Part shown: positions 1-64,000 of the stretch, piece after piece
How positions within the stretch are numbered: position 1 is the first letter of the stretch
Layout: every line of letters starts with the position of its first letter
Assembly: GCA_022825705.1 (NCBI GenBank)
Contig: JAJDWH010000007.1
Span: 1 to 64,000 of the forward strand
Direction: 5' to 3'
DNA length: 64,000 bases
From: Alphaproteobacteria bacterium
GTDB taxonomy: Bacteria; Pseudomonadota; Alphaproteobacteria; TMED109
Made by a program: the position numbers and the translations under genes
The notes under the pieces: model-generated
The model's database searches: none
What the model saw: the letters and a program-made list of their open reading frames with translations, nothing else
What the model was told of the DNA's origin: nothing

Positions 1-408
1 CTCGGCGAGGGCCAGCTCGGCGGCGCGCGTGTCGAGCCGGGCGAGGACCTGGCCGCTGGTGACGCGGTCGCCCTCGCCGACCAGGCGCTCGAGGAGGATG
101 CCCTCGGCGGTGCTGCTGACGGCGAGGATGTCGGCCTTCACGCGGGCGTCGGCCTCGTGCACGTAGAGGACGGAGGTGCGGATCCACTGCGCCGCCCAGG
201 CGGCCATGGTGGCCAGCAGGACCAGCAGGAGCAGGATCCGCCCGGCGAGGAACAGCAGCCGGCGCCAGCGCGCCGGTGCGGGGGCGTCGGCGGGGGGCTC
301 GGGCTCGGGTGCCGGCGGCGGGGCGGTCTGGTCGGAGGCGACGGCCGGGCGGAACCGGCGCTCGGCGCCGAGGTCGAGAGTGCGTCCGGTTTCAAGTTGC
401 CTGGGCAA
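1..408 (-). CDS. HlyD-type membrane fusion protein, N-terminal part (runs off left edge)
   Basis: Read leftwards, this frame encodes a Pro/Ala-rich cytoplasmic tail, one hydrophobic segment at about residues 50-72, then a biotinyl-lipoyl-like hairpin with motifs ADILAVSSTAEGILLERL and GEGDRVTSGQVLARLD. That is the N-terminal layout of periplasmic adaptor proteins of the HlyD/EmrA family, which bridge an inner-membrane pump or glycosyltransferase to the outer layers. The coiled-coil and beta-barrel parts lie outside the window, so substrate and partner are unknown. No ATG exists in frame after the upstream stop at about 448-450. TTG at 408 is the best visible start, so the exact N-terminus is uncertain. 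Confidence 0.62.
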   Translation of the reverse strand, partial: MPRQLETGRTLDLGAERRFRPAVASDQTAPPPAPEPEPPADAPAPARWRRLLFLAGRILLLLVLLATMAAWAAQWIRTSVLYVHEADARVKADILAVSSTAEGILLERLVGEGDRVTSGQVLARLDTRAAELALAE

Positions 409-1027
409 CGCAAGGTTTCTTCTGGCTATTGAAAGAGCCGCAAGTATACGTTATCGGCGTTTTTTGCTGAGATTCTTCCCTTAGCCGGTAGAGACAGTCC
501 CGGATTTGTCACATGAAATCATCGCGGTACGTGAGGGCAGCGCCTGCTCCCAAACGGTTGCACCCACCCGCGCGGCCCGCGTGTCGCTGGCTCCAGTGCC
601 TTCCATTTGACCCGCCAATCCGTAGGGCAGGTAGTTCTACCTAGCCTGTCTCAGGGTTCCCCACGGTTGAATGGCAGGGGGCGCTGCGATGTCTGGATCA
701 CGCCAGCCATCAGGTGTTTCGGCCTCACGCGGAGACGCCGCGCATACTTCTCCAATACAGCCTATGAGGTAGCGCCGTTACCAATCCGCGTGGTCGCCGA
801 AGCACCGGCGGAAACCGGGGAGGTCCTGCGCTCCATCGATGGCCCACAGAGCTTGGTGTCAGCCGCCTTCTAGCTCGGCGGTTGGACCGAAGAGTTTCTG
901 AACGCGTGCGATCCGGATCCGCAAAGTTCCAAATCGCGGTCGTACGACTTCCAATCGCCAGTGGGCTGACTCCCAATGGTCAAGCACTAGAGTTCCAATC
1001 GCCGCAGATCGGGAAAGAGCGTAGACC
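409..1027. other. intergenic stretch, no supported gene
   Basis: An AT-richer patch at about 410-480 probably holds the promoter of the leftward HlyD-type gene. The remaining 550 bases carry only short open frames with no recognisable domain, and no convincing RNA structure was seen. Its position between a truncated ATPase and the adaptor gene suggests decayed accessory DNA. Confidence 0.4.
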
Positions 1028-1390
1028 TTGCAAGATCGGTTCGCGGAACGGCTCCCGAACGAAGCGCTCTCCAACACACCGGTGGTTTAGATCATCGGAC
1101 CGCGACGGGTGGGCAAGACCACGCTGGCCAGGGAGATGGAGGAAGCCGGCTGCGTCTTTCTCACGCTCAACGATCAGGAGGACCTCGACGCCGCACAATC
1201 GGATGCAGGCGGTTTCATTCGCGGACTGGACCGCGCAAACATTGACGAAATCCGGCGAGCGCCGGAACTGCTGCTGGCGATCAAGAAGACGGTAGACGAA
1301 GACTACTGTTCAGGCCGATTCCTGCTGATCGGCTCCGCCAACGTCATGCCCCTGCCGCGGGTTGCAGGCAGATTGACCCAAATTCGGCCT
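1028..1390 (+). pseudogene. remnant of DUF4143-type P-loop ATPase
   Basis: The frame from TTG at 1028 reads QDRFAERLPNEALSNTPVV, an in-frame TAG at 1088-1090, then IIGPRRVGKTTLAREM (Walker A), NIDEIRRAPELLLAIKKTVD and GRFLLIGSANV. This is the usual N-terminal half of the AAA-like ATPases with a C-terminal DUF4143 domain, common in accessory DNA next to TA genes. Homology stops near 1385, and the frame then runs into the 3' end of tRNA-Asn. Both the amber codon and the missing C-terminal half (intact members have about 380-420 residues) mark it as a pseudogene. Confidence 0.75.
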
Positions 1391-1438
1391 GTCACAAGTG
1401 CGTTATGGGGATATCAGGGAAGGATCGGAAGAGTGAGT

Positions 1439-1514
1439 TGGCTCCGCGGGCAGGACTCGAACCTGCGACCAATCGGTTAACAGCCGATTGCTCTACCAAC
1501 TGAGCTACCGCGGA
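1439..1514 (-). tRNA. tRNA-Asn (anticodon GTT)
   Basis: A 76-nt cloverleaf on the minus strand with acceptor TCCGCGG paired to CCGCGGA, D-arm GCTCAGTTGGTAGAGC, anticodon loop CTGTTAA (GTT), T-loop TTCGAGT and an encoded CCA. It lies about 90 bases beyond the 3' end of aroG on the same strand. Its 3' side abuts the ATPase remnant, the usual side for integration of mobile DNA at a tRNA gene. Confidence 0.97.
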
Positions 1515-1605
1515 ACAATCTCCCAACATAAAGGGACGCACCGCTCGGCGCGAGCCCTTGGATCCTCGCGAGCGCTTCCCCGTGTCCCCCGCCGGCCGCC
1601 GTGCG

Positions 1606-2982
1606 TCAGGCGACTCGCCGCAGGTCCGAGTCGGCGCGGTCCCTGCCCAGGAGCTCGGCGACCTGGAATGCCACCTCCAGGCCCTGTGTGGCGTTCAGGC
1701 GCGGGTCGCAGTGCGTGTGGTAGCGGAGGCCCAGGTTTTCCTCGGAGATTCGCTGAACGCCGCCCACGCACTCGGTCACGTCGCGCCCCGTCATCTCCAG
1801 GTGAATGCCGCCTGGGTGGGTGCCTTCGGCGCGGTGCGCGTCGAAGAACCCGCGGATCTCTGCACAGATCCGTTCAAGCCGCCGGGTCTTGTAGCCGGTC
1901 GTGGACTTGAAGGTGTTCCCGTGCATGGGATCGCAGATCCAGAGCACGCATCGACCCTCGTCCCGCGTCTTGCGAAGCAAGGGCGGCAGGCGTTCGCCGA
2001 CCTGATCCGCGCCCATGCGCGAAATGAAGGTCAGCCGTCCGGGCTCATTATCCGGATTCAGCATGTCAGCCAGTTCGATCAGGACGTCGGGTTCGGTCCG
2101 GGGTCCGATCTTGACGGCTAGTGGATTGTTGATCCCGCGGGCGAACTCGAGGTGCGCCTCGCCCGGGTTTCGCGTGCGCTCGCCGACCCATAGGAGGTGC
2201 GCCGAGCATCCGAACCACTGGCCCGTGAGGCTGTCGACTCGCGTCAACGCCTGCTCGTAGGGGAGCAGCAGGGCCTCGTGGCTCGTGAAGAAATCGACGG
2301 TCCGGGTGACCGGCGCGGTCTCCGGGGTGATGCCGACGGCAGCCATGAACGCCATCGCGTCCGCAATCCTATCGGCGTAGTTCTGGTAGAGCTCCGCCTG
2401 CTCGCTGCCGCGGACGAAATCAAGGGTCCACTGGTGAACTTTCTGGAGATCCGCATAGCCGCCCTGCGCGAAGGCGCGCAGCAGGTTCAGCGACGCTGCT
2501 GCCTGCGAGTAGGCCTTCAGCATGCGGGACGGGTCGGGTGCGCGGCCGTCTTCCGAGAACGCGATGTCGTTGATGATGTCGCCCCGGTAGATCGGGAGCG
2601 TCACTCCGTTCTGTGTCTCCGTGGGCTCCGAGCGCGGCTTGGCGAACTGCCCGGCAATCCGGCCGAGCTTCACCACGGGCATACGCGAGCTGTACGTGAG
2701 CACAACGGCCATCTGAAGAAGGACCCGAAACGTGTCACGCAGGTTGTCGGCGCTGAACTCCGCGAAACTTTCCGCGCAGTCGCCGCCCTGGAGCACGAAC
2801 GCGCGGCCTTCCGCCGCGTTCGCCAGCTGCGATTTCAAACTGCGGATCTCGCCGCCGAACACGAGCGGGGGATGCGCCGCGAGTTCGCGTTCGACGTGCG
2901 ACAGCGCGTCGCGATCGCTGTAGTCCGGCATCTGGCGGGCCGGGAGGGCGCGCCAGCTGTCCGGCGACCATTGAGAGGTCAT
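1606..2982 (-). CDS. aroG: class II 3-deoxy-7-phosphoheptulonate synthase
   Basis: Condenses phosphoenolpyruvate with erythrose 4-phosphate to give DAHP, the first step of the cytoplasmic shikimate pathway. At 458 residues it matches the plant/actinobacterial class II enzyme, not the 350-residue class I form. Class II marks seen are [41 protein letters not shown] and [11 protein letters not shown], carrying the substrate- and metal-binding residues. ATG 2982 is chosen over ATG 2991 because AGGA sits about 9 bases before 2982 but directly abuts 2991. It is the last gene of the minus-strand run glmU-glmS-gabD-gor-aroG, 51 bases after gor's neighbour-side stop. aroC of the same pathway lies elsewhere in the window at 23.3 kb. 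Confidence 0.95.
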
Positions 2983-3033
2983 CGGTTGCATTCCTGAAAT
3001 GGATATCGGAGGTATTGCCCAAGTATTGCCAAT

Positions 3034-4413
3034 TTACCCGGCAAATGCACCCTCTTTCTCCACCACCGGAGTCCGCAGCGTCACGAATTCCTCGGCCGTC
3101 GTCGGGTGAATCCCGATCGTGGCGTCGAAGTCGGCCTTGGTGGCCCCGGCGCGGATGGCGACACCCACCATCTGCATGATCTCCGGCGCGTCGTCGCCCA
3201 CCATGTGAGCGCCAAGGATGCGGCCGTCTTCACGGTCGACGACCAGCTTCATCATGACCTTGCTGTCGCGCCCCGTAAGCGTGTGAAGCAGCGCCCGAAA
3301 CGAGGTGCGGTACATGTCGATAGGTCGGCCTGAAGCTCTGGCCTTCTCCTCGGTCCAGCCGACCGTGGCGATCGGCGGTTGCGAGAAGACAGCGGACGGT
3401 ACCGCACTCAGGTCCACGGACCGAGCCGAGCCGCCGAAGAGCGTATCCGCCAGCGCGTGTCCCTGGGCCGTGGCGACCGGCGTGAGGTTGAGGAGGTTGG
3501 TCACGTCACCGATCGCATAGATGTGGGGTACCGACGTGGCCAGCTGGTCGTCGACGATGACCGATCCGTCCTGCGCGAGTTCGACACCCGCCTCCTCAAG
3601 TCCGAGGTCGGCGGTATTGGGGGCGCGGCCGGTTGCGACCAGGACCTGGTCGCTGAGGAAGGTCGAATCGTCACCCATGGTGGTTTGCAGGCCGTCGCCG
3701 GTGCGTCGGATGCGCTCGGGCGCAAGGCCCACCTGCACGTCAATGCCGTGGGCTCGCAGTTCCTCCGTGATGGCGGCGCGGACGTCACCGTCGAAGCCGC
3801 GGAGGATCTGCTCGCGCCGGTAGGCGAGGACAACCTCCGAGCCGACCCCGTTGAAAATGCCGGCAAACTCGACGGCGATGTAGCCGCCGCCAATGATCAG
3901 GACGCGGTCCGGTCGCTCGGCAAGCGACAGGGCTTCGTTGGAGGTGATGGCAAGGTCGTTGCCGGGGAACGGAGGGACGCTCGGCCATCCGCCGACCGCG
4001 ACGATGATCCGGTCCGCGCGGAGCAGGCGTCCGCCGACCTGAACCGTATGGGGGTCCAGTAGGACGGCGCGGCCCATGACCGTGACGACACCGGCGTCGT
4101 CCAGCAGCCGGCAATAGATGCCGTGCAGTCGGTCGAGTTCCGCATCCTTGGCGCGGATCAGTGCGCCCCAATCGTGTCGGGCGGCGTCTATCGTCCAGCC
4201 GTACGCGGCGGCGTCGGTGAAGCTTTCCCGATAGTGCGCGGCGTAGACCAGAAACTTCTTCGGGATGCATCCGCGCAGGACGCAGGTCCCGCCGACCCGG
4301 TCGCTCTCGCAGATCGCGACCTTCGCGCCGTGCCCCGCGGCGATCCGCGCCGCGCGCACGCCGCCGGATCCGGCCCCAAGGACGACCAGGTCATAGGATT
4401 CTGGTGTGCGCAT
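3034..4413 (-). CDS. gor: glutathione-disulfide reductase
   Basis: FAD- and NADPH-dependent cytoplasmic enzyme that reduces oxidised glutathione. The 459-residue protein has the FAD-binding GAGSGG near the N-terminus, the redox-active disulfide motif GGTCVLRGCIPKK, a second nucleotide-binding site GGGYIAVEF followed by an Arg-containing stretch (YRRE) typical of NADPH preference, GDVTNLLNLTPVA, and the dimer-interface motif GIHPTTAEEF with the catalytic His-Glu pair. RGCIPKK favours glutathione reductase over lipoamide dehydrogenase. It starts 30 bases after the gabD stop and ends about 50 bases before aroG, consistent with co-transcription. Confidence 0.93.
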   Translation of the reverse strand: MRTPESYDLVVLGAGSGGVRAARIAAGHGAKVAICESDRVGGTCVLRGCIPKKFLVYAAHYRESFTDAAAYGWTIDAARHDWGALIRAKDAELDRLHGIYCRLLDDAGVVTVMGRAVLLDPHTVQVGGRLLRADRIIVAVGGWPSVPPFPGNDLAITSNEALSLAERPDRVLIIGGGYIAVEFAGIFNGVGSEVVLAYRREQILRGFDGDVRAAITEELRAHGIDVQVGLAPERIRRTGDGLQTTMGDDSTFLSDQVLVATGRAPNTADLGLEEAGVELAQDGSVIVDDQLATSVPHIYAIGDVTNLLNLTPVATAQGHALADTLFGGSARSVDLSAVPSAVFSQPPIATVGWTEEKARASGRPIDMYRTSFRALLHTLTGRDSKVMMKLVVDREDGRILGAHMVGDDAPEIMQMVGVAIRAGATKADFDATIGIHPTTAEEFVTLRTPVVEKEGAFAG

Positions 4414-4443
4414 GCGGTCAGCTAAGCGGATCGCGTTGGATCG

Positions 4444-5922
4444 TCACATGCCGGCCAGACACAGGTACTTGGTCTCCAGGTATTCCTCGAGACCTTCCTG
4501 CGCGCCTTCGCGGCCCAGCCCGGACTCCTTCACGCCGCCAAACGGGGCGACTTCGGTGGAGAGGATGCCGGCGTTGACCGCGACCATGCCGTACTCGAGC
4601 GCTTCCGCCACCCTCCAGATGCGGCCGATGTCCCGGCTGTAGAAGTAGCCGGCCAGGCCGAAGCAGGTGTCGTTGGCCATCTCGATCACTTCGGCCTCCG
4701 ACGAGAACCGGATGAGCGGCGCCACCGGCCCGAACGTCTCTTCGTGGAAGATGCGCATCGTCCGGCCGACGCCGGTCAGGACCGTCGGCTGGTAGAAGTT
4801 GCCGCCGAGATCGTGGCGTTGGCCGCCGGCCGCGACCACCGCGCCCCCGGTCACGGCATCGCTGACATGACTCTCGACCTTCTCGACCGCATTCTGGTCG
4901 ATCAGTGGACCGATCTCGGTCCCTTCCGCGAGCCCGTTGCCCACCGCGAGGCCGCGGACCTGGGCGGCGAACTTCTCGGCAAACGTTTCGTAGATGCCGT
5001 CCTGCACGAAGATGCGGTTGGCGCAGACGCATGTCTGGCCGCCGTTTCGGTACTTGCAGGCCATGGCGCCTTCGACTGCGGCGTCGAGATCGGCGTCATC
5101 GAAGATGATGAGCGGCGCGTTTCCGCCCAGCTCCATGGATACGTTCTTGATCGTACTGGCGGCCTTCTGGATCAGGATCCGCCCGACTTCCGTCGAGCCG
5201 GTGAACGAGATCTTCCGGACCTTCTCGCTCGTGCACAGCGTATCGCCGATCGGGCCGGACGGGCCGGAAACGATGTTCATGACCCCGGGCGGCACCCCGG
5301 CGCGAAGGGCCAGCTCGACGAGCGCGGTCGCCGTGAACGGCGTGGCCGAGGCCGGCTTGATGACCATCGTGCACCCGGCAGCGAGTGCCGGAGCTCCCTT
5401 GCGCGTGATCATCGCCGCCGGGAAGTTCCATGGGGTGATGAGGCCGCAGACGCCGACCGGCTGCTTGATCGTGAGGATGCGTCGATCACCCATGGTGCTC
5501 GGGATGGTGTGGCCGTACGCGCGCTTGCCTTCCTCGGCGAACCAGTCGACGAACCAGGACGAGTAGGCGATTTCCCCCTTGGATTCGGCCAGTGGCTTCC
5601 CGTTCTCGAGGGTCATGATCAGGGCAAGGTCGTCGCCGTTCTCCAGGATCAGGTCGTGCCAGCGCCGGATGATCTGGCTGCGTTCCTTGGCGGTGCGGGC
5701 CCGCCAGTCGGGCCACGCCGCCTCGGCTGCCTCGATGGCGCGGGTGGTCTCCGCAGCGCCCATCTTCGGCATGGTTCCGACCGGGCGACCGTCTGCCGGA
5801 TTGTGGACCGCGATCGTTTCTCCCGAGTCGGCGTCCTGCCATTCACCGCCAATGCAGCCCTGCTGAAGGAAAAGCGCGGGATCGCGAAGCGCCATGAGTG
5901 GCTGGCTGAGATCGATATCCAT
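4444..5922 (-). CDS. gabD: NAD(P)-dependent succinate-semialdehyde dehydrogenase
   Basis: Oxidises succinate semialdehyde to succinate in the GABA shunt. The 492-residue protein has the aldehyde dehydrogenase landmarks: ITPWNFPAAM, the coenzyme motif FTGSTEVG, the general-base Glu in SMELGGNAPLIIFDDADLD, the nucleophilic Cys in NGGQTCVCANR, and ETFGPVAPL. The second Cys after the nucleophile (TCVCANR) is typical of SSADH-type enzymes. Substrate assignment rests on family resemblance; glutarate semialdehyde is a possible alternative. It sits in a minus-strand run, 73 bases after glmS and 30 bases before gor. Confidence 0.85.
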   Translation of the reverse strand: MDIDLSQPLMALRDPALFLQQGCIGGEWQDADSGETIAVHNPADGRPVGTMPKMGAAETTRAIEAAEAAWPDWRARTAKERSQIIRRWHDLILENGDDLALIMTLENGKPLAESKGEIAYSSWFVDWFAEEGKRAYGHTIPSTMGDRRILTIKQPVGVCGLITPWNFPAAMITRKGAPALAAGCTMVIKPASATPFTATALVELALRAGVPPGVMNIVSGPSGPIGDTLCTSEKVRKISFTGSTEVGRILIQKAASTIKNVSMELGGNAPLIIFDDADLDAAVEGAMACKYRNGGQTCVCANRIFVQDGIYETFAEKFAAQVRGLAVGNGLAEGTEIGPLIDQNAVEKVESHVSDAVTGGAVVAAGGQRHDLGGNFYQPTVLTGVGRTMRIFHEETFGPVAPLIRFSSEAEVIEMANDTCFGLAGYFYSRDIGRIWRVAEALEYGMVAVNAGILSTEVAPFGGVKESGLGREGAQEGLEEYLETKYLCLAGM

Positions 5923-5995
5923 GCTGGCGTGCTCCCGCGAACGGTGCCGGCGGCCGTCCGCCTGGCGTGAGTATAGGTGGCCTCTAGGGGTTGAT

Positions 5996-7831
5996 TTAGG
6001 ACACGGTCACCGTCTTCGCCAAGTTGCGCGGATTGTCGACATCCGTGCCCTTCAGCACGGCCGCGTGGTAGGCCAGGAGCTGGAGGGGGACCGCGTACAG
6101 CAGAGGGGCCACGAACGGATCGGAGTGGGGCACCTTGATCGTGTGCCGGGCGGTCTCGCCGAGTTCGCTGATGCCGTTGTCGTCGCTCACCAGGATGATG
6201 GGTCCGTTTCGGGCATTCACCTCCGCGAGATTGGATGCGTTCTTGGTGAAGAGAGGGTCCGACGGCACGATTCCGACCGTCGGGACATGTTCGTCGATCA
6301 ACGCCAGCGGGCCGTGCTTGAGCTCGCCCATCGGGTACGCTTCCGCGTGGATGTACGAAATTTCCTTCATCTTCAGTGCGCCTTCGCGCGCCACTGACGC
6401 AGCCGGCCCCCGTCCCAGGTACAGGACGCTGGGGGCGCGGATAAGTTCGGAAGCGACGTCCTGAAGCCGGTTCTGGACCGCGAGGATGTCCGCCATCTTG
6501 GCCGGTACGGCGGTCAGCTCCGCGGCCAGTCGTGATTCGTGTTCGGAGTCCAGCTTGCCCCTGGCCCGACCGGCGGCCAAGGCCAGACAGGCCAGGGTGG
6601 CGAGTTGCGCGGTAAACGCCTTGGTGGACGCCACGCTGATTTCACTGCCGGCATGAATGGCGACGACCGCGTCCGCCTCGTTGGCCATGGTGCTGGAGGT
6701 CATGTTCACCAGTGCGACGGTGGGCACCCGCTGCGCCCGAAGCTGACGCAACGCGGCCAGTGTGTCGGCGGTTTCGCCGGATTGGGAAATGAGGATGGCG
6801 GCGCTCCGCCCTGCAGGACCGAACAGCAGGGCCCGGTCCTGGAACTCGGACGAGATGTCCACGTCGACGGGCAGTTGCGCCAGCTCCTCGAACCAGTGGC
6901 GCGCGACTCCCGCGGCGTAATGCGAGGTGCCGCAACCCACCAGGACCAGGCGATCAATGTCGGCAAACCCGAACGGTAGGTCAGGCGCTTCCGCCCGCAT
7001 GGCACGGGTGTCGAGGAGGGCACGCAGGGCGTCGCCGATCACGATCGGCTGCTCGTGGATCTCCTTCTGCATGTAGTGCCGATAGCCGCCTTTCCCGAAG
7101 GCGGTCGGAACGATGCTCGACGTCACCGTCGGTCGTTCGACCGGCTGGCCGTCAACGGCGCGGACCGAGACTCCGGCTGCGGTGACGGTGGCCCGGTCAC
7201 CTTCGTCGAGATGGATGATTCGATCTGTGAACGGCGCGAGTGCGAGGGCATCCGACCCGACCCAGGTTTGGTGCTCGCCGATCCCGATGGTTAGCGGGCA
7301 GCCGTGTCGCACCACGAAAATGCGTCCCGGTGCCCGCGCGACGATCGCAGCTACCGCAAATGCGCCCTTCAGGCGGGCAAAGGCCGCGTCGGCCGCGGCT
7401 TCCGGCGTAAGCCCGCGACGGAGATGAAAGACGATGAGATGGGCAATCGCTTCGGAATCGGTATCAGTCTCGAACTCGTGGCCCGCATCGGTGAGTTCCG
7501 CACGGAGCGACGAGAAGTTTTCGACGATCCCGTTGTGGACAATGGCGACCTCGGCATTGCCGTGCGGATGGGCGTTGGTCTCGTTGGGGACGCCGTGCGT
7601 GGCCCAGCGGGTGTGGGCGATCCCGGTGTCTCCCGCCATCGGCGCATCCTTGAGTACCGCCTGAAGATTCGCGACCCGTCCTGCGGCCCGGCGGCGTTCC
7701 ACCCGACCGTTCGCGAGGGTGGCGATGCCGCAGGAGTCGTAACCGCGGTAGGTGAGGTACTCGAGACCGTCGAGGAGAGGCGGCGCGGCACCATGCTCCG
7801 AAGCGCCCGCCACGCCGATGATTCCGCACAT
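5996..7831 (-). CDS. glmS: glutamine-fructose-6-phosphate aminotransferase (isomerizing)
   Basis: Makes glucosamine 6-phosphate from fructose 6-phosphate and glutamine, the entry to UDP-GlcNAc for peptidoglycan and LPS. The 611-residue protein begins MCGIIGV, giving the N-terminal nucleophile Cys after Met removal. It shows the class II glutamine amidotransferase motifs GIAHTRWATHG and HPHGN, two SIS sugar-isomerase domains with ISQSGETADT and SVASTKAFTAQ, and the conserved C-terminus DNPRNLAKTVTV. glmU ends nine bases upstream, so the two hexosamine genes are almost certainly one transcript. No glmS ribozyme is visible in that gap. Confidence 0.97.
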   Translation of the reverse strand: MCGIIGVAGASEHGAAPPLLDGLEYLTYRGYDSCGIATLANGRVERRRAAGRVANLQAVLKDAPMAGDTGIAHTRWATHGVPNETNAHPHGNAEVAIVHNGIVENFSSLRAELTDAGHEFETDTDSEAIAHLIVFHLRRGLTPEAAADAAFARLKGAFAVAAIVARAPGRIFVVRHGCPLTIGIGEHQTWVGSDALALAPFTDRIIHLDEGDRATVTAAGVSVRAVDGQPVERPTVTSSIVPTAFGKGGYRHYMQKEIHEQPIVIGDALRALLDTRAMRAEAPDLPFGFADIDRLVLVGCGTSHYAAGVARHWFEELAQLPVDVDISSEFQDRALLFGPAGRSAAILISQSGETADTLAALRQLRAQRVPTVALVNMTSSTMANEADAVVAIHAGSEISVASTKAFTAQLATLACLALAAGRARGKLDSEHESRLAAELTAVPAKMADILAVQNRLQDVASELIRAPSVLYLGRGPAASVAREGALKMKEISYIHAEAYPMGELKHGPLALIDEHVPTVGIVPSDPLFTKNASNLAEVNARNGPIILVSDDNGISELGETARHTIKVPHSDPFVAPLLYAVPLQLLAYHAAVLKGTDVDNPRNLAKTVTVS

Positions 7832-7840
7832 CGGCCGGAG

Positions 7841-9187
7841 CTAGCCGGTGCGGTGCGGGGGGCGCTGGCGTCCCCTGGAGGGCCTGACGCGTGTGGCGGC
7901 GCGTTCGACGGCGAGCGTGGAGTCCGGCACATCGCGGGTAATCGTGCTGCCGGCGCCGACAATGGCGTGGCGACCGACGCGCACCGGAGCCACCAGGGCC
8001 GAATTCGATCCGATGAACGCGCCCGCGTCCACGACGGTGTGGTGCTTCCGGGTGCCGTCGAAATTGCAGAAAATGGTCCCGGCGCCGATGTTTGCTTCGG
8101 CACCCACGGTTCCATCGCCGATGTAGGCGAGGTGGTTGGCCTTGGCGCCAGGGCCGATGACCGCGTTCTTGACCTCGACGAAATTCCCGACCCGCGCTCC
8201 GTCTTCCAGTCGCGTGCCGGGACGCAAACGGGCAAAGGGCCCGACACGGCACCCCTTGCCGATGACCGCTCCTTCAAGATGGGAGAAGGCCAGGATCTCG
8301 GTGTCGGCGTCGACCGTGACGCCCGGGCCGAAGAACACCTGGGGCTCCACCCGGACATCCGCGGCGAGCACCGTATCCCACGCGAACCATGTCGTGGCAG
8401 GGTCGAGCAGGCTGGCTCCCGCCTCCAGCGCCCGGCGGCGGAGGCGCGCTTGGAGCGCAGCCTCGCAGGCGGCGAGGTCGGCGCGGGTGTTGATGCCCAG
8501 CAGGTCGTCGGCCGGCCCTTCGATCCACGCAACGCGCCGGCCGGCGGCGTTGGCGCTGGCGACAACGTCGGTCAGCTGGTGTTCGCCGGCCGCATTGGCA
8601 GTGTCGAGTTGTGCGAGCAACGGTCCCAGGACAGCGGCGTCGGCGGCGAGGACTCCCGCATTGCAAAGGTTCGATGCCCGCACGTCGCTGGTCGCATCTC
8701 GCTCCTCGACAATCGACTTCAGGTACCCGTCTTCGTGGACTTGGAGGCGGCCGTAGCCCGACGGTTCATCGGGCCGAAATCCGAGCACTGCCAGGGCCGG
8801 CCGATCGGACTCGTTCAGGCGGTCGCGCAGCGCGGCCAGCGTGTCCGGCGCGAGGAGCGGCACGTCGGCGCAGAGAATGATGACGTCGCCCTCGAAGTCG
8901 CCGAGCGCCCGCAAGGCGATTCTGGCGGCGTCACCCGTGCCGAGCGGTTCCGGCTGCAAGGCAAACTGCGCATCCGCACAGTCGATCCGAACCGCCGCCA
9001 CCAGTGCGTCGGCACCGGGCCCGTGGACGACCACGGTGGCGGCCGGCGCCAGTTCGGCGGCGGCGGCCAGGACATGGAGAATGGCCGGTCGTGCAGCGAC
9101 GGGCTGCAGTGGCTTGAGCACACGCGAGCGCATGCGGCGGCCTGCGCCGCCAGCAAGTATCGCAGTTGCGAGTGGGCGAGCGACCAT
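7841..9187 (-). CDS. glmU: bifunctional UDP-GlcNAc pyrophosphorylase / GlcN-1-P acetyltransferase
   Basis: Acetylates glucosamine 1-phosphate and then couples it to UTP, the last two steps to UDP-GlcNAc. The N-terminal nucleotidyltransferase starts AILAGGAGRRMRSRVLKPL, with CADVPLL and GYGRLQ further on. The C-terminal half is a left-handed beta-helix of hexapeptide repeats with RLRPGTRLEDGARVGNFVE, KANHLAYIGDGTVG and NIGAGTIFCNFDGT. ATG 9187 is preferred because AAGG lies about 8 bases upstream and family alignment begins here; an open extension to 9259 exists but looks unrelated. The active-site loop has Arg-Arg where Gly-Thr-Arg is more common. Divergent from gph, with about 100 bases between starts. 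Confidence 0.94.
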   Translation of the reverse strand: MVARPLATAILAGGAGRRMRSRVLKPLQPVAARPAILHVLAAAAELAPAATVVVHGPGADALVAAVRIDCADAQFALQPEPLGTGDAARIALRALGDFEGDVIILCADVPLLAPDTLAALRDRLNESDRPALAVLGFRPDEPSGYGRLQVHEDGYLKSIVEERDATSDVRASNLCNAGVLAADAAVLGPLLAQLDTANAAGEHQLTDVVASANAAGRRVAWIEGPADDLLGINTRADLAACEAALQARLRRRALEAGASLLDPATTWFAWDTVLAADVRVEPQVFFGPGVTVDADTEILAFSHLEGAVIGKGCRVGPFARLRPGTRLEDGARVGNFVEVKNAVIGPGAKANHLAYIGDGTVGAEANIGAGTIFCNFDGTRKHHTVVDAGAFIGSNSALVAPVRVGRHAIVGAGSTITRDVPDSTLAVERAATRVRPSRGRQRPPHRTG

Positions 9188-9290
9188 TGCGGGTACCTTT
9201 GGAGCAGCGCTAGACGGCCGCGCGGGCGATGGGGAACGCGCAAAGTGTGTACAACGCACTCAGTGTACCTGCGCTGGAGCGATTCTGTCC

Positions 9291-9974
9291 ATGAAACCAC
9301 AGCATGTGCCGTGCACCGTGGTGTTCGATCTCGATGGAACCCTGATCGATAGCGCGCCGGATCTGGCCGGCGCGCTCAACGATCTGCTGGTCCAGTACGA
9401 GCGTCCGCAGGTCAGGCTCCCGGACGTCCGTACGATGGTCGGCGACGGGGCGGTGTCGCTCATCCAGCGCGGGTTCGGCCGATCGGGAGGGCTCGACGGG
9501 ATCCCGATCGAGCAGCTGCGAAACCGATTTCTCACGCTCTACGTGGATCGGATGACGCTTGAGACCAGTCTTTTTCCCGGTGCCGAAGCGACGCTGCATT
9601 CGCTGCACGAGCAGGGCTGCCGTGTCGCCCTGTGCACCAACAAACCGGTCGGGATGGCCGAAGACATCCTTCGGTACTTCGCCATACGTGACCGGTTTCA
9701 CGCGGTCCTGGGTGGAGACTCCCTGGCGGTTCGCAAGCCCGACCCGCTGCACCTGTCGGTGGCCATCGAGCATGCCGGCGGACAGGTGGGACGGGCGGTC
9801 ATGGTGGGGGACAGCGATGCCGACGTGACGGCGGCTCGACGCGCAGGGGTGCCGTCGATCGCGGTAAGCTACGGGTATTCTTCCAAACCTGTGGACAGCC
9901 TGGGAGCCGACCTCGTGGCTGATCGGCTCGACCAGATTCCCGGTTTCCTTGTTCGATTGGAGCTCCTCGGGTAA
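9291..9974 (+). CDS. gph: phosphoglycolate phosphatase (HAD family)
   Basis: Dephosphorylates 2-phosphoglycolate in the cytoplasm, a housekeeping step after oxidative DNA-end repair and in photorespiration-like flux. The 227-residue HAD hydrolase shows motif I VVFDLDGTLIDSAPDL, motif II CTNKP, the lysine in RKPDPLHL, and motif IV MVGDSDADVTAARRAG. Length and cap-region placement match Gph/CbbZ. The start is ATG 9291, directly before the HAD motif; no strong Shine-Dalgarno is visible. A general sugar-phosphate phosphatase is the main alternative. Confidence 0.88.
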   Translation: MKPQHVPCTVVFDLDGTLIDSAPDLAGALNDLLVQYERPQVRLPDVRTMVGDGAVSLIQRGFGRSGGLDGIPIEQLRNRFLTLYVDRMTLETSLFPGAEATLHSLHEQGCRVALCTNKPVGMAEDILRYFAIRDRFHAVLGGDSLAVRKPDPLHLSVAIEHAGGQVGRAVMVGDSDADVTAARRAGVPSIAVSYGYSSKPVDSLGADLVADRLDQIPGFLVRLELLG

Positions 9975-10017
9975 AACCGACTCCCATTGTCCGACACGGG
10001 CTCGACTGGCGCCCCCG

Positions 10018-10092
10018 GGGCGGTTAGCTCAGCGGGAGAGCACTCGCTTCACACGCGAGGGGTCACTGGTTCAAATCCAGTACCGCCCACCA
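10018..10092 (+). tRNA. tRNA-Val (anticodon CAC)
   Basis: A 75-nt cloverleaf with acceptor GGGCGGT paired to ACCGCCC, anticodon stem CTCGC/GCGAG around loop TTCACAC, T-loop TTCAAAT and an encoded CCA. It reads GTG codons. It is nearly identical to the tRNA-Val 45 bases downstream, differing in the D-loop and the first bases of the anticodon loop, so it is a tandem duplicate with a changed anticodon. Confidence 0.97.
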
Positions 10093-10136
10093 TCCCCACT
10101 GCAACCGGGGTAGCCAGCAATCTGCAGCGGGATCTT

Positions 10137-10211
10137 GGGCGGTTAGCTCAGCGGAAGAGCACTCGCCTTACACGCGAGGGGTCACTGGTTCAAATCCAGT
10201 ACCGCCCACCA
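10137..10211 (+). tRNA. tRNA-Val (anticodon TAC)
   Basis: A 75-nt cloverleaf with the same acceptor, T-arm and CCA end as the preceding tRNA-Val; the anticodon loop CTTACAC gives anticodon TAC for GTA and wobble codons. Its 3' end borders a 700-base stretch of decayed accessory genes (antitoxin, recombinase), making it the likely historical integration target. Confidence 0.97.
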
Positions 10212-10307
10212 TCAGCACAGCGCGCACGCGCGCTGCAGCGGGGCCGCAGACCGCGCCCGGAATCGAGTTCGTCATCGGTCAGCGTGCCGCTTCACTGGCA
10301 CTGATGT

Positions 10308-10454
10308 AGCCGGGCCGACGTGATCCGCCTCGCCGTCGAGCACTACTTCGAAGACTTCGACGCTCTCTCTGTCGCCATCGATCGGCGCCGCGATCCCAGC
10401 GATCCGGCGCTTGACTGGGACTAGGTCCGGCGTGAGCTACTCGGTACGGATTAA
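10308..10454 (+). pseudogene. C-terminal remnant of a ribbon-helix-helix (CopG-like) antitoxin
   Basis: The frame reads SRADVIRLAVEHYFEDF, then DRRRDPSDPALDWD, a TAG at 10422-10424, then VRRELLGTD and TAA. This is the usual end of small RHH antitoxins, where DWDEVRREL is common. A GAG-to-TAG change would explain the internal stop. No N-terminal DNA-binding strand is visible upstream because the reading continues into tRNA-flanking sequence, so it is a fragment. No RelE/ParE toxin follows. Confidence 0.6.
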
Positions 10455-10577
10455 GGGGAGCGCTGACCATTGCGCGCCTGCTCGGACGCCGGATCGCCCG
10501 CGAGCAGTTCGAGCGACAGGTTTCAGCCAACAACAATACGCCGGTCAAGGAGACCGGAGATCAGCGGGAGTGATAAA

Positions 10578-10740
10578 ATGATCGGTGCCGCCCTCTGCAC
10601 CCGCAGCTCCTCGGACCTCCAGAGCGCGGCTTCGATCGAGGATCAGTTCCAGACTTCCCGCGACCATTCCGGGCACGCTGGCCGGACAGCCGTGAAAACC
10701 TGCCGCGACGCTGCCATCTCGAGGGCCCTCCGCAGCGCCT
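10578..10740 (+). pseudogene. N-terminal remnant of a large serine recombinase
   Basis: The frame from ATG 10578 begins MIGAALCTRSSSDLQSAASI, then EDQF, and further on VKTCRDAAISRAL. Large serine recombinases start in the same way, with the catalytic Ser in the R-x-S-S block and a later Y-x-DAAIS-G motif. Only about 55 codons are recognisable: bases between the two blocks are degraded and the recombinase and zinc-ribbon domains are absent. A short frame just upstream (about 10465-10569, ending in GDQRE) may be the small gene that often precedes such recombinases. Downstream 10741-10935 has no recognisable gene. Confidence 0.6.
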
Positions 10741-10935
10741 GGTGCCCGATGAACGAGGACGAGTTGGCGGGTCCGGGGAAGTCTGCCCAGTGTGGCCCCC
10801 TTCGGCTTGCCGTCGACCCTGGGGTTGCAGGTCCAGGCCGAGGCGCGATGCTGTCCTGACTGGCTGCGTGCGGCGGCCATCCGTGCGAACCGCTGGTCGT
10901 TCCGGCCTGCAGGGCAGGGACGGCGCGGGAAGGGA

Positions 10936-11688
10936 ATGCTGGCGGTGGCCCGAATAGACACTCCTGCCAAGTTCATGGTCGGGCTCATGGTCGCTTGGTC
11001 ACAGGCGGCCGCCGCGGACTATTCGGACGCGCAAGCCGCCATCGCGCAAGGCGACCTGGAGGCAGCCTACGATGCCTGTATTCAGGCTGCCGAGGCGGGC
11101 GATTCAGACTGCGAGAACCTTGTCGGATGGCTGGCGCTCCAGGACGATGAATTTGGTGGCCCGGAAGAAGCCCGACAGTGGTTTACCAGGGCTGCCGAGC
11201 GCGGCCACCGACGCGCAACCGAGAATCTCGCCTTCCTTTGGGGTCGTGGACTTGGTGGGCCGGTCGACGTTGAGCAGGCAGCTTCGCTGTATCGCGCTGC
11301 GCAGGCCGCAACCCCGGTTCGAGCGCCGACCGTCAGTCCGGCGCAAAGTGAACCGGCGCGCCAGATCTCAGCCGAGCGTTTGGCGGCGGCGCGTTACCGT
11401 GGCGCCTACGCCGAACTGCTCAAGTTACGGGCTCTCCACGAGCTGCGGCGTGACCTGGACGAATCCTACGTCAATGACGCGGAGCTCAGGGAAGCCGAAG
11501 CGGCGTTGGTGACGCTGGCGTCGCAAGTGGAAGATCAAGGCGGCAACGCCGCCGAGATCCGAGCCGCGGTGGAGAAACAGCAGGCGATTATGCTCCGCCT
11601 GCTGGGACGCCACGCCGCCGCGTTCGACCCGGCGGTGCGGGCCGACGTGATGAACGGGCTGGACCGCATCGCCGCCGCTCTGGAATAG
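10936..11688 (+). CDS. secreted Sel1/TPR-like repeat protein
   Basis: A 250-residue protein with a probable signal peptide (hydrophobic FMVGLMVAWSQAAAA, cleavage near residue 26). About 110 residues of Sel1-like helical repeats follow, e.g. AAYDACIQAAEAGDSDCENL and ARQWFTRAAERGHRRATENL. The C-terminal half is Ala/Glu-rich and helical, without a known domain. Sel1 repeats mediate protein contacts in the envelope; no specific partner is indicated. ATG 10936 is chosen because the signal peptide follows directly, although the frame stays open further upstream. It stands alone between decayed DNA and tRNA-Cys. Confidence 0.7.
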   Translation: MLAVARIDTPAKFMVGLMVAWSQAAAADYSDAQAAIAQGDLEAAYDACIQAAEAGDSDCENLVGWLALQDDEFGGPEEARQWFTRAAERGHRRATENLAFLWGRGLGGPVDVEQAASLYRAAQAATPVRAPTVSPAQSEPARQISAERLAAARYRGAYAELLKLRALHELRRDLDESYVNDAELREAEAALVTLASQVEDQGGNAAEIRAAVEKQQAIMLRLLGRHAAAFDPAVRADVMNGLDRIAAALE

Positions 11689-11754
11689 CTGGTGCGCAGG
11701 TGGAGTCCCGGTGGTCAAGCGGTTGGCCGGGCCAGTCGGAGACGTGGAGGAATG

Positions 11755-11828
11755 TGGAGGCCGGGGTCGGAATTGAACCGACCTACAAGGATTTGCAGTC
11801 CTCTGCATAACCACTCTGCCACCCGGCC
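11755..11828 (-). tRNA. tRNA-Cys (anticodon GCA)
   Basis: A 74-nt minus-strand cloverleaf with acceptor GGCCGGG paired to CCCGGCC, anticodon loop CTGCAAA (GCA), T-loop TTCAATT and an encoded CCA. It lies convergent to the Sel1-like gene. Confidence 0.96.
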
Positions 11829-11950
11829 TCGGGCGCGGCACACTCTATCGGCATAGGAGCTCCTCCGCATCCGCAGCGCCTACAATCTGGTTGCGGAAAC
11901 GCGGACAATCAACGGTTGCGGGTGAGCTGTGGCAGGGGAGGGCGGAAACC

Positions 11951-12607
11951 ATGTCCGATTTTGCAGCGATGCGCAGGAACATGATCGACGGGCAGCTGTT
12001 TCCGAACCGCGTTACCGACCGGCCGGTACTTGCGGCATTCGAGAAGGTGCCACGCGAGCGCTTCGTTCCCGACCATGCCCGCGCCCGCGCCTATCTGGAC
12101 GAACATCTCCACCTCGGCGGGGAGCGCTACCTGCTGGCCCCGCTCGTATTTGCGCGGATGGTTCAGGAGGCGCGTATCCGATTCGACGATGTTGTGCTGG
12201 ACGTTGGTACCGCTACCGGATATTCGGCCGCCGTGCTGGGACACCTCGCGTCTGCAGTGATTGCGCTGGAAAGTGACGAGAGCTTGGCCGTGCAAGCCGA
12301 GGAAGCGCTGACTGAACTTGGCGCGGACAATGCAGCCGTGGTGCAGGGCCCCCTGTCAGGCGGATGGCCTCCCGGCGGGCCCTACGACATCGTCCTGATT
12401 CAAGGAGCCGTGCCGGAACCCCCGAAGGAGCTGGTCGCGCAGCTGGGACCGCAGGGGCGGCTGCTGGCCGTGGAGAGCCAGCCCGGCGCACCAGGCCGGG
12501 TGGTGCTGGTGGAAACCACGAATGGGAATCCGGTGAAGCGGGACCTCTTCGACGCCTCGGTTCCGCCACTTGCGGCGTTTGCGCGGCCAACGACGTTCAA
12601 CTTCTGA
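11951..12607 (+). CDS. Pcm-like protein-L-isoaspartate O-methyltransferase family protein
   Basis: A 218-residue SAM-dependent methyltransferase. Protein-L-isoaspartate methyltransferases repair isoaspartyl damage in aged proteins. The N-terminal block MIDGQLFPNRVTDRPVL and KVPRERFVP match the family, as does SAM motif I VLDVGTATGYSAAVLGHLA. ATG 11951 is supported by the purine-rich GGGAGGGCGG about 8 bases upstream. In alphaproteobacteria this short subfamily commonly precedes tolC-type genes and may have a role other than isoaspartate repair, so the symbol is left open. No tolC is adjacent here. Confidence 0.82.
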   Translation: MSDFAAMRRNMIDGQLFPNRVTDRPVLAAFEKVPRERFVPDHARARAYLDEHLHLGGERYLLAPLVFARMVQEARIRFDDVVLDVGTATGYSAAVLGHLASAVIALESDESLAVQAEEALTELGADNAAVVQGPLSGGWPPGGPYDIVLIQGAVPEPPKELVAQLGPQGRLLAVESQPGAPGRVVLVETTNGNPVKRDLFDASVPPLAAFARPTTFNF

Positions 12608-12649
12608 CACGGAGCGGCCCAGACCTGAACTGACGGCGCAGTTTGCCGG

Positions 12650-13654
12650 TCAGAACTTGATGACGATCTTTCCCATGTGCTGCTGGGATGCCATGAGTCG
12701 ATAGGCCTCCCGGGCTTCGCTGAACGGAACGACATCCGAGATGTGCGGCCGGATCCCGTGTTTCTCGATGGCCCGGTTCATGTCACGGAACATCCGTCGA
12801 CTGCCGACGTAGACGCCGCTCAGGCGAACGGACTTCCGCATGACCGGAAGCGGATCGATGGTCCCTCCGGTAAGGATTCCGATCAGGGCGACGGTGCCGC
12901 CGACCCGTACCGCGTCGAGCGACTTCTGGAGCGTTCCGGGACCTCCTACTTCGACCACTCCATCTGCCCCCCGGCCCCCGGTGAGGTCGCGGACGGCCGC
13001 CGGCCAGTCGTCAACTTCCCGATAGTTGATCCCGTGGGCTGCGCCAAGTGCGGTCGCCTCCTGCAACTTACGGTCCGAGGAAGAGGTCATGATGGCCCGG
13101 ATTCCGGCAGTCGCGGCAAACTGCAGGGCAAACATGGAGACCCCGCCCGTGCCCAGCAGGAGAACCGTGTCTCCGGGCCGCAATGCCGCTGTCTCGAAGA
13201 TCGCGTTCCAGGCCGTCAGGGCGGCGCAGGGCAAGCAGGCAGCTTCCTCGTCCGAAAGGTCGGGTACCTTTGGCAGGACACCTTGGGAGTTCAGCACCAC
13301 GTACTCGGCCAGGACGCCCTCTCGGGCACCGCCCAGGGCGCTCGCCATTGCCGCCGGGGTGCACCCGCCGTCTTCCCAGTCCTGGAAGAACGTGGTGGTC
13401 ACGGCCATGCCGGGTTGGACGCCGGTTACCCCTGGCCCGATCGCTTCGACAACGCCGGCCCCGTCGGAGTTCGGGATTCTTGGCAGCGGGAAGCCGCGAG
13501 ACAGCGGATTCTGGATCGTGGAAAGATCGCGGTAGTTGATCGCATTCGCGGTCACGCGAACCAGAATTTCTCCCGGACCCGGCTCGGGACGCGGACGCTC
13601 CACGAGCGCAAGGGCGTCGATGCCACCTTCGCCCTCAATCTGCCATGCGCGCAT
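12650..13654 (-). CDS. zinc-lacking MDR-family NAD(P)-dependent oxidoreductase (paralogue 1)
   Basis: A 334-residue medium-chain dehydrogenase/reductase. The catalytic-zinc Cys is replaced in ANAINYRDL, and no structural-zinc four-Cys lobe is present, so it resembles quinone oxidoreductase and acryloyl/enoyl reductases more than alcohol dehydrogenases. Nucleotide binding is by LLLGTGGVSMFALQFA and IMTSSSDRKL. The natural substrate cannot be read from sequence. A clear paralogue of similar length lies at 18.2-19.2 kb. The ATG at 13654 begins MRAWQIEGEG as in relatives; a GTG nine bases earlier is possible. It follows gcrA by about a dozen bases on the same strand. Confidence 0.82.
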   Translation of the reverse strand: MRAWQIEGEGGIDALALVERPRPEPGPGEILVRVTANAINYRDLSTIQNPLSRGFPLPRIPNSDGAGVVEAIGPGVTGVQPGMAVTTTFFQDWEDGGCTPAAMASALGGAREGVLAEYVVLNSQGVLPKVPDLSDEEAACLPCAALTAWNAIFETAALRPGDTVLLLGTGGVSMFALQFAATAGIRAIMTSSSDRKLQEATALGAAHGINYREVDDWPAAVRDLTGGRGADGVVEVGGPGTLQKSLDAVRVGGTVALIGILTGGTIDPLPVMRKSVRLSGVYVGSRRMFRDMNRAIEKHGIRPHISDVVPFSEAREAYRLMASQQHMGKIVIKF

Positions 13655-13666
13655 CGAGTTCACGAA

Positions 13667-14359
13667 TCAGCTGCCCTTCTTGCGGTAGGCCTGTTCGGCG
13701 TGCGCCTCGCAGTAGGATTTTCCAGGCGCCACGGGAGCGAGGCAGAAATAGAAATCAGGGTTGTCCGGCTCGCCGTGCGGCCAATGGCATTCGTTGTAGC
13801 CGGGAAAACGAAAGTCCCGTTCCCCGCCGGGCTCGGAGCCGCTGTCCGCGGCGCGTGCACCCGGGACCACGGTGTCGCCGGCCAGTTCAGCGCGACGGTC
13901 GCCGGCGAATGACGGCTGGTCCCCGGAGAGAGATACGCCCCTGCCAGAAGCATCGCCCACGGACCTCCCTGCGGACACATCCTCCGGTGTCCATGCCAGT
14001 TCAGTTGCGGCGTCCGCCGATGCTTGCATGGAACGCTGCGCCGGACCGGACGATGCGTCGTCCGTGCGGTTTGGCCCGGCTCCTGCCGACGGTGTGGCAC
14101 TTCCATGCCCCGTGGACTGTGAACCCGGCGCAGATTGCGCCGACCGTGCGGGGGAGGCCCGCTGCGGGGTCCGCGCTGCGGGTTGCTGCTTCCCGGCCGC
14201 GCCGCTGCTGCGTTTCAGACCGAGGCGCCGGACCTTGCCCTTGACCGCCGATTCCGTGACCGGTGGTCCAAGAGCCTCGGCGACCTGAGCGCGGGTCCAC
14301 CCCGCCAGCCAGAGCTCGGTCAGTTTCTTGACCCGTTCAGGAGTCCACGGATTGTTCAT
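13667..14359 (-). CDS. gcrA: GcrA-type cell-cycle regulator
   Basis: GcrA is an alphaproteobacterial sigma70 cofactor that activates cell-cycle promoters containing GANTC sites methylated by CcrM. The N-terminus MNNPWTPERVKKLTELWLAG, with TESAVKGKVRRLGLKR, is the diagnostic DNA-binding domain. The C-terminus CHWPHGEPDNPDFYFCLAP, with YCEAHAEQAYRK, is the sigma-interacting part. At 230 residues it is longer than the usual 160-180; the extra length is an Ala/Ser/Gly/Pro-rich linker, residues about 55-180. ATG 14359 is chosen because the family begins at WTPERV; an upstream in-frame ATG at 14389 adds ten unrelated residues. Confidence 0.92.
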   Translation of the reverse strand: MNNPWTPERVKKLTELWLAGWTRAQVAEALGPPVTESAVKGKVRRLGLKRSSGAAGKQQPAARTPQRASPARSAQSAPGSQSTGHGSATPSAGAGPNRTDDASSGPAQRSMQASADAATELAWTPEDVSAGRSVGDASGRGVSLSGDQPSFAGDRRAELAGDTVVPGARAADSGSEPGGERDFRFPGYNECHWPHGEPDNPDFYFCLAPVAPGKSYCEAHAEQAYRKKGS

Positions 14360-14499
14360 GCGACAAGACTTCGGTTCGACTAGCGGCACGCCTCGCCCAA
14401 TGTGGTGTGGTTTCTCCAGAAAGCAAGGGGCTCCGCGGCGATCGCCCGAAACCCCGGGCTCCCGCGGGCGTGTCCAGCTTCGCTTTCAGGCAGGGCGCC

Positions 14500-15792
14500 T
14501 TAGGCCGCAGCGTCCAAACCGGGCCGATCCGCGAGGCTGACCAGGGCCCTGAGCAGGACGTTCGCCCCCCGAATGATGTCATCCGGAAGTGCATTCTCGA
14601 TCTCGTTGTGACTGATCCCGTCGACACAGGGAATAAAGACCATCCCCGCCGGCGCGACTCGTGCCACGTTCATGGCGTCGTGCCCGGCCCCACTGATGAT
14701 GTCGCGGTGCGAGTAGGAGAGGTCCGCGGACGCCGACCGTACCGCTTCGACCACCTCGGCATGGAACTCGACGGCCGGTACGTCAAGTATCTGCCGGACG
14801 GTGCACGTTACCCGCTCCTGGCTGGCGGAGTCCCTCGCAGCGGCGCGCAGCCGGGCGTCCATCGTCGCCAGCACCTGCGCGTCCGGGTGGCGCATATCGA
14901 CGGTGAGGAACGCTGAACCGGGAATCACGTTCCTGGAGTTCGGCCGGGCCTCGAGTACGCCACAGGTCGTCCGCGCGTGCGGTGCGAACTCCTCTCCCAG
15001 GGCACGGACGGCTGTGACGATGGCCGCAGCGGCAACGAGCGCGTCGCGGCGTACGGGCATGGGGGTGGTGCCCGCGTGCGATTCCATGCCGACGAGGTCG
15101 ATCTCGTACCACCGTTGCGCCTGGCCGCCGGTGACGACCCCGATGGCGATGCCTTCGTCTTCGAGCAGTGGGCCTTGCTCGATATGAAGTTCGATCAGCC
15201 CCCCGGTCGGATTTCGCCGATGCGAGCAAGGGATCGGCCCGCGGTACCCGATTCGCTGGAGCTCGTCTCCAAAGCTGCAGCCGTCCGGATCCTCGACCTG
15301 CATCATGAGGTCGCGATCGTGCAGTTCAGCGTGGACACCGGATCCCATCATCGCCGGCGCGAACCGGCAACCCTCTTCATTGGTCCACATCACCAGCTCA
15401 AGCGGCGCTTCGGTCACATAATCCGCATCATTCAGGGCGCGCATGACCTCCAGACCGGCCAGCACTCCCAGCGCACCGTCGTAGCGCCCTCCGGTCGGTT
15501 GCGTGTCGAGGTGACTCCCGGTCTGGACGGGATCACGGTCATCGTCGCGTCCGGCGCGGCGGGCGAAGAGATTGCCCATCTCGTCCACGCGGACGCTCAG
15601 GCCGGCTTCGTCGCACCAAGTGCAGAACAGATCGCGTGCGTCCCGGTCCAGGTCAGTGAGGGTTTGGCGATTCACACCGCCCTTGGGCGTGGCGCCGAGT
15701 TCGGCCATCGTGGCGAGACTGGACAGGAGGCGTTCGGCGTCGACAGACAGTCCTGCGTTTGATTGCGGCGATTCGGTCGGCAAGGATTTCAT
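14500..15792 (-). CDS. Zn-dependent M20-family hydrolase (N-carbamoyl-L-amino-acid hydrolase / allantoate amidohydrolase type)
   Basis: A 430-residue amidase/carbamoylase of peptidase family M20. Metal-binding and catalytic motifs seen are TGSHLDTQPTGGRYDG, MWTNEEGCRFAPAMMGSG, ELHIEQGPLLE, the dimer-domain MESHAGTTPMPVRRDA, and SGAGHDAMNVA. These enzymes remove the carbamoyl group from N-carbamoyl amino acids, beta-ureidopropionate or allantoate; the exact substrate is unresolved. ATG 15792 (MKSLPTESPQ) is chosen over an upstream ATG at 15912, whose first 40 residues do not fit the family. No hydantoinase or pyrimidine-degradation neighbour is present. Confidence 0.85.
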   Translation of the reverse strand: MKSLPTESPQSNAGLSVDAERLLSSLATMAELGATPKGGVNRQTLTDLDRDARDLFCTWCDEAGLSVRVDEMGNLFARRAGRDDDRDPVQTGSHLDTQPTGGRYDGALGVLAGLEVMRALNDADYVTEAPLELVMWTNEEGCRFAPAMMGSGVHAELHDRDLMMQVEDPDGCSFGDELQRIGYRGPIPCSHRRNPTGGLIELHIEQGPLLEDEGIAIGVVTGGQAQRWYEIDLVGMESHAGTTPMPVRRDALVAAAAIVTAVRALGEEFAPHARTTCGVLEARPNSRNVIPGSAFLTVDMRHPDAQVLATMDARLRAAARDSASQERVTCTVRQILDVPAVEFHAEVVEAVRSASADLSYSHRDIISGAGHDAMNVARVAPAGMVFIPCVDGISHNEIENALPDDIIRGANVLLRALVSLADRPGLDAAA

Positions 15793-16295
15793 GACGAGGT
15801 CGCAAACGGGCGATGGAAGGCGGTTCAGTATAGGTCGCGCCCAACACCGTATCGCCGGGCCAGCAGGCGCCACTTGGAACGTCCGCGGCGGACCGCCTCC
15901 GAAATCGGACACCGCGTTTCTGCAGGACGGTGTACGGACGGACCACCACTACAGCAGGGAACGCCTTTTCGGTTTTGCTTTGGCCGATCGGATCGTGGAA
16001 ACGATTACGCGTACTGACCAATAGGAACGCCAAGATGACAAGCGCAGCCTACTGCCCCCAAAGTTAAGGCTGTAGACTTGGTACCACTAGCAATTTCAGC
16101 AATGCAGTTTGGTTGCGGCGAACGCCGTTGAGGAGGGGCGGCATTTCTTCGGCTAATCTATCCGGTCGACCAGAATAACCGTTCGTTTCGTAAAAATTCT
16201 TTGGAATTAGCTGTAGTAACTTGTATATTGCTTTTCGATGCTCACATCTTGGGCGCCCCAAATTCTGCACATATTCAATGAAGGAACCATTTTCC
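15793..16295. other. AT-rich intergenic region upstream of mucR-like gene
   Basis: About 500 bases separate the two divergent genes. The half nearest the mucR-like gene (about 16030-16295) is distinctly AT-rich compared with the window and contains the promoter listed separately. Small frames here match nothing recognisable. MucR proteins bind AT-rich DNA with T-A steps, often in their own promoters, so autoregulation through this stretch is plausible but unproven. Confidence 0.4.
16201..16229 (+). promoter_or_regulatory. putative sigma70-type promoter for mucR-like gene
   Basis: TTGGAA at 16201-16206 and TATATT at 16224-16229 are separated by exactly 17 bases, placing transcription start near 16236, about 60 bases before the chosen ATG. 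Confidence 0.5.
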
Positions 16296-16847
16296 ATGGC
16301 GGACAATGCATCCAAGTCGACCGTAGAAATAACTGGCGACATTGTTGCTGCCTACCTGGGTAACAACACGATTGGGGCTGCCCAGCTTCCAGAATTGATT
16401 GAGGCCGTACACAAGTCGCTTTCCGCGATTTCTGGGACGCCGGCGGTTGCTCAGGTCGCGCCAAGCTCAGAAGCGACCACGGATGTGAAACGCCGGCCGG
16501 GCCGGCCGCGCAAGGTGGAGGCGGAGAGTGGGGAGGCTCAGGACCTCGGGCCTGCCAAGACGGCGCGGCGCGCCGGGCGCCCGGCAGGCGATCCGGCGGT
16601 CCCAATAGCGGAGTCTGTCACGCCGGACTACATCGTCTGCCTCGAGGACGGCAAGCAGCTCAAGATGCTGAAACGCTATCTCAATACCAACTACGGCATG
16701 ACGCCCGCGGATTATCGGCAAAAATGGGGACTGCCGTCCGACTACCCGATGGTGGCGGAGAACTATTCGAAGCGGCGTTCCGAAGCCGCCAAGCGATTCG
16801 GCCTGGGCCGGAAGGGGTTTCGCCGCCGGTCCGGCGCGTCTGGCTGA
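16296..16847 (+). CDS. Ros/MucR-family transcriptional regulator with degenerate zinc site
   Basis: A 183-residue nucleoid-type regulator. The N-terminal oligomerisation region (EITGDIVAAYLGNNTI) and the C-terminal DNA-binding domain (DYIVCLEDGKQLKMLKRYL, then MTPADYRQKWGLPSDYPMVA) match MucR. The four zinc-ligand positions are Cys115, Asp118, Tyr128 and Asn132. Known members have Cys-Cys-His-His or Cys-Asp-His-His, so both His ligands are lost here. The linker has two AT-hook-like cores (RPGRPRK and RAGRPAG). ATG 16296 has GAAGGAA about 9 bases upstream; ATG 16278 has none. A perfect GC hairpin follows the stop codon. MucR proteins control envelope, motility and virulence genes in alphaproteobacteria. 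Confidence 0.88.
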   Translation: MADNASKSTVEITGDIVAAYLGNNTIGAAQLPELIEAVHKSLSAISGTPAVAQVAPSSEATTDVKRRPGRPRKVEAESGEAQDLGPAKTARRAGRPAGDPAVPIAESVTPDYIVCLEDGKQLKMLKRYLNTNYGMTPADYRQKWGLPSDYPMVAENYSKRRSEAAKRFGLGRKGFRRRSGASG

Positions 16848-16862
16848 TGCACTGAAGCGTCC

Positions 16863-16878
16863 GGCCCCGCTCGGGGCC
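16863..16878 (+). terminator. GC hairpin after mucR-like gene
   Basis: GGCCCCG and CGGGGCC flank a two-base centre 16 bases after the mucR-like stop codon. No T-run follows, so it is either a weak terminator or an mRNA 3'-end stabiliser. Confidence 0.4.
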
Positions 16879-17016
16879 TGCTTGCCAACCCCTTGGAAGC
16901 GCGTGCGCGCGTAGTAAGGTGCCCGGCTTGACGGGGTCGCCTCCAATTTCCGCACGGCGCATAGCGCTTCGGGTTGCACCGGAATGGCGGCCCCCAGAAC
17001 CCAAGAGCTGTAACCG

Positions 17017-17883
17017 ATGAAACCACACGACATTCCGTCCACCGCTGTCGAGATCGCGGCGCCAGACGATGTGCGCGGCGCACTGACCTTCATCGTGCCG
17101 CAGGAGACCAAGCCGTATTTCGAGAGTTCAGCGCTGACGGGGGGCCTCCCCAAGGTCTACTTCGATACGGAAAATCACTATGTCGACGTGCACGACATGC
17201 GGCGCATCGCTGATGGACTTTCCCTGGACCAGCACGGATTTGTGCTGATTTCCCATGAGACCGCGGTCGTTGACCTCCATGACGACGCGGCGATCGCGGA
17301 GGTGTACGACCGCGAGCTCGTGGAACTCGTCAAGCGCGTGACCGGAGCAGACCGGGTTTCCGTGTTCGACCACACGCGACGGTCCGACACGCCTGACGGA
17401 GCTGTCAATCGGGATGGCCCGCGCGCGCCGGCTGACCGCGTGCACGTCGATTACACCGTGACGTCCGGACCGAAGCGGGCGGCCGACGTCCTCGGAAAGG
17501 ACAAGGTCGAGCGGATCCTTGCCGCCGGCGGGCGCATCATGCAGGTCAACGTCTGGCGGCCGATCCGGGGACCGGTACTTCGGAGTCCGCTGGCCGTTGC
17601 GGACGCTGGCAGCGTGCAGGCGTCCGAACTGATCGCAACGGATCAGAGGTTCCCGGACCGGGTCGGGGAGATCTATCAGCTGGCGCACGGGACCGGACAG
17701 CGGTGGTACTGGGTTCCAGAGATGCGACGGGACGAGGTCCTTCTCATCAAGGGCTGGGACAGTCTCGACAACGGCTGCGCCAGGTTTACCCCGCACGGCG
17801 CCTTCCAGCTGGAAGGTCAGGATCCCGCCGCGCCTCCACGCGAGAGCATCGAGGTGCGCACCTACGTCGTGTTCGAAGGATGA
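17017..17883 (+). CDS. CmcJ/NvfI-like Fe(II)/2-oxoglutarate-type oxygenase family protein
   Basis: A 288-residue protein resembling the CmcJ / gibberellin desaturase-like family, best known from cephamycin and fungal meroterpenoid biosynthesis. Seen are HVDYT at residues about 143-147 (candidate metal-binding His-x-Asp), VNVWRPIRGPVLRSPLAV with the co-substrate Arg-type motif, and DSLDNGCARFTPHGAF with a distal His near the C-terminus. The bacterial members outside biosynthetic clusters have no assigned substrate, and no biosynthetic partner genes are adjacent. The gene starts about 170 bases after the mucR-like gene on the same strand. Confidence 0.7.
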   Translation: MKPHDIPSTAVEIAAPDDVRGALTFIVPQETKPYFESSALTGGLPKVYFDTENHYVDVHDMRRIADGLSLDQHGFVLISHETAVVDLHDDAAIAEVYDRELVELVKRVTGADRVSVFDHTRRSDTPDGAVNRDGPRAPADRVHVDYTVTSGPKRAADVLGKDKVERILAAGGRIMQVNVWRPIRGPVLRSPLAVADAGSVQASELIATDQRFPDRVGEIYQLAHGTGQRWYWVPEMRRDEVLLIKGWDSLDNGCARFTPHGAFQLEGQDPAAPPRESIEVRTYVVFEG

Positions 17884-18150
17884 TGCTGCACATCGCGGGC
17901 CGCTGCCGTCACCGGGACCAGGCTGGCGACGCGACGAAGTCGCTACAGGACCTGACGCCGGGGATTCACGTGGCCCAATATGGCGGCGTGAATGCGGTCG
18001 TCGCTCGCCGCCCTGCCAACTGATCCCCGGACGACGCGCAGCCCCGTATCCGGCCTGGATCCGCCTGGAGGCGCCGCACGGACTCAGTGGGCGCCGGGGC
18101 CGGGCTCCAATTGTGACTGGAAGTTTCTGGGAACTGGGCGGGGCTTGTTC

Positions 18151-19161
18151 CTAGGCCGCTCCGTTCACGCAGATCTTGCCGATGTGCTGGGCGGCTTCCA
18201 GCCGGTCAAGCGCGTCCGGGAAATCCTGGAACGGATAGGTTCGGTCGATCACCGGTCGGATCGTGCTCGCGTCGATGGCTCGCACCATGTCCCGGAGATC
18301 GTCACGTGATCCGCAGGTCACCGATTGGAGCCGGACCTCCCGGGTGATCGCCGGCCCAAGCGGAAGCTCCGCCTTGCCACCGGAGAGCACGCCGATCAGC
18401 GCGATGGTTCCCCCCGGCCGCACGGCCCGAAGCGCCTGTCCGAGCGTTTCCGCGCCGCCGAGTTCGATGACCAGGTCGGCCTCCCGCACCTCGTCGCGGA
18501 CCGCCTTACCCCATTGCGGGGTGCGCCGGTAGTTGATCAGCGTGTCGGCCCCCAGATCCTGGACGACCGAGAGCTTGGCGTCGCTCGATGACACCACCAC
18601 CACGTGCGCACCGCACAGGTGCGCGAACTGCACGGCGAAGCAGGCAACGCCGCCCGTCCCCTCCACCACGACCACGTCTCCGGGCCGGGTTCGGGCAAGC
18701 ACGGAGACGGCGCTCCAAGCCGTGATCGCGGCACACGGCAGCGTGCTGGCCTCCAGGGCAGTCCACCCCTTGGGAGCGCCGACCACGCCCGCCGCATCCA
18801 GGAGCATGCGCTCCTGCAGCACACCGTCCAGCGGGCCGCCAAGCGCGCCCGTCAGGGCATCGGCAGGAAAGCGGCCGCTGCGCCAGTGCTGGAAGAAGGA
18901 CGGGACCACCAGCTGACCGGTCAGCGAGCGGTCGACGCCATCGCCGACTTCGAGCACGTGACCTGCACCGTCCGACAACGGTACGACGGGCAGCCCGCCA
19001 CCGGCGCGCCCATACCCGCCGGCAACCATCACCAGGTCCCGGTAGTTGAGCGACGCTGCCTCGATTCCCACGACGACCTCGCCCGGACCGGGAACGGGAG
19101 ATGGCCGGTTTGTCAGCCGCAGACCGTCGCGGGACCAGGACGCGAGCTCCCATACCTGCAT
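18151..19161 (-). CDS. zinc-lacking MDR-family oxidoreductase (paralogue 2)
   Basis: A 336-residue medium-chain reductase related to the gene at 12.65 kb. Both have Asn-Tyr-Arg-Asp at the catalytic-zinc position (SLNYRDLVMVAGGYG) and no structural-zinc lobe. The cofactor site is VVVEGTGGVACFAVQFAHL, with VVSSSDAKL after it. ATG 19161 is chosen because homology begins MQVWELASW. It lies within three bases of the stop of the aldolase-dehydrogenase gene, indicating translational coupling in an operon after mtnA and the aldolase. It may reduce an aldehyde, enone or quinone produced by that pathway; the substrate is not evident. Confidence 0.82.
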   Translation of the reverse strand: MQVWELASWSRDGLRLTNRPSPVPGPGEVVVGIEAASLNYRDLVMVAGGYGRAGGGLPVVPLSDGAGHVLEVGDGVDRSLTGQLVVPSFFQHWRSGRFPADALTGALGGPLDGVLQERMLLDAAGVVGAPKGWTALEASTLPCAAITAWSAVSVLARTRPGDVVVVEGTGGVACFAVQFAHLCGAHVVVVSSSDAKLSVVQDLGADTLINYRRTPQWGKAVRDEVREADLVIELGGAETLGQALRAVRPGGTIALIGVLSGGKAELPLGPAITREVRLQSVTCGSRDDLRDMVRAIDASTIRPVIDRTYPFQDFPDALDRLEAAQHIGKICVNGAA

Positions 19162-19163
19162 GG

Positions 19164-21215
19164 TCAGCGCACCGCCGCCCCTAGATTGCCGCCATCGACC
19201 GTCAGCACACCGGCAGTGGTCCGCTTCTGCCGCGCCAAATGGACGAAGGCCTGCGCGACGTCTGTTGCCTGGACCTCCTCGCCCAAGAGGTTGCCGGCCA
19301 TGTAGTCCTCCACGCTCAATCGCCGCTCTGCTGCCCGCGCCTCGATCATGGCGTCGTCGAGAATGCCGCTTCGGATACGATCCGGGTTGACCGCGTTGGC
19401 CCGAATGCCGTCGCTGCCGCACTCCATTGCATATTGACGCATCAGGGCGAGGGTCGCCGCCTTGGCCGCACCGTAGGCGCCAAGCTTGGGTCCCGGAGAC
19501 ACCGACTGCTTAGACACGTTGAAGAGCAGGCACCCGCCGATTCCCTGTGCCCGGAACACGGCGACCGCGGCCTGAGCCACGCGCTGGTGGGCAAAGAAAT
19601 TCACCTCGAAACTCTCGCGCAGGGTGGCTTCGTCGACCTCGGCGATCGCCCCGGAAAAGGCCACGCCGGCGTTGGAGACCAGGATGTCGAGACCGCCGAA
19701 AGTCCGGATGGTCTCATCGAAAGCGTGCGCCACGCTGTCTTCGCGGGTGAGATCCGTTTCGATCGCCAGTCCCTGAACGTCATCCGCCGCCTCGTTGAGC
19801 GCGCGTCGGTCCCGGTCGAGCAGCACGACCTCGGCGCCCTCGGCCTGGAATGCCCTCGCCGCGGCCCGCCCGATGGCGCCGGCCCCGCCGGTGATGACCA
19901 CGACATGGCCCTCGAACGCGAGCGGTCGGTGGTTGCCGAGTTTCGCTTGCTCGAGTGACCAATATTCGACGTCAAACAGGTCTGCGTCTGGCAACTCCTG
20001 AAAGGACCCCAAGGCGTCGGCGTCACGGACCACTTCTGCCGTGGCCTCGGCCAGATCCGCCGTGATGACCGCGGCGCGACGGCTGGGGCCGGCAGCGAAG
20101 ACGCCGAGCCCCGGCACAAGCAGCACCCGCGGCGCCGGGTCCAGGGGCGTGACCGATCCGCCAGATCGCCGTAAGTTGGAATCGAGATACGATTGATAAC
20201 GGCTTGTATAGTCGTTGAAAGCCTCCGATACCAGAGATCGGAACGCGGCCTCGCCGGCGTTCCGCCTGTAGGGAGGCGCGGCAAGCGGCCACGGCTTTGT
20301 CCGCAGCACGTGGTCGGGCGTGGCCGGCCCGGTCGCGAGACCCGGATGGTCGGCATACCAGAGGGCGCGCCGGCTGGACCGGTGCACGAGCACCAGCCGG
20401 CGATCGGGCCGGTCGCCGCGGTCCGGTTCCAGTGCCTTGCAGAGCAGGCCCCGCAGTACCGGTGCGGCAGCCGCCACCGTGCGTGCGGGCGGTTGTCGCG
20501 AGCGGGCAGGCTTGGCTGAGCGTCTCGCCTGCGCGATCGCACGCTCGGCGGCACTCACCAGGTCGATCATCCGGTCGTAGGCGATTCGCGCGGTCGGACC
20601 AAATGCGAAGATCCCGTGCCCGAGCAGGATGAGCCCCTCTACTTCCGGGGCCTCCTCGTAGATGACAGCACAGGCCTTGGCGAGCTGGAAGCCCGGCATC
20701 ACGTAGGGGACGATCCCGACGCGATCACCCCAGATGGCCCGGGCCCGCGTGGCTCCGTCGGGCTGGTTCGTGGCGGCCAGCACCGCGTTGGCATGGGTGT
20801 GGTCGATGTACGTATGCGGAAGGAAGGCGTGGAGCAGGGTCTCGACCGACGGGGAGGGCGAGGAGGGGTCCAGCAGGCAGGCGCGGTGGGTCTGGACCAT
20901 CGCCGCATCGGACAGCGCGGGGCGCGCCCGGAGGGCCTGGAGCGGAGCGAGCTCAACACCCGGCAAGCCTTCGGCCTCGATTGCGGCCATGTCCCAGCCG
21001 CTGCCCTTGACGTGCATGACGTCGGCGCCACCGTCGCGCCGGCCTGCCCGGCACACCTTCACGGACGTGTTGCCGCCGCCGTGCAGCACCAACTGGGGAT
21101 CGCTGCCCAGCAGGCGGGTCGAATAGACGCGGAGCGCGAGTGCCTCCCCGATGCCGCGCCGCCGCAGCTTGCGTACGAGCGCCGCAGCATCGTTCAGCCG
21201 CCAGCGATTCTTCAT
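19164..21215 (-). CDS. bifunctional class II aldolase / short-chain dehydrogenase
   Basis: A 683-residue fusion. Residues about 20-400 form a class II (zinc) aldolase with the phosphate loop LVLHGGGNTSVKV, zinc ligands in HTYIDHTHANAVLA and a third His in LLGHGIFAFG. Residues about 430-683 form an SDR with VVITGGAGAIGRAAARAF, LVSNAGVAFSG, catalytic YGAAKAAT and C-terminal VDGGNLGAAV. Databases name this architecture RhaD-like (rhamnulose-1-phosphate aldolase/lactaldehyde dehydrogenase). Here it overlaps mtnA by four bases and no rhamnose genes are near. An attractive alternative is cleavage of 5-methylthioribulose 1-phosphate into DHAP and 2-methylthioacetaldehyde, with the SDR half handling the aldehyde. 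ATG 21215 sits inside the mtnA stop (ATGA). Confidence 0.87.
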   Translation of the reverse strand: MKNRWRLNDAAALVRKLRRRGIGEALALRVYSTRLLGSDPQLVLHGGGNTSVKVCRAGRRDGGADVMHVKGSGWDMAAIEAEGLPGVELAPLQALRARPALSDAAMVQTHRACLLDPSSPSPSVETLLHAFLPHTYIDHTHANAVLAATNQPDGATRARAIWGDRVGIVPYVMPGFQLAKACAVIYEEAPEVEGLILLGHGIFAFGPTARIAYDRMIDLVSAAERAIAQARRSAKPARSRQPPARTVAAAAPVLRGLLCKALEPDRGDRPDRRLVLVHRSSRRALWYADHPGLATGPATPDHVLRTKPWPLAAPPYRRNAGEAAFRSLVSEAFNDYTSRYQSYLDSNLRRSGGSVTPLDPAPRVLLVPGLGVFAAGPSRRAAVITADLAEATAEVVRDADALGSFQELPDADLFDVEYWSLEQAKLGNHRPLAFEGHVVVITGGAGAIGRAAARAFQAEGAEVVLLDRDRRALNEAADDVQGLAIETDLTREDSVAHAFDETIRTFGGLDILVSNAGVAFSGAIAEVDEATLRESFEVNFFAHQRVAQAAVAVFRAQGIGGCLLFNVSKQSVSPGPKLGAYGAAKAATLALMRQYAMECGSDGIRANAVNPDRIRSGILDDAMIEARAAERRLSVEDYMAGNLLGEEVQATDVAQAFVHLARQKRTTAGVLTVDGGNLGAAVR

Positions 21216-22318
21216 GCTGGCTGTCCGTCGGAAACGGGACCGAACAGGGCTTCGATGCCTTTCTCCGTCGCCGGAGCGACGCCTGCCTCGGTCACCAGGC
21301 CTCGCACAAGGCCGGGCGGCGTCACGTCGAACGCCGGGTTGAATGCCGACGTGGCGGGTGGAGCGACGGCGATCGAGGCGTGGCTGCCGCTGGCGTTCCG
21401 ACCGGATGCGCGCAGCACCTCTTCTTCGTCTCGTTCCTCGATCGGAATGGCGCCGCTGCCGGGATTCGTGACGCGGTCCAACGTTGATTCCGGGATCGCC
21501 ACGTAGAACGGTACGCCGTTGTCGTGCGCGGCCAGCGCCTTCATGTACGTGCCGATCTTGTTGCACACGGTGCCGTCGCGGAGCACCCGATCGGCCCCCG
21601 TGATGGCGATGTCCACCCTGCCTTCCGACATCAGATGACCGGTCGCGCTGTCGACGGTCAGCGTGTGGGGGACGCCTCCTGCCTTGAGCTCCCAGCAGGT
21701 GAGCGCAGCGCCCTGGTTGCGCGGCCGGGTCTCGCCGACCCAAACATGGACCTCGCAGCCGCGTTCGGCGGCGACATAAATGGGGGCAAGCGCGGTGCCC
21801 CATTCCACGCAGGCGAGCCAGCCGGCATTGCAGTGGGTGAGCACGTTGACCGGGCCCTCCTTCTTCGCATCGGCGATTCGTTCGATCAGTTCAGCGCCGT
21901 TCTGGCCGATCGCGCGGCACTTGTTCACGCATTCCTCGGCCAACTCATCCGCCATCCGCCAGGCTGCCGCCTGCCGCTCGGCCGGCGGGAGGCTGGTGAG
22001 GGTCGATCGCATCTGGTCGAGCACCGTGAACAGATCCCGCCCGGTCGGCCGGGTCGCGGTCAAGGTCTCGATGACGTGCGCCAGCGTCGCGTCGTCATCA
22101 CCTTCGGTCAGCCCCAGTGCAACCCCGTACGCGGCGGTGACGCCGATCAGCGGGGCGCCGCGAACCTGCATGGTGCGAATGGCGACAGCCGCGTCCGCCA
22201 GCGATTCGAGACGTCGGGTCTCAAACGCGGCCGGCAGGCGGGTCTGGTCAATAATCTCAACCGTTTCCGAATCTGGGGACCGCCAAATCGTGCGCGGGCG
22301 GGTGGCCTTTACCGGCAT
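21212..22318 (-). CDS. mtnA: S-methyl-5-thioribose-1-phosphate isomerase
   Basis: Converts 5-methylthioribose 1-phosphate to 5-methylthioribulose 1-phosphate in methionine salvage or the DHAP shunt. The 368-residue protein shows MQVRGAPLIGVTAAYGVALG, LTHCNAGWLACVEWGTALAP with the catalytic Cys, and ITGADRVLRDGTVCNKIGTY with the catalytic Asp, as in bacterial MtnA rather than eIF2B subunits. Ribose-1,5-bisphosphate isomerase is the nearest alternative activity. ATG 22318 (MPVKATRPRTIW) matches the family; 80 bases separate it from divergent fabI. The stop overlaps the start of the aldolase gene, so the two are translationally coupled. Confidence 0.93.
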   Translation of the reverse strand: MPVKATRPRTIWRSPDSETVEIIDQTRLPAAFETRRLESLADAAVAIRTMQVRGAPLIGVTAAYGVALGLTEGDDDATLAHVIETLTATRPTGRDLFTVLDQMRSTLTSLPPAERQAAAWRMADELAEECVNKCRAIGQNGAELIERIADAKKEGPVNVLTHCNAGWLACVEWGTALAPIYVAAERGCEVHVWVGETRPRNQGAALTCWELKAGGVPHTLTVDSATGHLMSEGRVDIAITGADRVLRDGTVCNKIGTYMKALAAHDNGVPFYVAIPESTLDRVTNPGSGAIPIEERDEEEVLRASGRNASGSHASIAVAPPATSAFNPAFDVTPPGLVRGLVTEAGVAPATEKGIEALFGPVSDGQPA

Positions 22319-22399
22319 TGCGGCTGTGTCCTGATCGTTGACGCAAGGGGGTGCCAGATTAGGATGGAGGAGCAAATTTTGCCCACCGAGGGTTTTTCG

Positions 22400-23233
22400 A
22401 TGCCTGAGACTGGGCTTGTGACCACGGCTGTAGGGCCATTGATGGCCGGGCGCAAGGGGCTGGTCCTTGGCGTCGCCAACGAACGTTCGTTGGCCTGGGG
22501 TGTGGCCCGCGCGGTGGCCGCACACGGGGCGCAACTCGCCTTCACCTACCAGGGCGATGCCCTACGCAAGCGGGTCGGGCCGCTGGCCGAGCGCACCGGG
22601 TCGAATATCGTCCTGCCCTGCGACGTTGCCGAGGACGGCGCCCTGGACATCACCGTGGACCAGGCCGCGGACCGCCTCGGCGGCCTGGATTTTCTGGTGC
22701 ATGCGATCGCTTTTTCAGACAAGACTGAATTGACTGGCAAGTACGTCGAGACCACCCGCGACAACTTTCTCCGCACGCTGGACATCTCGTGCTATTCGCT
22801 GACGGAAGCCACCCGTGCCGCCATGCGGCACATGGGGCCCGGGGGCAGCATTCTCACGCTGTCCTACATCGGGGCCGAGCGCGTGGTGCCGCACTACAAC
22901 GTCATGGGCGTGGCCAAGGCCGCCCTGGAGGCGAGCGTGCGCTACCTGGCAGCTGACCTCGGCGGCGAGCAGGTTCGCGTGAACGCGATATCGGCGGGTC
23001 CGATGAGAACGCTTGCGGCATCCGGGATCGGCGACTTCCGCTACATCCTGAAATGGAATGAATACAACTCGCCGCTGAAGCGGAATACGGACCTGGACGA
23101 CATCGGCGGCGCGGCACTGTTTCTCCTGTCTGACCTAGGCCGGGGGACGACGGGCGAGGTCATGCACGTGGACAGCGGTTACCATGTGGTCGGCATGAAG
23201 GCGGTCGACGCCCCTGATATCGCTACCGTCTAG
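22400..23233 (+). CDS. fabI: enoyl-[acyl-carrier-protein] reductase (NADH)
   Basis: Final reductive step of each fatty-acid elongation cycle. The 277-residue SDR has the FabI-type cofactor motif [16 protein letters not shown], not the classical TGxxxGIG. The catalytic series is Tyr156, Tyr166 and Lys173 (YIGAE, then [19 protein letters not shown]), and the substrate loop follows in [16 protein letters not shown] 22400 is preferred: GAGGG lies 7-8 bases upstream. ATG 22364 lacks a site and ATG 22442 would trim only the leader. aroC begins 20 bases downstream and is probably co-transcribed. Confidence 0.95.
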
Positions 23234-23253
23234 CCGCGGGAAGCGGGGCTCAC

Positions 23254-24342
23254 ATGGCGGGCAACTCCTTCGGAACAGCGTTTCGCCTGTCGACCTGGGG
23301 TGAAAGCCACGGTCCGGCGATCGGCTGCGTGCTGGACGGCGTGCCGCCCGGCATCCCGCTGGCGGAAGCCGACGTTCAACGCGACCTCGATCGTCGTCGT
23401 CCGGGCACATCGCGCCACACGAGCCAGCGCCGCGAACCCGATACCGTCCGCATTGAATCCGGGGTGTTCGAGGGACGTACCACGGGCACCCCGCTCGCCA
23501 TGGTGATCCAGAATCAGGACGCTCGGTCAAGCGACTACGAGCGGCACCGGACGGTGTTCCGGCCGGCGCATGCCGACTACACCTACTGGAAGAAGTACGG
23601 CGTTCGCGACCACCGGGGCGGCGGGCGGTCGTCTGCCCGGGAAACGGCGATGCGCGTGGCGGCCGGCGCGGTCGCGAAGAAGGTCATCACGCCGGTCCGC
23701 GTTCGGGGAGCGCTGGTCCAGCTCGGACCCCTCGCGATCGATCGCGACCGCTGGGACTGGGAAGCAGTGGAGCGGAACCCGTTCTTCTGTCCCGACCCGG
23801 GGAGCGTGGCCGCCTGGGAAACCTACCTTGACCAGATCCGGGGCGAGCGATCGTCCTGCGGGGCCGTGGTCGAGGTGCAGGCCGAGAACGTTCCCGTGGG
23901 GCTCGGGGAACCGGTGTACGACCGGCTCGACGCCGACCTTGCGCGCGCCATGATGGGCATCAACGCGGTCAAGGGAGTGGAGATCGGTGCCGGGTTTGCG
24001 GCGGCGGCCCAGACGGGCGTCGAGCACGCCGACGAGATGCGCGCGGGCCCCGAACCCGGCGAGGTCACGTTTCTTTCGAACAATGCCGGAGGGATTCTCG
24101 GCGGCATTTCGTCCGGGCAGCCGATCGTCGTCCGCTTTGCGGTGAAACCGACGAGCTCCATCCCGCAACCGCGCCGAACGGTCGACCAGGACGGCAATGA
24201 CACGGAGATCGTGACGAAAGGGCGGCATGACCCTTGCGTGGGAATCCGCGCGGTGCCGATCGGCGAAGCCATGTTGGCGCTGGTTCTTGCCGACCACCTG
24301 ATTCGTCACCAGGGGATGGTGGCCGGCATGCCATCCGACTGA
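23254..24342 (+). CDS. aroC: chorismate synthase
   Basis: Converts EPSP to chorismate with reduced FMN, the last common step of aromatic biosynthesis. The 362-residue protein shows the three family signatures: [16 protein letters not shown] near the N-terminus, [21 protein letters not shown] with the FMN and phosphate-binding residues, and [14 protein letters not shown] near residue 300. The start is ATG 23254, 20 bases after fabI. Length is normal for the short, monofunctional bacterial enzyme. Confidence 0.97.
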
Positions 24343-24385
24343 TCGGGATCAGCATTGATCGACAGCGGGACAGAGAGGAATCGCC

Positions 24386-25024
24386 ATGAGTGATGGTCGA
24401 GACGTGCACGCCACGACTGCGCCGCCGGAAACCCTTGACAGCCAGGGCATGCGCGAACCGGGCAAGGTCTGGGAGCTGGCGCTCGAGCCGGACTTCGACT
24501 CGCTCGATGATGATCTGAAGCGGTACATCAAGGTCTGCCGCGAGCGGCTTGGCCTGATCCCCAACGTGATCAGCGCGAACGCGCTCGGTTCGGAACGGCT
24601 TCGCACCTTCGCCGACAGCTACAACCGGCTGATGCTCGGCGAGGGCAGCTTGTCGAAGGCGGAGCGCGAAATGATCGCGGTCGCGGTTTCGAGCATCAAC
24701 CGGTGCTTCTACTGCTTGGTCGCCCACGGAGCCGCGCTTCGGGAGATCACCGGCGACCCCATCCTGGCCGAGGCCATCGCGTTCAACTACCGGGCGGCCG
24801 ATCTGTCGTCACGACATCGGGCACTGCTCGATTTTGCGGCGAAGTTGACGGCCGATCCGGCGGGCATGGACGAGGCGGACCGGACGGCGCTCCGGGCGGT
24901 CGGATGCGACGACCGCACGATCCTGGAGGTGGCGGAGGTCGCGGCCTTCTTCAACATGTCCAACCGGATCGCCGCCGCGACCGGCATGTTGCCCAATCCG
25001 GAGTATCACGCGCTGGCCCGCTGA
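24386..25024 (+). CDS. AhpD-like peroxidase-related enzyme (carboxymuconolactone decarboxylase fold)
   Basis: A 212-residue member of the AhpD/CMD superfamily. The reactive disulfide motif is NRCFYCLVAHGA, the Cys-x-x-Cys...His pattern used in alkylhydroperoxidase chemistry. It is preceded by LSKAEREMIAVAVSSIN and a long N-terminal helical part (LIPNVISANALGSERL), as in the peroxidase-related subfamily. The reductant and physiological substrate are unknown. It begins about 40 bases after aroC; AGAGAGG lies just upstream of the ATG. Confidence 0.85.
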   Translation: MSDGRDVHATTAPPETLDSQGMREPGKVWELALEPDFDSLDDDLKRYIKVCRERLGLIPNVISANALGSERLRTFADSYNRLMLGEGSLSKAEREMIAVAVSSINRCFYCLVAHGAALREITGDPILAEAIAFNYRAADLSSRHRALLDFAAKLTADPAGMDEADRTALRAVGCDDRTILEVAEVAAFFNMSNRIAAATGMLPNPEYHALAR

Positions 25025-25091
25025 AGCGTGCGTGATGGTTTGCTTGAGCGATCGCCGCGGCCCTGACCGGCGGCAGGCGCCGGCCTCGGCG

Positions 25092-25844
25092 CTACGGCGG
25101 TGACTGGCGGCGGGCGGCGACCAGACACTCGAGGTTTCCGTCCGCCCCGTGGATCGGGCTCTCCGTCTGACCGAGGACGTGCCAGCCGAGGTCGCCGGAC
25201 AGCATGCGTACGGCGTTTGCAACAGCCCGCTCCCGGGCCACGGGATCCCGCACGATGCCGCCTTTTCCGACCTCGGCCCGTCCGACTTCGAACTGCGGTT
25301 TCACCAGCGCGACCAGGCGGGCGTCGGTGCGCGTTAGGGCGAGTGGGGCGGGCAGTATCTTGGCGAGACCGATGAAGCTGGCGTCGCAGACCACCAGGTC
25401 GACGGGCTCCGGGACGTGCGTGGAGTCGAGGTTGCGGGCGTTGGTCCGCTCGAGGACCGTCACCCGAGGGTCCGTGCGGAGTTTCCAGGCGAGCTGTCCG
25501 TAGCCGACGTCCACCGCGTAGACCCGGCTCGCTCCCCGCTGGAGCAGCACGTCGGTGAACCCGCCGGTCGAGGCGCCGACATCGATGGCGACCGCCCCGG
25601 CGGGATCGATCCGAAAATGATCGAGGGCGTGGGCGAGCTTGATCCCGCCGCGCGAGACCCAGGGATGCGGCGGGCGGCGGACGTGGAGTTCGGTGTCGGC
25701 GGGCAGTAGGGCACCGGCCTTCGTGATCCGGGTTTCGCCTTGATAGACGCACCCCGCGAGGATGAGCGCCCGGGCGGCCGCGCCGCTCTCGCACTGCCCG
25801 TGCGCCACCAGCAGCCGGTCGGCGCGGATGCGCCGGCGCGTCAT
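25092..25844 (-). CDS. tlyA: TlyA-type rRNA 2'-O-methyltransferase (S4 + FtsJ domains)
   Basis: The 250-residue protein has an N-terminal S4 RNA-binding domain (RIRADRLLVAHGQCES... residues 3-60). An FtsJ/RrmJ Rossmann methyltransferase follows, with SRGGIKLAHALDHF, SAM motif AIDVGASTGGFTDVLLQ, and VDVGYGQLAWKL. TlyA enzymes 2'-O-methylate 16S/23S rRNA; in mycobacteria this governs capreomycin sensitivity. The old name, hemolysin, reflects an indirect phenotype. GGAG sits about 5 bases before ATG 25844. Convergent with the AhpD-like gene. Confidence 0.92.
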   Translation of the reverse strand: MTRRRIRADRLLVAHGQCESGAAARALILAGCVYQGETRITKAGALLPADTELHVRRPPHPWVSRGGIKLAHALDHFRIDPAGAVAIDVGASTGGFTDVLLQRGASRVYAVDVGYGQLAWKLRTDPRVTVLERTNARNLDSTHVPEPVDLVVCDASFIGLAKILPAPLALTRTDARLVALVKPQFEVGRAEVGKGGIVRDPVARERAVANAVRMLSGDLGWHVLGQTESPIHGADGNLECLVAARRQSPP

Positions 25845-25937
25845 CCCAGCTCCGGCGGGAAGGGCCTGACGTGCCTTGTGGTGGGGGTCATCGCCACGGC
25901 CGGAAACGGTCGTCCCGCCAGTGGAATCGGGCCGGCC

Positions 25938-26882
25938 TTAGTTGCCGGACGGCGGCGGGAAGTTGAGGGGCAGCCCGGGGCGCGGCCAGTCACAGGCGGC
26001 GAGACGTCCGCCCGCCGACAGCGTGATGAATGCCGTCCGGAGGTCGGGGCCGCCGAAGCAGATGTTGGTCGCATACAGGTCAGGCATCGGTACGTGGTCC
26101 GCCCGCGAACCGTCGGGCGCCACGACCGTGATCCCGCCCTCTATCAGCGTTGCCACGCAGATGTTGCCGCCGTGCTCCACCGCGAGACTGTCGAACCGGC
26201 GGTACCGGGAGACCCCGGTCAGGAAGCGGCCGCCGTGCGGCGATGGCCAGGGCTCCGGCTGGATCCGGCCGGGAACGGTGATGTCGAATTCCCACAGCCG
26301 GCCGGGCTCGGTCTCGGCGACGTACAGCCTCGACCCGTCCGGCGAGAGCCCGACGCCGTTGGGGGTCACCATCGGATGGCAGACCTCGTGGATCGCGGAG
26401 CCGTCGGCCTGGGCATAGAGCACGCGGCCGCGGTCCATGTCGCGTTCACGGAGCTTCCCGAGGTCCGTGAACCAGAAGCCGCCGTGGGCATCGAACACGA
26501 TGTCGTTCGGCCCCTTCAGGGGATGGCCGTCCGATTCGGTGTAGAGGACTTCGATCTCTCCGGAGTCGAGGTCGATGGCCTCGATCCGCCCGCCGCTGTA
26601 GTCGCGCGCCTGCATGACCGGCCGGGCTCCCAACGGAGTGTCGGCCCACTCGAACCCGCCGTTGTTGCACACGTAGCAGCGCCCGTCGGGCCCGATGGCT
26701 GCGCCGTTGGGCCCGCCCCCGGGGGTTGCGACGACTTCCTTGCCGCCGTCCGGCCACACCCGCGTGAGGCATCCCTTGCGGATCTCGACCACGATCACGC
26801 TCCCGTCGGGCATCGCCACCGGCCCTTCCGGAAACGCCAGGTCGGTTGTGACTTCACGAAGGTTGAGGGCTTCTGTGGTCAT
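25938..26882 (-). CDS. SMP-30/gluconolactonase/LRE-family protein
   Basis: A 314-residue six-bladed beta-propeller lactonase. Recognisable blades are LAFPEGPVAMPDGSVIVVEI, GGGPNGAAIGPDGRCYVCNN, KGPNDIVFDAHGGFWFTDLG, VTPNGVGLSPDGSRLYVAE and NICFGGPDLRTAFITLS. They supply the Glu-Asn-Asp metal site of calcium/zinc-dependent sugar or aldonolactone hydrolases. The start codon overlaps the preceding stop by four bases (ATGA), making it the third gene of an AtuA-type operon. This suggests a lactone intermediate in that pathway, though the substrate is not determinable. Confidence 0.87.
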   Translation of the reverse strand: MTTEALNLREVTTDLAFPEGPVAMPDGSVIVVEIRKGCLTRVWPDGGKEVVATPGGGPNGAAIGPDGRCYVCNNGGFEWADTPLGARPVMQARDYSGGRIEAIDLDSGEIEVLYTESDGHPLKGPNDIVFDAHGGFWFTDLGKLRERDMDRGRVLYAQADGSAIHEVCHPMVTPNGVGLSPDGSRLYVAETEPGRLWEFDITVPGRIQPEPWPSPHGGRFLTGVSRYRRFDSLAVEHGGNICVATLIEGGITVVAPDGSRADHVPMPDLYATNICFGGPDLRTAFITLSAGGRLAACDWPRPGLPLNFPPPSGN

Positions 26883-27199
26883 GGCAGCTCGATCTCCAGC
26901 CCGAGGAGCAGGCTGCTCCAGGACTTGCCGTGGCCGTCGAGGTTCAGGGACCCGTTGACCCCGCCCTCGAGGGCATCGTCGAGGACGAAATTCAGGCCGC
27001 CGAGGGTCGGGAGCTCGTAGCGCGTCACCGGGCCCTGCACCAGGGCGCCGAATTCGCGTTTCACCCGTTCGGAGGTCACTTGCTCGCGCAGGGCCGGGTA
27101 GTGCTGCCGGTCGAAGACGAAGACCGACACGTTTGAACGGTTGCCCTTGTCGCCCGCCCGGGCGTGGGCGATCGCCCGCAGCCGCGTCGTCCCGGTCAC
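26879..27199 (-). CDS. AtuA C-terminal-domain-like small protein
   Basis: A 106-residue protein matching the region found at the C-terminus of AtuA in acyclic terpene utilisation, here a separate gene. Motifs are AHARAGDKGNRSNVSVFV and FVLDDALEGGVNGSLNLDGHG. GTG 27199 is chosen because it forms a four-base GTGA overlap with the stop of the upstream DUF1446 gene; no ATG exists at a suitable place. Its stop overlaps the start of the SMP-30-like gene. The AGDKGN motif suggests ligand or subunit binding, but no biochemical role is established. Confidence 0.85.
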   Translation of the reverse strand: MTGTTRLRAIAHARAGDKGNRSNVSVFVFDRQHYPALREQVTSERVKREFGALVQGPVTRYELPTLGGLNFVLDDALEGGVNGSLNLDGHGKSWSSLLLGLEIELP

Positions 27200-28530
27200 G
27201 TGCTGAGGACCTCCACGCGGGGGGTGATCAGGTCCCGGTCGACCGATGCGGAGTACGTGACGACGGACGGGGTGACCGAGCCCCGATAGCCGCCGCCGCC
27301 GCTCGGGCCGCAGCAGAGGAGCGATTCCACTTCCCACAGCAACAGGTCGGCCTCTTCGCGCGATTCGGTACGGAGGGCGCAGCGCAGGCGCACGTCGCGG
27401 GCGGCGTCCGCGTACCGGCGGGCGGTGGCGTGCAACGACCCGGCCCCGATCAGGTCCGTGCGGAGGTCCGATCGGCTGTCGTGCACCGTGCGCATGCGTT
27501 CGCCGACGATCTCTCCCGCGAGCGCGGCGCGGGCCTGCGCCCCGTCGCCGGCGTAGGACACCTCCGCCTCCGCCAGCCAGCCGCCATCGAATGCCACGGT
27601 CGCTTTGAGCTGCTCCGGCCGGGCGCTTCCCGAAATGTCGCCCACCGTGACCCGGTCGGTGCCGGTCGCGGTGACGCAGGCGTTGGAGAAATCGGCAGTG
27701 ACGTCCGGCGTGAGATAGCGTGCGGGATCGTGGACCTCGTAGAGCAGCTGCTCCTTGACGGTGCGTTCGTCGACCAGGCCGCCGGTGTCGGGGAGCTTGG
27801 TCACGCAGATGCTGCCATCGGCGCCGACCTCGGCGTACGGGAAACCGATGTTCGCCTGGCTTCCCACGTCTTTGTAACCGGGATCCGCGAAGTACCCGCC
27901 GGTGACCTGTGCGCCGCACTCGAGGAGATGCCCGACTGCGGTCGCCCGGCCGAGCGACGCCCAGGCGTCGGCCTGCCAGCCGAAATGCCGGCGCAGCGGG
28001 GCGACGAACAGCGAGGGGTCGGCGACCCGGCCGGTGATGACGACATGCGCGTCCGTGTCCAGCGCGGTGAGGATTTCCTCGGCGCCGAGGTACGCGTTGG
28101 CCCCGATGTAGGGCTGGCCGACCTCGGCGAGGGTCATCCCTTCCCAAAGCGGTGTGTCGGCCGGGAGCAGTGTCCCGATGTCGTCACCGATCAGCGCCGC
28201 GACCCTGAGCCCGGCCAGGCCGAGTTCCCGGGCTACGGCGACGGTGCGTTCGGCGGCGGCCAGCGGATTCGCCACGCCCATGTTGGTGACGATGCGCGGC
28301 CCGTCCGGAAAGACCAGCGGCAGCATGGCCCGCATCCGGCGGGGCAGCAGGGGGTTGTAGCCGTCGGATGGGTTCGCCTGCCGGTCGCGGTGCCCGAAGG
28401 CCAGGGTGCGCTCGCCGACGCATTCGAACACCAGGACGTCGAGGGCACCGTGCAGCGCCAGGTCAACGGCCGGGTCCAGTCGGTCGGCGGAGAAGCCGGC
28501 GCCGCAGCCGATTCGGAAATCACGTGTCAC
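27196..28530 (-). CDS. AtuA-like protein (DUF1446)
   Basis: A 444-residue DUF1446 protein. Motifs seen are IGCGAGFSADRLDPAVDLA at the start, IVTNMGVANPLAA, LIGDDI, GAEEILTALDTDAHVVITGR and NAYLG. In pseudomonads AtuA is required for citronellol/geraniol catabolism, but most homologues occur in unrelated acyl-CoA or branched-acid degradation clusters, so terpene use should not be assumed. It is the first gene of a translationally coupled three-gene operon with the AtuA C-terminal-like protein and the lactonase. Confidence 0.87.
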   Translation of the reverse strand: MTRDFRIGCGAGFSADRLDPAVDLALHGALDVLVFECVGERTLAFGHRDRQANPSDGYNPLLPRRMRAMLPLVFPDGPRIVTNMGVANPLAAAERTVAVARELGLAGLRVAALIGDDIGTLLPADTPLWEGMTLAEVGQPYIGANAYLGAEEILTALDTDAHVVITGRVADPSLFVAPLRRHFGWQADAWASLGRATAVGHLLECGAQVTGGYFADPGYKDVGSQANIGFPYAEVGADGSICVTKLPDTGGLVDERTVKEQLLYEVHDPARYLTPDVTADFSNACVTATGTDRVTVGDISGSARPEQLKATVAFDGGWLAEAEVSYAGDGAQARAALAGEIVGERMRTVHDSRSDLRTDLIGAGSLHATARRYADAARDVRLRCALRTESREEADLLLWEVESLLCCGPSGGGGYRGSVTPSVVTYSASVDRDLITPRVEVLST

Positions 28531-28739
28531 GGGGTGGGCTGCCGATCCTGAGATATGTATGAAGTCCGTCTGCTACGGTCGCCGTCCGAAACCGTCGGGC
28601 CGGGCATCCCGTATCCCATCGCCGAGGGCCCGGCGTGGTCCCCGCATACTAGTCGCAAGGTATCGATCAGGGTGGCGGGAGCGGGACCCGCGGCTTTGCG
28701 GCAAGTCCTTTCCAAGTGACCCGGGGGCGGTGCTCACGG

Positions 28740-28870
28740 GTCAACTGGCGTGTGATCTTTCGCTATGAGGACGGCCACGCTGTCGACGTCGACTACCTGG
28801 ATTATCACTTGGCGGGGCCGCAGCCATGCTCATGCACGATCCGCCGCATCCCGGCGCGCTCGCCTGTCTC
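28740..28870 (+). pseudogene. remnant of a HigB-HigA toxin-antitoxin module
   Basis: Bases 28740-28808 encode VNWRVIFRYEDGHAVDVDYL, then DYH, the usual C-terminus of RelE-fold HigB toxins (family consensus ...WRI-FRW-DG...DV-I-DYH). The stop normally directly after DYH is gone. Overlapping it in another frame, ATG 28826 or 28832 begins MLMHDPPHPG, matching the start of HigA antitoxins (MHNPPHPGE). Homology fades within about ten further codons. Both partners are therefore truncated. The rest of 28531-28913 has no recognisable gene. Confidence 0.6.
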
Positions 28871-28913
28871 TGCAGGCTATCCAAGTCCGTAGAAACCGGT
28901 TGCCGGGCAACGA

Positions 28914-30374
28914 TCATGACGACTGCGCCGCACCGTCTCTTCGCTGATCCGCCGACGCCTCCTCTCCAAGGTGCGAGACGGCATCCAGCGTCCTTCGCAC
29001 GTCGTCCCAGGTCGTCGTGTGATTCAAAATGCACATGCGCAGAGAAAACACACCCTTGAGGGACGTGGACGAGAAGAATGCCAGGTCGTCCCAGAACACG
29101 CGTGCGAGCACGGTACGATTGATCTTCTCCAGAGTTTCTTCGTCGCAGTCCCGGCCGGCGGGATTCACCCGGAAGCACACGATCCCGAGCGATACCGGAG
29201 CCAGCATTTCCAGTACCGGGCTGTCGTCGACGTAGGCGGCGGCCCGGTGCGCCAGGTCGAGCCCGTTCTGGATCGCGGCCCGGAACCGTGCCATGCCAAA
29301 TGTCCGCACGGACATCCAGATCTTCAGTGCCCGTGCCTGTCGGCTCAGTTGCTGGCCCCGGTCGGCGAAGTTGGGGTGGTTCTTGCCCCAGACCGTGTCC
29401 TGCAGGACGTCGTTGCCGATGGCGAATGCGTCCTCGAGGTGCTGCTTGTCCTTGAGGATGAGCGCACCCGCTTCGTACGGTTGAAAGAACCACTTGTGCG
29501 CGTCCAGACCCACGGAATCCGCCCGGTCGATACCGTCGAGTAGTTCCCGGCCCCGCTCGGTTACCAAGGCGAAGCCGCCGTACGCGGCGTCGGCGTGAAG
29601 CCAGATACCTTCCCGCTCGCAGAAATCCGCAATGGCCGGCAAGGGATCGATAGAACCCGTACCAGCGGTCCCCGCATTCGCGCACACGGCAAGGGGCTGC
29701 AGCCCGTCGTCGCGATCCCGAGCCACCCGGCGTGCCAATTCGTTCACGTCCATCCGGAAGTTCTCATCGGTGGGCACCACTCGAACGTGGTCCCGCCGCG
29801 CACCGGCAATTACCGTGGCCCGCTTCAAGGCGCTGTGGCTCTGATCACTCATGTACACGGCGAACTTGTCCGGATGACCCGCCGCTTCGCGTGCCGCGAC
29901 CATGGCCTCGACGCTCGCTGCCGAGCCGCCGCTCGTCAGCAATCCCCCGGCCGACTCCGGATAGCCGATCCAGCGGCGCATCCAATCCGTGACCACCAGC
30001 TCCAGTTGGCCGGTTCCGCTCGATACCAGCCAGGTGCATGAGTTGATGTTGAACCCGGCGGCCAGAAAGTCCGCCACCACCCCCGGCCAGGTTGGTGACG
30101 ACGGGACAAAACCGAAGAACCGCGGATGGTCCAGACGTGCCGCAAACGGGAGGACCTGTTGCACCGCCTGTGCGAGCACGTCCTCGGCGGGCAGGCCAGT
30201 CTCCGGCGGCGGACCGCCCAGCTGCTCCTCCAGGACATTGCGGAATTCTCCGTCCCAGGCCTTCTCGCTCTCAAGGCCTGCGATGCGTTCGACGAGGGCC
30301 TCCGTTGCCTTGGCTGCCAGCTCCCGCATGGCCTGCGGTGTCATCGTCAAATCGCGCGGGTCTGTCCCGTTCAT
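28914..30374 (-). CDS. PLP-dependent group II amino acid decarboxylase
   Basis: A 486-residue enzyme of the aromatic-L-amino-acid/glutamate decarboxylase fold. The PLP-lysine motif is SVGLDAHKWFFQPYEAGAL; cofactor contacts lie in WLHADAAYGGFAL and NAGTAGTGSIDPLPA, and LLTSGGSAASVEAMVAA is the phosphate-binding region. The protein is longer than CsdA-like enzymes and has the N-terminal swap domain of tyrosine/tryptophan/DOPA decarboxylases, so an aromatic substrate is most likely but not proven. ATG 30374 (MNGTDPRDLTMTPQ) is preferred to ATG 30395. Monocistronic by position. Confidence 0.88.
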   Translation of the reverse strand: MNGTDPRDLTMTPQAMRELAAKATEALVERIAGLESEKAWDGEFRNVLEEQLGGPPPETGLPAEDVLAQAVQQVLPFAARLDHPRFFGFVPSSPTWPGVVADFLAAGFNINSCTWLVSSGTGQLELVVTDWMRRWIGYPESAGGLLTSGGSAASVEAMVAAREAAGHPDKFAVYMSDQSHSALKRATVIAGARRDHVRVVPTDENFRMDVNELARRVARDRDDGLQPLAVCANAGTAGTGSIDPLPAIADFCEREGIWLHADAAYGGFALVTERGRELLDGIDRADSVGLDAHKWFFQPYEAGALILKDKQHLEDAFAIGNDVLQDTVWGKNHPNFADRGQQLSRQARALKIWMSVRTFGMARFRAAIQNGLDLAHRAAAYVDDSPVLEMLAPVSLGIVCFRVNPAGRDCDEETLEKINRTVLARVFWDDLAFFSSTSLKGVFSLRMCILNHTTTWDDVRRTLDAVSHLGEEASADQRRDGAAQSS

Positions 30375-30636
30375 CGTCAATCCTCGATCACGCATCGCCA
30401 AGTCCCTGTACCTCCGGCCCGACGCACCTGCAACATAGCGTCGCGGCCGCTGTTCAGCCTGCCACATCGCCACCGTAAACCCATGCGAGGTGATCGGGCA
30501 ACGGCAATGCCCAGAACTTCGCCACGTCACGGGTGGTAGTGGTCATGGTCGGCTTTTGGCCATCTCCGGTGAATCCAGCAACCCCCCAACTGCGGTAGGC
30601 TGCTGCGCTGAAGCCACGAATGCAGGGGACAGGGAC

Positions 30637-31050
30637 GTGCCTCAGAAAATCACCCGTTCTTTCCGGGAGCTGGTCGCAGAGGCCGATGCGGCGGTTCGCA
30701 CGCTGGATGTCGGCGAGGCCATCGCGCTGCACGGGAACGAAGATGTCGTGTTCGTCGACTTGCGCGATATCCGCGAAGTGGCGAGAACGGGGACCATCGC
30801 CGGCGCCCATCACGTGCCGCGCGGGATGCTGGAATTCTGGATCGATCCCGAGAGCCCGTATCACAAGCCGGTCTTCGCCGAGGACAAGACGTTCGTGTTC
30901 TACTGCGCCGGCGGCTGGCGCTCGGCGCTGGCGGCGAAGACGGCCCAGGATATGGGCCTCCGGCCGGTGGCGCATATGCGCGGCGGGATGGAGGCGTGGA
31001 TCGAGGCAGAAGCACCGATCGATCCGCCGAAGGAACGCAAGGATCGCTGA
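30637..31050 (+). CDS. rhodanese-like sulfurtransferase
   Basis: A 137-residue single-domain rhodanese. Seen are VVFVDLRDIREVARTGTIAG, HVPRGMLEFW and the active-site loop VFYCAGGWRSALAAKTAQ, where the Cys carries the persulfide and the six-residue loop ends with Arg. Rhodanese domains pass sulfur between donors such as thiosulfate and acceptors. GTG 30637 is chosen: AGGGAC lies five bases upstream and the domain begins shortly after. Convergent with the TRAP permease; no sulfur-metabolism neighbours are present. Confidence 0.85.
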   Translation: MPQKITRSFRELVAEADAAVRTLDVGEAIALHGNEDVVFVDLRDIREVARTGTIAGAHHVPRGMLEFWIDPESPYHKPVFAEDKTFVFYCAGGWRSALAAKTAQDMGLRPVAHMRGGMEAWIEAEAPIDPPKERKDR

Positions 31051-31156
31051 CGCATAGCTGGTTCAGGGAGCAGGGGCGCCGGGGTCGCGCATCTCGGGGT
31101 AGCGCGCGCCGGTCATCGACGGGGAACTCTGATCGCGCCGCCTACCTGACCGTCTG

Positions 31157-32881
31157 TCAGCCCTTCGGACGGCTGCTCTTGAATCGGTCGAGCCAGATCC
31201 CGCTCAGGAACCAGGAGTAGGCCCAGGTGCCCACGAGAATCAGGGCGAAGGCCACGACGATGTCGCTTGCGCTTCCGTCGAGGGAAAAGGCGGGTACGTA
31301 GCCGAAGATGAAGGGGGCCAGATAGAGGAACTTGGCGAACTTGAAGGCGGAGAAGGCTGTCTTCCACATGTTCGCCTTGGCGATCGCCGCGCCGGTGAAC
31401 GCCGCGATGCAGACCGGGGGCGTGACGTTCGAATCCTGCGACAGCCAGTAGACGATCATGTGCGCGGCGATGGGGTTCACACCCAGTTCGGTCAGCGGGG
31501 GCACCGCCACCACCGCCGTGATGAGATAGGCGGCGGTTACGGGCACGCCCATACCAAGGATCAGCGACGCGAGGGCAATGAGCAGGATGGTCAGCCAGAG
31601 CCGACCGTCCGCAAGGGCGATCACGATGTCCGCGAAGGTGAGCACCAGCCCGCTGTACGTGAGCACGCCGATGATGATGCCGATCACACCGACCGTGGCG
31701 CCGATCTTGAGGCTGTTCTGCGCGCCTGTTCGGGCGGCCTCGAGGAAGCGTCTCGGGCCGATCCGCGTGTCCCTGCGAACCCAGCTCACGGCGACGCAGG
31801 TGAAGAGGCCGAGGATGGCGGAATAGCCTGGCGAGAAGCCCATCAACATCAGGACGGTGATGACGACGAGGGGCAGACAGTAGTACCAGCCCCGTCGGAA
31901 GATCTTCCCGGCCGATACCTCCGATTTCTCCCCCCTGATTCCGTGGCGCTTGGCCTCGTAATGCACCATCACGAAAACACTGAAGAAGTACAGGAGGGCG
32001 GGGCCCACGGCGATGAGCATGATGGTCGAGTAGGGCTCGCCCGTGAGTTCCGCCATGATGAACCCGCCGGCGCCCATGATGGGCGGCAGGAACATGCCGC
32101 CGATGGATGCTGCGGGCTCGATGCCGCCGGCGACATGGGGCTTGAACCCGGCCTTCTTCATCATTGGAATGGTGAAGTTCCCGGTGGACACCGTGTTGGC
32201 GATGGCGCTGCCCGAGATGGATCCGAAGAGGCCGCTGGCGATCACGGAAACCTTGGCCGGTCCGCCGATCTTGTGCCCGACCGCGGCCAGCGGGAAGTCC
32301 ACGAAGAAGCGCTGGGCCCCGCTCGCTTCGAGATAGGCTCCGAAGATGACGAAGAGGATCACGTACGTGGCCAGCACGTTGGCCATGATCCCGAACACGC
32401 CGTCGCTCTTGTAGAAGATGCTGGTGCAGAGCTCGGGAAAGGTGTCGCCGGCGTGCGAGATGAGTTCGGGCGCGTACTCCCCGTAGACGCCGTAGATCAG
32501 CATGACGACGCTGAGCACGACGAAGACGTTGCCGACCACCCGGCGGGCCAGCTCGATCCCGAGCAGGACGCCCGCCATGGCGATCCACTGGTCGAGCTCC
32601 GTCTCGGCGCCGACCCGGTAGTTGATGGCCTCGAAGTTCCACATCCAGTACCCGATGCAGGTGATGGAGGCGGCGATCAGCAGGTAGTCGCAGAGCCTGC
32701 CCACCCGGCTTCTCGAGCGGTACAGGAGGAACACGAGAACGTACGTGATGACGACGTAGATGCCGCGGTGGAACTGCGTCGCGGCCGGGTCGAGCACGGC
32801 CGCGTACGAGTAGAAGCCGACGAGGCCGAGCGACAGGCCGTCGAAGATCCACCGCTCGACGCGATTCAGCTGCTCGAACAT
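31157..32881 (-). CDS. TRAP transporter fused permease (TAXI type, DctQ-DctM)
   Basis: A 574-residue membrane protein. The N-terminal roughly 170 residues carry about four segments (DctQ-like, e.g. YAAVLDPAATQFHRGIYVVI). The C-terminal part is DctM-like with many segments, including FPLAAVGHKIGGPAKVSVIA, SGLFGSISGSAIANTVSTGN and LILGMGVPVTAAYLITAV. This is the 4TM/12TM fusion used with TAXI-family periplasmic binding proteins for sodium-driven organic-acid or amino-acid uptake. The matching TAXI protein and a 61-residue partner lie on the same strand 8-11 kb away (40.8-42 kb), separated by the oxidase-like cluster. ATG 32881 begins MFEQLNRVERWIFDG. Confidence 0.92.
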   Translation of the reverse strand: MFEQLNRVERWIFDGLSLGLVGFYSYAAVLDPAATQFHRGIYVVITYVLVFLLYRSRSRVGRLCDYLLIAASITCIGYWMWNFEAINYRVGAETELDQWIAMAGVLLGIELARRVVGNVFVVLSVVMLIYGVYGEYAPELISHAGDTFPELCTSIFYKSDGVFGIMANVLATYVILFVIFGAYLEASGAQRFFVDFPLAAVGHKIGGPAKVSVIASGLFGSISGSAIANTVSTGNFTIPMMKKAGFKPHVAGGIEPAASIGGMFLPPIMGAGGFIMAELTGEPYSTIMLIAVGPALLYFFSVFVMVHYEAKRHGIRGEKSEVSAGKIFRRGWYYCLPLVVITVLMLMGFSPGYSAILGLFTCVAVSWVRRDTRIGPRRFLEAARTGAQNSLKIGATVGVIGIIIGVLTYSGLVLTFADIVIALADGRLWLTILLIALASLILGMGVPVTAAYLITAVVAVPPLTELGVNPIAAHMIVYWLSQDSNVTPPVCIAAFTGAAIAKANMWKTAFSAFKFAKFLYLAPFIFGYVPAFSLDGSASDIVVAFALILVGTWAYSWFLSGIWLDRFKSSRPKG

Positions 32882-33055
32882 CGTCCGGGCATTATGGCCA
32901 GGATCGGGGTGCGAGGCGCTGTCCGGTGGTCTTCGGACCGGACACCGAACCGCGGTCTCGCCTGATGCTGACAACATTGGACGAGGCCCGCCCGGCATCG
33001 GCGGCCGCGGTCTGAAGGATGTCGGCGCGCGCGGGTGCCAAGCGAGAGGAACGGG

Positions 33056-33661
33056 TCAACCAAGGATCGTTTCCCCGGCGGCGCCGGCGAACGCCTTCTG
33101 CATCCAAGCGGGTATGTCGGCGGAGCGAAGCTTCTCGAACTCGGCCGGGCGGAGAGCGGCCTTGATGGTGGCGATCGCCTGCGGTGTCACGTTGCTCTTG
33201 CCGAGATACCACAGCGCGGAGAGTGCGACACCCGTCGGCTCGCCGGCGAACTGCAGCCGGCGGCGGTTCGAGGTGTGGACCATCCTCACGGCGATGGCGC
33301 CAATGCGGATCGTGCGGCTGGATGCGCTGGTATGGAACACGGGCGCGATCGGCACCTGTGTGGTGAGCCCGAAGCGTCTCGCGGCCTCGGCGCCGTGGAT
33401 CTGGATCGTCTCGCCGTTCCTGCGCGCTATGGTCTCGACCACCTCGTGGATATCGGGCATGACGGTCCCGACGAACCGGCTGGTCCTCGGGCGAACGAAG
33501 ACGCCGTGGGCGAGACGCCGGATCTCACCGTCCGCGGCGAGGCGGGAAAGGGCCCGGTCGACGGCGCTGCGGGCGCCGTGCTTCAGGAAGCGGGCGCCAG
33601 TGAAGGGCTTGCCCCGGGGCAGCTTCCGTATGGCGGCTCGAACGGCCTTCGCAGTCGACAT
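33056..33661 (-). CDS. DUF6088 / AbiEi-like regulator, orphan antitoxin
   Basis: A 201-residue protein with an N-terminal winged helix (IRKLPRGKPFTGARFL, then SAVDRALSRLAADGEIRRLA and HGVFVRP) and the AbiEi-like C-terminal region. These proteins are related to type IV antitoxins that repress their own operons and pair with a nucleotidyltransferase toxin. No toxin gene precedes or follows; neighbours are the TRAP permease and hemerythrin. ATG 33661 is supported by the AAAGGG site and by a promoter/operator 20-50 bases upstream. It may be a leftover antitoxin or a stand-alone regulator of the flanking minus-strand genes. Confidence 0.8.
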   Translation of the reverse strand: MSTAKAVRAAIRKLPRGKPFTGARFLKHGARSAVDRALSRLAADGEIRRLAHGVFVRPRTSRFVGTVMPDIHEVVETIARRNGETIQIHGAEAARRFGLTTQVPIAPVFHTSASSRTIRIGAIAVRMVHTSNRRRLQFAGEPTGVALSALWYLGKSNVTPQAIATIKAALRPAEFEKLRSADIPAWMQKAFAGAAGETILG

Positions 33662-33675
33662 GGTGGCACCCTTTC

Positions 33676-33712
33676 TTGTCCAAATATATGGCGATAGTTT
33701 AGACAAATGCAA
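33676..33712 (-). promoter_or_regulatory. promoter and operator palindrome of DUF6088 gene
   Basis: On the minus strand, TTGCAT (33712-33707) and TATATT (33688-33683) are 18 bases apart. An imperfect inverted repeat TTGTCCAAA (33676-33684) / TTTAGACAA (33698-33706), 8 of 9 paired, covers the -10 and the spacer. This is a natural place for autorepression. The spacer also contains GCGATAGTT, shared with the AbiEi promoter at 57.9 kb. Confidence 0.5.
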
Positions 33713-33955
33713 GGGGTGGTATCGAACTCCCGGGCGTGGGTTCAATGCTCGGTGGGGCTGCCCGAATCAGGGGCCGAGGATGCCGTGCGATGCGGCTTGG
33801 CGCGCCGACCGGCCGAGCGCGGCGCCGCAACGCGTGGCCGGTATCGCATGCCCGCGCGGCGCTCGGCGGGGCGTGCAGGAGCGGGACGCGGGATGTTCGA
33901 ATGTTCAGCTGGCCATGCGGCAGCGCTGCCTGATTGATGGACGCGCTGTTCGCGT

Positions 33956-34363
33956 TCACATGCCTCGGTCATGGAGGAAGGTGTGCAGGCGGGCATCCTT
34001 CGTGCGGAAGTGCCCGCCGAACCACGTTTCCAGCTGCTCGCCTAATTCCGCCTCGAATTCTGCATAGCTGCCTTCCTCGAACGCGTCCATGATGTCCCTG
34101 ATGTCGTCCAACAGGGTTTCGTGGTCTTCCTTGTGGTCGGCGTACTCGTCGTATTCCAGTTCGCGCATGATCCGTTCCTCGAGGGCAAAATGCGCGGAGA
34201 TGCTTGCGTGGATCTCACCGAGAAAATCGGCGACGGTCTCCCGCGTGGCACCCTGGCCGAGCCGCTCGTGGAGCTGGTTGATGAGGTCGATCAACTCGCG
34301 GTGCTCGTGATCGACCGCCTCGATCCCGATTTCGAAGGCCTTGCGCCAGACGATCAGCGCCAT
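33956..34363 (-). CDS. bacteriohemerythrin
   Basis: A 135-residue non-heme diiron O2-binding four-helix protein. All expected ligands are present: His21, His58, Glu62 (HFALE), His77 and His81 (HKEDH), His118 and Asp123 (HFRTKD). Bacterial hemerythrins carry O2 to oxidases, sense O2 or protect against NO. It lies just downstream of, and on the same strand as, the heme-copper cluster, about 40 bases after the hypothetical gene, so it could be the last gene of that transcript. The start is ATG 34363. Confidence 0.92.
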   Translation of the reverse strand: MALIVWRKAFEIGIEAVDHEHRELIDLINQLHERLGQGATRETVADFLGEIHASISAHFALEERIMRELEYDEYADHKEDHETLLDDIRDIMDAFEEGSYAEFEAELGEQLETWFGGHFRTKDARLHTFLHDRGM

Positions 34364-34400
34364 GGCGTCCTCCCCGGGGCTGTTCCGCGCGCGTCACCGG

Positions 34401-34901
34401 TCATCGGATGATGAACCCCTCGCCGCCGCGGAAATCCACGGCAACGCTTTCTCCGGCGGCAAACTCGACCGCCTCCCGGGCAACATGATCGAACCCTTCG
34501 CTCCGCCGGGAATCGCGCAGGCGTAGATCGAGGACGTGACGGCCGGCGGGGAGGGCAAACCGTTCGTAGACGCGCGAAGGGCCGTCACCGGCAAGCCCCG
34601 TCGGCGGCAGCAGCGCCTGGTACAGCGGCACCCCGTCGAGGTCGATCTCGAAGCGCAGCTCCACTCGCTCACGCGGGCAGTCCAGCGCACTCCGCATGTT
34701 GGCCGCCAATTCGGCAAGCTCCTCCCGCGTCCGTTTCCGGCATTCGACCTTGCGGTCACCGCCGTGCGAAAAGCTCACCTTGAGCAGGGCCTCCCCCTCG
34801 GGGAAATGGCGGAACGACGGATTGCTCGAAAAGAACCCGACCACCGCGACGAAGGCGGCGAGCACGGCGGCTTGGCCCACATACCGGAGCGCCCTGATCA
34901 T
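34401..34901 (-). CDS. uncharacterised membrane-anchored protein of the heme-copper cluster
   Basis: A 166-residue protein with one N-terminal hydrophobic segment (residues 8-24, QAAVLAAFVAVVGFF). A periplasmic domain follows, with VECRKRTREELAELAANMR, LRFEIDLDGVPLYQ and RHVLDLRLRDS. I recognise no family. Its start overlaps the end of the cytochrome b-ferredoxin gene by four bases (ATGA), so it is translationally coupled and very likely works with that complex, perhaps as an assembly or structural subunit. Confidence 0.75.
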   Translation of the reverse strand: MIRALRYVGQAAVLAAFVAVVGFFSSNPSFRHFPEGEALLKVSFSHGGDRKVECRKRTREELAELAANMRSALDCPRERVELRFEIDLDGVPLYQALLPPTGLAGDGPSRVYERFALPAGRHVLDLRLRDSRRSEGFDHVAREAVEFAAGESVAVDFRGGEGFIIR

Positions 34902-36487
34902 GAGCTGCCGACGCCTCCATCCCCGTGTGCGCGGCCGAAGCGCGCGCCGAGTTGCCGGGCCGACGGAATTTCCTGGGGCGGCAGTTCGCGGACGTTGTCG
35001 AGGAAGGTCGCGACGGACCGCCGCAGCCGCGCCGACTGGTGCGGTTCGAAGCCGTCGCAGCGCACGCGTTCACGTGGCACCCGTTTGCGCAGACCCGGGT
35101 CCCGCTGGCGGTCCAGGCGGGCCTCGGTCCACGTGTCACCGAGACGGAAGTGACAGTTTCCCTCCGCACAGCCGGCCAGGTAGACGCCTGCGGCGCCGCA
35201 GCGGCTCAGGAGGTAGTCGATGAACGAGGGGGGCAGGGCGCCGACGCAGGGCAGCGCGGCCACCGCGACCCCAGGGCGCTGGAGCGTCTCCGGTCTGACC
35301 CCGTGCTCACAGGCTAGGAGGTAGACCTGCTGGCCGTCCGCATCCGCCATTCGGTCGAGCCGATCCCGCAACGCCGCCAGCGTGGCATCGGGCAGCTCGA
35401 TCCCCGGCACGAGAGCAGCGGCGCGGCGGAATGGGGTCGCCGTCGGGCAGGATCCCGCGCAAATGCCGCAGCTCACGCATAGGGAGTCTTTCACGACTGC
35501 CTCCCGGTCGAACGGCTTGCCATCGGTGCGGTGCTCCATCGAGATCGCGTTGAAGGGGCAGTCCTCGGCGCAGCGGGCGCATCCGTTGCAGTTGTCGAGA
35601 TCGACCTGCGCGACCGCGGGACGGCGAAACGGCGGCAGCCATGGCATGGCGGCCAGCGTGAGCGTCAATATCGCCGCCGTGACCCACACCGTGCCGTGGG
35701 ACCAGAGATCCAGCAAGGGGTAGAACCCGAGGTAGAACCAGTCGAGGTCGAGAACCGTCGGCACCTTCGCGAGATCAGCCGGCGCGTGACTCGTCGCCGG
35801 CACGACGAGCGAGAGGACGAGCAGCGCCGTGAAGCTGGCGGCGGCCAGGCCGCGCGGCGGGTTGATGCGCGGTCGACTCACACGTTGCAGGTGCAACCAC
35901 AGCGCCAGCAGCAACAGCAGCGGCACGGCTATGTGCAGGAATACGAGCCAGGTGAAGAACCGGTCGTCGAGCGCGTCGGGCGCCAGGAAGTTGCGGGCGA
36001 CGGGCTCGCCGAAGATCGGCAGCCAGTCGAGCCACTCCGTGGTTGCGATGGCGACGTACTGCGCCAGCTGGTCCCACACCAGCCAGTAGCCGGTGATGCC
36101 GGACGCGAGGACCAGCAGGATGATCGGGACGCCGGTGAGCCAGCTGAACCAGCGTGCGCCGCGAAGACGGTCATAGGCGAACTCGCGGATCAAATGCAGC
36201 ACCATGACGACCACCATGGCGTCCCCGGCGTACCGGTGCAGGCTCCGCATCACCCCGGCGAGGTACCACTGGTCCTCCGTCATGTAGGCGACGGAGTCGT
36301 AGGCTTCGGTGACACCGGTATCGAAGAAGACGTAGACGTAGATCCCGCTGATCGCGACGATCCAGTAGAAGAAGAACCCCAGCGCTCCGAGGTTGTAGAG
36401 GGGGTTCCAGGCGGCCCCGAACACCCGCGACGTCCAGTCGTCGAGGCGCCAGAATGCCGGTCGCAGGATGCGTTGGAGCGCCGTCAC
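34898..36487 (-). CDS. cytochrome b - dicluster ferredoxin - MvhD-like fusion protein
   Basis: A 529-residue three-part electron-transfer protein. Residues 1-230 are a cytochrome b/b6 N-terminal domain, with heme ligands His84/His98 and His185/His199, each pair 14 residues apart. Two further membrane segments follow at about 215-285. Cys300/303/306/310 and Cys337/340/343/347 bind two [4Fe-4S] clusters. The last 150 residues resemble the MvhD/FlpD iron-sulfur domain (VYLLACEHG, ALPCVGALP, LAGCAEGNCHFRLG). Such a protein could link the quinone pool to cytoplasmic carriers or feed the CuA enzyme encoded with it. GTG 36487 is chosen: it gives the family N-terminus and starts 17 bases after SCO. 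Confidence 0.85.
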   Translation of the reverse strand: MTALQRILRPAFWRLDDWTSRVFGAAWNPLYNLGALGFFFYWIVAISGIYVYVFFDTGVTEAYDSVAYMTEDQWYLAGVMRSLHRYAGDAMVVVMVLHLIREFAYDRLRGARWFSWLTGVPIILLVLASGITGYWLVWDQLAQYVAIATTEWLDWLPIFGEPVARNFLAPDALDDRFFTWLVFLHIAVPLLLLLALWLHLQRVSRPRINPPRGLAAASFTALLVLSLVVPATSHAPADLAKVPTVLDLDWFYLGFYPLLDLWSHGTVWVTAAILTLTLAAMPWLPPFRRPAVAQVDLDNCNGCARCAEDCPFNAISMEHRTDGKPFDREAVVKDSLCVSCGICAGSCPTATPFRRAAALVPGIELPDATLAALRDRLDRMADADGQQVYLLACEHGVRPETLQRPGVAVAALPCVGALPPSFIDYLLSRCGAAGVYLAGCAEGNCHFRLGDTWTEARLDRQRDPGLRKRVPRERVRCDGFEPHQSARLRRSVATFLDNVRELPPQEIPSARQLGARFGRAHGDGGVGSS

Positions 36488-36504
36488 GCGCCGGTGCGCC
36501 GCCG

Positions 36505-37332
36505 TCAGATCCGCGAGCGGGGGCGACGATGCCGGAGCCAGCCGCGGGCGACGAAGAAGCCCAGGGTGCCGAGCAAGGCGACGCCGACGGCGATGCCGAT
36601 GAAGGGGGAGTAGTCGAACCGGTAGCGGCCGCTCCACGGGTCGTAGATCGTGCAGAACAGGCGGATCCGATTGATCAGTCCCTCATACGATGTCGGCACG
36701 CTCTGGCGGCCGAAGACCAAGTCCTTCAGCGGCTCCACCAGGAACGGCGCATCGAACATCGCCCCGTACACCTGGCGGTAGATGACGCCGTCCGCGTCGA
36801 CGACCGTCGTCTGGGTGAGATGGTCGAAGCCCTTTGCCGACGGGAAGAACAGGAAGCCGAGATCCTTCGACAGCCGGGCGATGGTGTCGGAATCGGCGCT
36901 GGCGAACCGCCAGCCGTCGTCGCGGATCCCATGGTTCGCGGCAAACTCCCGCATCCGCTCCGGCGTATCCATCCGCGTGTCAAATCCGACGGTAAGCACC
37001 TGGAAACTGTCCCGGCCGACCGCTTCGCGCGCAATGTCGATGGAGTCCGCCAGCGTCTCGATGACGAGCGGGCAGCCGAAGGCGCAACTGGTATAGACCA
37101 GGTTGATCAGCAACGGGCGGCCGCGAAACTCCGCGAGCGAGAGCCGTCGCAACGAAGCATCACGAAACTCGTAGCCGGAAAGCGTCCGTCCCACGGCCGC
37201 CTGGCTGTCGGCGAGTGCTTGATCAGGATCGAAGGCGGTCGTGGCCGGGGCCGCAGTCAGTCCCGGCAGGGCCGGGAACAGGCAAAGCGCCGCCAGGGCC
37301 CACGCTCCAACCAGCCCTACAAGGGCACCCAT
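36505..37332 (-). CDS. SCO1/SenC-family copper chaperone
   Basis: A 275-residue thioredoxin-fold protein that delivers copper to CuA sites. Copper ligands are Cys83 and Cys87 (TSCAFGCPL) and His171 (KGFDHLTQT). There is an N-terminal signal/anchor and, unusually, a second hydrophobic segment near the C-terminus (IGIAVGVALLGTLGFFVARG), giving a periplasmic domain held at both ends. It overlaps cyoE by 16 bases and precedes the cytochrome b fusion. Its presence fits maturation of the CuA subunit encoded at 39.9 kb. Confidence 0.9.
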   Translation of the reverse strand: MGALVGLVGAWALAALCLFPALPGLTAAPATTAFDPDQALADSQAAVGRTLSGYEFRDASLRRLSLAEFRGRPLLINLVYTSCAFGCPLVIETLADSIDIAREAVGRDSFQVLTVGFDTRMDTPERMREFAANHGIRDDGWRFASADSDTIARLSKDLGFLFFPSAKGFDHLTQTTVVDADGVIYRQVYGAMFDAPFLVEPLKDLVFGRQSVPTSYEGLINRIRLFCTIYDPWSGRYRFDYSPFIGIAVGVALLGTLGFFVARGWLRHRRPRSRI

Positions 37333-38183
37333 GCGTCCGCCATGGCCCCGATCAGAATCAACGAGAGCTGCAGCAGGGAGGCCTTGAAGTTCGCTCGCGC
37401 CGCAGCCGGCCCGGGTGCCCGTACGAGTGCGATGCTCTTCGCGACAAATATCCAGCCGCCGACCAACGCCAGGGCGAGATAGACCAAGCCTAGCCCGAAG
37501 AAGAAGGGCAGCAGGGATGCGGCGACGAGCGCCACGGTATTGGCCAGAATGACCTTGGCTGCCCTTCCGTCGCCGATCACGACGGGCAGCATCGGGACCC
37601 CGGCCTGGACATAGTCATCGCGCGTCGCCATCGCCAGGCTCCAGAAGTGCGGCGGCGTCCAGAGGAACAGCACGATGGCGAGGCAGACTGGCAGGGCGGA
37701 AGGAGCCGGGTCGACGGCGGCCGCGCCCGCCAGCACCGCGAAACTGCCTGACAGGCCGCCGATGACGATGTTGAGCCAGGTGCGGCGCTTGAGCCACACG
37801 GTGTAGACGATCCCGTAGACGAAGGCGCCGAGGAACACGTGCGTGGCGGCCATCGGGTTGGTGGCCCATGCGGCCAGCGTCACGGACACCACGAGCAGCG
37901 CACCGATGAGCGCAAGCCAGGCCGGACCGGCGGTGTAGCGGCCCGAGACGAAGGGCCGATCGCGGGTGCGGATCATGCGCGCATCGAGATCGCGCTCAGC
38001 GAACTGGTTGAAGGCGCCGGCGCTGGCGGCTCCCAAGAGCACGGCAAGGGCGAGGGCCGCTGCGTTCCAGAAGGGGACGGGCGGACCGGGCGTCACCGCG
38101 AGGCCCGCCAATGCGCTCAGGGCGATTGCGAAGCCGATCCGCAGCTTGAAGACACCGCATAGCTGCCGGATGTCTGCGGCCAT
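37317..38183 (-). CDS. cyoE: protoheme IX farnesyltransferase (heme O synthase)
   Basis: A 288-residue polytopic UbiA-family prenyltransferase that adds farnesyl to heme b. The prenyl-diphosphate site is NQFAERDLDARMIRTRDRP near residue 57, with the second Asp-rich region around YGIVYTVWLKRRTWLN. Seven to nine membrane segments are evident. Placement between catalytic subunit I and SCO implies that the enzyme's high-spin heme is heme O or a derivative. No heme A synthase (CtaA) is in the window. Confidence 0.93.
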   Translation of the reverse strand: MAADIRQLCGVFKLRIGFAIALSALAGLAVTPGPPVPFWNAAALALAVLLGAASAGAFNQFAERDLDARMIRTRDRPFVSGRYTAGPAWLALIGALLVVSVTLAAWATNPMAATHVFLGAFVYGIVYTVWLKRRTWLNIVIGGLSGSFAVLAGAAAVDPAPSALPVCLAIVLFLWTPPHFWSLAMATRDDYVQAGVPMLPVVIGDGRAAKVILANTVALVAASLLPFFFGLGLVYLALALVGGWIFVAKSIALVRAPGPAAARANFKASLLQLSLILIGAMADAWVPL

Positions 38184-38198
38184 GCCGGACGCCTCCGC

Positions 38199-39923
38199 TC
38201 AACTCAAAGGCCAGACCTCCGAGAGGAACTTCCAGTTGACGAAGTAGTACAGCACGAACGCCACGAAGAAGATTGCCACGAGCGTGATCGTGCCAGGCAG
38301 CTTGAGCGTCCCCTCGCTGCCGTAGCTCGCAACCGCTGCAGCGCCGCCTTGGGGTAGCAGCGGCTCGGCCTTCGCTTTCTCCTCGGTTCGTCGCTCGCCG
38401 AAGAAGACGGAGCTCACTACCACCACGACGTACATCAGGCCACCCAGGGCCGAGAGCACGCCGAACACGCCGTTCAGTCCCATCATCAGGAAGGCCGTGC
38501 CGGGATAGTCGAAAGCCACGGGTGCATCGGAGAAGGTGATGTCCCAATGGCGTCGGCTGACACCGAGCGTGCCCGCTCCCATCATGAACAGCGATATCCC
38601 CGCGACGCCGATACCGAAGACGTACGGCTGCCATTGCGCCAGCTTCTTGAACATGATCTCGCGGCGGAAAATCAGCGGCACCACGAGGTAGGTGACGGCC
38701 ATGAAGGCGAGCGTCGTCCCGGCGACCACGGTGCCGTGGAAATGGCCCGGCACGTACATGGTGTTGTGCATGATCAGGTTGATCTGCTCGGAACCGAGTA
38801 CCACGCCGGAGATCCCGCCGATGAAGCCGAACATGACGAGCGACAGGAACATTCCCGCGAAGGCCGGATTACCCCACGGCGCCTTCCGCAACCATTCGAA
38901 CACGCCCTTGGTATAGCCCCGCCGGCGCTGGGCCGCTTCGATGGCGCCCGGGACGCTGAGGCCGTGGATGAGGCTGCCGAGCACCGCGAGGTACAGCGCG
39001 TAGCTCGTATTGAAGATCTTCCATTCCGAGCTGATCCCCGGCTCCACCAGCAGATGGTGTGCGGCAGCGATCTGCAGGAACAGGATGTACATGAGGAAGG
39101 CGAAACGACTCACCTTCTCGGACAGCGGCTTGGCGCCCAGCACCATCGCGGCGATGGCATACCACACCGCGACATGGGCCGAGACGTTGATCTGCTGGGA
39201 CGAGTGGCCCATGCCCCACCAAACGACCTTGTACATCACCGGGTCGATGTGACTGATCAGGCCGATCGACCAGAGGAAGGTGGGAATGAGGATGATGGCG
39301 CCCGAGGTGATGGTGAATACCGCGATGATCGCCGCGGCGATGGCGCCGAACGTGACCAGCGGTACCGAGCCCTCGTAGGTGCCCTCGTCTTTCGCGATCA
39401 CCAGCGTGCCGAAGAACACGGCGACGGCCACCAGGGCACCGACCGCGAAGAGGATCAGGCCGAGGTAGAAGTGGGGCGCCGCCTGCATGGGCACGTAGGA
39501 CGTGAACATGACGCTCGATTCGCCCTGCAGCACCGCCACGTTGGCGAGCAGGGCGCCGGCCAGCATCAGCCAGAACCCGAGCCAAGCGATCCGCGGGGTC
39601 GCGAGGCGGGAGTTGAGCAGGATCGCCGAGGCGAAGTAGAGGATGGCAATTTCGAAGAAGATGACCCAGAACAGCAACACGTCGGCGCCGTGCGCCGTCA
39701 GGGCCAGGTAGAACCACTCCGCGGGCAGCAGGTGGACCGCCGGCCAGCGCGTCAGCGCCACCAGCAGGCCGAACAGGCCCCCGACGGCAAGGAACACGAC
39801 GGCGACGACCGCGTTCCACCGGATCAGCTTCTCGGCCGCAAGATCGACCCTGAGACCGGTGTCGGGACAGGTCCGGAATTCGGCAGCTCTCGGCAGCGTA
39901 CCGGCATGAGCGATGCTCGCCAT
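38199..39923 (-). CDS. B-type heme-copper oxidoreductase catalytic subunit lacking the active-site Tyr (candidate CuA nitric oxide reductase)
   Basis: A 574-residue membrane protein. Low-spin heme ligands are His78 (TAHGADVLLFW) and His396; the high-spin heme ligand is His394 (YVPGHFH); CuB ligands are His240, His289 and His290 (AAAHHLLVEPG). Helix X and helix VII resemble ba3 oxidases. In oxygen reductases of types A and B, His-Pro-x-x-Tyr supplies the cross-linked Tyr four residues after the first CuB His. Here the sequence is GMGHSSQQINV, so Gln244 replaces it and Pro is also lost. Enzymes without this Tyr in helix VI are C-type oxidases, which this is not, or NO reductases. CuA-containing NORs derived from B-type oxidases (sNOR, eNOR) are known, so NO reduction is the best inference; database labels will probably say oxidase subunit I. 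Confidence 0.85.
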   Translation of the reverse strand: MASIAHAGTLPRAAEFRTCPDTGLRVDLAAEKLIRWNAVVAVVFLAVGGLFGLLVALTRWPAVHLLPAEWFYLALTAHGADVLLFWVIFFEIAILYFASAILLNSRLATPRIAWLGFWLMLAGALLANVAVLQGESSVMFTSYVPMQAAPHFYLGLILFAVGALVAVAVFFGTLVIAKDEGTYEGSVPLVTFGAIAAAIIAVFTITSGAIILIPTFLWSIGLISHIDPVMYKVVWWGMGHSSQQINVSAHVAVWYAIAAMVLGAKPLSEKVSRFAFLMYILFLQIAAAHHLLVEPGISSEWKIFNTSYALYLAVLGSLIHGLSVPGAIEAAQRRRGYTKGVFEWLRKAPWGNPAFAGMFLSLVMFGFIGGISGVVLGSEQINLIMHNTMYVPGHFHGTVVAGTTLAFMAVTYLVVPLIFRREIMFKKLAQWQPYVFGIGVAGISLFMMGAGTLGVSRRHWDITFSDAPVAFDYPGTAFLMMGLNGVFGVLSALGGLMYVVVVVSSVFFGERRTEEKAKAEPLLPQGGAAAVASYGSEGTLKLPGTITLVAIFFVAFVLYYFVNWKFLSEVWPLS

Positions 39924-39932
39924 GGCTAGCTC

Positions 39933-40478
39933 CTATTCTGCTGCGACCACGTGGATCTTGCCCACCATCTGGTGGTGGCCGATCCCGCAGTACTCGTTGC
40001 AAACGACCCCGTACTCCCCGACGCCCTCGGGTGTGAGCGTCAGCACCAGCTCATAGCCGGGATGGACCTGGATGTTGATGTTCTCGGGCTGCAGCGAGAA
40101 ACCGTGCTGCCAGTCCATCGAGGAGAGGTGCAGGCGGTAGTCCTTGCCTTCCTCCAGCTCGAGGATTGGCCACCACTCCCAGAGGCGCGCCAGCATGTAC
40201 ACGTCGCTGCCCGGGGGTGGACGCACGACGGGTAGACCTGTCTCCCCCTCTTCGCGCACCGTGTACTGGTCCACCATCGCCTCGGTGCGCTCGGCGAACG
40301 TTTCGGGGTGTATTCGGTAGGCCTCGTTGGAGAGGTTCTGTTCGCCGGTGAAGTGCCAGAAGACCATGGTGAAGAACATCACCAGGCCCCAGATGAACGC
40401 GATCGTGATCCAGGTGATTTCCGATTTTTCGAGCGGCTCGTTCCACCAGATCCGTTTTTCAGGCGGGTGAATGGCCAT
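39933..40478 (-). CDS. CuA-containing subunit II of the heme-copper enzyme
   Basis: A 181-residue subunit with one N-terminal membrane helix (residues 22-42) and a cupredoxin domain. CuA ligands are His125 (DWQHGFSL), Cys160, Cys164, His168 and Met171 (VVCNEYCGIGHHQM), with the same spacing as the small ba3 subunit II. It takes electrons from a soluble or membrane cytochrome and passes them to subunit I, whose gene follows after nine bases. A binuclear copper site of this quality argues that the complex is functional. Confidence 0.93.
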   Translation of the reverse strand: MAIHPPEKRIWWNEPLEKSEITWITIAFIWGLVMFFTMVFWHFTGEQNLSNEAYRIHPETFAERTEAMVDQYTVREEGETGLPVVRPPPGSDVYMLARLWEWWPILELEEGKDYRLHLSSMDWQHGFSLQPENINIQVHPGYELVLTLTPEGVGEYGVVCNEYCGIGHHQMVGKIHVVAAE

Positions 40479-40493
40479 GTCGGGACCTCCGGA

Positions 40494-40670
40494 CTATTGC
40501 GCGATGGGAATTTGGGCTACCTCCATGATGCCCCACATGAGATAGAGAACCGCCGGCACGGCGACACCCAGGAAGAGCAGCAGGAACGGGTTGTCCAGCA
40601 AGCGCTGCATGAAGGGCACGCGCTCGACCGGTTGTTCCGGCGAACCAGCGTCTTGACCTGTATCTGTCAT
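40494..40670 (-). CDS. small single-helix membrane protein of the heme-copper cluster
   Basis: A 58-residue protein with a polar N-terminus and one strong membrane segment (PFLLLFLGVAVPAVLYLMWG), ending IPIAQ. It starts 15 bases before the CuA subunit gene; AAGGGG lies about 7 bases before its ATG and a promoter is 60 bases upstream. Position and topology resemble the small extra subunits (IIa-like or CcoQ-like) of ba3 and cbb3 enzymes. Confidence 0.8.
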   Translation of the reverse strand: MTDTGQDAGSPEQPVERVPFMQRLLDNPFLLLFLGVAVPAVLYLMWGIMEVAQIPIAQ

Positions 40671-40734
40671 GATGTGCCCCTTCTCTCTGCCTCGCCGCGG
40701 TGCGCTCGAGTCAGGGTGAGGCAGTAGTCAGCGA

Positions 40735-40763
40735 AGGATACCCGAAAACCCGCCTTCATTCAA
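40735..40763 (-). promoter_or_regulatory. putative promoter of the heme-copper operon
   Basis: On the minus strand TTGAAT (40763-40758) and TATCCT (40740-40735) are 17 bases apart, with transcription expected near 40728. No FNR, NnrR or NsrR half-site could be recognised around it. Confidence 0.4.
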
Positions 40764-40767
40764 GTCA

Positions 40768-40953
40768 CTACGGTCCATCCGTGAGCATTCGAATCAGCCA
40801 GAAGAAGACCATCCCGAGAGCGAAGATGATGGCGAAGAAGAGCAGTGTGCGGTGTTCGAACCGGCGTCCCGCCACGTGCTCGATTCGATCCACGATCCAG
40901 TCGGAAACGAAGTACAGCGCAATCGCTGCGACGGTGAAATAGAGAAGCTCCAT
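40768..40953 (-). CDS. small two-helix membrane protein linked to TAXI-TRAP transporters
   Basis: A 61-residue protein with hydrophobic segments at residues 2-18 and 38-55 around a basic cytoplasmic loop (DRIEHVAGRRFEHR). Proteins of this size and pattern commonly sit between TAXI-TRAP binding-protein and permease genes. It follows the TAXI gene by 63 bases on the same strand. Function unknown; a small subunit or assembly factor is likely. Confidence 0.72.
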   Translation of the reverse strand: MELLYFTVAAIALYFVSDWIVDRIEHVAGRRFEHRTLLFFAIIFALGMVFFWLIRMLTDGP

Positions 40954-41016
40954 CCCTCCCTCCCGGTTATTCCGTGACCGGGTCTTGCTGGCGGTGGTCG
41001 AGGTGGCGTTGTTCGT

Positions 41017-42000
41017 CTAGAGCAAGCCCTGCTCGACCCAGAACCGCTCAGCGCCCGGATGCAATGGCGTGACGATCCCCTTGAGCGCGTTCTCGACACC
41101 CATTTCCTTGAACGTCTCCTTCTGCTGCCGCATGTACGCGAGCCCGGCGTCCGTGTAGATCTTGGCAAGCAGGTCGTAGACCACGTCGTCCGGGACGTCC
41201 GCGTTGGCGACCCACAGCGCCGAATCCTGGAACGAGGGAGTCGCATGGTCGACGCCCCGGTAGGTACCGGCGGGGACCGCGAGACCGGAGAAGTAGGGGT
41301 ACCGCTCGAAGAAGCCGGTCGCCTCCGCGTCCGCCGCCAGGTCGACGAGATCGATGTCGTTCGTCTGGGCGGCCATGATCACGGCCCCGCTCGGGAAGGC
41401 CGTGAACAGCCAGAATGCATCGAGCTGGCGGTTGCCGAATGCGGCGGCCGCGTCGTTGTAGCCCATCGCGTTCCGTTCGACGGCGTCCCAGATGCCCACG
41501 TGCGTGAAGAACAGCTCGCAGTTCGCGAAGGCGCCGGAGCCGGCATTCCCGACCCCGACCTTCTTGCCGACGAGGTCCTTCACGCTCTTGATTCCCGACC
41601 CTTGGCGGACGATCAGCTGGGCTGGCGCGCCGTACAGGTAGGCGACGGCAAGCACGTCGTCGTACGTGCGGTCATCGTTCTTCAGCTGGCCTTCCCGGCC
41701 CAGGTACACGTGGCCGGAGTAGACCACCCCGAACTGCATCTTGCCGCGGTTGATCCGGCGGAGGTTCTCGAGCGAGCCCGCCGATGACTGCGCCTTGACC
41801 GTGTAGTCCTCGGACTCCTTGACCGGCCCGTAGGTCTGGATGGCATTGGCGACGATCTGGAACGTGCCTCCGGCCGGTCCGCCGCCGAAGACCATGCGCT
41901 GGCCGACCGCATCGGCGGTCGGCAGTACCACCGCGAGGGCCAGCAGCGCGGCCCCGACGGTCCCGAAGATCTTGCGATTCACCTGCATGACAACGCTCAC
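41017..42000 (-). CDS. TAXI-family TRAP transporter solute-binding protein
   Basis: A 327-residue periplasmic protein with a signal peptide (VGAALLALAVVLPTADAVG, cleavage near 32). The TAXI signatures are VFGGGPAGGTFQIVANAIQ, SSAGSLENLRRINRGKMQFG and VKDLVGKKVGVGNAGSGAF. It captures a small organic solute for the TRAP permease encoded at 31.2-32.9 kb. No other TRAP permease is in the window, so the two are probably partners in spite of the 8-kb gap. The ligand is not predictable. Confidence 0.92.
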   Translation of the reverse strand: MSVVMQVNRKIFGTVGAALLALAVVLPTADAVGQRMVFGGGPAGGTFQIVANAIQTYGPVKESEDYTVKAQSSAGSLENLRRINRGKMQFGVVYSGHVYLGREGQLKNDDRTYDDVLAVAYLYGAPAQLIVRQGSGIKSVKDLVGKKVGVGNAGSGAFANCELFFTHVGIWDAVERNAMGYNDAAAAFGNRQLDAFWLFTAFPSGAVIMAAQTNDIDLVDLAADAEATGFFERYPYFSGLAVPAGTYRGVDHATPSFQDSALWVANADVPDDVVYDLLAKIYTDAGLAYMRQQKETFKEMGVENALKGIVTPLHPGAERFWVEQGLL

Positions 42001-42245
42001 GGTTCAGGTTCCGGCGTGCCTGCCCGGCGCCAGGCCACCTGGACGCCCACGTGTCCCGGCGGGCATCGACGCCCGGGCCCGGCGGCGGCGGGAACCTCGG
42101 GGCAGATCCCGGGCTCCGCCCGGCGAGCCGCCAACAAGGCGGACTGTAGCTGTGCCCGCAGGCGGGTCAATTTCGCGGCAGCCGGCCGGTTGCGATGCAG
42201 GACAGGCATGGAATCGGCGTCAGCAAGCGCTACGAGGCTGGTTCT

Positions 42246-43316
42246 TCAGCGCACCGCAGCGGCGGGTTCCGGGTCCGCTCCGTGCGCCAGCAGTTTGCGC
42301 GTGTAGGCGGGGAGGCGCTGATCATCATCCCGGCCGGGATGCCAGATTTCACCCGGGGCGGGATCGCGCGTCGTTGCGCCGGCGCGGATCTCGGTGCGGA
42401 GGGTCAGGTGCGTGAGGCCGTGCTCGACCACCCCCGCCACGCGGTGCCAGGCGGGGGCCTGTGGCTCGGCCGCCTGCACGGCGGCCGGCGAGGGGCGAGT
42501 GGCGGCCCAGGGTGTCGCGGGGAGCACGAGCATCCCCTGGAACGGGCCCGGATCCGACTGGCGCCGGAGCAGCACCTCGCCGCGGCGGTTGGTCAGCCGA
42601 AAGGCGACGCTGTACCGGACGGCCGGGCGCTTCCTCGACACGGACACCGGGAAGTCGGCCGTCCGGCCCGTCCGGAAGGCCTCGCAGGCGCTCTGCCACG
42701 GACAGATGCCGCACCGGGGCTCGCGCGGCCGGCAGACCAGCGCGCCCAGTTCGATCAGCGCTTCGGCGAACTCCCCGGGCAGGGCCTCGGGCGCCAGGTC
42801 GGCCCCGATTGCCTGCAGCCGTCGCGACGACCGGCCGGCCGGCGTGGGGATGGCGAACACCCGCGCGAGCACGCGGGCGACGTTGCCGTCCACGGCCACG
42901 GTCCGCACGCCGAACGCCAGGGCGGCGATGGCTGCGGCGGTATACGCCCCGACCCCGGGGAGTGATTCGAGTTCCTTGACGGAACCCGGGAAGCGACCGC
43001 TCCAGGCGGTGACGATGACCTGCGCTGCACGATGGAGGTTCCGCGCCCGGCGGTAGTAGCCGAGGCCGGCCCAGGCATCCAGAACTTCCCGCTCGTGGGC
43101 TCGGGCCAGCGCATCCACGGTCGGCCATCGGTCGAGGAAGGCTTCGTAGCGGGGAACGACCGTCGCCGCCTGGGTCTGCTGCAGCATGATCTCGCTGAGC
43201 CAGACCCGGTAGGGGTCGCGCTTGCCGCCCCATGGCCCCCGCCACGGAAGGGCGCGCCTGTACCGCTTGAACCACGCGAGCAATCGGTCCGCGCAGGGCG
43301 TTGACGGCGCTGACAT
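42246..43316 (-). CDS. mutY: A/G-specific adenine DNA glycosylase
   Basis: Removes adenine mispaired with 8-oxoguanine. The 356-residue protein shows LPWRGPWGGKRDPYRVWLSE with catalytic Glu42 in EIMLQQTQ, the helix-hairpin-helix SLPGVGAYTAAAIAALAFG followed by catalytic Asp in VAVDGNVARV, the iron-sulfur Cys cluster CRPREPRCGICPWQSAC, and a C-terminal NUDIX-like 8-oxoG recognition domain. ATG 43316 is preferred to the upstream in-frame extension. Divergent from the cupin-like gene, in the common alphaproteobacterial order with dciA. Confidence 0.94.
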   Translation of the reverse strand: MSAPSTPCADRLLAWFKRYRRALPWRGPWGGKRDPYRVWLSEIMLQQTQAATVVPRYEAFLDRWPTVDALARAHEREVLDAWAGLGYYRRARNLHRAAQVIVTAWSGRFPGSVKELESLPGVGAYTAAAIAALAFGVRTVAVDGNVARVLARVFAIPTPAGRSSRRLQAIGADLAPEALPGEFAEALIELGALVCRPREPRCGICPWQSACEAFRTGRTADFPVSVSRKRPAVRYSVAFRLTNRRGEVLLRRQSDPGPFQGMLVLPATPWAATRPSPAAVQAAEPQAPAWHRVAGVVEHGLTHLTLRTEIRAGATTRDPAPGEIWHPGRDDDQRLPAYTRKLLAHGADPEPAAAVR

Positions 43317-43429
43317 TACGCGCGGAGATCGGGACGGCTGAAGGCCGGTTCGTCGCTGCTTGCGCGGCGGGGGCAGGATGCGTAAAGAGACGCGTGACGA
43401 TTGCGGGTTCCGGCCATACATCTAGTCCC

Positions 43430-44104
43430 ATGAATCAGTCTGCAGTACGACGATCCCTTGCACAACAGGGAACTAACTGGGACCGGCTAGCGGCTGAAGT
43501 CGGCCGCGCGGCCCGTCCGCTCGATCTCCTTGCCCGATCAGATCAGGCGGCCATGGCCTACGCGGTGGCCGAGACCGAGCCAATCCCCGGCCTCTTCGAC
43601 CTTTGCGAAGAGATCATCACGGATATTCCACCCCACGAGACCATCTATCGGCCGGACACGTGCCTCCGGGACATCAACGGCCGGGTCCAGCCCTACCTGC
43701 TGCGCTGGCACCTGCGGCCCAAGCAAACCGGCCGGAGCCAGTTCGCGCTCTACCTCCACCGCTTCCTGCAGCCCGACGAGACGGTGCTGCACGACCACCC
43801 CTGGCCGAGTGCGTCCTGGCTGCTCTTCGGTGAGCAGAACGAGGTGTGGAAGACGGCCGGCGGGACGGCCGGGCCGCCGTCGCGCCACCGGCTGGTGCCC
43901 GGGAATCTCGTGTGCCGGCCCGCCGCCCACGCCCATCGCCTGGGGCTTCCCCGGGACGGTGAGGGCACCTGGATTCCGGCGACCACCCTGTTCGCGACCG
44001 GGCGGCGGGTCCGCGACTGGGGGTTCTGGCCGGAAGGCCGGTTCGTGCCCGAGGCCGAGTACCAGTCCCGCCTGTCCGCGATCTCGCGGCGCGATGCCGC
44101 CTGA
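43430..44104 (+). CDS. uncharacterised cupin-like protein
   Basis: A 224-residue protein without a clear named family. The middle holds a cupin-like strand pattern with possible metal ligands (VLHDHPWPSASWLLFG, then HRLVPGNLVCRPAAHAHRLGL) and ends WDWGFWPEGRF-like residues (VRDWGFWPEGRFVPEAE). The N-terminal 70 residues are helical. The gene overlaps dciA by 11 bases and is divergent from mutY. A metal-binding enzyme or sugar-binding protein is possible; no substrate can be named. Confidence 0.65.
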   Translation: MNQSAVRRSLAQQGTNWDRLAAEVGRAARPLDLLARSDQAAMAYAVAETEPIPGLFDLCEEIITDIPPHETIYRPDTCLRDINGRVQPYLLRWHLRPKQTGRSQFALYLHRFLQPDETVLHDHPWPSASWLLFGEQNEVWKTAGGTAGPPSRHRLVPGNLVCRPAAHAHRLGLPRDGEGTWIPATTLFATGRRVRDWGFWPEGRFVPEAEYQSRLSAISRRDAA

Positions 44105-44624
44105 ACCTCCGACTGCGGGGGCAGCGGGGCGGCAGCGGGACAGACGTCAGGAACCGCCGCGACGGGGCGGACGGTCGCTGGCGAGCGCCGCCGAGGAGGC
44201 CGTACGGCCGTTGCTTCGGAAGCGCGGCTTTCGCGAATCCGCGCTGATCCGGGAGTGGCGCGAGATCATCGGGCCGCAGCTGGCGCGCCGAACGGCTCCG
44301 GTGAGCCTGTCCAGAGGGGTACTGACGGTTCGGGTCGAGCCCGCGTTCGCGACCGAGTTCCAGCACCGGAGTGCCATGGTGATGGAGCGCATTGCCATGA
44401 CGTACGGCTCCCCCGTGGTGAAGCGGATCGTCGTCAAGCAGGGGCCCGTGCAGGGTCGTTCTCGTCATGAGCCGCCAGCGCCATTGACCGCGACACCCAC
44501 GGACAGGGCACGGCGGCAAGTTGCGGCCCGAACCGCGACCGTTCGCCACGCTCCGCTCCGGGACGCGCTGACGCGGCTCGGCGGCGCCGTGGCAGGCCGG
44601 GTCCGGGAGGCCGGGAAGGACTAG
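44094..44624 (+). CDS. dciA: DciA-like (DUF721) replicative helicase loader candidate
   Basis: A 176-residue protein whose central part, residues 35-115, matches DUF721: VRPLLRKRGFRESALIREWREIIGP, LARRTAPVSLSRGVLTVRVE and RIAMTYGSPVVKRIVVK. DciA loads DnaB helicase in the many bacteria that lack DnaC/DnaI. ATG 44094 overlaps the preceding gene by 11 bases. The neighbourhood mutY-dciA is frequent in alphaproteobacteria, where dsbA and smc often follow; they do not here. Confidence 0.8.
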   Translation: MPPEPPTAGAAGRQRDRRQEPPRRGGRSLASAAEEAVRPLLRKRGFRESALIREWREIIGPQLARRTAPVSLSRGVLTVRVEPAFATEFQHRSAMVMERIAMTYGSPVVKRIVVKQGPVQGRSRHEPPAPLTATPTDRARRQVAARTATVRHAPLRDALTRLGGAVAGRVREAGKD

Positions 44625-44640
44625 CGACCCGACCGCCGCG

Positions 44641-44737
44641 CATGCTGGTGGCCCCGCGCTGAGCCGGGATCAGGGGCGCCGCGGAGCCGGAGCGGGTCGT
44701 GCGCCCGTCTCCGGTGTGCGCTGAGGACACCAGCATG
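44641..44737. repeat. 10-bp perfect inverted repeat in dciA-binding-protein gap
   Basis: CATGCTGGTG at 44641-44650 is perfectly complementary to CACCAGCATG at 44728-44737. The inner flanks are also partly complementary (CGCTGAG-type blocks). The 97-base unit lies in a 262-base gap and could form a long-armed RNA structure or be a small mobile-repeat remnant. Confidence 0.35.
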
Positions 44738-44886
44738 GGCCCGCTGGTCCGACAGGAAAATCGGCAGCCGGGCATGGGCGTTGGCCGCCCGTGAGAATTC
44801 ACCGGCGCAGGAAGTTGCCCCTAACATCGGGTACCCTGTCCGTGCGCGAGCAGCGAACTCGCGCCAGCTCCGGGAGACCGTACCCC

Positions 44887-46200
44887 ATGAGACCATCTCT
44901 TTGGCGATTCCTGAGCGCCTTGGCTGCGCTGGCCGCGTTGGGTCTGGCGCCAGCGGCCGCGCAGGCGCAGGACACCGACGAGGGCCGCACGCTCAGCATC
45001 GGGTTCGTGGCGTTCCTGTCGGGACCGGCGGCGGGAAGCTTCGGCATTCCGAACTTCGAGGGCTTCGAGTTCATGGTCGATGCCATCAACGCGGGCGAGG
45101 TGCCGCCCCCGTATGACACCCCGGGCATCGCGGGCGCGCAGATCGAATACTTCGTGGTCGATGAATCCGGGGGACCGACCAAGCAGGTGACTGAATTCCG
45201 GAACATGGTCGAGCGCCGGAATGTCGACCTGGTCATGGGGTACATCTCCTCCGGCGACTGCCTCGCGATTCCTCCGGTGGCCGAGGAACTCCGCCAGTTC
45301 ACCGTCCTGGTGGACTGCGGAACGCCGCGCGTCTTCGAGGAAGCCGACTACCGCTACGTGTTCCGAACCGGCCCGCACGCCGCCATGGACAACATCGCGG
45401 CGGTCCGCTACCTGCACGACATCGATTCGGAAATCGGCACGATCGCCGGGATCAACCAGAACTACGCGTGGGGCCTTGACGCTTGGGCCGATTTCACGAG
45501 CGCGATGGGCGTCCTGTACCCGGGCGTGGAGACCGTCACCGAGCAGTTTCCCAAGCTCTTCGCAGGCCAGTACAGCACGGAAATCTCGGCGCTGACGGTC
45601 CGGGCGCCGGAGGCCATCCACACGTCGCTCTGGGGCTCCGATCTCGAAGCCTTCGTGCTGCAGGGTGCCCAGCGCGGCCTGTTCATGAACCGCCACATCG
45701 TGATGGTCGCCGCGGATCACGTGCTCCCGGCGCTGGGGCGCAACGTCCCGGACGGGGTGATCGTCGGCGCCCGCGGCCCGCACGGCGATTTCGCGCCCGA
45801 CACCGAGCTTGCAAACTGGTTCCGCGAGGGCTTCAAGGAACGTTACGGCAAGCTGACCACGCAGCCGCCGCACAAGTCGGCCATGGCGATCCTCGGCGTG
45901 AAGGCCGCGTTCGAGAAGGCCGCCGCGGCGGTGGGTCGGTTCCCGACCAACGAGGAAGTGATCGACGCGTTCGAATACCTGCAATGGGACACGCCGTCGG
46001 GTCCGGTCGAGCTGACGCTCGGCAAGGGGCATCAGGCCATCCAGGCGTCGGCGATCGGCGTGACCCGCTGGAACGATGACGAGCAACGTGTCGAATTGGT
46101 GGACATCAAGCGATACGCTGCCCGATGTGTGAACCCACCGGAAGGAGTGCTGTCCATCGAATGGATCAAGGACGGCATGCCGGGTGCCCAATGCGACTAA
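44887..46200 (+). CDS. ABC-type branched-chain amino acid/amide-like substrate-binding protein
   Basis: A 437-residue periplasmic protein with a signal peptide (LSALAALAALGLAPAAAQAQ, cleavage near 28) and a Leu/Ile/Val-binding (Peripla_BP_6) fold: IGFVAFLSGPAAGSFGIPN, VDESGGPTKQVTEFRNMVER, VDLVMGYISSGDCLAIPPVA and INQNYAWGLDAWADF. No permease or ATPase genes accompany it, so it either serves a transporter elsewhere or acts in sensing. ATG 44887 is chosen for the signal peptide. It overlaps the tolC-like gene by 10 bases, an odd pairing. Confidence 0.88.
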   Translation: MRPSLWRFLSALAALAALGLAPAAAQAQDTDEGRTLSIGFVAFLSGPAAGSFGIPNFEGFEFMVDAINAGEVPPPYDTPGIAGAQIEYFVVDESGGPTKQVTEFRNMVERRNVDLVMGYISSGDCLAIPPVAEELRQFTVLVDCGTPRVFEEADYRYVFRTGPHAAMDNIAAVRYLHDIDSEIGTIAGINQNYAWGLDAWADFTSAMGVLYPGVETVTEQFPKLFAGQYSTEISALTVRAPEAIHTSLWGSDLEAFVLQGAQRGLFMNRHIVMVAADHVLPALGRNVPDGVIVGARGPHGDFAPDTELANWFREGFKERYGKLTTQPPHKSAMAILGVKAAFEKAAAAVGRFPTNEEVIDAFEYLQWDTPSGPVELTLGKGHQAIQASAIGVTRWNDDEQRVELVDIKRYAARCVNPPEGVLSIEWIKDGMPGAQCD

Positions 46201-47516
46201 CTTCCCCGAACCACGGATCGGGCCTGGCTAGGCTCAAAGCCGTGCGTCGCCTGCTGCCGTTTGCCTTAGCCTGGGGGCTCCTTGTGCCGCCGGGCGCCTC
46301 TGCCGACACCCTGCAGACGGCGCTTGTGGACGCGCACGCCTGGCATCCCGCCATCCAGACCGCGCGCGCCCAGGTGCGCATCGCGGAGGCCAACGTGAAC
46401 GAGGTCGGGCTGGGCAACAGCCTGACGGCAACCGGGAACTTTGGCGCGTCCATGGCCGAGCGGGAGGTGAAGCCAAGTCGAGGCGATGCCGAATCGGTCG
46501 TGACGTCGGCGCGTCTCTCACTCTCCAAGCGGATCTTCGACTTTGGCCGGGTCCGTGGACGCGTGGGGGTGGAGCAGTCGCTGCTCGACGCCGCCCGTTA
46601 CCAGCTGCAGGTGGTGGAGCAGCAGGTCCTGCACGATGCGGTGATCGCCTACCTGAACGTGTTTCGCGCACGGGCCCGGCTGCAACTCGCCGTCAAGGGC
46701 GAGGAGCTGGTACAGAGCGATCTCAAGGCGACGCAGGAACGCTTCGAGGTCGGCGACGTGACCCCGACCGACGTCGCCCAGGCCGAGGCGCGACTGGCGG
46801 ACCGCCGGGCGGACCGGCTGAACCGTGAACAGGATGTTGACCAGGCGCTTCGGGAGTACCGCCTGGCGACCGGCTCCGAGTTCTCCGAGAGCGCGGCCTA
46901 CCCGAACGAGCTCCCGTCCGTGCCCGCGAGCGAGATCGAGGTGGAGGACAGCTCCGTCAATATGCACCCCGCGGTGCTGATGCGGAGGGCCCGGGTGGAC
47001 GCGGCGACCCGGGGCAAGGACACGATGGCGCTCGAGATCCTGCCGACGTTCGACCTGACCGGCACTGCGGCCTACTCGCGCAACCCGAATACGTTCTTCG
47101 AGTCGTCGACCGACCTGACGGTCGGCATCGGGGCGACGGTGCCGCTGTGGTCCGGCGGGCGCGTGGACGCGGCGGTGCGCAGCAGCGAGGAGCTGTTGGG
47201 ACAGACGCAGCGCGAACTCGATGCCGAGATGCGGGGCGTCCGGCTGCAGGCACTGAGCGCGTGGCACCGCTTCCGGAGTGCTTCGGAGACGATCACGGCG
47301 CTCGAATCGTCGGCGCGCGCGAACCGCATCGCCTCCGATGGAGTCCGCCGCGAGGCCGAGGTTGGCAACCGCACCACCCTCGACGTGCTGAATGCCAACC
47401 AGGAGCTGCTGGTGGCCGAGGACCGTCTCGACGAAGCGCGGCACGTCCTGCAGGTTGCGGCCTACGGGCTGCTCCACGCCACCGGCCGGATGACGGCCGA
47501 GCAACTGGGTCTCTGA
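46191..47516 (+). CDS. tolC: TolC-family outer membrane efflux protein
   Basis: A 441-residue outer-membrane channel with a signal peptide (LLPFALAWGLLVPPGASA, cleavage near residue 38). The repeated TolC pattern follows: LVDAHAWHPAIQTARAQVRI, ARLSLSKRIFDFGRVRGRV, QERFEVGDVTPTDVAQAEAR in the first half, and GIGATVPLWSGGRVDAAVR, EVGNRTTLDVLNANQELL in the second. It forms the exit duct for RND, MFS or type I export systems. It is followed by the DUF2497 gene and valS, the usual alphaproteobacterial order. Confidence 0.92.
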   Translation: MRLTSPNHGSGLARLKAVRRLLPFALAWGLLVPPGASADTLQTALVDAHAWHPAIQTARAQVRIAEANVNEVGLGNSLTATGNFGASMAEREVKPSRGDAESVVTSARLSLSKRIFDFGRVRGRVGVEQSLLDAARYQLQVVEQQVLHDAVIAYLNVFRARARLQLAVKGEELVQSDLKATQERFEVGDVTPTDVAQAEARLADRRADRLNREQDVDQALREYRLATGSEFSESAAYPNELPSVPASEIEVEDSSVNMHPAVLMRRARVDAATRGKDTMALEILPTFDLTGTAAYSRNPNTFFESSTDLTVGIGATVPLWSGGRVDAAVRSSEELLGQTQRELDAEMRGVRLQALSAWHRFRSASETITALESSARANRIASDGVRREAEVGNRTTLDVLNANQELLVAEDRLDEARHVLQVAAYGLLHATGRMTAEQLGL

Positions 47517-47523
47517 GCCGTTC

Positions 47524-47790
47524 GTGACGCTACCGTCGCAGGACAGGATCGAAGCGACCCTGGAGGCGATCCGGGCTGATCTGGAGCGGGCGGGTCCCCA
47601 CCCGGAGGGCCCGGTGTCCGCTGGCCTCGAGGCCCGCGTGGACAACCCGCTCGATGAGTACGTGCGCCGCCGGGTGGACGAGCTGATTCGGGCGTGGCTC
47701 CGCGAGAATCTCCACGCGACGGTCCGCGACCTGCTCCGGGCCGAACTTGCATCCCGGCCTGAGGGCCCCCGTCCCGACAAACCGACCTAG
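47524..47790 (+). CDS. short PopZ-like (DUF2497) protein
   Basis: An 88-residue protein. Residues 35-75 (NPLDEYVRRRVDELIRAWL, then RENLHATVRDLLRAELA) match the C-terminal oligomerisation helices of DUF2497/PopZ. PopZ self-assembles at cell poles and recruits chromosome-partition and signalling proteins. Typical members have 150-270 residues with a long acidic Pro-rich linker; here the linker is only about 20 residues. The gene is squeezed seven bases after tolC and two bases before valS, exactly the conserved position of popZ-type genes, which strengthens the assignment. Confidence 0.75.
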   Translation: MTLPSQDRIEATLEAIRADLERAGPHPEGPVSAGLEARVDNPLDEYVRRRVDELIRAWLRENLHATVRDLLRAELASRPEGPRPDKPT

Positions 47791-47792
47791 CC

Positions 47793-50459
47793 ATGCCAGA
47801 ACAACGGATCGGCCGGGCGTACGAGCCGGCCAGCGTGGAATCACGCATCTACCAGGCCTGGGAGGACGCAGGTGCGTTCGCCTGCGACCCGGGTTCCGCC
47901 GAGGATCCCTTCGTCGTGATGATGCCGCCCCCCAATGTCACGGGGAGCCTGCACATCGGGCATGCGCTGAACATGACGCTGCAGGATGTCCTCAGTCGCT
48001 ACTGGCGCATGTGCGGCCGGGACACGCTGTGGCAGCCGGGTTCGGACCACGCCGGGATCGCTACCCAGATGGTGGTGGAGCGGCAGTTGGCGGAGGAGAA
48101 GGGGCCGGACCGCAAGGCGCTCGGCCGCGAGGCGTTCGTCGAGCGGGTCTGGGCGTGGAAACGCGAATCCGGCGGCACGATCAACCGGCAGCTGCGCCGG
48201 CTGGGCGCATCCGCCGACTGGTCCCGCGAACGCTTCACGCTCGACGAGGGCCTGTCAGCGGCGGTCCGGAAAGTGTTCGTGCAATTGCACCGCGACAGAC
48301 TGGTTTACCGCGACAAACGGCTGGTCAACTGGGACACCCAGCTCCGAACCGCCATTTCGGACCTCGAGGTGGACACGCGCGAGGTCAAGGGGGGCTTCTG
48401 GTACATCCGCTACCCGTTTGCCGATGGCGACGGCCATGTCACCGTGGCGACGACTCGCCCGGAGACCATGCTGGGGGACACGAGCGTCGCCGTGCACCCG
48501 GAGGATCCGCGCACCGCGGGCTTTGTGGGACGCGAGGTCCGGCTGCCGCTCACCGACCGGGTGATCCCGGTGGTCGCCGACGAGTACGTGGACCCGGAGA
48601 AAGGGACGGGCGCGGTCAAGATCACGCCGGCCCACGACTTCAACGATTTCGAGGTGGGGCGCCGGCACGACCAGACGCCGATCAACATCCTGAACGCCGA
48701 CGGCTCACTCAACGACAACGTGCCCGCGGCCTATCGCGGCCTCGACCGCTTCGAGGCCCGGAAGCGCGTGGTCGCCGACCTCGAGGCGCAGGGCCTGCTT
48801 GAGCGCGAGGAGGAGATCGTGCACACGGTCCCGTTCGGTGACCGCTCGCAGACGGTGATCGAGCCCTGGCTCACCGACCAGTGGTTCGTCGACGCGAAGA
48901 CGCTGGCCGCTCCGGCGATCCGGGCGGTCGAGGAGGGCGCGACCCGGTTCGTGCCGGCCAACTGGGCCAACACCTACTTCGAATGGATGCGCAACATCCA
49001 GCCATGGTGCGTCTCGCGGCAGCTCTGGTGGGGACACCGGATCCCGGCGTGGTACGGCCCTGACGGCACGGTGTTCGTCGCCGAATCGGAGGCGGAAGCG
49101 ATGGCGGCAGCCGAAAAGGAGTTCGGCAAGCTGGTGCCACTGGCCCAGGACGAGGATGTTCTGGACACCTGGTTCTCGTCGGCGCTCTGGCCGTTCTCCA
49201 CGCTGGACTGGCCTGCGCGGACGGACCTGGTCGAGCGCTACTACCCGGGGACCGTCCTGGTGACCGGGTTCGACATCATCTTCTTCTGGGTGGCCAGGAT
49301 GATGATGATGGGGCTGCACTTCCAGAAGCAGGTGCCGTTCCAGGAGGTCTACATCCACGCCCTCGTGCGCGATGCGAAGGGGCGGAAGATGTCCAAGTCC
49401 GAGGGGAACGTGATCGATCCGCTCGAGCTGATGGATCGGTACGGAACGGACGCCGTCCGGTTCACGCTGGTCGCCATGGCCGCGCAGGGCCGGGACATCC
49501 GGCTGGCCGAGGACCGGGTGAAGGGGTACCGGAACTTCGTCACCAAGCTCTGGAACGCCGCGCGCTTCCTGGAACTGCAAGGCGCCGGCCAGGCTGCTTC
49601 GGCCGCAAGGCCGGCCCCGGTGCTGAGCCTCAACCGGTGGATCGAGGCGGCGGCGGCCGAGGCGGCGCAGCAGGTCGCGACCGCGATTTCCGCCTATCGC
49701 TTCGACGAGGCCGCGGCCGTGGCCTACCAGTTCCTGTGGCACACCTACTGTGACTGGTACCTGGAGCTCGCCAAGCCGCTGCTGGGTGGCGATGACGCGG
49801 CCGCCCGGTCCGAAACGCAGGGAAGCGCCGCCGCGGCGTTTGCCGTGACCCTGCGGATGCTGCACCCGCTGATGCCCTTCGTGACGGAGGAGCTCTGGTC
49901 GCTCCGCCGGGAAACGGAGCGCCTGCTGGCCCTCACGCCATGGCCGGATGCGCCCCGCTCAACCGATCTGGAAGCGAAGGGCGAGATCGAGTGGCTGATG
50001 GCGTTCGTGAACGAGGTCCGCTCCGTGCGCTCGGAACTCCGGGTGCCGCAGGCGGCGATGGTGGGAATCCGGTTCCGGACCACGACGCCGGCGGCGGATC
50101 GCGCGCTCGCCGTGCACGGCGAAGCCATGCGGAGGCTCGCCCGCATCGAATCGTTTGCGGTTGACGACGGTCAGGACGGCCAGGCCGCCGAGCTCGAAGC
50201 GGCCGGGACGGTCGCGCTCATGCCGCTCGCCGGCACCATCGACGTCGCGGCGGAACGGACCCGGCTCGCGAAGGAGATGGAGACGCTGCGCAAGGACATC
50301 GCGCGGTTCGAGGCGAAGTTGGCCAACCCGTCGTTCGTGGACCGGGCGCCGCCGGCCGTCGTGCAGGAGCAGCGCGACCGGAAGACCGATGCCGAGGTCC
50401 GCTCCGAACGCATCGAACGTGCACTGGCCCGGCTCGGAACCGGGATGGAAGCCGCGTAG
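47793..50459 (+). CDS. valS: valyl-tRNA synthetase
   Basis: A cytoplasmic class I synthetase of 888 residues. It begins with the DUF2497-adjacent ATG and shows [20 protein letters not shown] (HIGH motif), the editing domain with [17 protein letters not shown], and [15 protein letters not shown] (KMSKS motif). An anticodon-binding helical domain and a C-terminal coiled coil ([20 protein letters not shown]) follow. The length is normal for the bacterial enzyme. Confidence 0.97.
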
Positions 50460-50521
50460 CACGAATCGTATCCTGCCCCCGGCCGCCCCGCGCCGCCCCC
50501 CATAGCCACGGACTTCACGCC

Positions 50522-52237
50522 ATGACGATCGACAAGAGCAGACTTCCCAGCCGGCACACGACCGAGGGCCCCGAGCGCGCCCCGCACCGTTCCTTCTACT
50601 ACGCGATGGGGCTCACCGAGAAGCAGATTCACCAGCCGCTGATCGGGGTGGCCACGACCTGGAACGAGGCGGCGCCCTGCAACATCACGCTCCGCCGCCA
50701 GGCCCAGGCGGCCAAGGCCGGGGTCGATCAGGCCGACGGCACGCCGCGGGAGTTCACGACGATCACGGTGACCGACGGGATCGCGATGGGGCATCAGGGC
50801 ATGAAGGCGTCGCTCGCGAGCCGGGAGGCGATCGCGGACACGATCGAGCTCACGGTGCGCGGCCACGCCTACGACGGCCTCGTCGGGCTCGCCGGGTGCG
50901 ACAAGTCGCTCCCGGGCGTGATGATGGCGATGGCGCGCCTCAACGTGCCGAGCGTGTTCCTCTACGGCGGATCGATCATGCCGGGGCGGTTCCGCGGGCG
51001 CGACGTGACCGTGCAGGACGTCTTCGAGGCGGTCGGGCAGTTCCAGGGCGGCAACATGAACGCGGACGACCTCGCCGAGATCGAGCGGGTCGCCTGCCCG
51101 TCGGCGGGTTCGTGCGGCGGCCAGTTCACGGCGAACACGATGGCCTGCGTGTCCGAGGCGCTCGGCATCGCGCTGCCGCATTCCGCCAGCGCGCCGGCCC
51201 CGTACCAGTCGCGGGACGAATACGCCTTCGCCTCCGGCCAGGCGGTCATGAAGCTGATCGAAAGCAACCTCCGCCCGCGCGACATCATCACCCGCGAGGC
51301 GCTCGAGAACGCCGCACGGGTCGTGGCCGCGAGCGGCGGCTCGACCAACGCCGGGCTGCACCTTCCGGCGATCGCGCACGAGTGCGGCATCAAGTTTGAC
51401 CTGAACGATGTCGCGGACATCTTCCGCTCGACGCCGTACATCGGCGACCTGAAGCCCGGCGGCAAGTACGTGGCGAAGGACCTGTACGAGGCGGGCGGGC
51501 TCCCCGTGCTGATGAAGGCGCTCCACGAGGGCGGCTACATCCACGGTGACTGCGTGACGGTGACCGGGCGCACGGTGGCCGAGAACCTTGCGGACGTCAC
51601 CTTCCCCGAGGACCAGGACGTCATCCACCCGGTGTCGAACCCGATCACGCCGACCGGCGGCGTGGTGGGGCTCCGGGGGAACCTCGCGCCTGAGGGCGCC
51701 ATCGTGAAGGTTGCGGGCATGCAGCGGCTGCGCCACGAGGGGCCGGCGCGCGTGTTCGACACCGAGGAGGAGGCTTTCGAGGCGGTGAAAGAGAAACGGA
51801 TCCGCGACGGCGACGTGGTCGTCATCCGCTACGAGGGGCCCAAGGGCGGCCCCGGCATGCGGGAGATGCTGGCCACCACGTCCGCGATCTACGGCCAGGG
51901 GCTCGGCGAGAAGGTCGCCCTGATCACCGACGGGCGGTTCTCGGGCGCGACGCGCGGCTTCTGCATCGGCCACGTCGGGCCCGAGGCTGCGGTCGGGGGC
52001 CCGATCGGCCTGCTCCGGGACGGCGACCAGATCACGATCGACGCGGAGACCGGGGAGCTGTCGGTCGCGCTCAGCGACGAGGAACTGGAGTCGCGGCGCG
52101 CCGGCTGGACGCCGCGCACGCACGAGTACACGTCCGGGGAGCTCTGGAAGTACTCGCAGCTCGTGGGCCCGGCCGTGGGCGGTGCGGTGACGCATCCGGG
52201 CGGGCAGGCGGAGACCCACTGCTATGCGGACACATAG
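50522..52237 (+). CDS. ilvD: dihydroxy-acid dehydratase
   Basis: Dehydrates 2,3-dihydroxy-isovalerate and its ethyl homologue in valine and isoleucine synthesis. The 571-residue IlvD/Edd-family protein has [39 protein letters not shown] (iron-sulfur Cys residues) and [20 protein letters not shown] near the C-terminus. Phosphogluconate dehydratase is excluded by length and motifs. It starts 62 bases after valS, and a large hairpin follows its stop. Confidence 0.96.
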
Positions 52238-52258
52238 TTCGTCGAAGGGTCACGTACA

Positions 52259-52310
52259 CCGCTGCCGCCGGGGGGTGTTGAAGTTCGACACCCCCGACCG
52301 GCGGGAGCGG
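52259..52310. terminator. large GC-rich hairpin between convergent ilvD and PhyH-like genes
   Basis: The core GGGGGTGTTGAA pairs with TTCGACACCCCC, and outer blocks CCGCCGG/CCGGCGG and CCGCT/AGCGG extend the stem. It lies in the 87-base gap between the two convergent stop codons, so it can act on both transcripts. There is no T-tract. Confidence 0.6.
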
Positions 52311-52324
52311 ACCGCCTGCGCGGA

Positions 52325-53197
52325 TCAGCCCCCGGCGTCGGGACCGGCGCCGAGATAGCCGTCGAGAAAGGCGCTCCGGTAGCCCTTCTCGGTCCACAGC
52401 ACCGGAAAGAAGGCTTCGTCCATCTCCGTGCTGCCGGCGCGCTTGTAGCGGCCGTAGATATTGCCGACGTGGGTCGGGTGGTAGCGCGCCTCGGAAGACA
52501 TGCAGTGCGACACCAGCGCCCGCCGCGGCGCGTCGGCGCGGTTGGTGCCCGAGCCGTGGAACGTCCGTCCGTGGTGAAAGACCCCGCCTCCCGCCGGAAG
52601 TTCGATCCGCACCACGTCGGGGACGACGCCCGCCCGCGCGGCGGCCTCGCGCATCTCGCGTTCGTAGTCGTCGGGCGCGTGAAACCGGGATGCCGGCGGG
52701 CCCAGGTCCCAGCGGTGCGAACGCGCAACGTACTCGATGGTGCCGCCGGCCCCGCTGGTCGCGTCGAGCGCCATCCAGCAGGTGCATAGCTCGCGCGGCA
52801 CCACCCACTGCTGGTAACTGTCGTCCTGGTGGAAGGCGAGGGGGCGCGCACCCGGCGGCTTCCACAGCACATTGTCCTGGTTGATCCTGGCGCCCGGCCA
52901 GCCGCTGAGCCGGGCGCACCAGAGGCCGATGCGGGGATGCAGGACGGCGCGCGCCACCCCGCGGTCCGACTTCCACGCATTGCAGATCTGGCGGGTCAGG
53001 TCTTCGGCGTCTCTCCCTTCGCGCCAGTTCCACTCGTCGGGGTCGAGGCCGGTCTCGAATTCGCCGCGGAAGAGCGGCCCGAAGCGCGCGGCCAGGCGGG
53101 CGGCGGCCTCGGGTTCGATGAGCCGTTCGACGACGAGGAAACCATCCCGGTGAAAGCGCCGGATGTCCGAGGAACGCGGCTCTTCAATCAGAAACAT
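52325..53197 (-). CDS. phytanoyl-CoA dioxygenase (PhyH) family protein
   Basis: A 290-residue Fe(II)/2-oxoglutarate oxygenase. Candidate iron ligands are in AFHQDDSYQQWV (His-x-Asp) and FHHGRTFHGSGTNRADAPRR (distal His, with Arg for 2-oxoglutarate). It also has the N-terminal FHRDGFLVVERLIEPEAAARL of the family. Bacterial PhyH-like enzymes hydroxylate varied small molecules (ectoine, phosphonates, secondary metabolites), and no neighbour reveals the substrate. It is convergent with ilvD and marks the edge of the accessory region. Confidence 0.86.
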   Translation of the reverse strand: MFLIEEPRSSDIRRFHRDGFLVVERLIEPEAAARLAARFGPLFRGEFETGLDPDEWNWREGRDAEDLTRQICNAWKSDRGVARAVLHPRIGLWCARLSGWPGARINQDNVLWKPPGARPLAFHQDDSYQQWVVPRELCTCWMALDATSGAGGTIEYVARSHRWDLGPPASRFHAPDDYEREMREAAARAGVVPDVVRIELPAGGGVFHHGRTFHGSGTNRADAPRRALVSHCMSSEARYHPTHVGNIYGRYKRAGSTEMDEAFFPVLWTEKGYRSAFLDGYLGAGPDAGG

Positions 53198-53621
53198 GGC
53201 TCCTCCCGTACCGCGACGCTTCGTGCGTCTCGAACGCAGAGTATCGGTCGTTCCTTACCGCACCAGACCGGGCCGTTCCGGCCATTCCCGGGGAACTCTG
53301 GCTTATTCCGAATCCGTCGGGCCGGCAGTCTTGGAGCCGTGGCCAAGTTATGCACAAGAGACAGCCCATGGCATTGTAAGAACAAGGCAAAGACGCTTGG
53401 AACGAGTGACCGACCTTTGCCAAAACCGCTCCGATGGGGATCAAGCGTGCAGAAAGTTGCGAAGGTGCTACTGCGTTTCTGGTAGGTGTCGCTTCTTGGC
53501 GGCTTACCGGCAGTCCCGTACGCTGGAACGGCCAGATTGGCCAGGGAAACATATCCCGGGGCGCGGCCTCGGTGATGGGAATTCTTCTGCACCGAAATAA
53601 CGCGATGGTTTGCGAGGCCGC
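53198..53621. other. intergenic stretch, nothing recognised
   Basis: About 420 bases between the divergent PhyH-like and DUF4268 genes. It is less GC-rich than the core genes. Short frames exist on both strands but none has a recognisable motif or good ribosome-binding site. Confidence 0.4.
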
Positions 53622-54542
53622 ATGACGACGCCATCTTTTGCCCGTCTCACTGATTGTTCTCTGCGAGATGCTTGGCCAAACGAAGCCCGTGACTTCACGC
53701 CATGGCTCGTCCAGAACATGGGTCATCTGTCAGATGCAGTCGGTCTGGAACTCGAGCCCGGCGAGACAGAGGTTGCGGTTCAGCAGTTCGCTGCCGACAT
53801 CGTTACGACCGATGCAAAGACGGACTCACGTGTTCTGATCGAGAATCAGTTGGAGGGTTCAGATCACCAGCATCTAGGCCAGATCATGACCTATCTTGCG
53901 GGCTTGGAGGCAAAATTTGTCATATGGATTGCACAGAATTTCGATGAAGCGCACCGTTCGGCGATCCGTTGGCTGAACGATCACACGACTGACGAGTTTG
54001 CGTTCTTTGCCGTTCGCATGCGAGTGGTACGGATCGACAACAGCCCGTTTGCGCCGGTTTTTGAGGTCTTGGAGAAACCCAATTCTTGGGAAAGAGCACT
54101 GGAACGGAGGTTCAGTCAGGCCGCCTCGGAGCTAACCAGGTCGCGTGAAGCCTTTTGGAACCGGTATCTGGAGCGTTGTCCTGGTCTGTTTCGGCCCACT
54201 CGGTACTCGAACGTTTGGCTTCCAATGTCGCCGGACGAGTCCATTCTCTTGTCGATGTACGTGGGCAGCGCAGAGTCGGGCATGTTTCTGCGCGGGGCGT
54301 GGGGGACCGACGGAAAAACCCTTGCCACTTTCGTAAGTGACCATGCCGAAACGCTGGATCAAGCCTTCGGATCCAATCAGTCGCGGCGAGAGGGGCACTA
54401 CTACGGTTGCTCGATGGGGGTCACGCTTCAGGAAAGGGAGCGCTGGGACGAATTGATCGACTGGATGGAAGAACGGCGTCGACACTATGAGCTGGTTCTG
54501 AAGCCGCTCGTCAATCCTGGATCGATCCAACACGCAGGGTGA
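53622..54542 (+). CDS. DUF4268-type protein with PD-(D/E)xK-like nuclease core
   Basis: A 306-residue protein. Residues about 50-95 (AADIVTTDAKTDSRVLIENQ, then LEGSDHQHLGQIMTYLAGLE and KFVIWIAQNF) look like a PD-(D/E)xK nuclease core with Glu-Asn-Gln replacing the usual Glu-x-Lys. The C-terminal half (residues about 160-300, SWERALERRFSQAASEL, HYYGCSMGVTLQERERWDEL) is the DUF4268-like part. Such proteins occur in defence and mobile neighbourhoods. ATG 53622 is preceded by GCGAGG. The base composition is lower in GC than the core genes, supporting acquisition. Confidence 0.72.
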   Translation: MTTPSFARLTDCSLRDAWPNEARDFTPWLVQNMGHLSDAVGLELEPGETEVAVQQFAADIVTTDAKTDSRVLIENQLEGSDHQHLGQIMTYLAGLEAKFVIWIAQNFDEAHRSAIRWLNDHTTDEFAFFAVRMRVVRIDNSPFAPVFEVLEKPNSWERALERRFSQAASELTRSREAFWNRYLERCPGLFRPTRYSNVWLPMSPDESILLSMYVGSAESGMFLRGAWGTDGKTLATFVSDHAETLDQAFGSNQSRREGHYYGCSMGVTLQERERWDELIDWMEERRRHYELVLKPLVNPGSIQHAG

Positions 54543-54710
54543 CGTTTGAGTTGCTAGGCGATGGTGGCCGGGACAGCTTGGCCGGGACATCCAGCTACAC
54601 TCACATTGCTCTGCGGCCTGATAGGAACGCGGCAGGGGCCATGCGGCCGTACGTGGCGTGGAGCGGCTTGGTTTGTTCGAAGCCAGATCGGGTAGGAGGA
54701 AAGACAACTT

Positions 54711-54899
54711 GTGACCAACACATGGAGCGACTTGGAGAAACTTGCGCCGGATTGGTACCGGACGTTTGGCGAAAGCATGCCCATGGGGTTCGAAGTGACA
54801 CCTGATCAGATTGACATCATCCGTGATTGCATCCGTCAAAAGAGCCAGAAGCCGCTTGACGATTATGTGGAATCGTTGCCCAAGGATGTTCTGTTCTAA
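54711..54899 (+). CDS. small hypothetical protein (62 aa)
   Basis: GTG 54711 is preceded by a textbook AGGAGG ten bases upstream, which is why this short frame is accepted. The product (starting TNTWSDLEKLAPDWYRTFGE, with TPDQIDIIRDCIRQKSQ) is acidic, helical and unknown to me. It is possibly a small antitoxin-like or regulatory protein. Confidence 0.5.
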   Translation: MTNTWSDLEKLAPDWYRTFGESMPMGFEVTPDQIDIIRDCIRQKSQKPLDDYVESLPKDVLF

Positions 54900-55656
54900 G
54901 GCTCGTTATAGGGATTTAGCCATCAGCGCGCGGGTTTCATGGCTGAATTGCGCGAGCAGGGGCAAGATGCGGATCCCTGGGAGCGAGACTTGGTGACCAG
55001 ACGCTGAATTAACTTGGCGGCTGCTAGGCCGCAAAACGAACGTGAAATTGCTGTGCGCAAGCTTCCGGAGAAGTAGTGCCCAGTCCGGCAGCATGTCCCA
55101 TCAAACAGAGTCGGACGCCCTTTGACGGAGGGACGAATCCGCCCGCAGGTTTGAGGTGAGGCCGGACTGGGCTTCGGGACGTCACGCACCAATACCTCAA
55201 TACCTGAGCCGAAAGTCAGGAGTTCCTTGGGTCGTGTGCCGCGGCGGTTGCGGAGGCGGGTGGTGACGATGCTGGCATATCAGGGCCATTCGCGAACGTG
55301 CCCGATGTTGGCGTTGCGCTGGTGAGCGTTAGTTGCGGTAGAGGCCCGGAGCAAATGCACGCACAGCCGCCTAGGTGCGCGTTGAGTCCCATTGTCTTGC
55401 TGTAGCGGCGCACCACGTCTTCGTAGACCGCTTGCAGGGCGGCCACCGATGCTTGTCTTGTATTCAGTGGTGTGGCTGGAGGAAGGAGCGCTGCGCAATA
55501 CCCGCCATGGTGAGCGGCGAAGAAACCCGTCCCCGTCGGGCCGCCACACGGCGCTGAGCAGCGCTGGCGCTGGATGGCAGGCTGGTCCGTGATCTTGACA
55601 CCAGAGGAGATAAGGCATATATGGAAATATGGACATAGCAATATAGGAGGTTTGCA
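54900..55656. other. gene-poor stretch with a long-range inverted repeat
   Basis: About 750 bases without a supported gene. A minus-strand frame ending near 54906 (PGIRILPLLAQFSHETRALM) may be the tail of a decayed gene. The inverted repeat at 55078-55172 is listed separately. The last 60 bases carry the AT-rich promoter region of the next gene. Confidence 0.4.
55078..55172. repeat. 12-bp perfect inverted repeat bounding a 95-bp unit
   Basis: GCCCAGTCCGGC at 55078-55089 and GCCGGACTGGGC at 55161-55172 are exact reverse complements, 71 bases apart, in otherwise featureless DNA. The size would suit a miniature inverted-repeat element or a structured RNA; no target-site duplication could be confirmed. 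Confidence 0.45.
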
Positions 55657-56256
55657 ATGCAAATCATCGAAGTTTCAGATGCTGACTTCAAACGACTCCA
55701 AAACATCGCTGAGACCGTCGTGGGGACAACCTTCAGAACAGCGATTCCGGAACTGCGGGCCGAAGCGAGCAAGATCGCGATCGCAACTGCTGTGTGTCGG
55801 GTGCTCGACAATTACGAAGCGATGAGCGGTGCAAAGCCGGCACTGAGCGGCAAGCCGAGCGGAAGCCGGACGCTGACTTATGATGAAACGAACATTCCAG
55901 ACATGCGCCACACGAAGCTGTTGAATGGGCACTTCGGTAACGTAACGCCGGAAAAAACAACTTGGGACGCGATGGTGTCGCTGGCGCTTGTTGCGGTTCA
56001 CGCTTCCGCTGGCGACGTCCAGAGCCTGCGCCGAATCGCTGGTGCCAATGTAGTGTCTGGAATGAAGCAGACGGAGGGCTACAAGCACGTCGCAGAGCAG
56101 GATTTCTCCTATCAGGGAGTCTCCGCTACAGACGCAGTTGAGATTATTAGGCGATGTGCAAAGGCGCTTGATTGTGGTGCGTACATCGAATTTGAATGGA
56201 GAAGTAAGAAGGATGCGCTTCATCCAGGGGAACGGGCGGTTCTAACAATCGGATGA
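55657..56256 (+). CDS. uncharacterised accessory protein (199 aa)
   Basis: A strong ATAGGAGGTTTGCA leader precedes ATG 55657. The N-terminal segment (MQIIEVSDADFKRLQNIAE) resembles small regulatory domains found on defence-associated proteins. The C-terminal 110 residues (HTKLLNGHFGN, GANVVSGMKQTEGYKHV, YIEFEWRSKKDALHPGERAV) look like a compact separate domain. I cannot assign a named family. It overlaps the next frame slightly and is followed by a higBA pair. The upstream sequence is AT-rich. Confidence 0.62.
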   Translation: MQIIEVSDADFKRLQNIAETVVGTTFRTAIPELRAEASKIAIATAVCRVLDNYEAMSGAKPALSGKPSGSRTLTYDETNIPDMRHTKLLNGHFGNVTPEKTTWDAMVSLALVAVHASAGDVQSLRRIAGANVVSGMKQTEGYKHVAEQDFSYQGVSATDAVEIIRRCAKALDCGAYIEFEWRSKKDALHPGERAVLTIG

Positions 56257-56321
56257 CGTTGTCCTTGGCGAGTTGCGCAGGGTACCGTGCGATGCCGGAC
56301 GCGGCGTGTCAGGGAGTCGTC

Positions 56322-56531
56322 ATGGCTAGCTTCGCGCTGAACACCGCCCTCTGGGCTTGGAGTGCTGTCCGCGTCACACAGAAGTCGGTACTCAAGGGAC
56401 GATCGGCAATCCTACTCATCGGCGGAGACAAGACCAGGAATGCGCGGTTCTACAAGCAGTATGTGCCCGCCGCCGACCGCCTCTACGACGAACATCTTGA
56501 AGAATTGCGACGGGAAGGATTGATTCGATGA
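56322..56531 (+). CDS. HigB-like (Gp49-type) toxin, N-terminal part atypical or decayed
   Basis: The last 45 codons (SAILLIGGDKTRNARFYKQY, then PAADRLYDEHLEELRREG) are the characteristic C-terminus of Gp49-type HigB/RelE toxins, mRNA interferases of about 110-120 residues. Upstream, the expected strands (MRELR... and YAFDPRR) are not recognisable; instead there is MASFALNTALWAWSAVRV. The coding frame may be shifted or replaced there, leaving a 69-residue product from ATG 56322 that may be inactive. Its stop overlaps the antitoxin start by four bases. Confidence 0.55.
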   Translation: MASFALNTALWAWSAVRVTQKSVLKGRSAILLIGGDKTRNARFYKQYVPAADRLYDEHLEELRREGLIR

Positions 56532-56863
56532 CTGGACGGAACAGCTTTCACGACCTGACCAGGGATTTCACGCCGGAACGCCGCCGTCGCGTGGAGGCCA
56601 GAAAAGCCGAGCTCCGTGCCGCCATGCCGCTCCACGAACTCCGTCGGGCACGCGCCATGACTCAACAGGCGATCGGACAGGCGTTGCACGTGAAGCAGCC
56701 AGCCGTCGCCAAGCTCGAACGCAGGACGGATATGTACGTATCCAACCTCCGCTCCTATGTCGAAGCCTTGGGTGGGAAGCTCAGTATCGTCGCCGAATTT
56801 CCCCAGGGGAATGTCACCATCACGAATTTTGCCGACCACCCCGCCGACATCCCATCTGAATGA
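56528..56863 (+). CDS. HigA-type XRE antitoxin
   Basis: A 111-residue antitoxin with a helix-turn-helix at residues 38-65 (HELRRARAMTQQAIGQALHV, then KQPAVAKLERR) and the tail GGKLSIVAEFPQGNVTI typical of HigA partners of Gp49-type HigB. It would neutralise the toxin and repress the operon. ATG 56528 overlaps the toxin stop (ATGA). It is intact, unlike the toxin N-terminus. Confidence 0.83.
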   Translation: MTGRNSFHDLTRDFTPERRRRVEARKAELRAAMPLHELRRARAMTQQAIGQALHVKQPAVAKLERRTDMYVSNLRSYVEALGGKLSIVAEFPQGNVTITNFADHPADIPSE

Positions 56864-57169
56864 CCGCGACCCCGCTGGCCGGCGCCCGGCCTGTCCATCG
56901 CCGGGCTGCGGCTGATTGACCGCGGACACCAGATCAAGGGTGAGCGCGCAGATTGACGTTCAGGCCGATTGCTCGCAGGCGGGTCGTCTTATTCCAGCGC
57001 GACTTGCGCGCCTGCAAGCACAGCTTCGTCGACCACGATGTTTGCGCGGATGTTCCCCGCAGCCAGGGTTGGGACTGCACTCTGGAGGTCTCGGCGCCAA
57101 GGGTCGACGGCAGCGGTCAGGCGACCTGCCGACGGTCCGGGGCAGCTTGCTAGCGCGGTCCGAGCTATC
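56864..57169. other. intergenic stretch, nothing recognised
   Basis: About 300 bases between the convergent higA and histidine-phosphatase genes. Only overlapping short frames without motifs; no clear terminator hairpin found. Confidence 0.35.
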
Positions 57170-57742
57170 TCAGCGGCGGGGTTCGATGAGAATCTCGTCG
57201 ACCACAGAGACCGTGCGGTCGCTTCCAATCTTGAGCAGCACCACCTCGCCGGAGGCGACGCCCCTGCCGGTAAGGGCCCTGATGTTCACGTAATGGGTGA
57301 CCAGGATGACGGTCTCTCCTGGCGGGAGGCTCAACAGGAATTGCCGCAAGTCGGCGGTCTGTTCATCGGCGCGGGCCGGGTTCCGAAAGAACGAGTTGAG
57401 CGCGAGGAGGTCCTCGACCGGCCCGAGGTCGAGGAGCTCGGCCGTGTCGCGGCAACGGCACCACTGGCTGGTGAGAACCCGGTCAATGGTCACGCCCGCC
57501 GCCTGGATCGCCGCGCCGATTGCTCGCGCCTGTTCCCGGCCCCGAACATCGAGATTGCGCTGGGTGGCACAGTCGTCGAGCGTGAACGATGCGGAATCTC
57601 CGCTCCCGGGGGCAAGGGCGTGGCGCATGACAGCGGCGATGCCGGGCTCCGTCAGACGGGCGAAGCGCTGGTCGGCGGCGGTCGGCGCAGGCGGGAGGCC
57701 GAAGGCCGCGATGAAGGCGAAGAGGATAAGCAGGCGCGTCAT
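57170..57742 (-). CDS. secreted histidine phosphatase-superfamily protein
   Basis: A 190-residue branch of the phosphoglycerate-mutase-like superfamily with a signal peptide (MTRLLILFAFIAAFGLPPAP, cleavage near residue 25). Catalytic residues are His in AAVMRHALAP (RHG-type motif with Ala for Gly), Arg in TSQWCRCRDTAELL, Glu/Asp near ALNSFF, and the second His in VILVTHYVN. Substrates for these small periplasmic members are unknown. ATG 57742 is preferred because the signal peptide starts there. Confidence 0.83.
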   Translation of the reverse strand: MTRLLILFAFIAAFGLPPAPTAADQRFARLTEPGIAAVMRHALAPGSGDSASFTLDDCATQRNLDVRGREQARAIGAAIQAAGVTIDRVLTSQWCRCRDTAELLDLGPVEDLLALNSFFRNPARADEQTADLRQFLLSLPPGETVILVTHYVNIRALTGRGVASGEVVLLKIGSDRTVSVVDEILIEPRR

Positions 57743-57943
57743 CGTGAGATGGAAGAAGCGTAGCCGGAAGCGGCTGAATGGACCCGCGCTTGAAGTACTG
57801 TGCTGCCGGCTCGGGCACCACACCGCCGGAGCTGGCGGAGCGGGATGCCGTCCTTGCCGAAACCGCCTGCAGTCCAGCGCATCAGATCGAGCCGCGCAGG
57901 AGAGAACGTGGTCGACGCGGCTGACTTCATGAGTGACGTCTAA

Positions 57944-57969
57944 AGCGATAGTTCATATATCGCTATAAT
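57944..57969 (+). promoter_or_regulatory. promoter -10 with operator palindrome for abiEi-like gene
   Basis: A perfect inverted repeat AGCGATA (57944-57950) / TATCGCT (57958-57964) overlaps a consensus TATAAT (57964-57969). This puts transcription start near 57976 and rules out the in-frame TTG at 57978 as a leadered start. AbiEi proteins bind inverted repeats in their own promoter, so this is a likely autoregulation site. Confidence 0.55.
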
Positions 57970-57998
57970 CGAATCAATTGAAAGCTCACCGAACCTCA

Positions 57999-58793
57999 AT
58001 GCCCCGGCTCCTCTCCGCGCCCTTCTTCAGCGCCAACCCGGTCTTCCGGCGGGCCGAATACGCCGCGGCGGTTGGGCGCCGACCAGATGACAAGGTCGTC
58101 ACGGCGATGCTCGCCCAGCATCTCCGGGCCGGCAATATCCGGCGCATTGCCCGTGGCGTCTTCGCCTCGGTGCCCAAGCATGCCGACGCCGCGACCTGGT
58201 CGGTCGACCGCTTCCTGGCCGCCTCCCGTCTGCGCCATGACGGCACGATCGCCTATCACTCGGCCCTTGAGCTGCAAGGCTACGCCTATACGGATGGGCA
58301 TGACGTGCAGGTCATCGTGCAGGGAGAACCCGGCATGTTTGAGGCGGCCGGTTTCGCTTGCCGGTTCGTCAGGCCGCCGCGCGGCTTCGCGCCCCCGGAT
58401 GGCGTCATGACGGTCGACCGCATGGGACAAGAGGTCAGGGTGACGACGATCGAGCGGACGATTGCTGACCTGTTCGACCGCTACGACCTGGCCGGGGGCG
58501 CGGAGGAGCTCCTCAACTCCCTGGACCTGGTGGTGCGGCTCGACGCCCTGGCACTGGTCCGGTACCTGCGCGCGCTCGGCAAGGCCACCACCGCCGGCGC
58601 CACGGCCTTCTGGCTGGAGCGTGAGCAGAAGCGGCTGGGTGTCCCGGATGCTGCGCTGGAGACGCTTCGCACGCTCATGCCAGCTCAGCCCCGATATGCC
58701 CTTGGCACCAAATCGGGCGAAGGAATGACGGTCAGGGACTGGAACGTCATACTGCCCGTCGATGTCCTCGAACGCCGCTTCGAGGGGCTGTAG
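57999..58793 (+). CDS. AbiEi-like type IV antitoxin
   Basis: A 264-residue protein with an N-terminal winged-helix (FFSANPVFRRAEYAAAVGRR, IRRIARGVFASVP) and the AbiEi C-terminal domain (GTIAYHSALELQGYAYTDGH, VTTIERTIADLFDRYDLAGG). AbiEi represses the operon and counteracts the AbiEii nucleotidyltransferase toxin without direct binding. ATG 57999 is chosen over TTG 57978 because the promoter leaves a sensible 23-base leader. The cognate toxin gene begins at the very next codon after the stop but is truncated. Confidence 0.85.
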   Translation: MPRLLSAPFFSANPVFRRAEYAAAVGRRPDDKVVTAMLAQHLRAGNIRRIARGVFASVPKHADAATWSVDRFLAASRLRHDGTIAYHSALELQGYAYTDGHDVQVIVQGEPGMFEAAGFACRFVRPPRGFAPPDGVMTVDRMGQEVRVTTIERTIADLFDRYDLAGGAEELLNSLDLVVRLDALALVRYLRALGKATTAGATAFWLEREQKRLGVPDAALETLRTLMPAQPRYALGTKSGEGMTVRDWNVILPVDVLERRFEGL

Positions 58794-58931
58794 ATGGCGC
58801 CGCCTTCCGCCCAGATTCCGCTGCGTCGCGCCGACGAGACCGGTCACCAGGCCGGCGCGCTTGAGAAGGTGCTGCGGCTTCTGGACCTGTTGCAGGAGAT
58901 CGCGCGGGGTCGGGTTTTGGCGGATCGTTGA
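58794..58931 (+). pseudogene. truncated AbiEii-type nucleotidyltransferase toxin
   Basis: Forty-five codons from ATG 58794 (IPLRRADETGHQAGALEKVL, then RLLDLLQEIA) match the start of AbiEii/DUF1814 toxins. The expected LALKGGTALN nucleotidyltransferase block never appears: after VLADR comes TGA at 58929-58931. At precisely this point the sequence becomes the truncated end of the opposing vapC gene. The catalytic domain (about 250 residues) is entirely missing, so this toxin cannot be active. Confidence 0.72.
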
Positions 58932-59059
58932 AGTTCGTATGCAACCGGCGCGGGCAAACCGCCATCTGCGGGAGCGAGGCGGCGCGGACGCGCTTGTAGC
59001 GACGGCGAGGCGTCGTTGGGCAGGGCGATGCAGGCGTTGGTGTCGAACAGCTAGCGCAT
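58931..59059 (-). pseudogene. truncated VapC-type PIN toxin
   Basis: From ATG 59059 the minus strand reads Met-Arg-stop (TAG at codon 3), then LFDTNACIALPNDASP, ADGGLPAPVAYEL, which is the N-terminal third of a VapC ribonuclease (family MRYLFDTN...). The first catalytic Asp (codon 6) is present, but homology ends at VAYEL, base 58931, where AbiEii sequence begins. It is broken twice: by the nonsense codon and by loss of the C-terminal two-thirds. Confidence 0.72.
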
Positions 59060-59079
59060 CAGCGGAAGACGCAGCCGAG

Positions 59080-59307
59080 TCACGACCGCGGCGGAAGCGC
59101 CGGCTGGTTGCGGCCCGCGGCGAAGAAATCCTCCGAGAACCGGCCCACAACGTCGTCGAGCCAGTCCCAGTCCGATGCGATGGGTTCGAGGATTACTGCG
59201 GCGCCCTGCCGGCGGATGCGCACTTCGGCGCCTGCCATCTGGAATTCCTTCGGAAGCCGGACGGCCTGCGAACGGCCCGACCAGAAGAGTTTGGCGGTTG
59301 CGGCCAT
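59080..59307 (-). CDS. VapB-type antitoxin (AbrB/MazE fold)
   Basis: A 75-residue antitoxin beginning ATAKLFWSGRSQAVRLPKEF, the swapped-hairpin DNA-binding motif of VapB, followed by VRIRRQGAAVILEPI and a toxin-binding tail with DWDWLDDVVGRF. ATG 59307 has GGAGG five bases upstream. Its own toxin gene, 20 bases downstream, is dead, so it survives as an orphan. Confidence 0.88.
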   Translation of the reverse strand: MAATAKLFWSGRSQAVRLPKEFQMAGAEVRIRRQGAAVILEPIASDWDWLDDVVGRFSEDFFAAGRNQPALPPRS

Positions 59308-59637
59308 CGGAACCTCCACGGCGGATTATGGCAACGGGATGTACCTCCCCAGATCCCTGCAGTCCACGCCGGCGCAGAGAGCGGCTGGACGGGGCGAGGG
59401 GGAGCAGGGCCGGCCCCGGAACGGCTCCATTGCGGTGCGCGAGCGACTATCCGCCGCCGTCCACGGCAGGCGACGCGGCCGGGTAATTTGTGCCCGGGCC
59501 CATCGCCCGGAAACCGCGTCATTCCACATCGTCAGTCGGTCGCGAAGAACCGAACCGGGTCGCGGCGTGCAGAGGACCTGCCGACAGGCGCTGTCACGCC
59601 GCGATGACGCCACCTGGAGCGGATCGGCTCAGGACTG
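59308..59637. other. intergenic stretch, nothing recognised
   Basis: About 330 bases between vapB (start side) and the end of the DUF3237 gene. Only short frames without recognisable motifs. Confidence 0.35.
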
Positions 59638-60093
59638 TTACAGGATCCGGTACACCTCATATGTCGGGCCGGTCGGCTTGCGATCGCCCTTGCCCACGCA
59701 TACGAGGCCATTGAGCCAGGCGTACTCGGGGGCGCCGGTCTCGAAGAACGGGGCGATCCGGAAGTAGTACTCGGAAGGGTCGACGGTTTCCCCTGCGTTG
59801 AGCCGGCGCATCACGTCCTCGGGACCATGCCGGACGCCGAAGTATGTCATGTAGACCAAGGCCCCGTCGTGAGTGCGAAGGGTCGCCCGGACGTCGAGCC
59901 GAAGCGATCCGTCGGCGCGGAGCACCAGCCAATCGCCACCGCCCTGGAGCACTTCGCCCCGGAAGTCGGGGCCCTCGAACGTCCCACCCGTGACGTTGAC
60001 GTTGAGACGCCGGCCGGACGGCGTGTTGTCGAGCACGATGGGCTTGTCGACGGCCAGGTCAAAGACGGCGAGCAGTTCGGATTCGAGTGGCAT
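59638..60093 (-). CDS. DUF3237-family protein
   Basis: A 151-residue single-domain protein matching DUF3237, with GRRLNVNVTGGTFEGPDFRG, GGGDWLVLRADGSLRLDVRA and SEYYFRIAPFFETGAPEYAW. These beta-barrel proteins are widespread in proteobacteria, but no function is established. ATG 60093 has AGGAG seven bases upstream; an open extension to 60291 is ignored because homology starts at MPLESELL. Confidence 0.84.
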   Translation of the reverse strand: MPLESELLAVFDLAVDKPIVLDNTPSGRRLNVNVTGGTFEGPDFRGEVLQGGGDWLVLRADGSLRLDVRATLRTHDGALVYMTYFGVRHGPEDVMRRLNAGETVDPSEYYFRIAPFFETGAPEYAWLNGLVCVGKGDRKPTGPTYEVYRIL

Positions 60094-60411
60094 GGAGGAC
60101 TCCTGAAAGGGCGGGGGAGACGCATCGTGTGCGCCGCTCGTTATACACGCCCCCGGTGATTCCGGTTTGCCTGCGGAGCCTTTCGGAAGCCCGGATGCCG
60201 CCACGATGTCCGGTACCGGCGGGGCATGAGCGGCCGAAGCCTCGCCAACGGCCGCGCCTGACGCAGTGTGCTCGGAGTATCTTCTCTCCAAGATCTGCAG
60301 TTGGCTTGGCTAGGGCAGCAGGCCTCGGCGAGCCGACTGCTGCAGGAGCGCGTGCATCCGGCGCCTTCCGCGGTAGTCAGGTGCGCGACTACCCAGGTTG
60401 AGGGCCACGCC
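60094..60411. other. intergenic stretch, nothing recognised
   Basis: About 320 bases between divergent DUF3237 and ribokinase genes. It must hold both promoters, but no clear -35/-10 pair stands out. Confidence 0.35.
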
Positions 60412-61335
60412 ATGGCTGGTCACATCGCGATTCTCGGCATCTTTGTTGCCGACGCCACGTTCCGGACGGATCGCCTGCCGCAGATGGGTGAGACCGTCAT
60501 CGGCGAGAGTGTCGCGTTGAGCCCGGGCGGCAAGGGCTCCAATCAGTCGGTCGCCGTGGCCCGGCTTGGCGCCGACGTCCGGTTCATCTCCAAGGTGGGT
60601 CGCGACGCTTTTGCGGATCTCGGCTTTGCGGTATGGGCCGATGCGGGCGTGGAGCCCATGGTGGCCCGGTCGGAGCGCACGGCGACCGGGGCCGCGTCGG
60701 TGATGGTGAATGCGGCGACCGGCGAGAACGCGATCGTCGTGTGCCCGGGCGCTGCCTTTGAGCTCTCTGAGGCCGATGTCGATGCGGCTGCGGACGCGAT
60801 CCGCTCGGCGGCCGTCTTCGTCACCCAACTCGAGCAACCGGTCGAGGCGGCGATGCGGGGACTTGCGATCGCGAGGGAGGCGGGGGTGACGACCGTGCTC
60901 AACCCGGCGCCCGCCGCGCCGGTGCCGGAGCGCATGCTCGGCCTTTGTGACTACGTGACCCCGAACGAGACAGAGGCTTCGGCCATGACCGGTCTGCCGG
61001 TGGGGAGCGAAGACGAGGCCCGCGCGGCTGCGCGCGCCCTCAGGGAGCGCGGCGCCAGTGCGGTCGTGATCACACTGGGTGCCGAGGGGGCGCTCTTTGA
61101 CGGTCCGGGAGGCGGACACCTCGTACCGGCGTTTCGGGCGGGCCCGGTGGTGGAAACCACGGGGGCCGGGGACGCGTTCAACGGGGCGTTCGCGGTGGCG
61201 CTGGCCGAAGGCCGGGGGCCGGGTCGGGCGGTGCGCTTCGGATGCGCAGCTGCCGGCCTCTCGGTCACCCGGCCGGGAACGGCGCTTTCCATGCCGCATC
61301 GTGCCGAAGTGGAAGCACTGCTGGGCGGGGTGTGA
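60412..61335 (+). CDS. rbsK: PfkB-family sugar kinase, ribokinase-like
   Basis: A 307-residue PfkB carbohydrate kinase. The N-terminal signature SPGGKGSNQSVAVARLGADV and the C-terminal ATP/catalytic motif VETTGAGDAFNGAFAVAL (catalytic Asp) are as in ribokinase, as is CDYVTPNETEASAMTGLP. It phosphorylates ribose or a related sugar/nucleoside; no ribose transporter or regulator is adjacent, so specificity is tentative. ATG 60412 fits the family start. It is a metabolic gene isolated within the TA-rich stretch. Confidence 0.82.
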   Translation: MAGHIAILGIFVADATFRTDRLPQMGETVIGESVALSPGGKGSNQSVAVARLGADVRFISKVGRDAFADLGFAVWADAGVEPMVARSERTATGAASVMVNAATGENAIVVCPGAAFELSEADVDAAADAIRSAAVFVTQLEQPVEAAMRGLAIAREAGVTTVLNPAPAAPVPERMLGLCDYVTPNETEASAMTGLPVGSEDEARAAARALRERGASAVVITLGAEGALFDGPGGGHLVPAFRAGPVVETTGAGDAFNGAFAVALAEGRGPGRAVRFGCAAAGLSVTRPGTALSMPHRAEVEALLGGV

Positions 61336-61524
61336 CTGTCCCCATGCAGGGGTGGGCGAGGCGTTTCGGGCGCTCGACGTGGAATTGCGCAGCCAAGAGC
61401 CCCCGAACCGGCGGACGATCCCATTCGCCGCAGTGGGCGGTCTTGCTGTACTTGATATCGAAGCTGGCCTCTTCGAGGGTCGCCTCCAGCATCGGCCGCA
61501 ATGTTTCCGTGACCGACCCCGCTT

Positions 61525-62118
61525 CTACCGAACAAGCCCAATGCCATGCCGCTCCAGTACGGCCGGCAGGTCCGGATGCTCGGCCAGCGCGCCGGTCTCG
61601 ACGGCTTCGAGCTTTCCGGCGCAGCGATCGAATACGGCATAGACGTCGCCACCCGTCAGACGCGAGACATGCACCAGTCCGTCGATATCGGCATGCCCGG
61701 CATGGATCGTTCGTGCGAAAGCGCGCCCCGCCGCGTGATTTCTGGCGTGAACCGTGTCGCTCGGTGCGCCGATCCGTGTGCAGCCGTCACCTCGAAGGTC
61801 GAGCAGCGCCAGCACTTCGCCGGGTCGCGCTGAGACTCGCGCCCAGCACCGCTCAGTGATTTCTCTTACAGCGACGGTCCGTTCCCGGCGCCGGACGAAC
61901 CTGTCCCGTACCACCGTCTCGATGAAGGCGGTGGCGAAGTCGGGAGCGGCGTAGAGCACGGAATAGCCAGCGTTCCGCGAGCAGAACCGGGAATCCGCCG
62001 AGACGGTTCCCAGAGGCGATGCCCGATAGCGGCCTGGCACGATCCGGTAGCAGTCGGGAAACTTCGCCTTCAGCAGTACGGAGTCAATCCGATCCCGGGA
62101 ATAACTTGCGCCGCTCAC
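61525..62118 (-). CDS. RES-family NAD+-degrading toxin
   Basis: A 197-residue RES-domain protein: FPDCYRIVPGRYRASPLGT, CSRNAGYSVLYAAPDFATAF with FIETVVRDRF, and C-terminal IDGLVHVSRLTGGDVYAVFD. RES toxins (MbcT type) deplete NAD+; conserved Arg, Tyr, Glu and Ser line the site. GTG 62118 is chosen because it makes a four-base GTGA overlap with the antitoxin stop and no ATG fits. Antitoxin first, toxin second is the normal order for this class. The gap 61336-61524 contains no clear gene. Confidence 0.83.
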   Translation of the reverse strand: MSGASYSRDRIDSVLLKAKFPDCYRIVPGRYRASPLGTVSADSRFCSRNAGYSVLYAAPDFATAFIETVVRDRFVRRRERTVAVREITERCWARVSARPGEVLALLDLRGDGCTRIGAPSDTVHARNHAAGRAFARTIHAGHADIDGLVHVSRLTGGDVYAVFDRCAGKLEAVETGALAEHPDLPAVLERHGIGLVR

Positions 62119-62675
62119 GTAAAAGTGGCGCCGAACCCGGGCGCCGCGTCCACCACCTCGTCGACGCCGCCCGCAGTCAACAACTCCAACGGCGTCGCCA
62201 CCCGGTCTTCGAACGGCCATTCCTGGGTGAGGAACGCCCAAGCCAGCTGGGGCTCTCCGATAGCGTCGACGACGCCCGCGAGCCCCGGGACCACTTGGCC
62301 GGGGCCGAGAATCTGCGCCGCGGGAATGCGAAGCCCGCGCTTCGTTGCCTTCCAGGCGAGGAGTGTCCCTCGGTCCACCCAGTCATAGACCGTGGTGCGT
62401 GACACCCTCAGCCGAGCTGCAGCCTCCGACACGCCGAGAATGTCCCCGTCCGCGCGCTGCACAACGAACGACCGCAGCGCATCGGGCACCTCGGCGGAAG
62501 CCTTGCGTTCCTCGGCCTCGCATTGCGCGGCGGCAGCTTCAAGCGCGGCGGCCACGGCCAGACGCGCCTCCCGCGGGCGATGGCGGACGAAATCTCTGGC
62601 GCCGCGCGACAAGGCCGGGAAGCCTGCCTCCAGGAACCCCATCGATTCCGTCGTCGATCCGGTCGTCCTGGCCAT
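62115..62675 (-). CDS. antitoxin of RES module with excisionase-like helix-turn-helix
   Basis: A 186-residue antitoxin. The central helix-turn-helix (ILGVSEAAARLRVSRTTVYDW, quoted as LGVSEAAARLRVSRTTVYD) is of the excisionase/MerR kind rather than XRE. The C-terminal part (GVVDAIGEPQLAWAFLTQEW, TPLELLTAGGVDEVV) resembles the toxin-binding domain of MbcA/ParS antitoxins. The long N-terminal helical region (residues 10-65) is extra. GGAGGAT lies about 8 bases before ATG 62675. It is coupled by overlap to the RES gene. Confidence 0.8.
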   Translation of the reverse strand: MARTTGSTTESMGFLEAGFPALSRGARDFVRHRPREARLAVAAALEAAAAQCEAEERKASAEVPDALRSFVVQRADGDILGVSEAAARLRVSRTTVYDWVDRGTLLAWKATKRGLRIPAAQILGPGQVVPGLAGVVDAIGEPQLAWAFLTQEWPFEDRVATPLELLTAGGVDEVVDAAPGFGATFT

Positions 62676-63298
62676 CGCGAACTATCCTCCGCGTCGTCGA
62701 TGGAGGCCATCATCGCCCGGGTCGTTCAGTTTGTAAAGTATGTTCATCTGATCGCAATGGAATTGACCGGGCGAGCGATCGCTGTGACCGCAGTCGCAAC
62801 CGGTCTACCACGTACCCTCTGGGTACTCTTTGATGGGCCTTCACAACCCGAGATTGCGAACCACCACTTTCGGTGCGCGGGACTGTTCCGTGGCGGGTTC
62901 CGCTGGGCGATGACTGCTTCCAGTTGCTCCTTGAGCACAGTCTTGTCGTCAGTCACGAGCTCAGTGCGATCGCGCGGGCGGCTGCTCTCGACCTGGGAGT
63001 CCTTCTGCATAGTGAGGTGGGGATGGTGCGCCTCCGTCGGCGATCTTGGTATCGGCCGTGCACCCCGGAAGGCCTGTACCCGGTCGCCGAACCGGCAACC
63101 ATTCCCGTACCTGATCGCACCCTATGCCGATTTTGCCGCACAACTTCGGACAAAACGTGATTCGGGCACACACGTGCCTCACAGGCACTGGCCATGGGAG
63201 TGCGCCTTTTGGCGTCAACGTTGGGCAACACCCGTCGAGCCACCGTCCGAGTACTGACGATGATGCTCCCACAGTTCAATCATTCCGAAGCTGCGTTC
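62676..63298. other. intergenic stretch, nothing recognised
   Basis: About 620 bases between the two divergent RES modules. Short frames on both strands show no domain. The first 100 bases are AT-rich and probably hold the promoter of the leftward antitoxin gene, with two GTTCA copies near 62725 and 62740. Confidence 0.4.
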
Positions 63299-63314
63299 AG
63301 TCCAAATATGGACT
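63299..63314. promoter_or_regulatory. palindromic operator candidate of second RES module
   Basis: AGTCCA at 63299-63304 and TGGACT at 63309-63314 form a perfect palindrome around AATA, 35-50 bases before the antitoxin ATG, where an autorepressor would bind. Confidence 0.5.
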
Positions 63315-63348
63315 AGGTTTCCGATAAATGAACTTTGTGGAGTCCGGC

Positions 63349-63753
63349 ATGGCTGCACAGGCGCATCCGGCGACAGCTATTGACCGGAAGGGCCTCTCCG
63401 GCCCGGCGTTGCGGACGTTCTTTCGCATCGCTGAACTCTGGAGCCTCTCCGTCGAGGAACAGATGACCCTGCTTGGGCTCACGGCTCGATCGACCTTCTT
63501 CAAGTGGAAGAAGAATCCGAACACGGTTCTACCGAAGGATACGCTGGAGCGCATTTCCTACGTTCTGGGTATCTACAAGGCGCTTCAGCTGCTGCTTCCC
63601 AACGAACAGGCGGCCGATGAATGGGTGAAGCGTCCAAACACTGCGGCAGGGTTCGGTGGTCGGTCGGCCCTTGATCGCATGCTCTCGGGCCAGGTGGCAG
63701 ATCTCTTCGTCGTACGGCAATACCTCGACGCGCAGCGGGGCGGCTGGGCATGA
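63349..63753 (+). CDS. MbcA/ParS/Xre-type antitoxin
   Basis: A 134-residue antitoxin. The N-terminal part holds an XRE-like helix-turn-helix (LSVEEQMTLLGLTARSTFFK). The C-terminal part is the DUF2384 toxin-binding domain (YVLGIYKALQLLLPNEQAAD, EWVKRPNTAAGFGGRSALD, then RMLSGQVADLFVVRQYLDA). ATG 63349 is preferred to ATG 63328 because GGAG sits six bases upstream. Its stop overlaps the start of the following RES gene (ATGA). Confidence 0.87.
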   Translation: MAAQAHPATAIDRKGLSGPALRTFFRIAELWSLSVEEQMTLLGLTARSTFFKWKKNPNTVLPKDTLERISYVLGIYKALQLLLPNEQAADEWVKRPNTAAGFGGRSALDRMLSGQVADLFVVRQYLDAQRGGWA

Positions 63754-64000
63754 CGCAGCCGGTTGCCCGCATCCAGTGGAAGCCGTGCTGGCGAATCATC
63801 CCCCGCCGGTTTCCGCCGATTCAGCTCTTCGAGCGGGTAACCGATCCGGCCGATCTCGAGGCGATCTTCGCATTGGAGGCCCTCACGAATCCCAGGCTTC
63901 GTGACGAGGCCGGCGATATTGAACTCGTGTCGCCGGAGGATCGCATCAGCGGACCCGGGACCGCCGTCATCATGGCAGCTTTCACCCACCTGACCCCGAA
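63750..64000 (+). CDS. RES-family toxin, N-terminal part (runs off right edge)
   Basis: The visible 83 residues include CWRIIPRRFPPIQLFERVTD, LEAIFALEALTNPRLRDEAG and PEDRISGPGTAVIMAAFTHL, the typical start of RES toxins paired with DUF2384 antitoxins. The catalytic Tyr/Glu region lies beyond the window, so intactness is unknown. It is the second RES module within 2 kb and belongs to a different RES subfamily from the first. Confidence 0.85.
   Translation, partial: MTQPVARIQWKPCWRIIPRRFPPIQLFERVTDPADLEAIFALEALTNPRLRDEAGDIELVSPEDRISGPGTAVIMAAFTHLTP

Follow-up and report, generated by a model that had tools for sequence, protein, structure and literature searches.

Cytochrome b–ferredoxin–FlpD fusion proteins encoded beside eNOR-type nitric oxide reductases in Proteobacteria: a candidate accessory electron-transfer module

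We describe a protein that joins a cytochrome b, a 2[4Fe-4S] ferredoxin and an FlpD-like iron-sulfur domain in one chain. Because this fusion sits beside a copper enzyme of the nitric oxide reductase type in many proteobacteria, it probably links the electron chemistry of that eNOR-type enzyme to the cell interior. On balance, we lean towards the view that the proteobacterial eNOR nitric oxide reductase uses it as an accessory electron-transfer module. The gene comes from a window of 64,000 nucleotides, the whole stretch of alphaproteobacterial DNA analysed here, in which the fusion and its parts are placed as follows.

34898..36487, minus strand: cytochrome b / 2[4Fe-4S] ferredoxin / FlpD fusion, 529 aa, GTG start (Pfam, conservation, AlphaFold2)
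35624..36487, minus strand: cytochrome b part, residues 1-288, helices A-F (structure alignment to bc1 cytochrome b, His conservation, charge bias)
35732..35746, minus strand: Qo-motif position, LDWFY, residues 248-252 (conservation, profile alignment with PEWY)
35432..35611, minus strand: 2[4Fe-4S] ferredoxin domain, residues 293-352, eight Cys (Pfam, conservation)
34973..35326, minus strand: FlpD/MvhD-like domain, residues 388-505, Cys393/414/440/445 (Pfam, Cys conservation, MvhD alignment)

The preliminary description of this DNA had recognized a three-part chain of 529 residues with two heme b sites, eight ferredoxin Cys and an FlpD domain, and the open reading frame, the Pfam matches and the conservation all agree with it. 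Pfam places Cytochrome_B at residues 28-201 (79.2 bits), Fer4_7 at 299-350 (36.4 bits) and FlpD at 404-502 (44 bits), each above its gathering score. On the plus strand, the frame of the same region that matches the open reading frame at 34898-36487 is interrupted by stops. The AlphaFold2 model of the full chain has a mean pLDDT of 90.6, and its residues 13-288 superpose on cytochrome b, in line with the earlier reading.

The fusion is a widespread family and no one-off. In GTDB genome contigs, 205 relatives were confirmed, and a chance open reading frame was therefore rejected. The best 80 of the 205 were fetched, and the record titles are proteobacterial for all 80 of these loci. Conservation was followed in the 80 loci plus one more, L089, a set whose members are partly close kin (L002-L007; L014/L015). 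Alignment A1 contains 65 sequences including that of the window, with near-duplicates, long fused and truncated open reading frames left out, and alignments A3 and A4 contain 34 and 26 sequences. Across all 81 relatives the haem ligands His84, His98, His185 and His199 are invariant, as are the ferredoxin Cys300, 303, 306 and 310 and Cys337, 340, 343 and 347. The FlpD cluster Cys393, 414 and 440 are kept in 81 of 81 and Cys445 in 80 of 81, L039 being the single relative without it. A degenerate FlpD domain was rejected on this conservation, and a C-terminal domain lacking its cluster ligands in all homologues, which the preliminary description had named as evidence against its own reading, is thus not what we found. 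Among 61 near genomes, the full-length fusion occurs in 8, namely 7 of the genus (that of the window included) and G028; the others yielded bc1-type, ferredoxin or no matches to the fusion query.

The genes surrounding the fusion have the same orientation.

39933..40478, minus strand: eNOR-type subunit II (profile match, ligand conservation)
38199..39923, minus strand: eNOR-type subunit I, motif GHSSQQ (Pfam, structure-sequence comparison, conservation)
37317..38183, minus strand: heme o synthase CtaB/CyoE (Pfam, profile match)
36505..37332, minus strand: SCO1/SenC protein (Pfam)
34401..34901, minus strand: 166-aa protein, N-terminal hydrophobic helix and predicted beta-sandwich (conservation, structure model)
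33956..34363, minus strand: hemerythrin-like protein, downstream (Pfam)
40494..40670, minus strand: 58-aa hydrophobic open reading frame upstream of subunit II, possible subunit IIa (pattern search)

Among solved structures, subunit I is closest to the ba3 oxidase of Thermus. At the position of the cross-linked Tyr it has a Gln (HSSQQ versus HPIVY in the ba3 oxidase), and both Gln of this motif are kept in all 63 loci that cover the site (among the best 80 of 205). Subunit II adjoins subunit I and matches CoxB with 43 bits, below the cut-off of 147.7. Its residues His125, Cys160, Glu162, Cys164, His168 and Met171, which we take to be the CuA ligands, are each found in 61 of 61 loci (among the best 80 of 205). 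According to the available text of one account, a Gln in place of the active-site Tyr defines eNOR and separates it from the oxygen reductases, and eNOR is an NO reductase of the nitrogen cycle that is seldom reported and often annotated as an oxidase (PMC8756737). The accessible part of a second treats ba3-a1, an alphaproteobacterial subtype, as identical with eNOR and cites NO reductase activity for it (PMC8879329); a third, likewise in its accessible part, gives SCO in the operon of this subtype and the Tyr as missing and leaves the function open (PMC6431628). eNOR has been biochemically characterised, as the available text of a fourth reports (PMC11388526). Since the active-site Gln replaces Tyr, the neighbouring CuA enzyme would, by its signature, be a nitric oxide reductase of the eNOR type and not an oxidase.

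This assignment bears on the setting given in the preliminary description, in which the fusion partners a CuA cytochrome oxidase in O2 respiration. Such a partnership would agree with the closeness of subunit I to the ba3 oxidase and with the annotation of its Defluviimonas homologue as cbb3-type cytochrome c oxidase subunit I. We nevertheless consider it highly improbable: the catalytic Tyr is replaced in the window and at every covered site, which is the eNOR criterion in the text available to us (PMC8756737), and NO reductase activity is cited for the subtype in the accessible part of PMC8879329. An O2 reductase as partner was rejected on the same motif.

The fusion and the eNOR subunit I also occur together across genomes. 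Among 299 genomes of the phylum, the fusion was found in 19, a close eNOR subunit I in 19 and the two together in 18 (Fisher p 1e-26, a value that, like the one given below, is too optimistic because the genomes are related, the 19 fusion-positive ones belonging to 11 genera). Subunit I was counted at E < 1e-200, so that distant B-family matches in G324 and G337 (E about 1e-42) were left out. The exceptions are G125, with subunit I and without the fusion, and G165, with the fusion and without subunit I. In 6 of the 18 genomes the fusion and subunit I are assigned to separate contigs (G092, G102, G106, G129, G161 and G169), and in 2 more (G122 and G137) they are over 13 kb apart. They may still be linked in G106 and G161, because one gene is at a contig edge there, the fusion 361 bases from the contig start in G106 and subunit I starting at base 6 in G161; in G129 and others, the genes are well inside long contigs. 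As the genes lie apart in several of the 18 genomes, the association goes beyond adjacency alone. A subunit I match was absent at 11 of the 80 loci (best 80 of 205). Nine of these were traced (L016, L052, L063, L068, L071, L073, L077, L079 and L081; the other two, L019 and L036, come from contigs no longer than about 4 kb): 7 of the genomes have a full eNOR-like subunit I elsewhere, 1 has a fragment and 1 has none. Two of the traced genomes, G357 and G360, give the places already seen in G129 and G106 of the phylum sample and are thus not independent of it.

A strong match to the cytochrome d1 family (E <= 1e-70; 19 genomes) or NirK (1 genome) was found in all 20 genomes with the fusion or subunit I and, by the same measure, in 68 of the 279 others (p 4e-12). 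The d1 profile also matches NirF and NirN, so not each of these matches is a proven NirS. The genome of the window itself encodes NirK, a copper nitrite reductase, at 475.7 bits; its best cytochrome d1 match, with 40 bits, is not a strong one. By Pfam-derived labels, a NirS-like gene (Cytochrom_D1) is present at 23 of the 80 loci and a NosR-like gene (Fer4_5 only) at 12 (best 80 of 205).

The loci themselves share most of their genes. Within the best 80 of 205, the 166-aa protein is found at 78 loci, SCO at 71, subunit I at 69, subunit II at 61, hemerythrin at 51 and CtaB at 38, all of which are lower bounds because many contigs are short. The arrangement seen most often, at 25 of 80 loci, is II, I, ctaB, SCO, fusion, 166 aa, hemerythrin, and the SCO, fusion and 166-aa genes are on one shared strand wherever they are found. 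Expression of the fusion apart from the oxidase genes, the second thing that the preliminary description had named as speaking against its reading, is not suggested by the sequences, in which the fusion accompanies subunit I at 69 of 80 loci and across genomes. The 58-aa-type pattern is present upstream of subunit II at 55 of 60 loci and in 1 of 3519 stretches elsewhere; it is a loosened form of a stricter pattern that matched 1 of 60, and the control that includes the true sites gave 56 of 3700. The preliminary description mentioned neither this small conserved open reading frame nor the Qo-motif region and the eNOR-type signature of the neighbour. Matches to a NOD/NOR-like query (38 of the best 80 of 205 loci) were set aside, the query being a COX1 relative. 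A promoter scan was at chance (1 found, 1.0 expected), and terminator-like sites (8 against 4.2 expected) were mostly inside genes.

Outside the Proteobacteria, one Thermus thermophilus plasmid and one Thermomicrobium plasmid encode an eNOR-type subunit I (GHGAQQ) with an adjoining subunit II, and on the latter a heme o synthase is near these genes. Within 10 kb on either side, the fusion is absent from both plasmids. With both of these clusters lacking it nearby, the fusion is not a general requirement for NO reduction by eNOR, and, judged from these plasmid neighbourhoods, the module looks like an addition of the proteobacterial eNOR and not like a part of the minimal enzyme. The two were examined among 61 plasmid records with a subunit I match, together with those of Defluviimonas and one of Haloarcula, whose subunit I has HPVVY and is of the oxidase type. 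On plasmids, a near-full-length fusion was found only in Defluviimonas (1 of 17 records with any match), where the gene order is the same. This homologue is annotated as 'cytochrome b N-terminal domain-containing protein'.

In the predicted model, the cytochrome part extends beyond the N-terminal half and takes in helices A to F with the ef loop. Model residues 13-288 align with cytochrome b, for example with residues 24-311 of the murine chain 7o37_C, and the 50 matches listed have Z scores of 20.7-24.5 over 250-268 aligned residues; this VIA-align comparison concerned residues 13-288, and the rest of the model was barely tested. By homology, the haems would be held by His84 and His185 on the p side and by His98 and His199 on the n side. 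The 65 sequences average 2.3-4.0 Lys and Arg per loop on the assumed n side, versus 0.3-1.1 on the opposite, assumed p side. From this positive-inside charge bias, together with the fold, we infer a membrane topology that places the ferredoxin and FlpD domains in the cytoplasm.

Asp249 and Trp250 are present in 65 of 65 sequences of A1 and in 81 of 81 relatives (best 80 of 205 plus L089). The A3 profile, built from the last cytochrome part of 34 sequences, matches b6f subunit IV (E 7.2e-5) and sets Asp249-Trp250 in register with the Glu-Trp of PEWY, the motif here being LDWF. The PEWY register rests on this match, and the structure alignment agrees with it; Pfam Cytochrom_B_C scored E 2.1 on the ef-loop region. 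The second residue of PEWY-type motifs has been linked to cofactor potential and quinone type in the available text of PMC9162462. A putative quinone pocket would be located on the p side, next to His84 and His185.

The FlpD domain presumably holds a [2Fe-2S] cluster, as in MvhD. Three of its four Cys are in register with Cys of solved MvhD, and Cys393 is outside the alignment. When the full chain is searched, positions 569-775 (of 777) of the HdrA2 profile align with residues 290-506 (65.8 bits), and a search with the C-terminal part aligns positions 570-775 (68.3 bits), scores far below the curated cut-off of 1100 for the whole of HdrA2; FlpD alone gives 44-46 bits. Because this profile spans the ferredoxin and FlpD together, the soluble part resembles the C-terminus of HdrA2 minus its flavin domain. 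The match is limited to these positions, and no FAD-binding domain of the HdrA2/QmoB type was found in the fusion. That no hydrogenase or Hdr genes are in the window had been noted before, and the searches made at genome level agree. The large subunit of NiFe hydrogenase was found in none of the 7 genomes of the genus; HdrA2 above the cut-off was found in none of them either (weaker matches exist, and the best one in G000 is the fusion itself), and the genome of the window, 93.6% complete, gave one FlpD match and no second family member. A link to a [NiFe] hydrogenase or to Hdr was rejected on these grounds.

An HdrA2-type module behind two invariant haem pairs and an invariant Asp-Trp at the Qo motif would suit a bifurcating quinol oxidase. 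Quinol would be oxidized on the periplasmic side and its two electrons would part: one would move to CuA, cytochrome c or another high-potential acceptor and from there to NO, and the second would cross both haems and the clusters to reach FlpD and a low-potential cytoplasmic carrier. This is improbable in our judgement. The genome has 8 Rieske-domain matches, one of them adjoining a bc1-type cytochrome b, and none is on the contig of the window; a pattern search for the Rieske motif, run with no positive control, found it at 0 of 80 loci (best 80 of 205), and the motif is LDWF, not PEWY. With no Rieske gene on the contig and no motif at the 80 loci, the Qo-type pocket is without an evident one-electron acceptor, which argues against a standard Q cycle. 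It is decidedly improbable that a quinol oxidase of its own layout, with a truncated cytochrome b, a Qo-type pocket and no Rieske protein, serves eNOR by splitting the electron pair, such that one electron goes through CuA to NO and the other through the haems and iron-sulfur clusters to an acceptor at FlpD. If it did, NO reduction would pay for making low-potential reductant.

In its model (pLDDT 94.5), the 166-aa protein encoded next to the fusion begins with a hydrophobic helix, behind which comes a beta-sandwich. Pfam and NCBIfam gave zero matches for it, Foldseek found no PDB match at E <= 0.001 (best 4.7e-3), and a profile search of PDB sequences returned two weak matches (best E 0.022). 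No recognisable redox cofactor was found in it; Cys54 is kept in 77 of 78 and Cys75 in 78 of 79 relatives (among the best 80 of 205). Ten of 79 complete open reading frames (among the best 80 of 205) have the 166-aa protein fused in frame behind FlpD: L022, L036, L038, L040, L054, L058, L059, L061, L069 and L078. As all ten titles are gammaproteobacterial and several of the loci look related, independent fusion events would number fewer than ten. These natural fusions fit a topology with FlpD inside, one transmembrane pass and the sandwich outside.

The two conserved Cys of this protein, the place of the fusion directly downstream of SCO, and CtaB in the cluster could also point to a maturation factor, through which cytoplasmic electrons would cross the membrane and reduce copper, SCO thiols or the CuA-site Cys during assembly of eNOR. 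In the assembly of other oxidases, reductant is supplied by CcoG, DsbD or TlpA-type systems. An invariant quinol-site Asp-Trp and two haems exceed the needs of a thiol or copper reductase, and the Thermus and Thermomicrobium clusters manage without the fusion. We regard a role in maturation as unlikely, while taking it seriously.

Our preferred reading is that of an electron-transfer module serving eNOR. Its six-helix cytochrome b would hold two haems and, facing the periplasm, a quinol-type pocket; two [4Fe-4S] clusters would wire it to the cytoplasmic [2Fe-2S] FlpD domain, at which a soluble redox partner might dock. The 166-aa protein may be the periplasmic subunit of the module, contacting eNOR. 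Electrons would move between a carrier in the cytoplasm, the pool of quinone and the periplasmic face, at which the CuA of eNOR would accept them, and the most likely net use would be to provide electrons for NO reduction, beside or instead of the bc1 complex. The domains, the conserved ligands, the eNOR-type signature, the linkage, the co-occurrence and the natural fusions are shown by the sequences; quinone binding, complex formation and this electron path are what we infer for the module. In support we count the co-occurrence, the gene order, the natural fusions to the 166-aa protein and the kept redox ligands, and further the invariant Asp-Trp at the Qo position, the charge bias and the NO context. 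Against it we count Thermus and Thermomicrobium without the fusion, the exceptions G125 and G165, the missing Rieske acceptor, a 166-aa protein without a recognisable redox cofactor, and searches for hydrogenase, a second FlpD and HdrA2 that turned up no protein to dock at FlpD. The route from cytoplasmic carriers to quinone or to the CuA enzyme put forward in the preliminary description would still be the best reading, with the CuA enzyme, given its active-site Gln, being of the eNOR type and not an oxidase.

If eNOR does have a membrane module of its own that extends into the cytoplasm, cytochrome c and the bc1 complex would not be its sole source of electrons, and in many proteobacteria N2O formation could be directly coupled to the redox state of the cytoplasm. 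The fusion gene may also help to mark the proteobacterial eNOR in genomes. A hydrogenase-type docking domain where no [NiFe] hydrogenase was found also raises the question of what docks there.

eNOR and each single domain of the fusion are already known. We found no description of the three-part combination in the literature searched, which was mostly open text without figures, so an earlier description or depiction is possible. The locus resembles eNOR and ba3-a1 in the active-site Gln of subunit I, the CuA-type subunit II and the SCO gene in the cluster, whereas the available text of these accounts, figures being outside the comparison, mentions neither the cytochrome b-ferredoxin-FlpD protein nor the 166-aa protein (PMC8756737, PMC8879329, PMC6431628). 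With the cytochrome b of bc1 and b6f complexes, the fusion shares helices A-F, two bis-His haem sites and an ef loop, in which its own Asp-Trp aligns with the PEWY position; unlike them, it has no helices G-H and no Rieske gene on its contig, and it carries a cytoplasmic iron-sulfur extension. The best NCBIfam matches of the membrane part are the ExtP and ExtQ cytochromes of the selenite/tellurite operon (105.1 bits over residues 30-207 and 25.1 bits over 217-286, below the curated cut-offs of 290 and 150), but the membrane part here is fused to ferredoxin and FlpD. The C-terminal domain of the fusion belongs to the FlpD family like MvhD/FlpD of the [NiFe] hydrogenase-Hdr complexes; the difference from those systems is that neither a [NiFe] hydrogenase nor HdrA2 above the cut-off was found in the 7 genomes of the genus. 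A contiguous ferredoxin and MvhD-like domain is what the fusion has in common with the C-terminus of HdrA2; unlike HdrA2 and QmoB, it is without a FAD domain, and its residues 13-288 are a cytochrome b. The membrane cytochrome of QmoC is of a type other than this cytochrome b. The fusion is nonetheless like Qmo, as described in the available part of PMC4911364, in that iron-sulfur and MvhD-like domains are joined to the membrane and, in our reading, to quinone.

The eNOR cluster, to which the gene of the cytochrome b/ferredoxin/FlpD fusion belongs, has the following features at its two ends.

Features at the ends of the eNOR cluster
41017-42000, (-) strand: NMT1-like (TAXI-type) solute-binding protein, on one side of the cluster
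40494-40670, (-) strand: hydrophobic ORF of 58 aa, directly upstream of eNOR subunit II
33956-34363, (-) strand: hemerythrin-like protein, at the cluster end
33056-33745, (-) strand: DUF6088 protein, between the TRAP permease and the cluster
31157-32998, (-) strand: DctM (TRAP) permease, on the other side of the cluster

The NMT1-like protein and the DctM permease also bracket the cluster at four loci of fusion relatives (L002-L005), an arrangement that looks as if the eNOR cluster were sitting within a transporter locus.

Among the 80 best loci, a hemerythrin-like gene lies at the cluster end in 51, in six of them on the opposite strand. Its product could be a carrier or sensor of NO or O2; alternatively, it could be a cytoplasmic partner of FlpD.

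At one locus, the gene immediately after that of the 166-aa protein encodes a second member of the COX1 family (L050:6685-8160), which is divergent and 491 aa long; similar ORFs from L013, L029, and L070 group with it.

Two relatives of the fusion itself deviate. In the close relative L002:10001-11815 (605 aa), the C-terminal frame diverges from the family, apparently through a frameshift; the identical break is present in G005, apparently the same genome as L002. In L039:11129-11500, the fourth FlpD Cys is replaced by Gly, the sole loss among 81 relatives.

By pattern search, counterparts of the 58-aa hydrophobic ORF were found in 55 of 60 loci, compared with 1 of 3519 control stretches, and similar ORFs are also present in the Thermus, Thermomicrobium, and Defluviimonas plasmid records. 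We take its position and size to be reminiscent of subunit IIa of ba3 oxidase.
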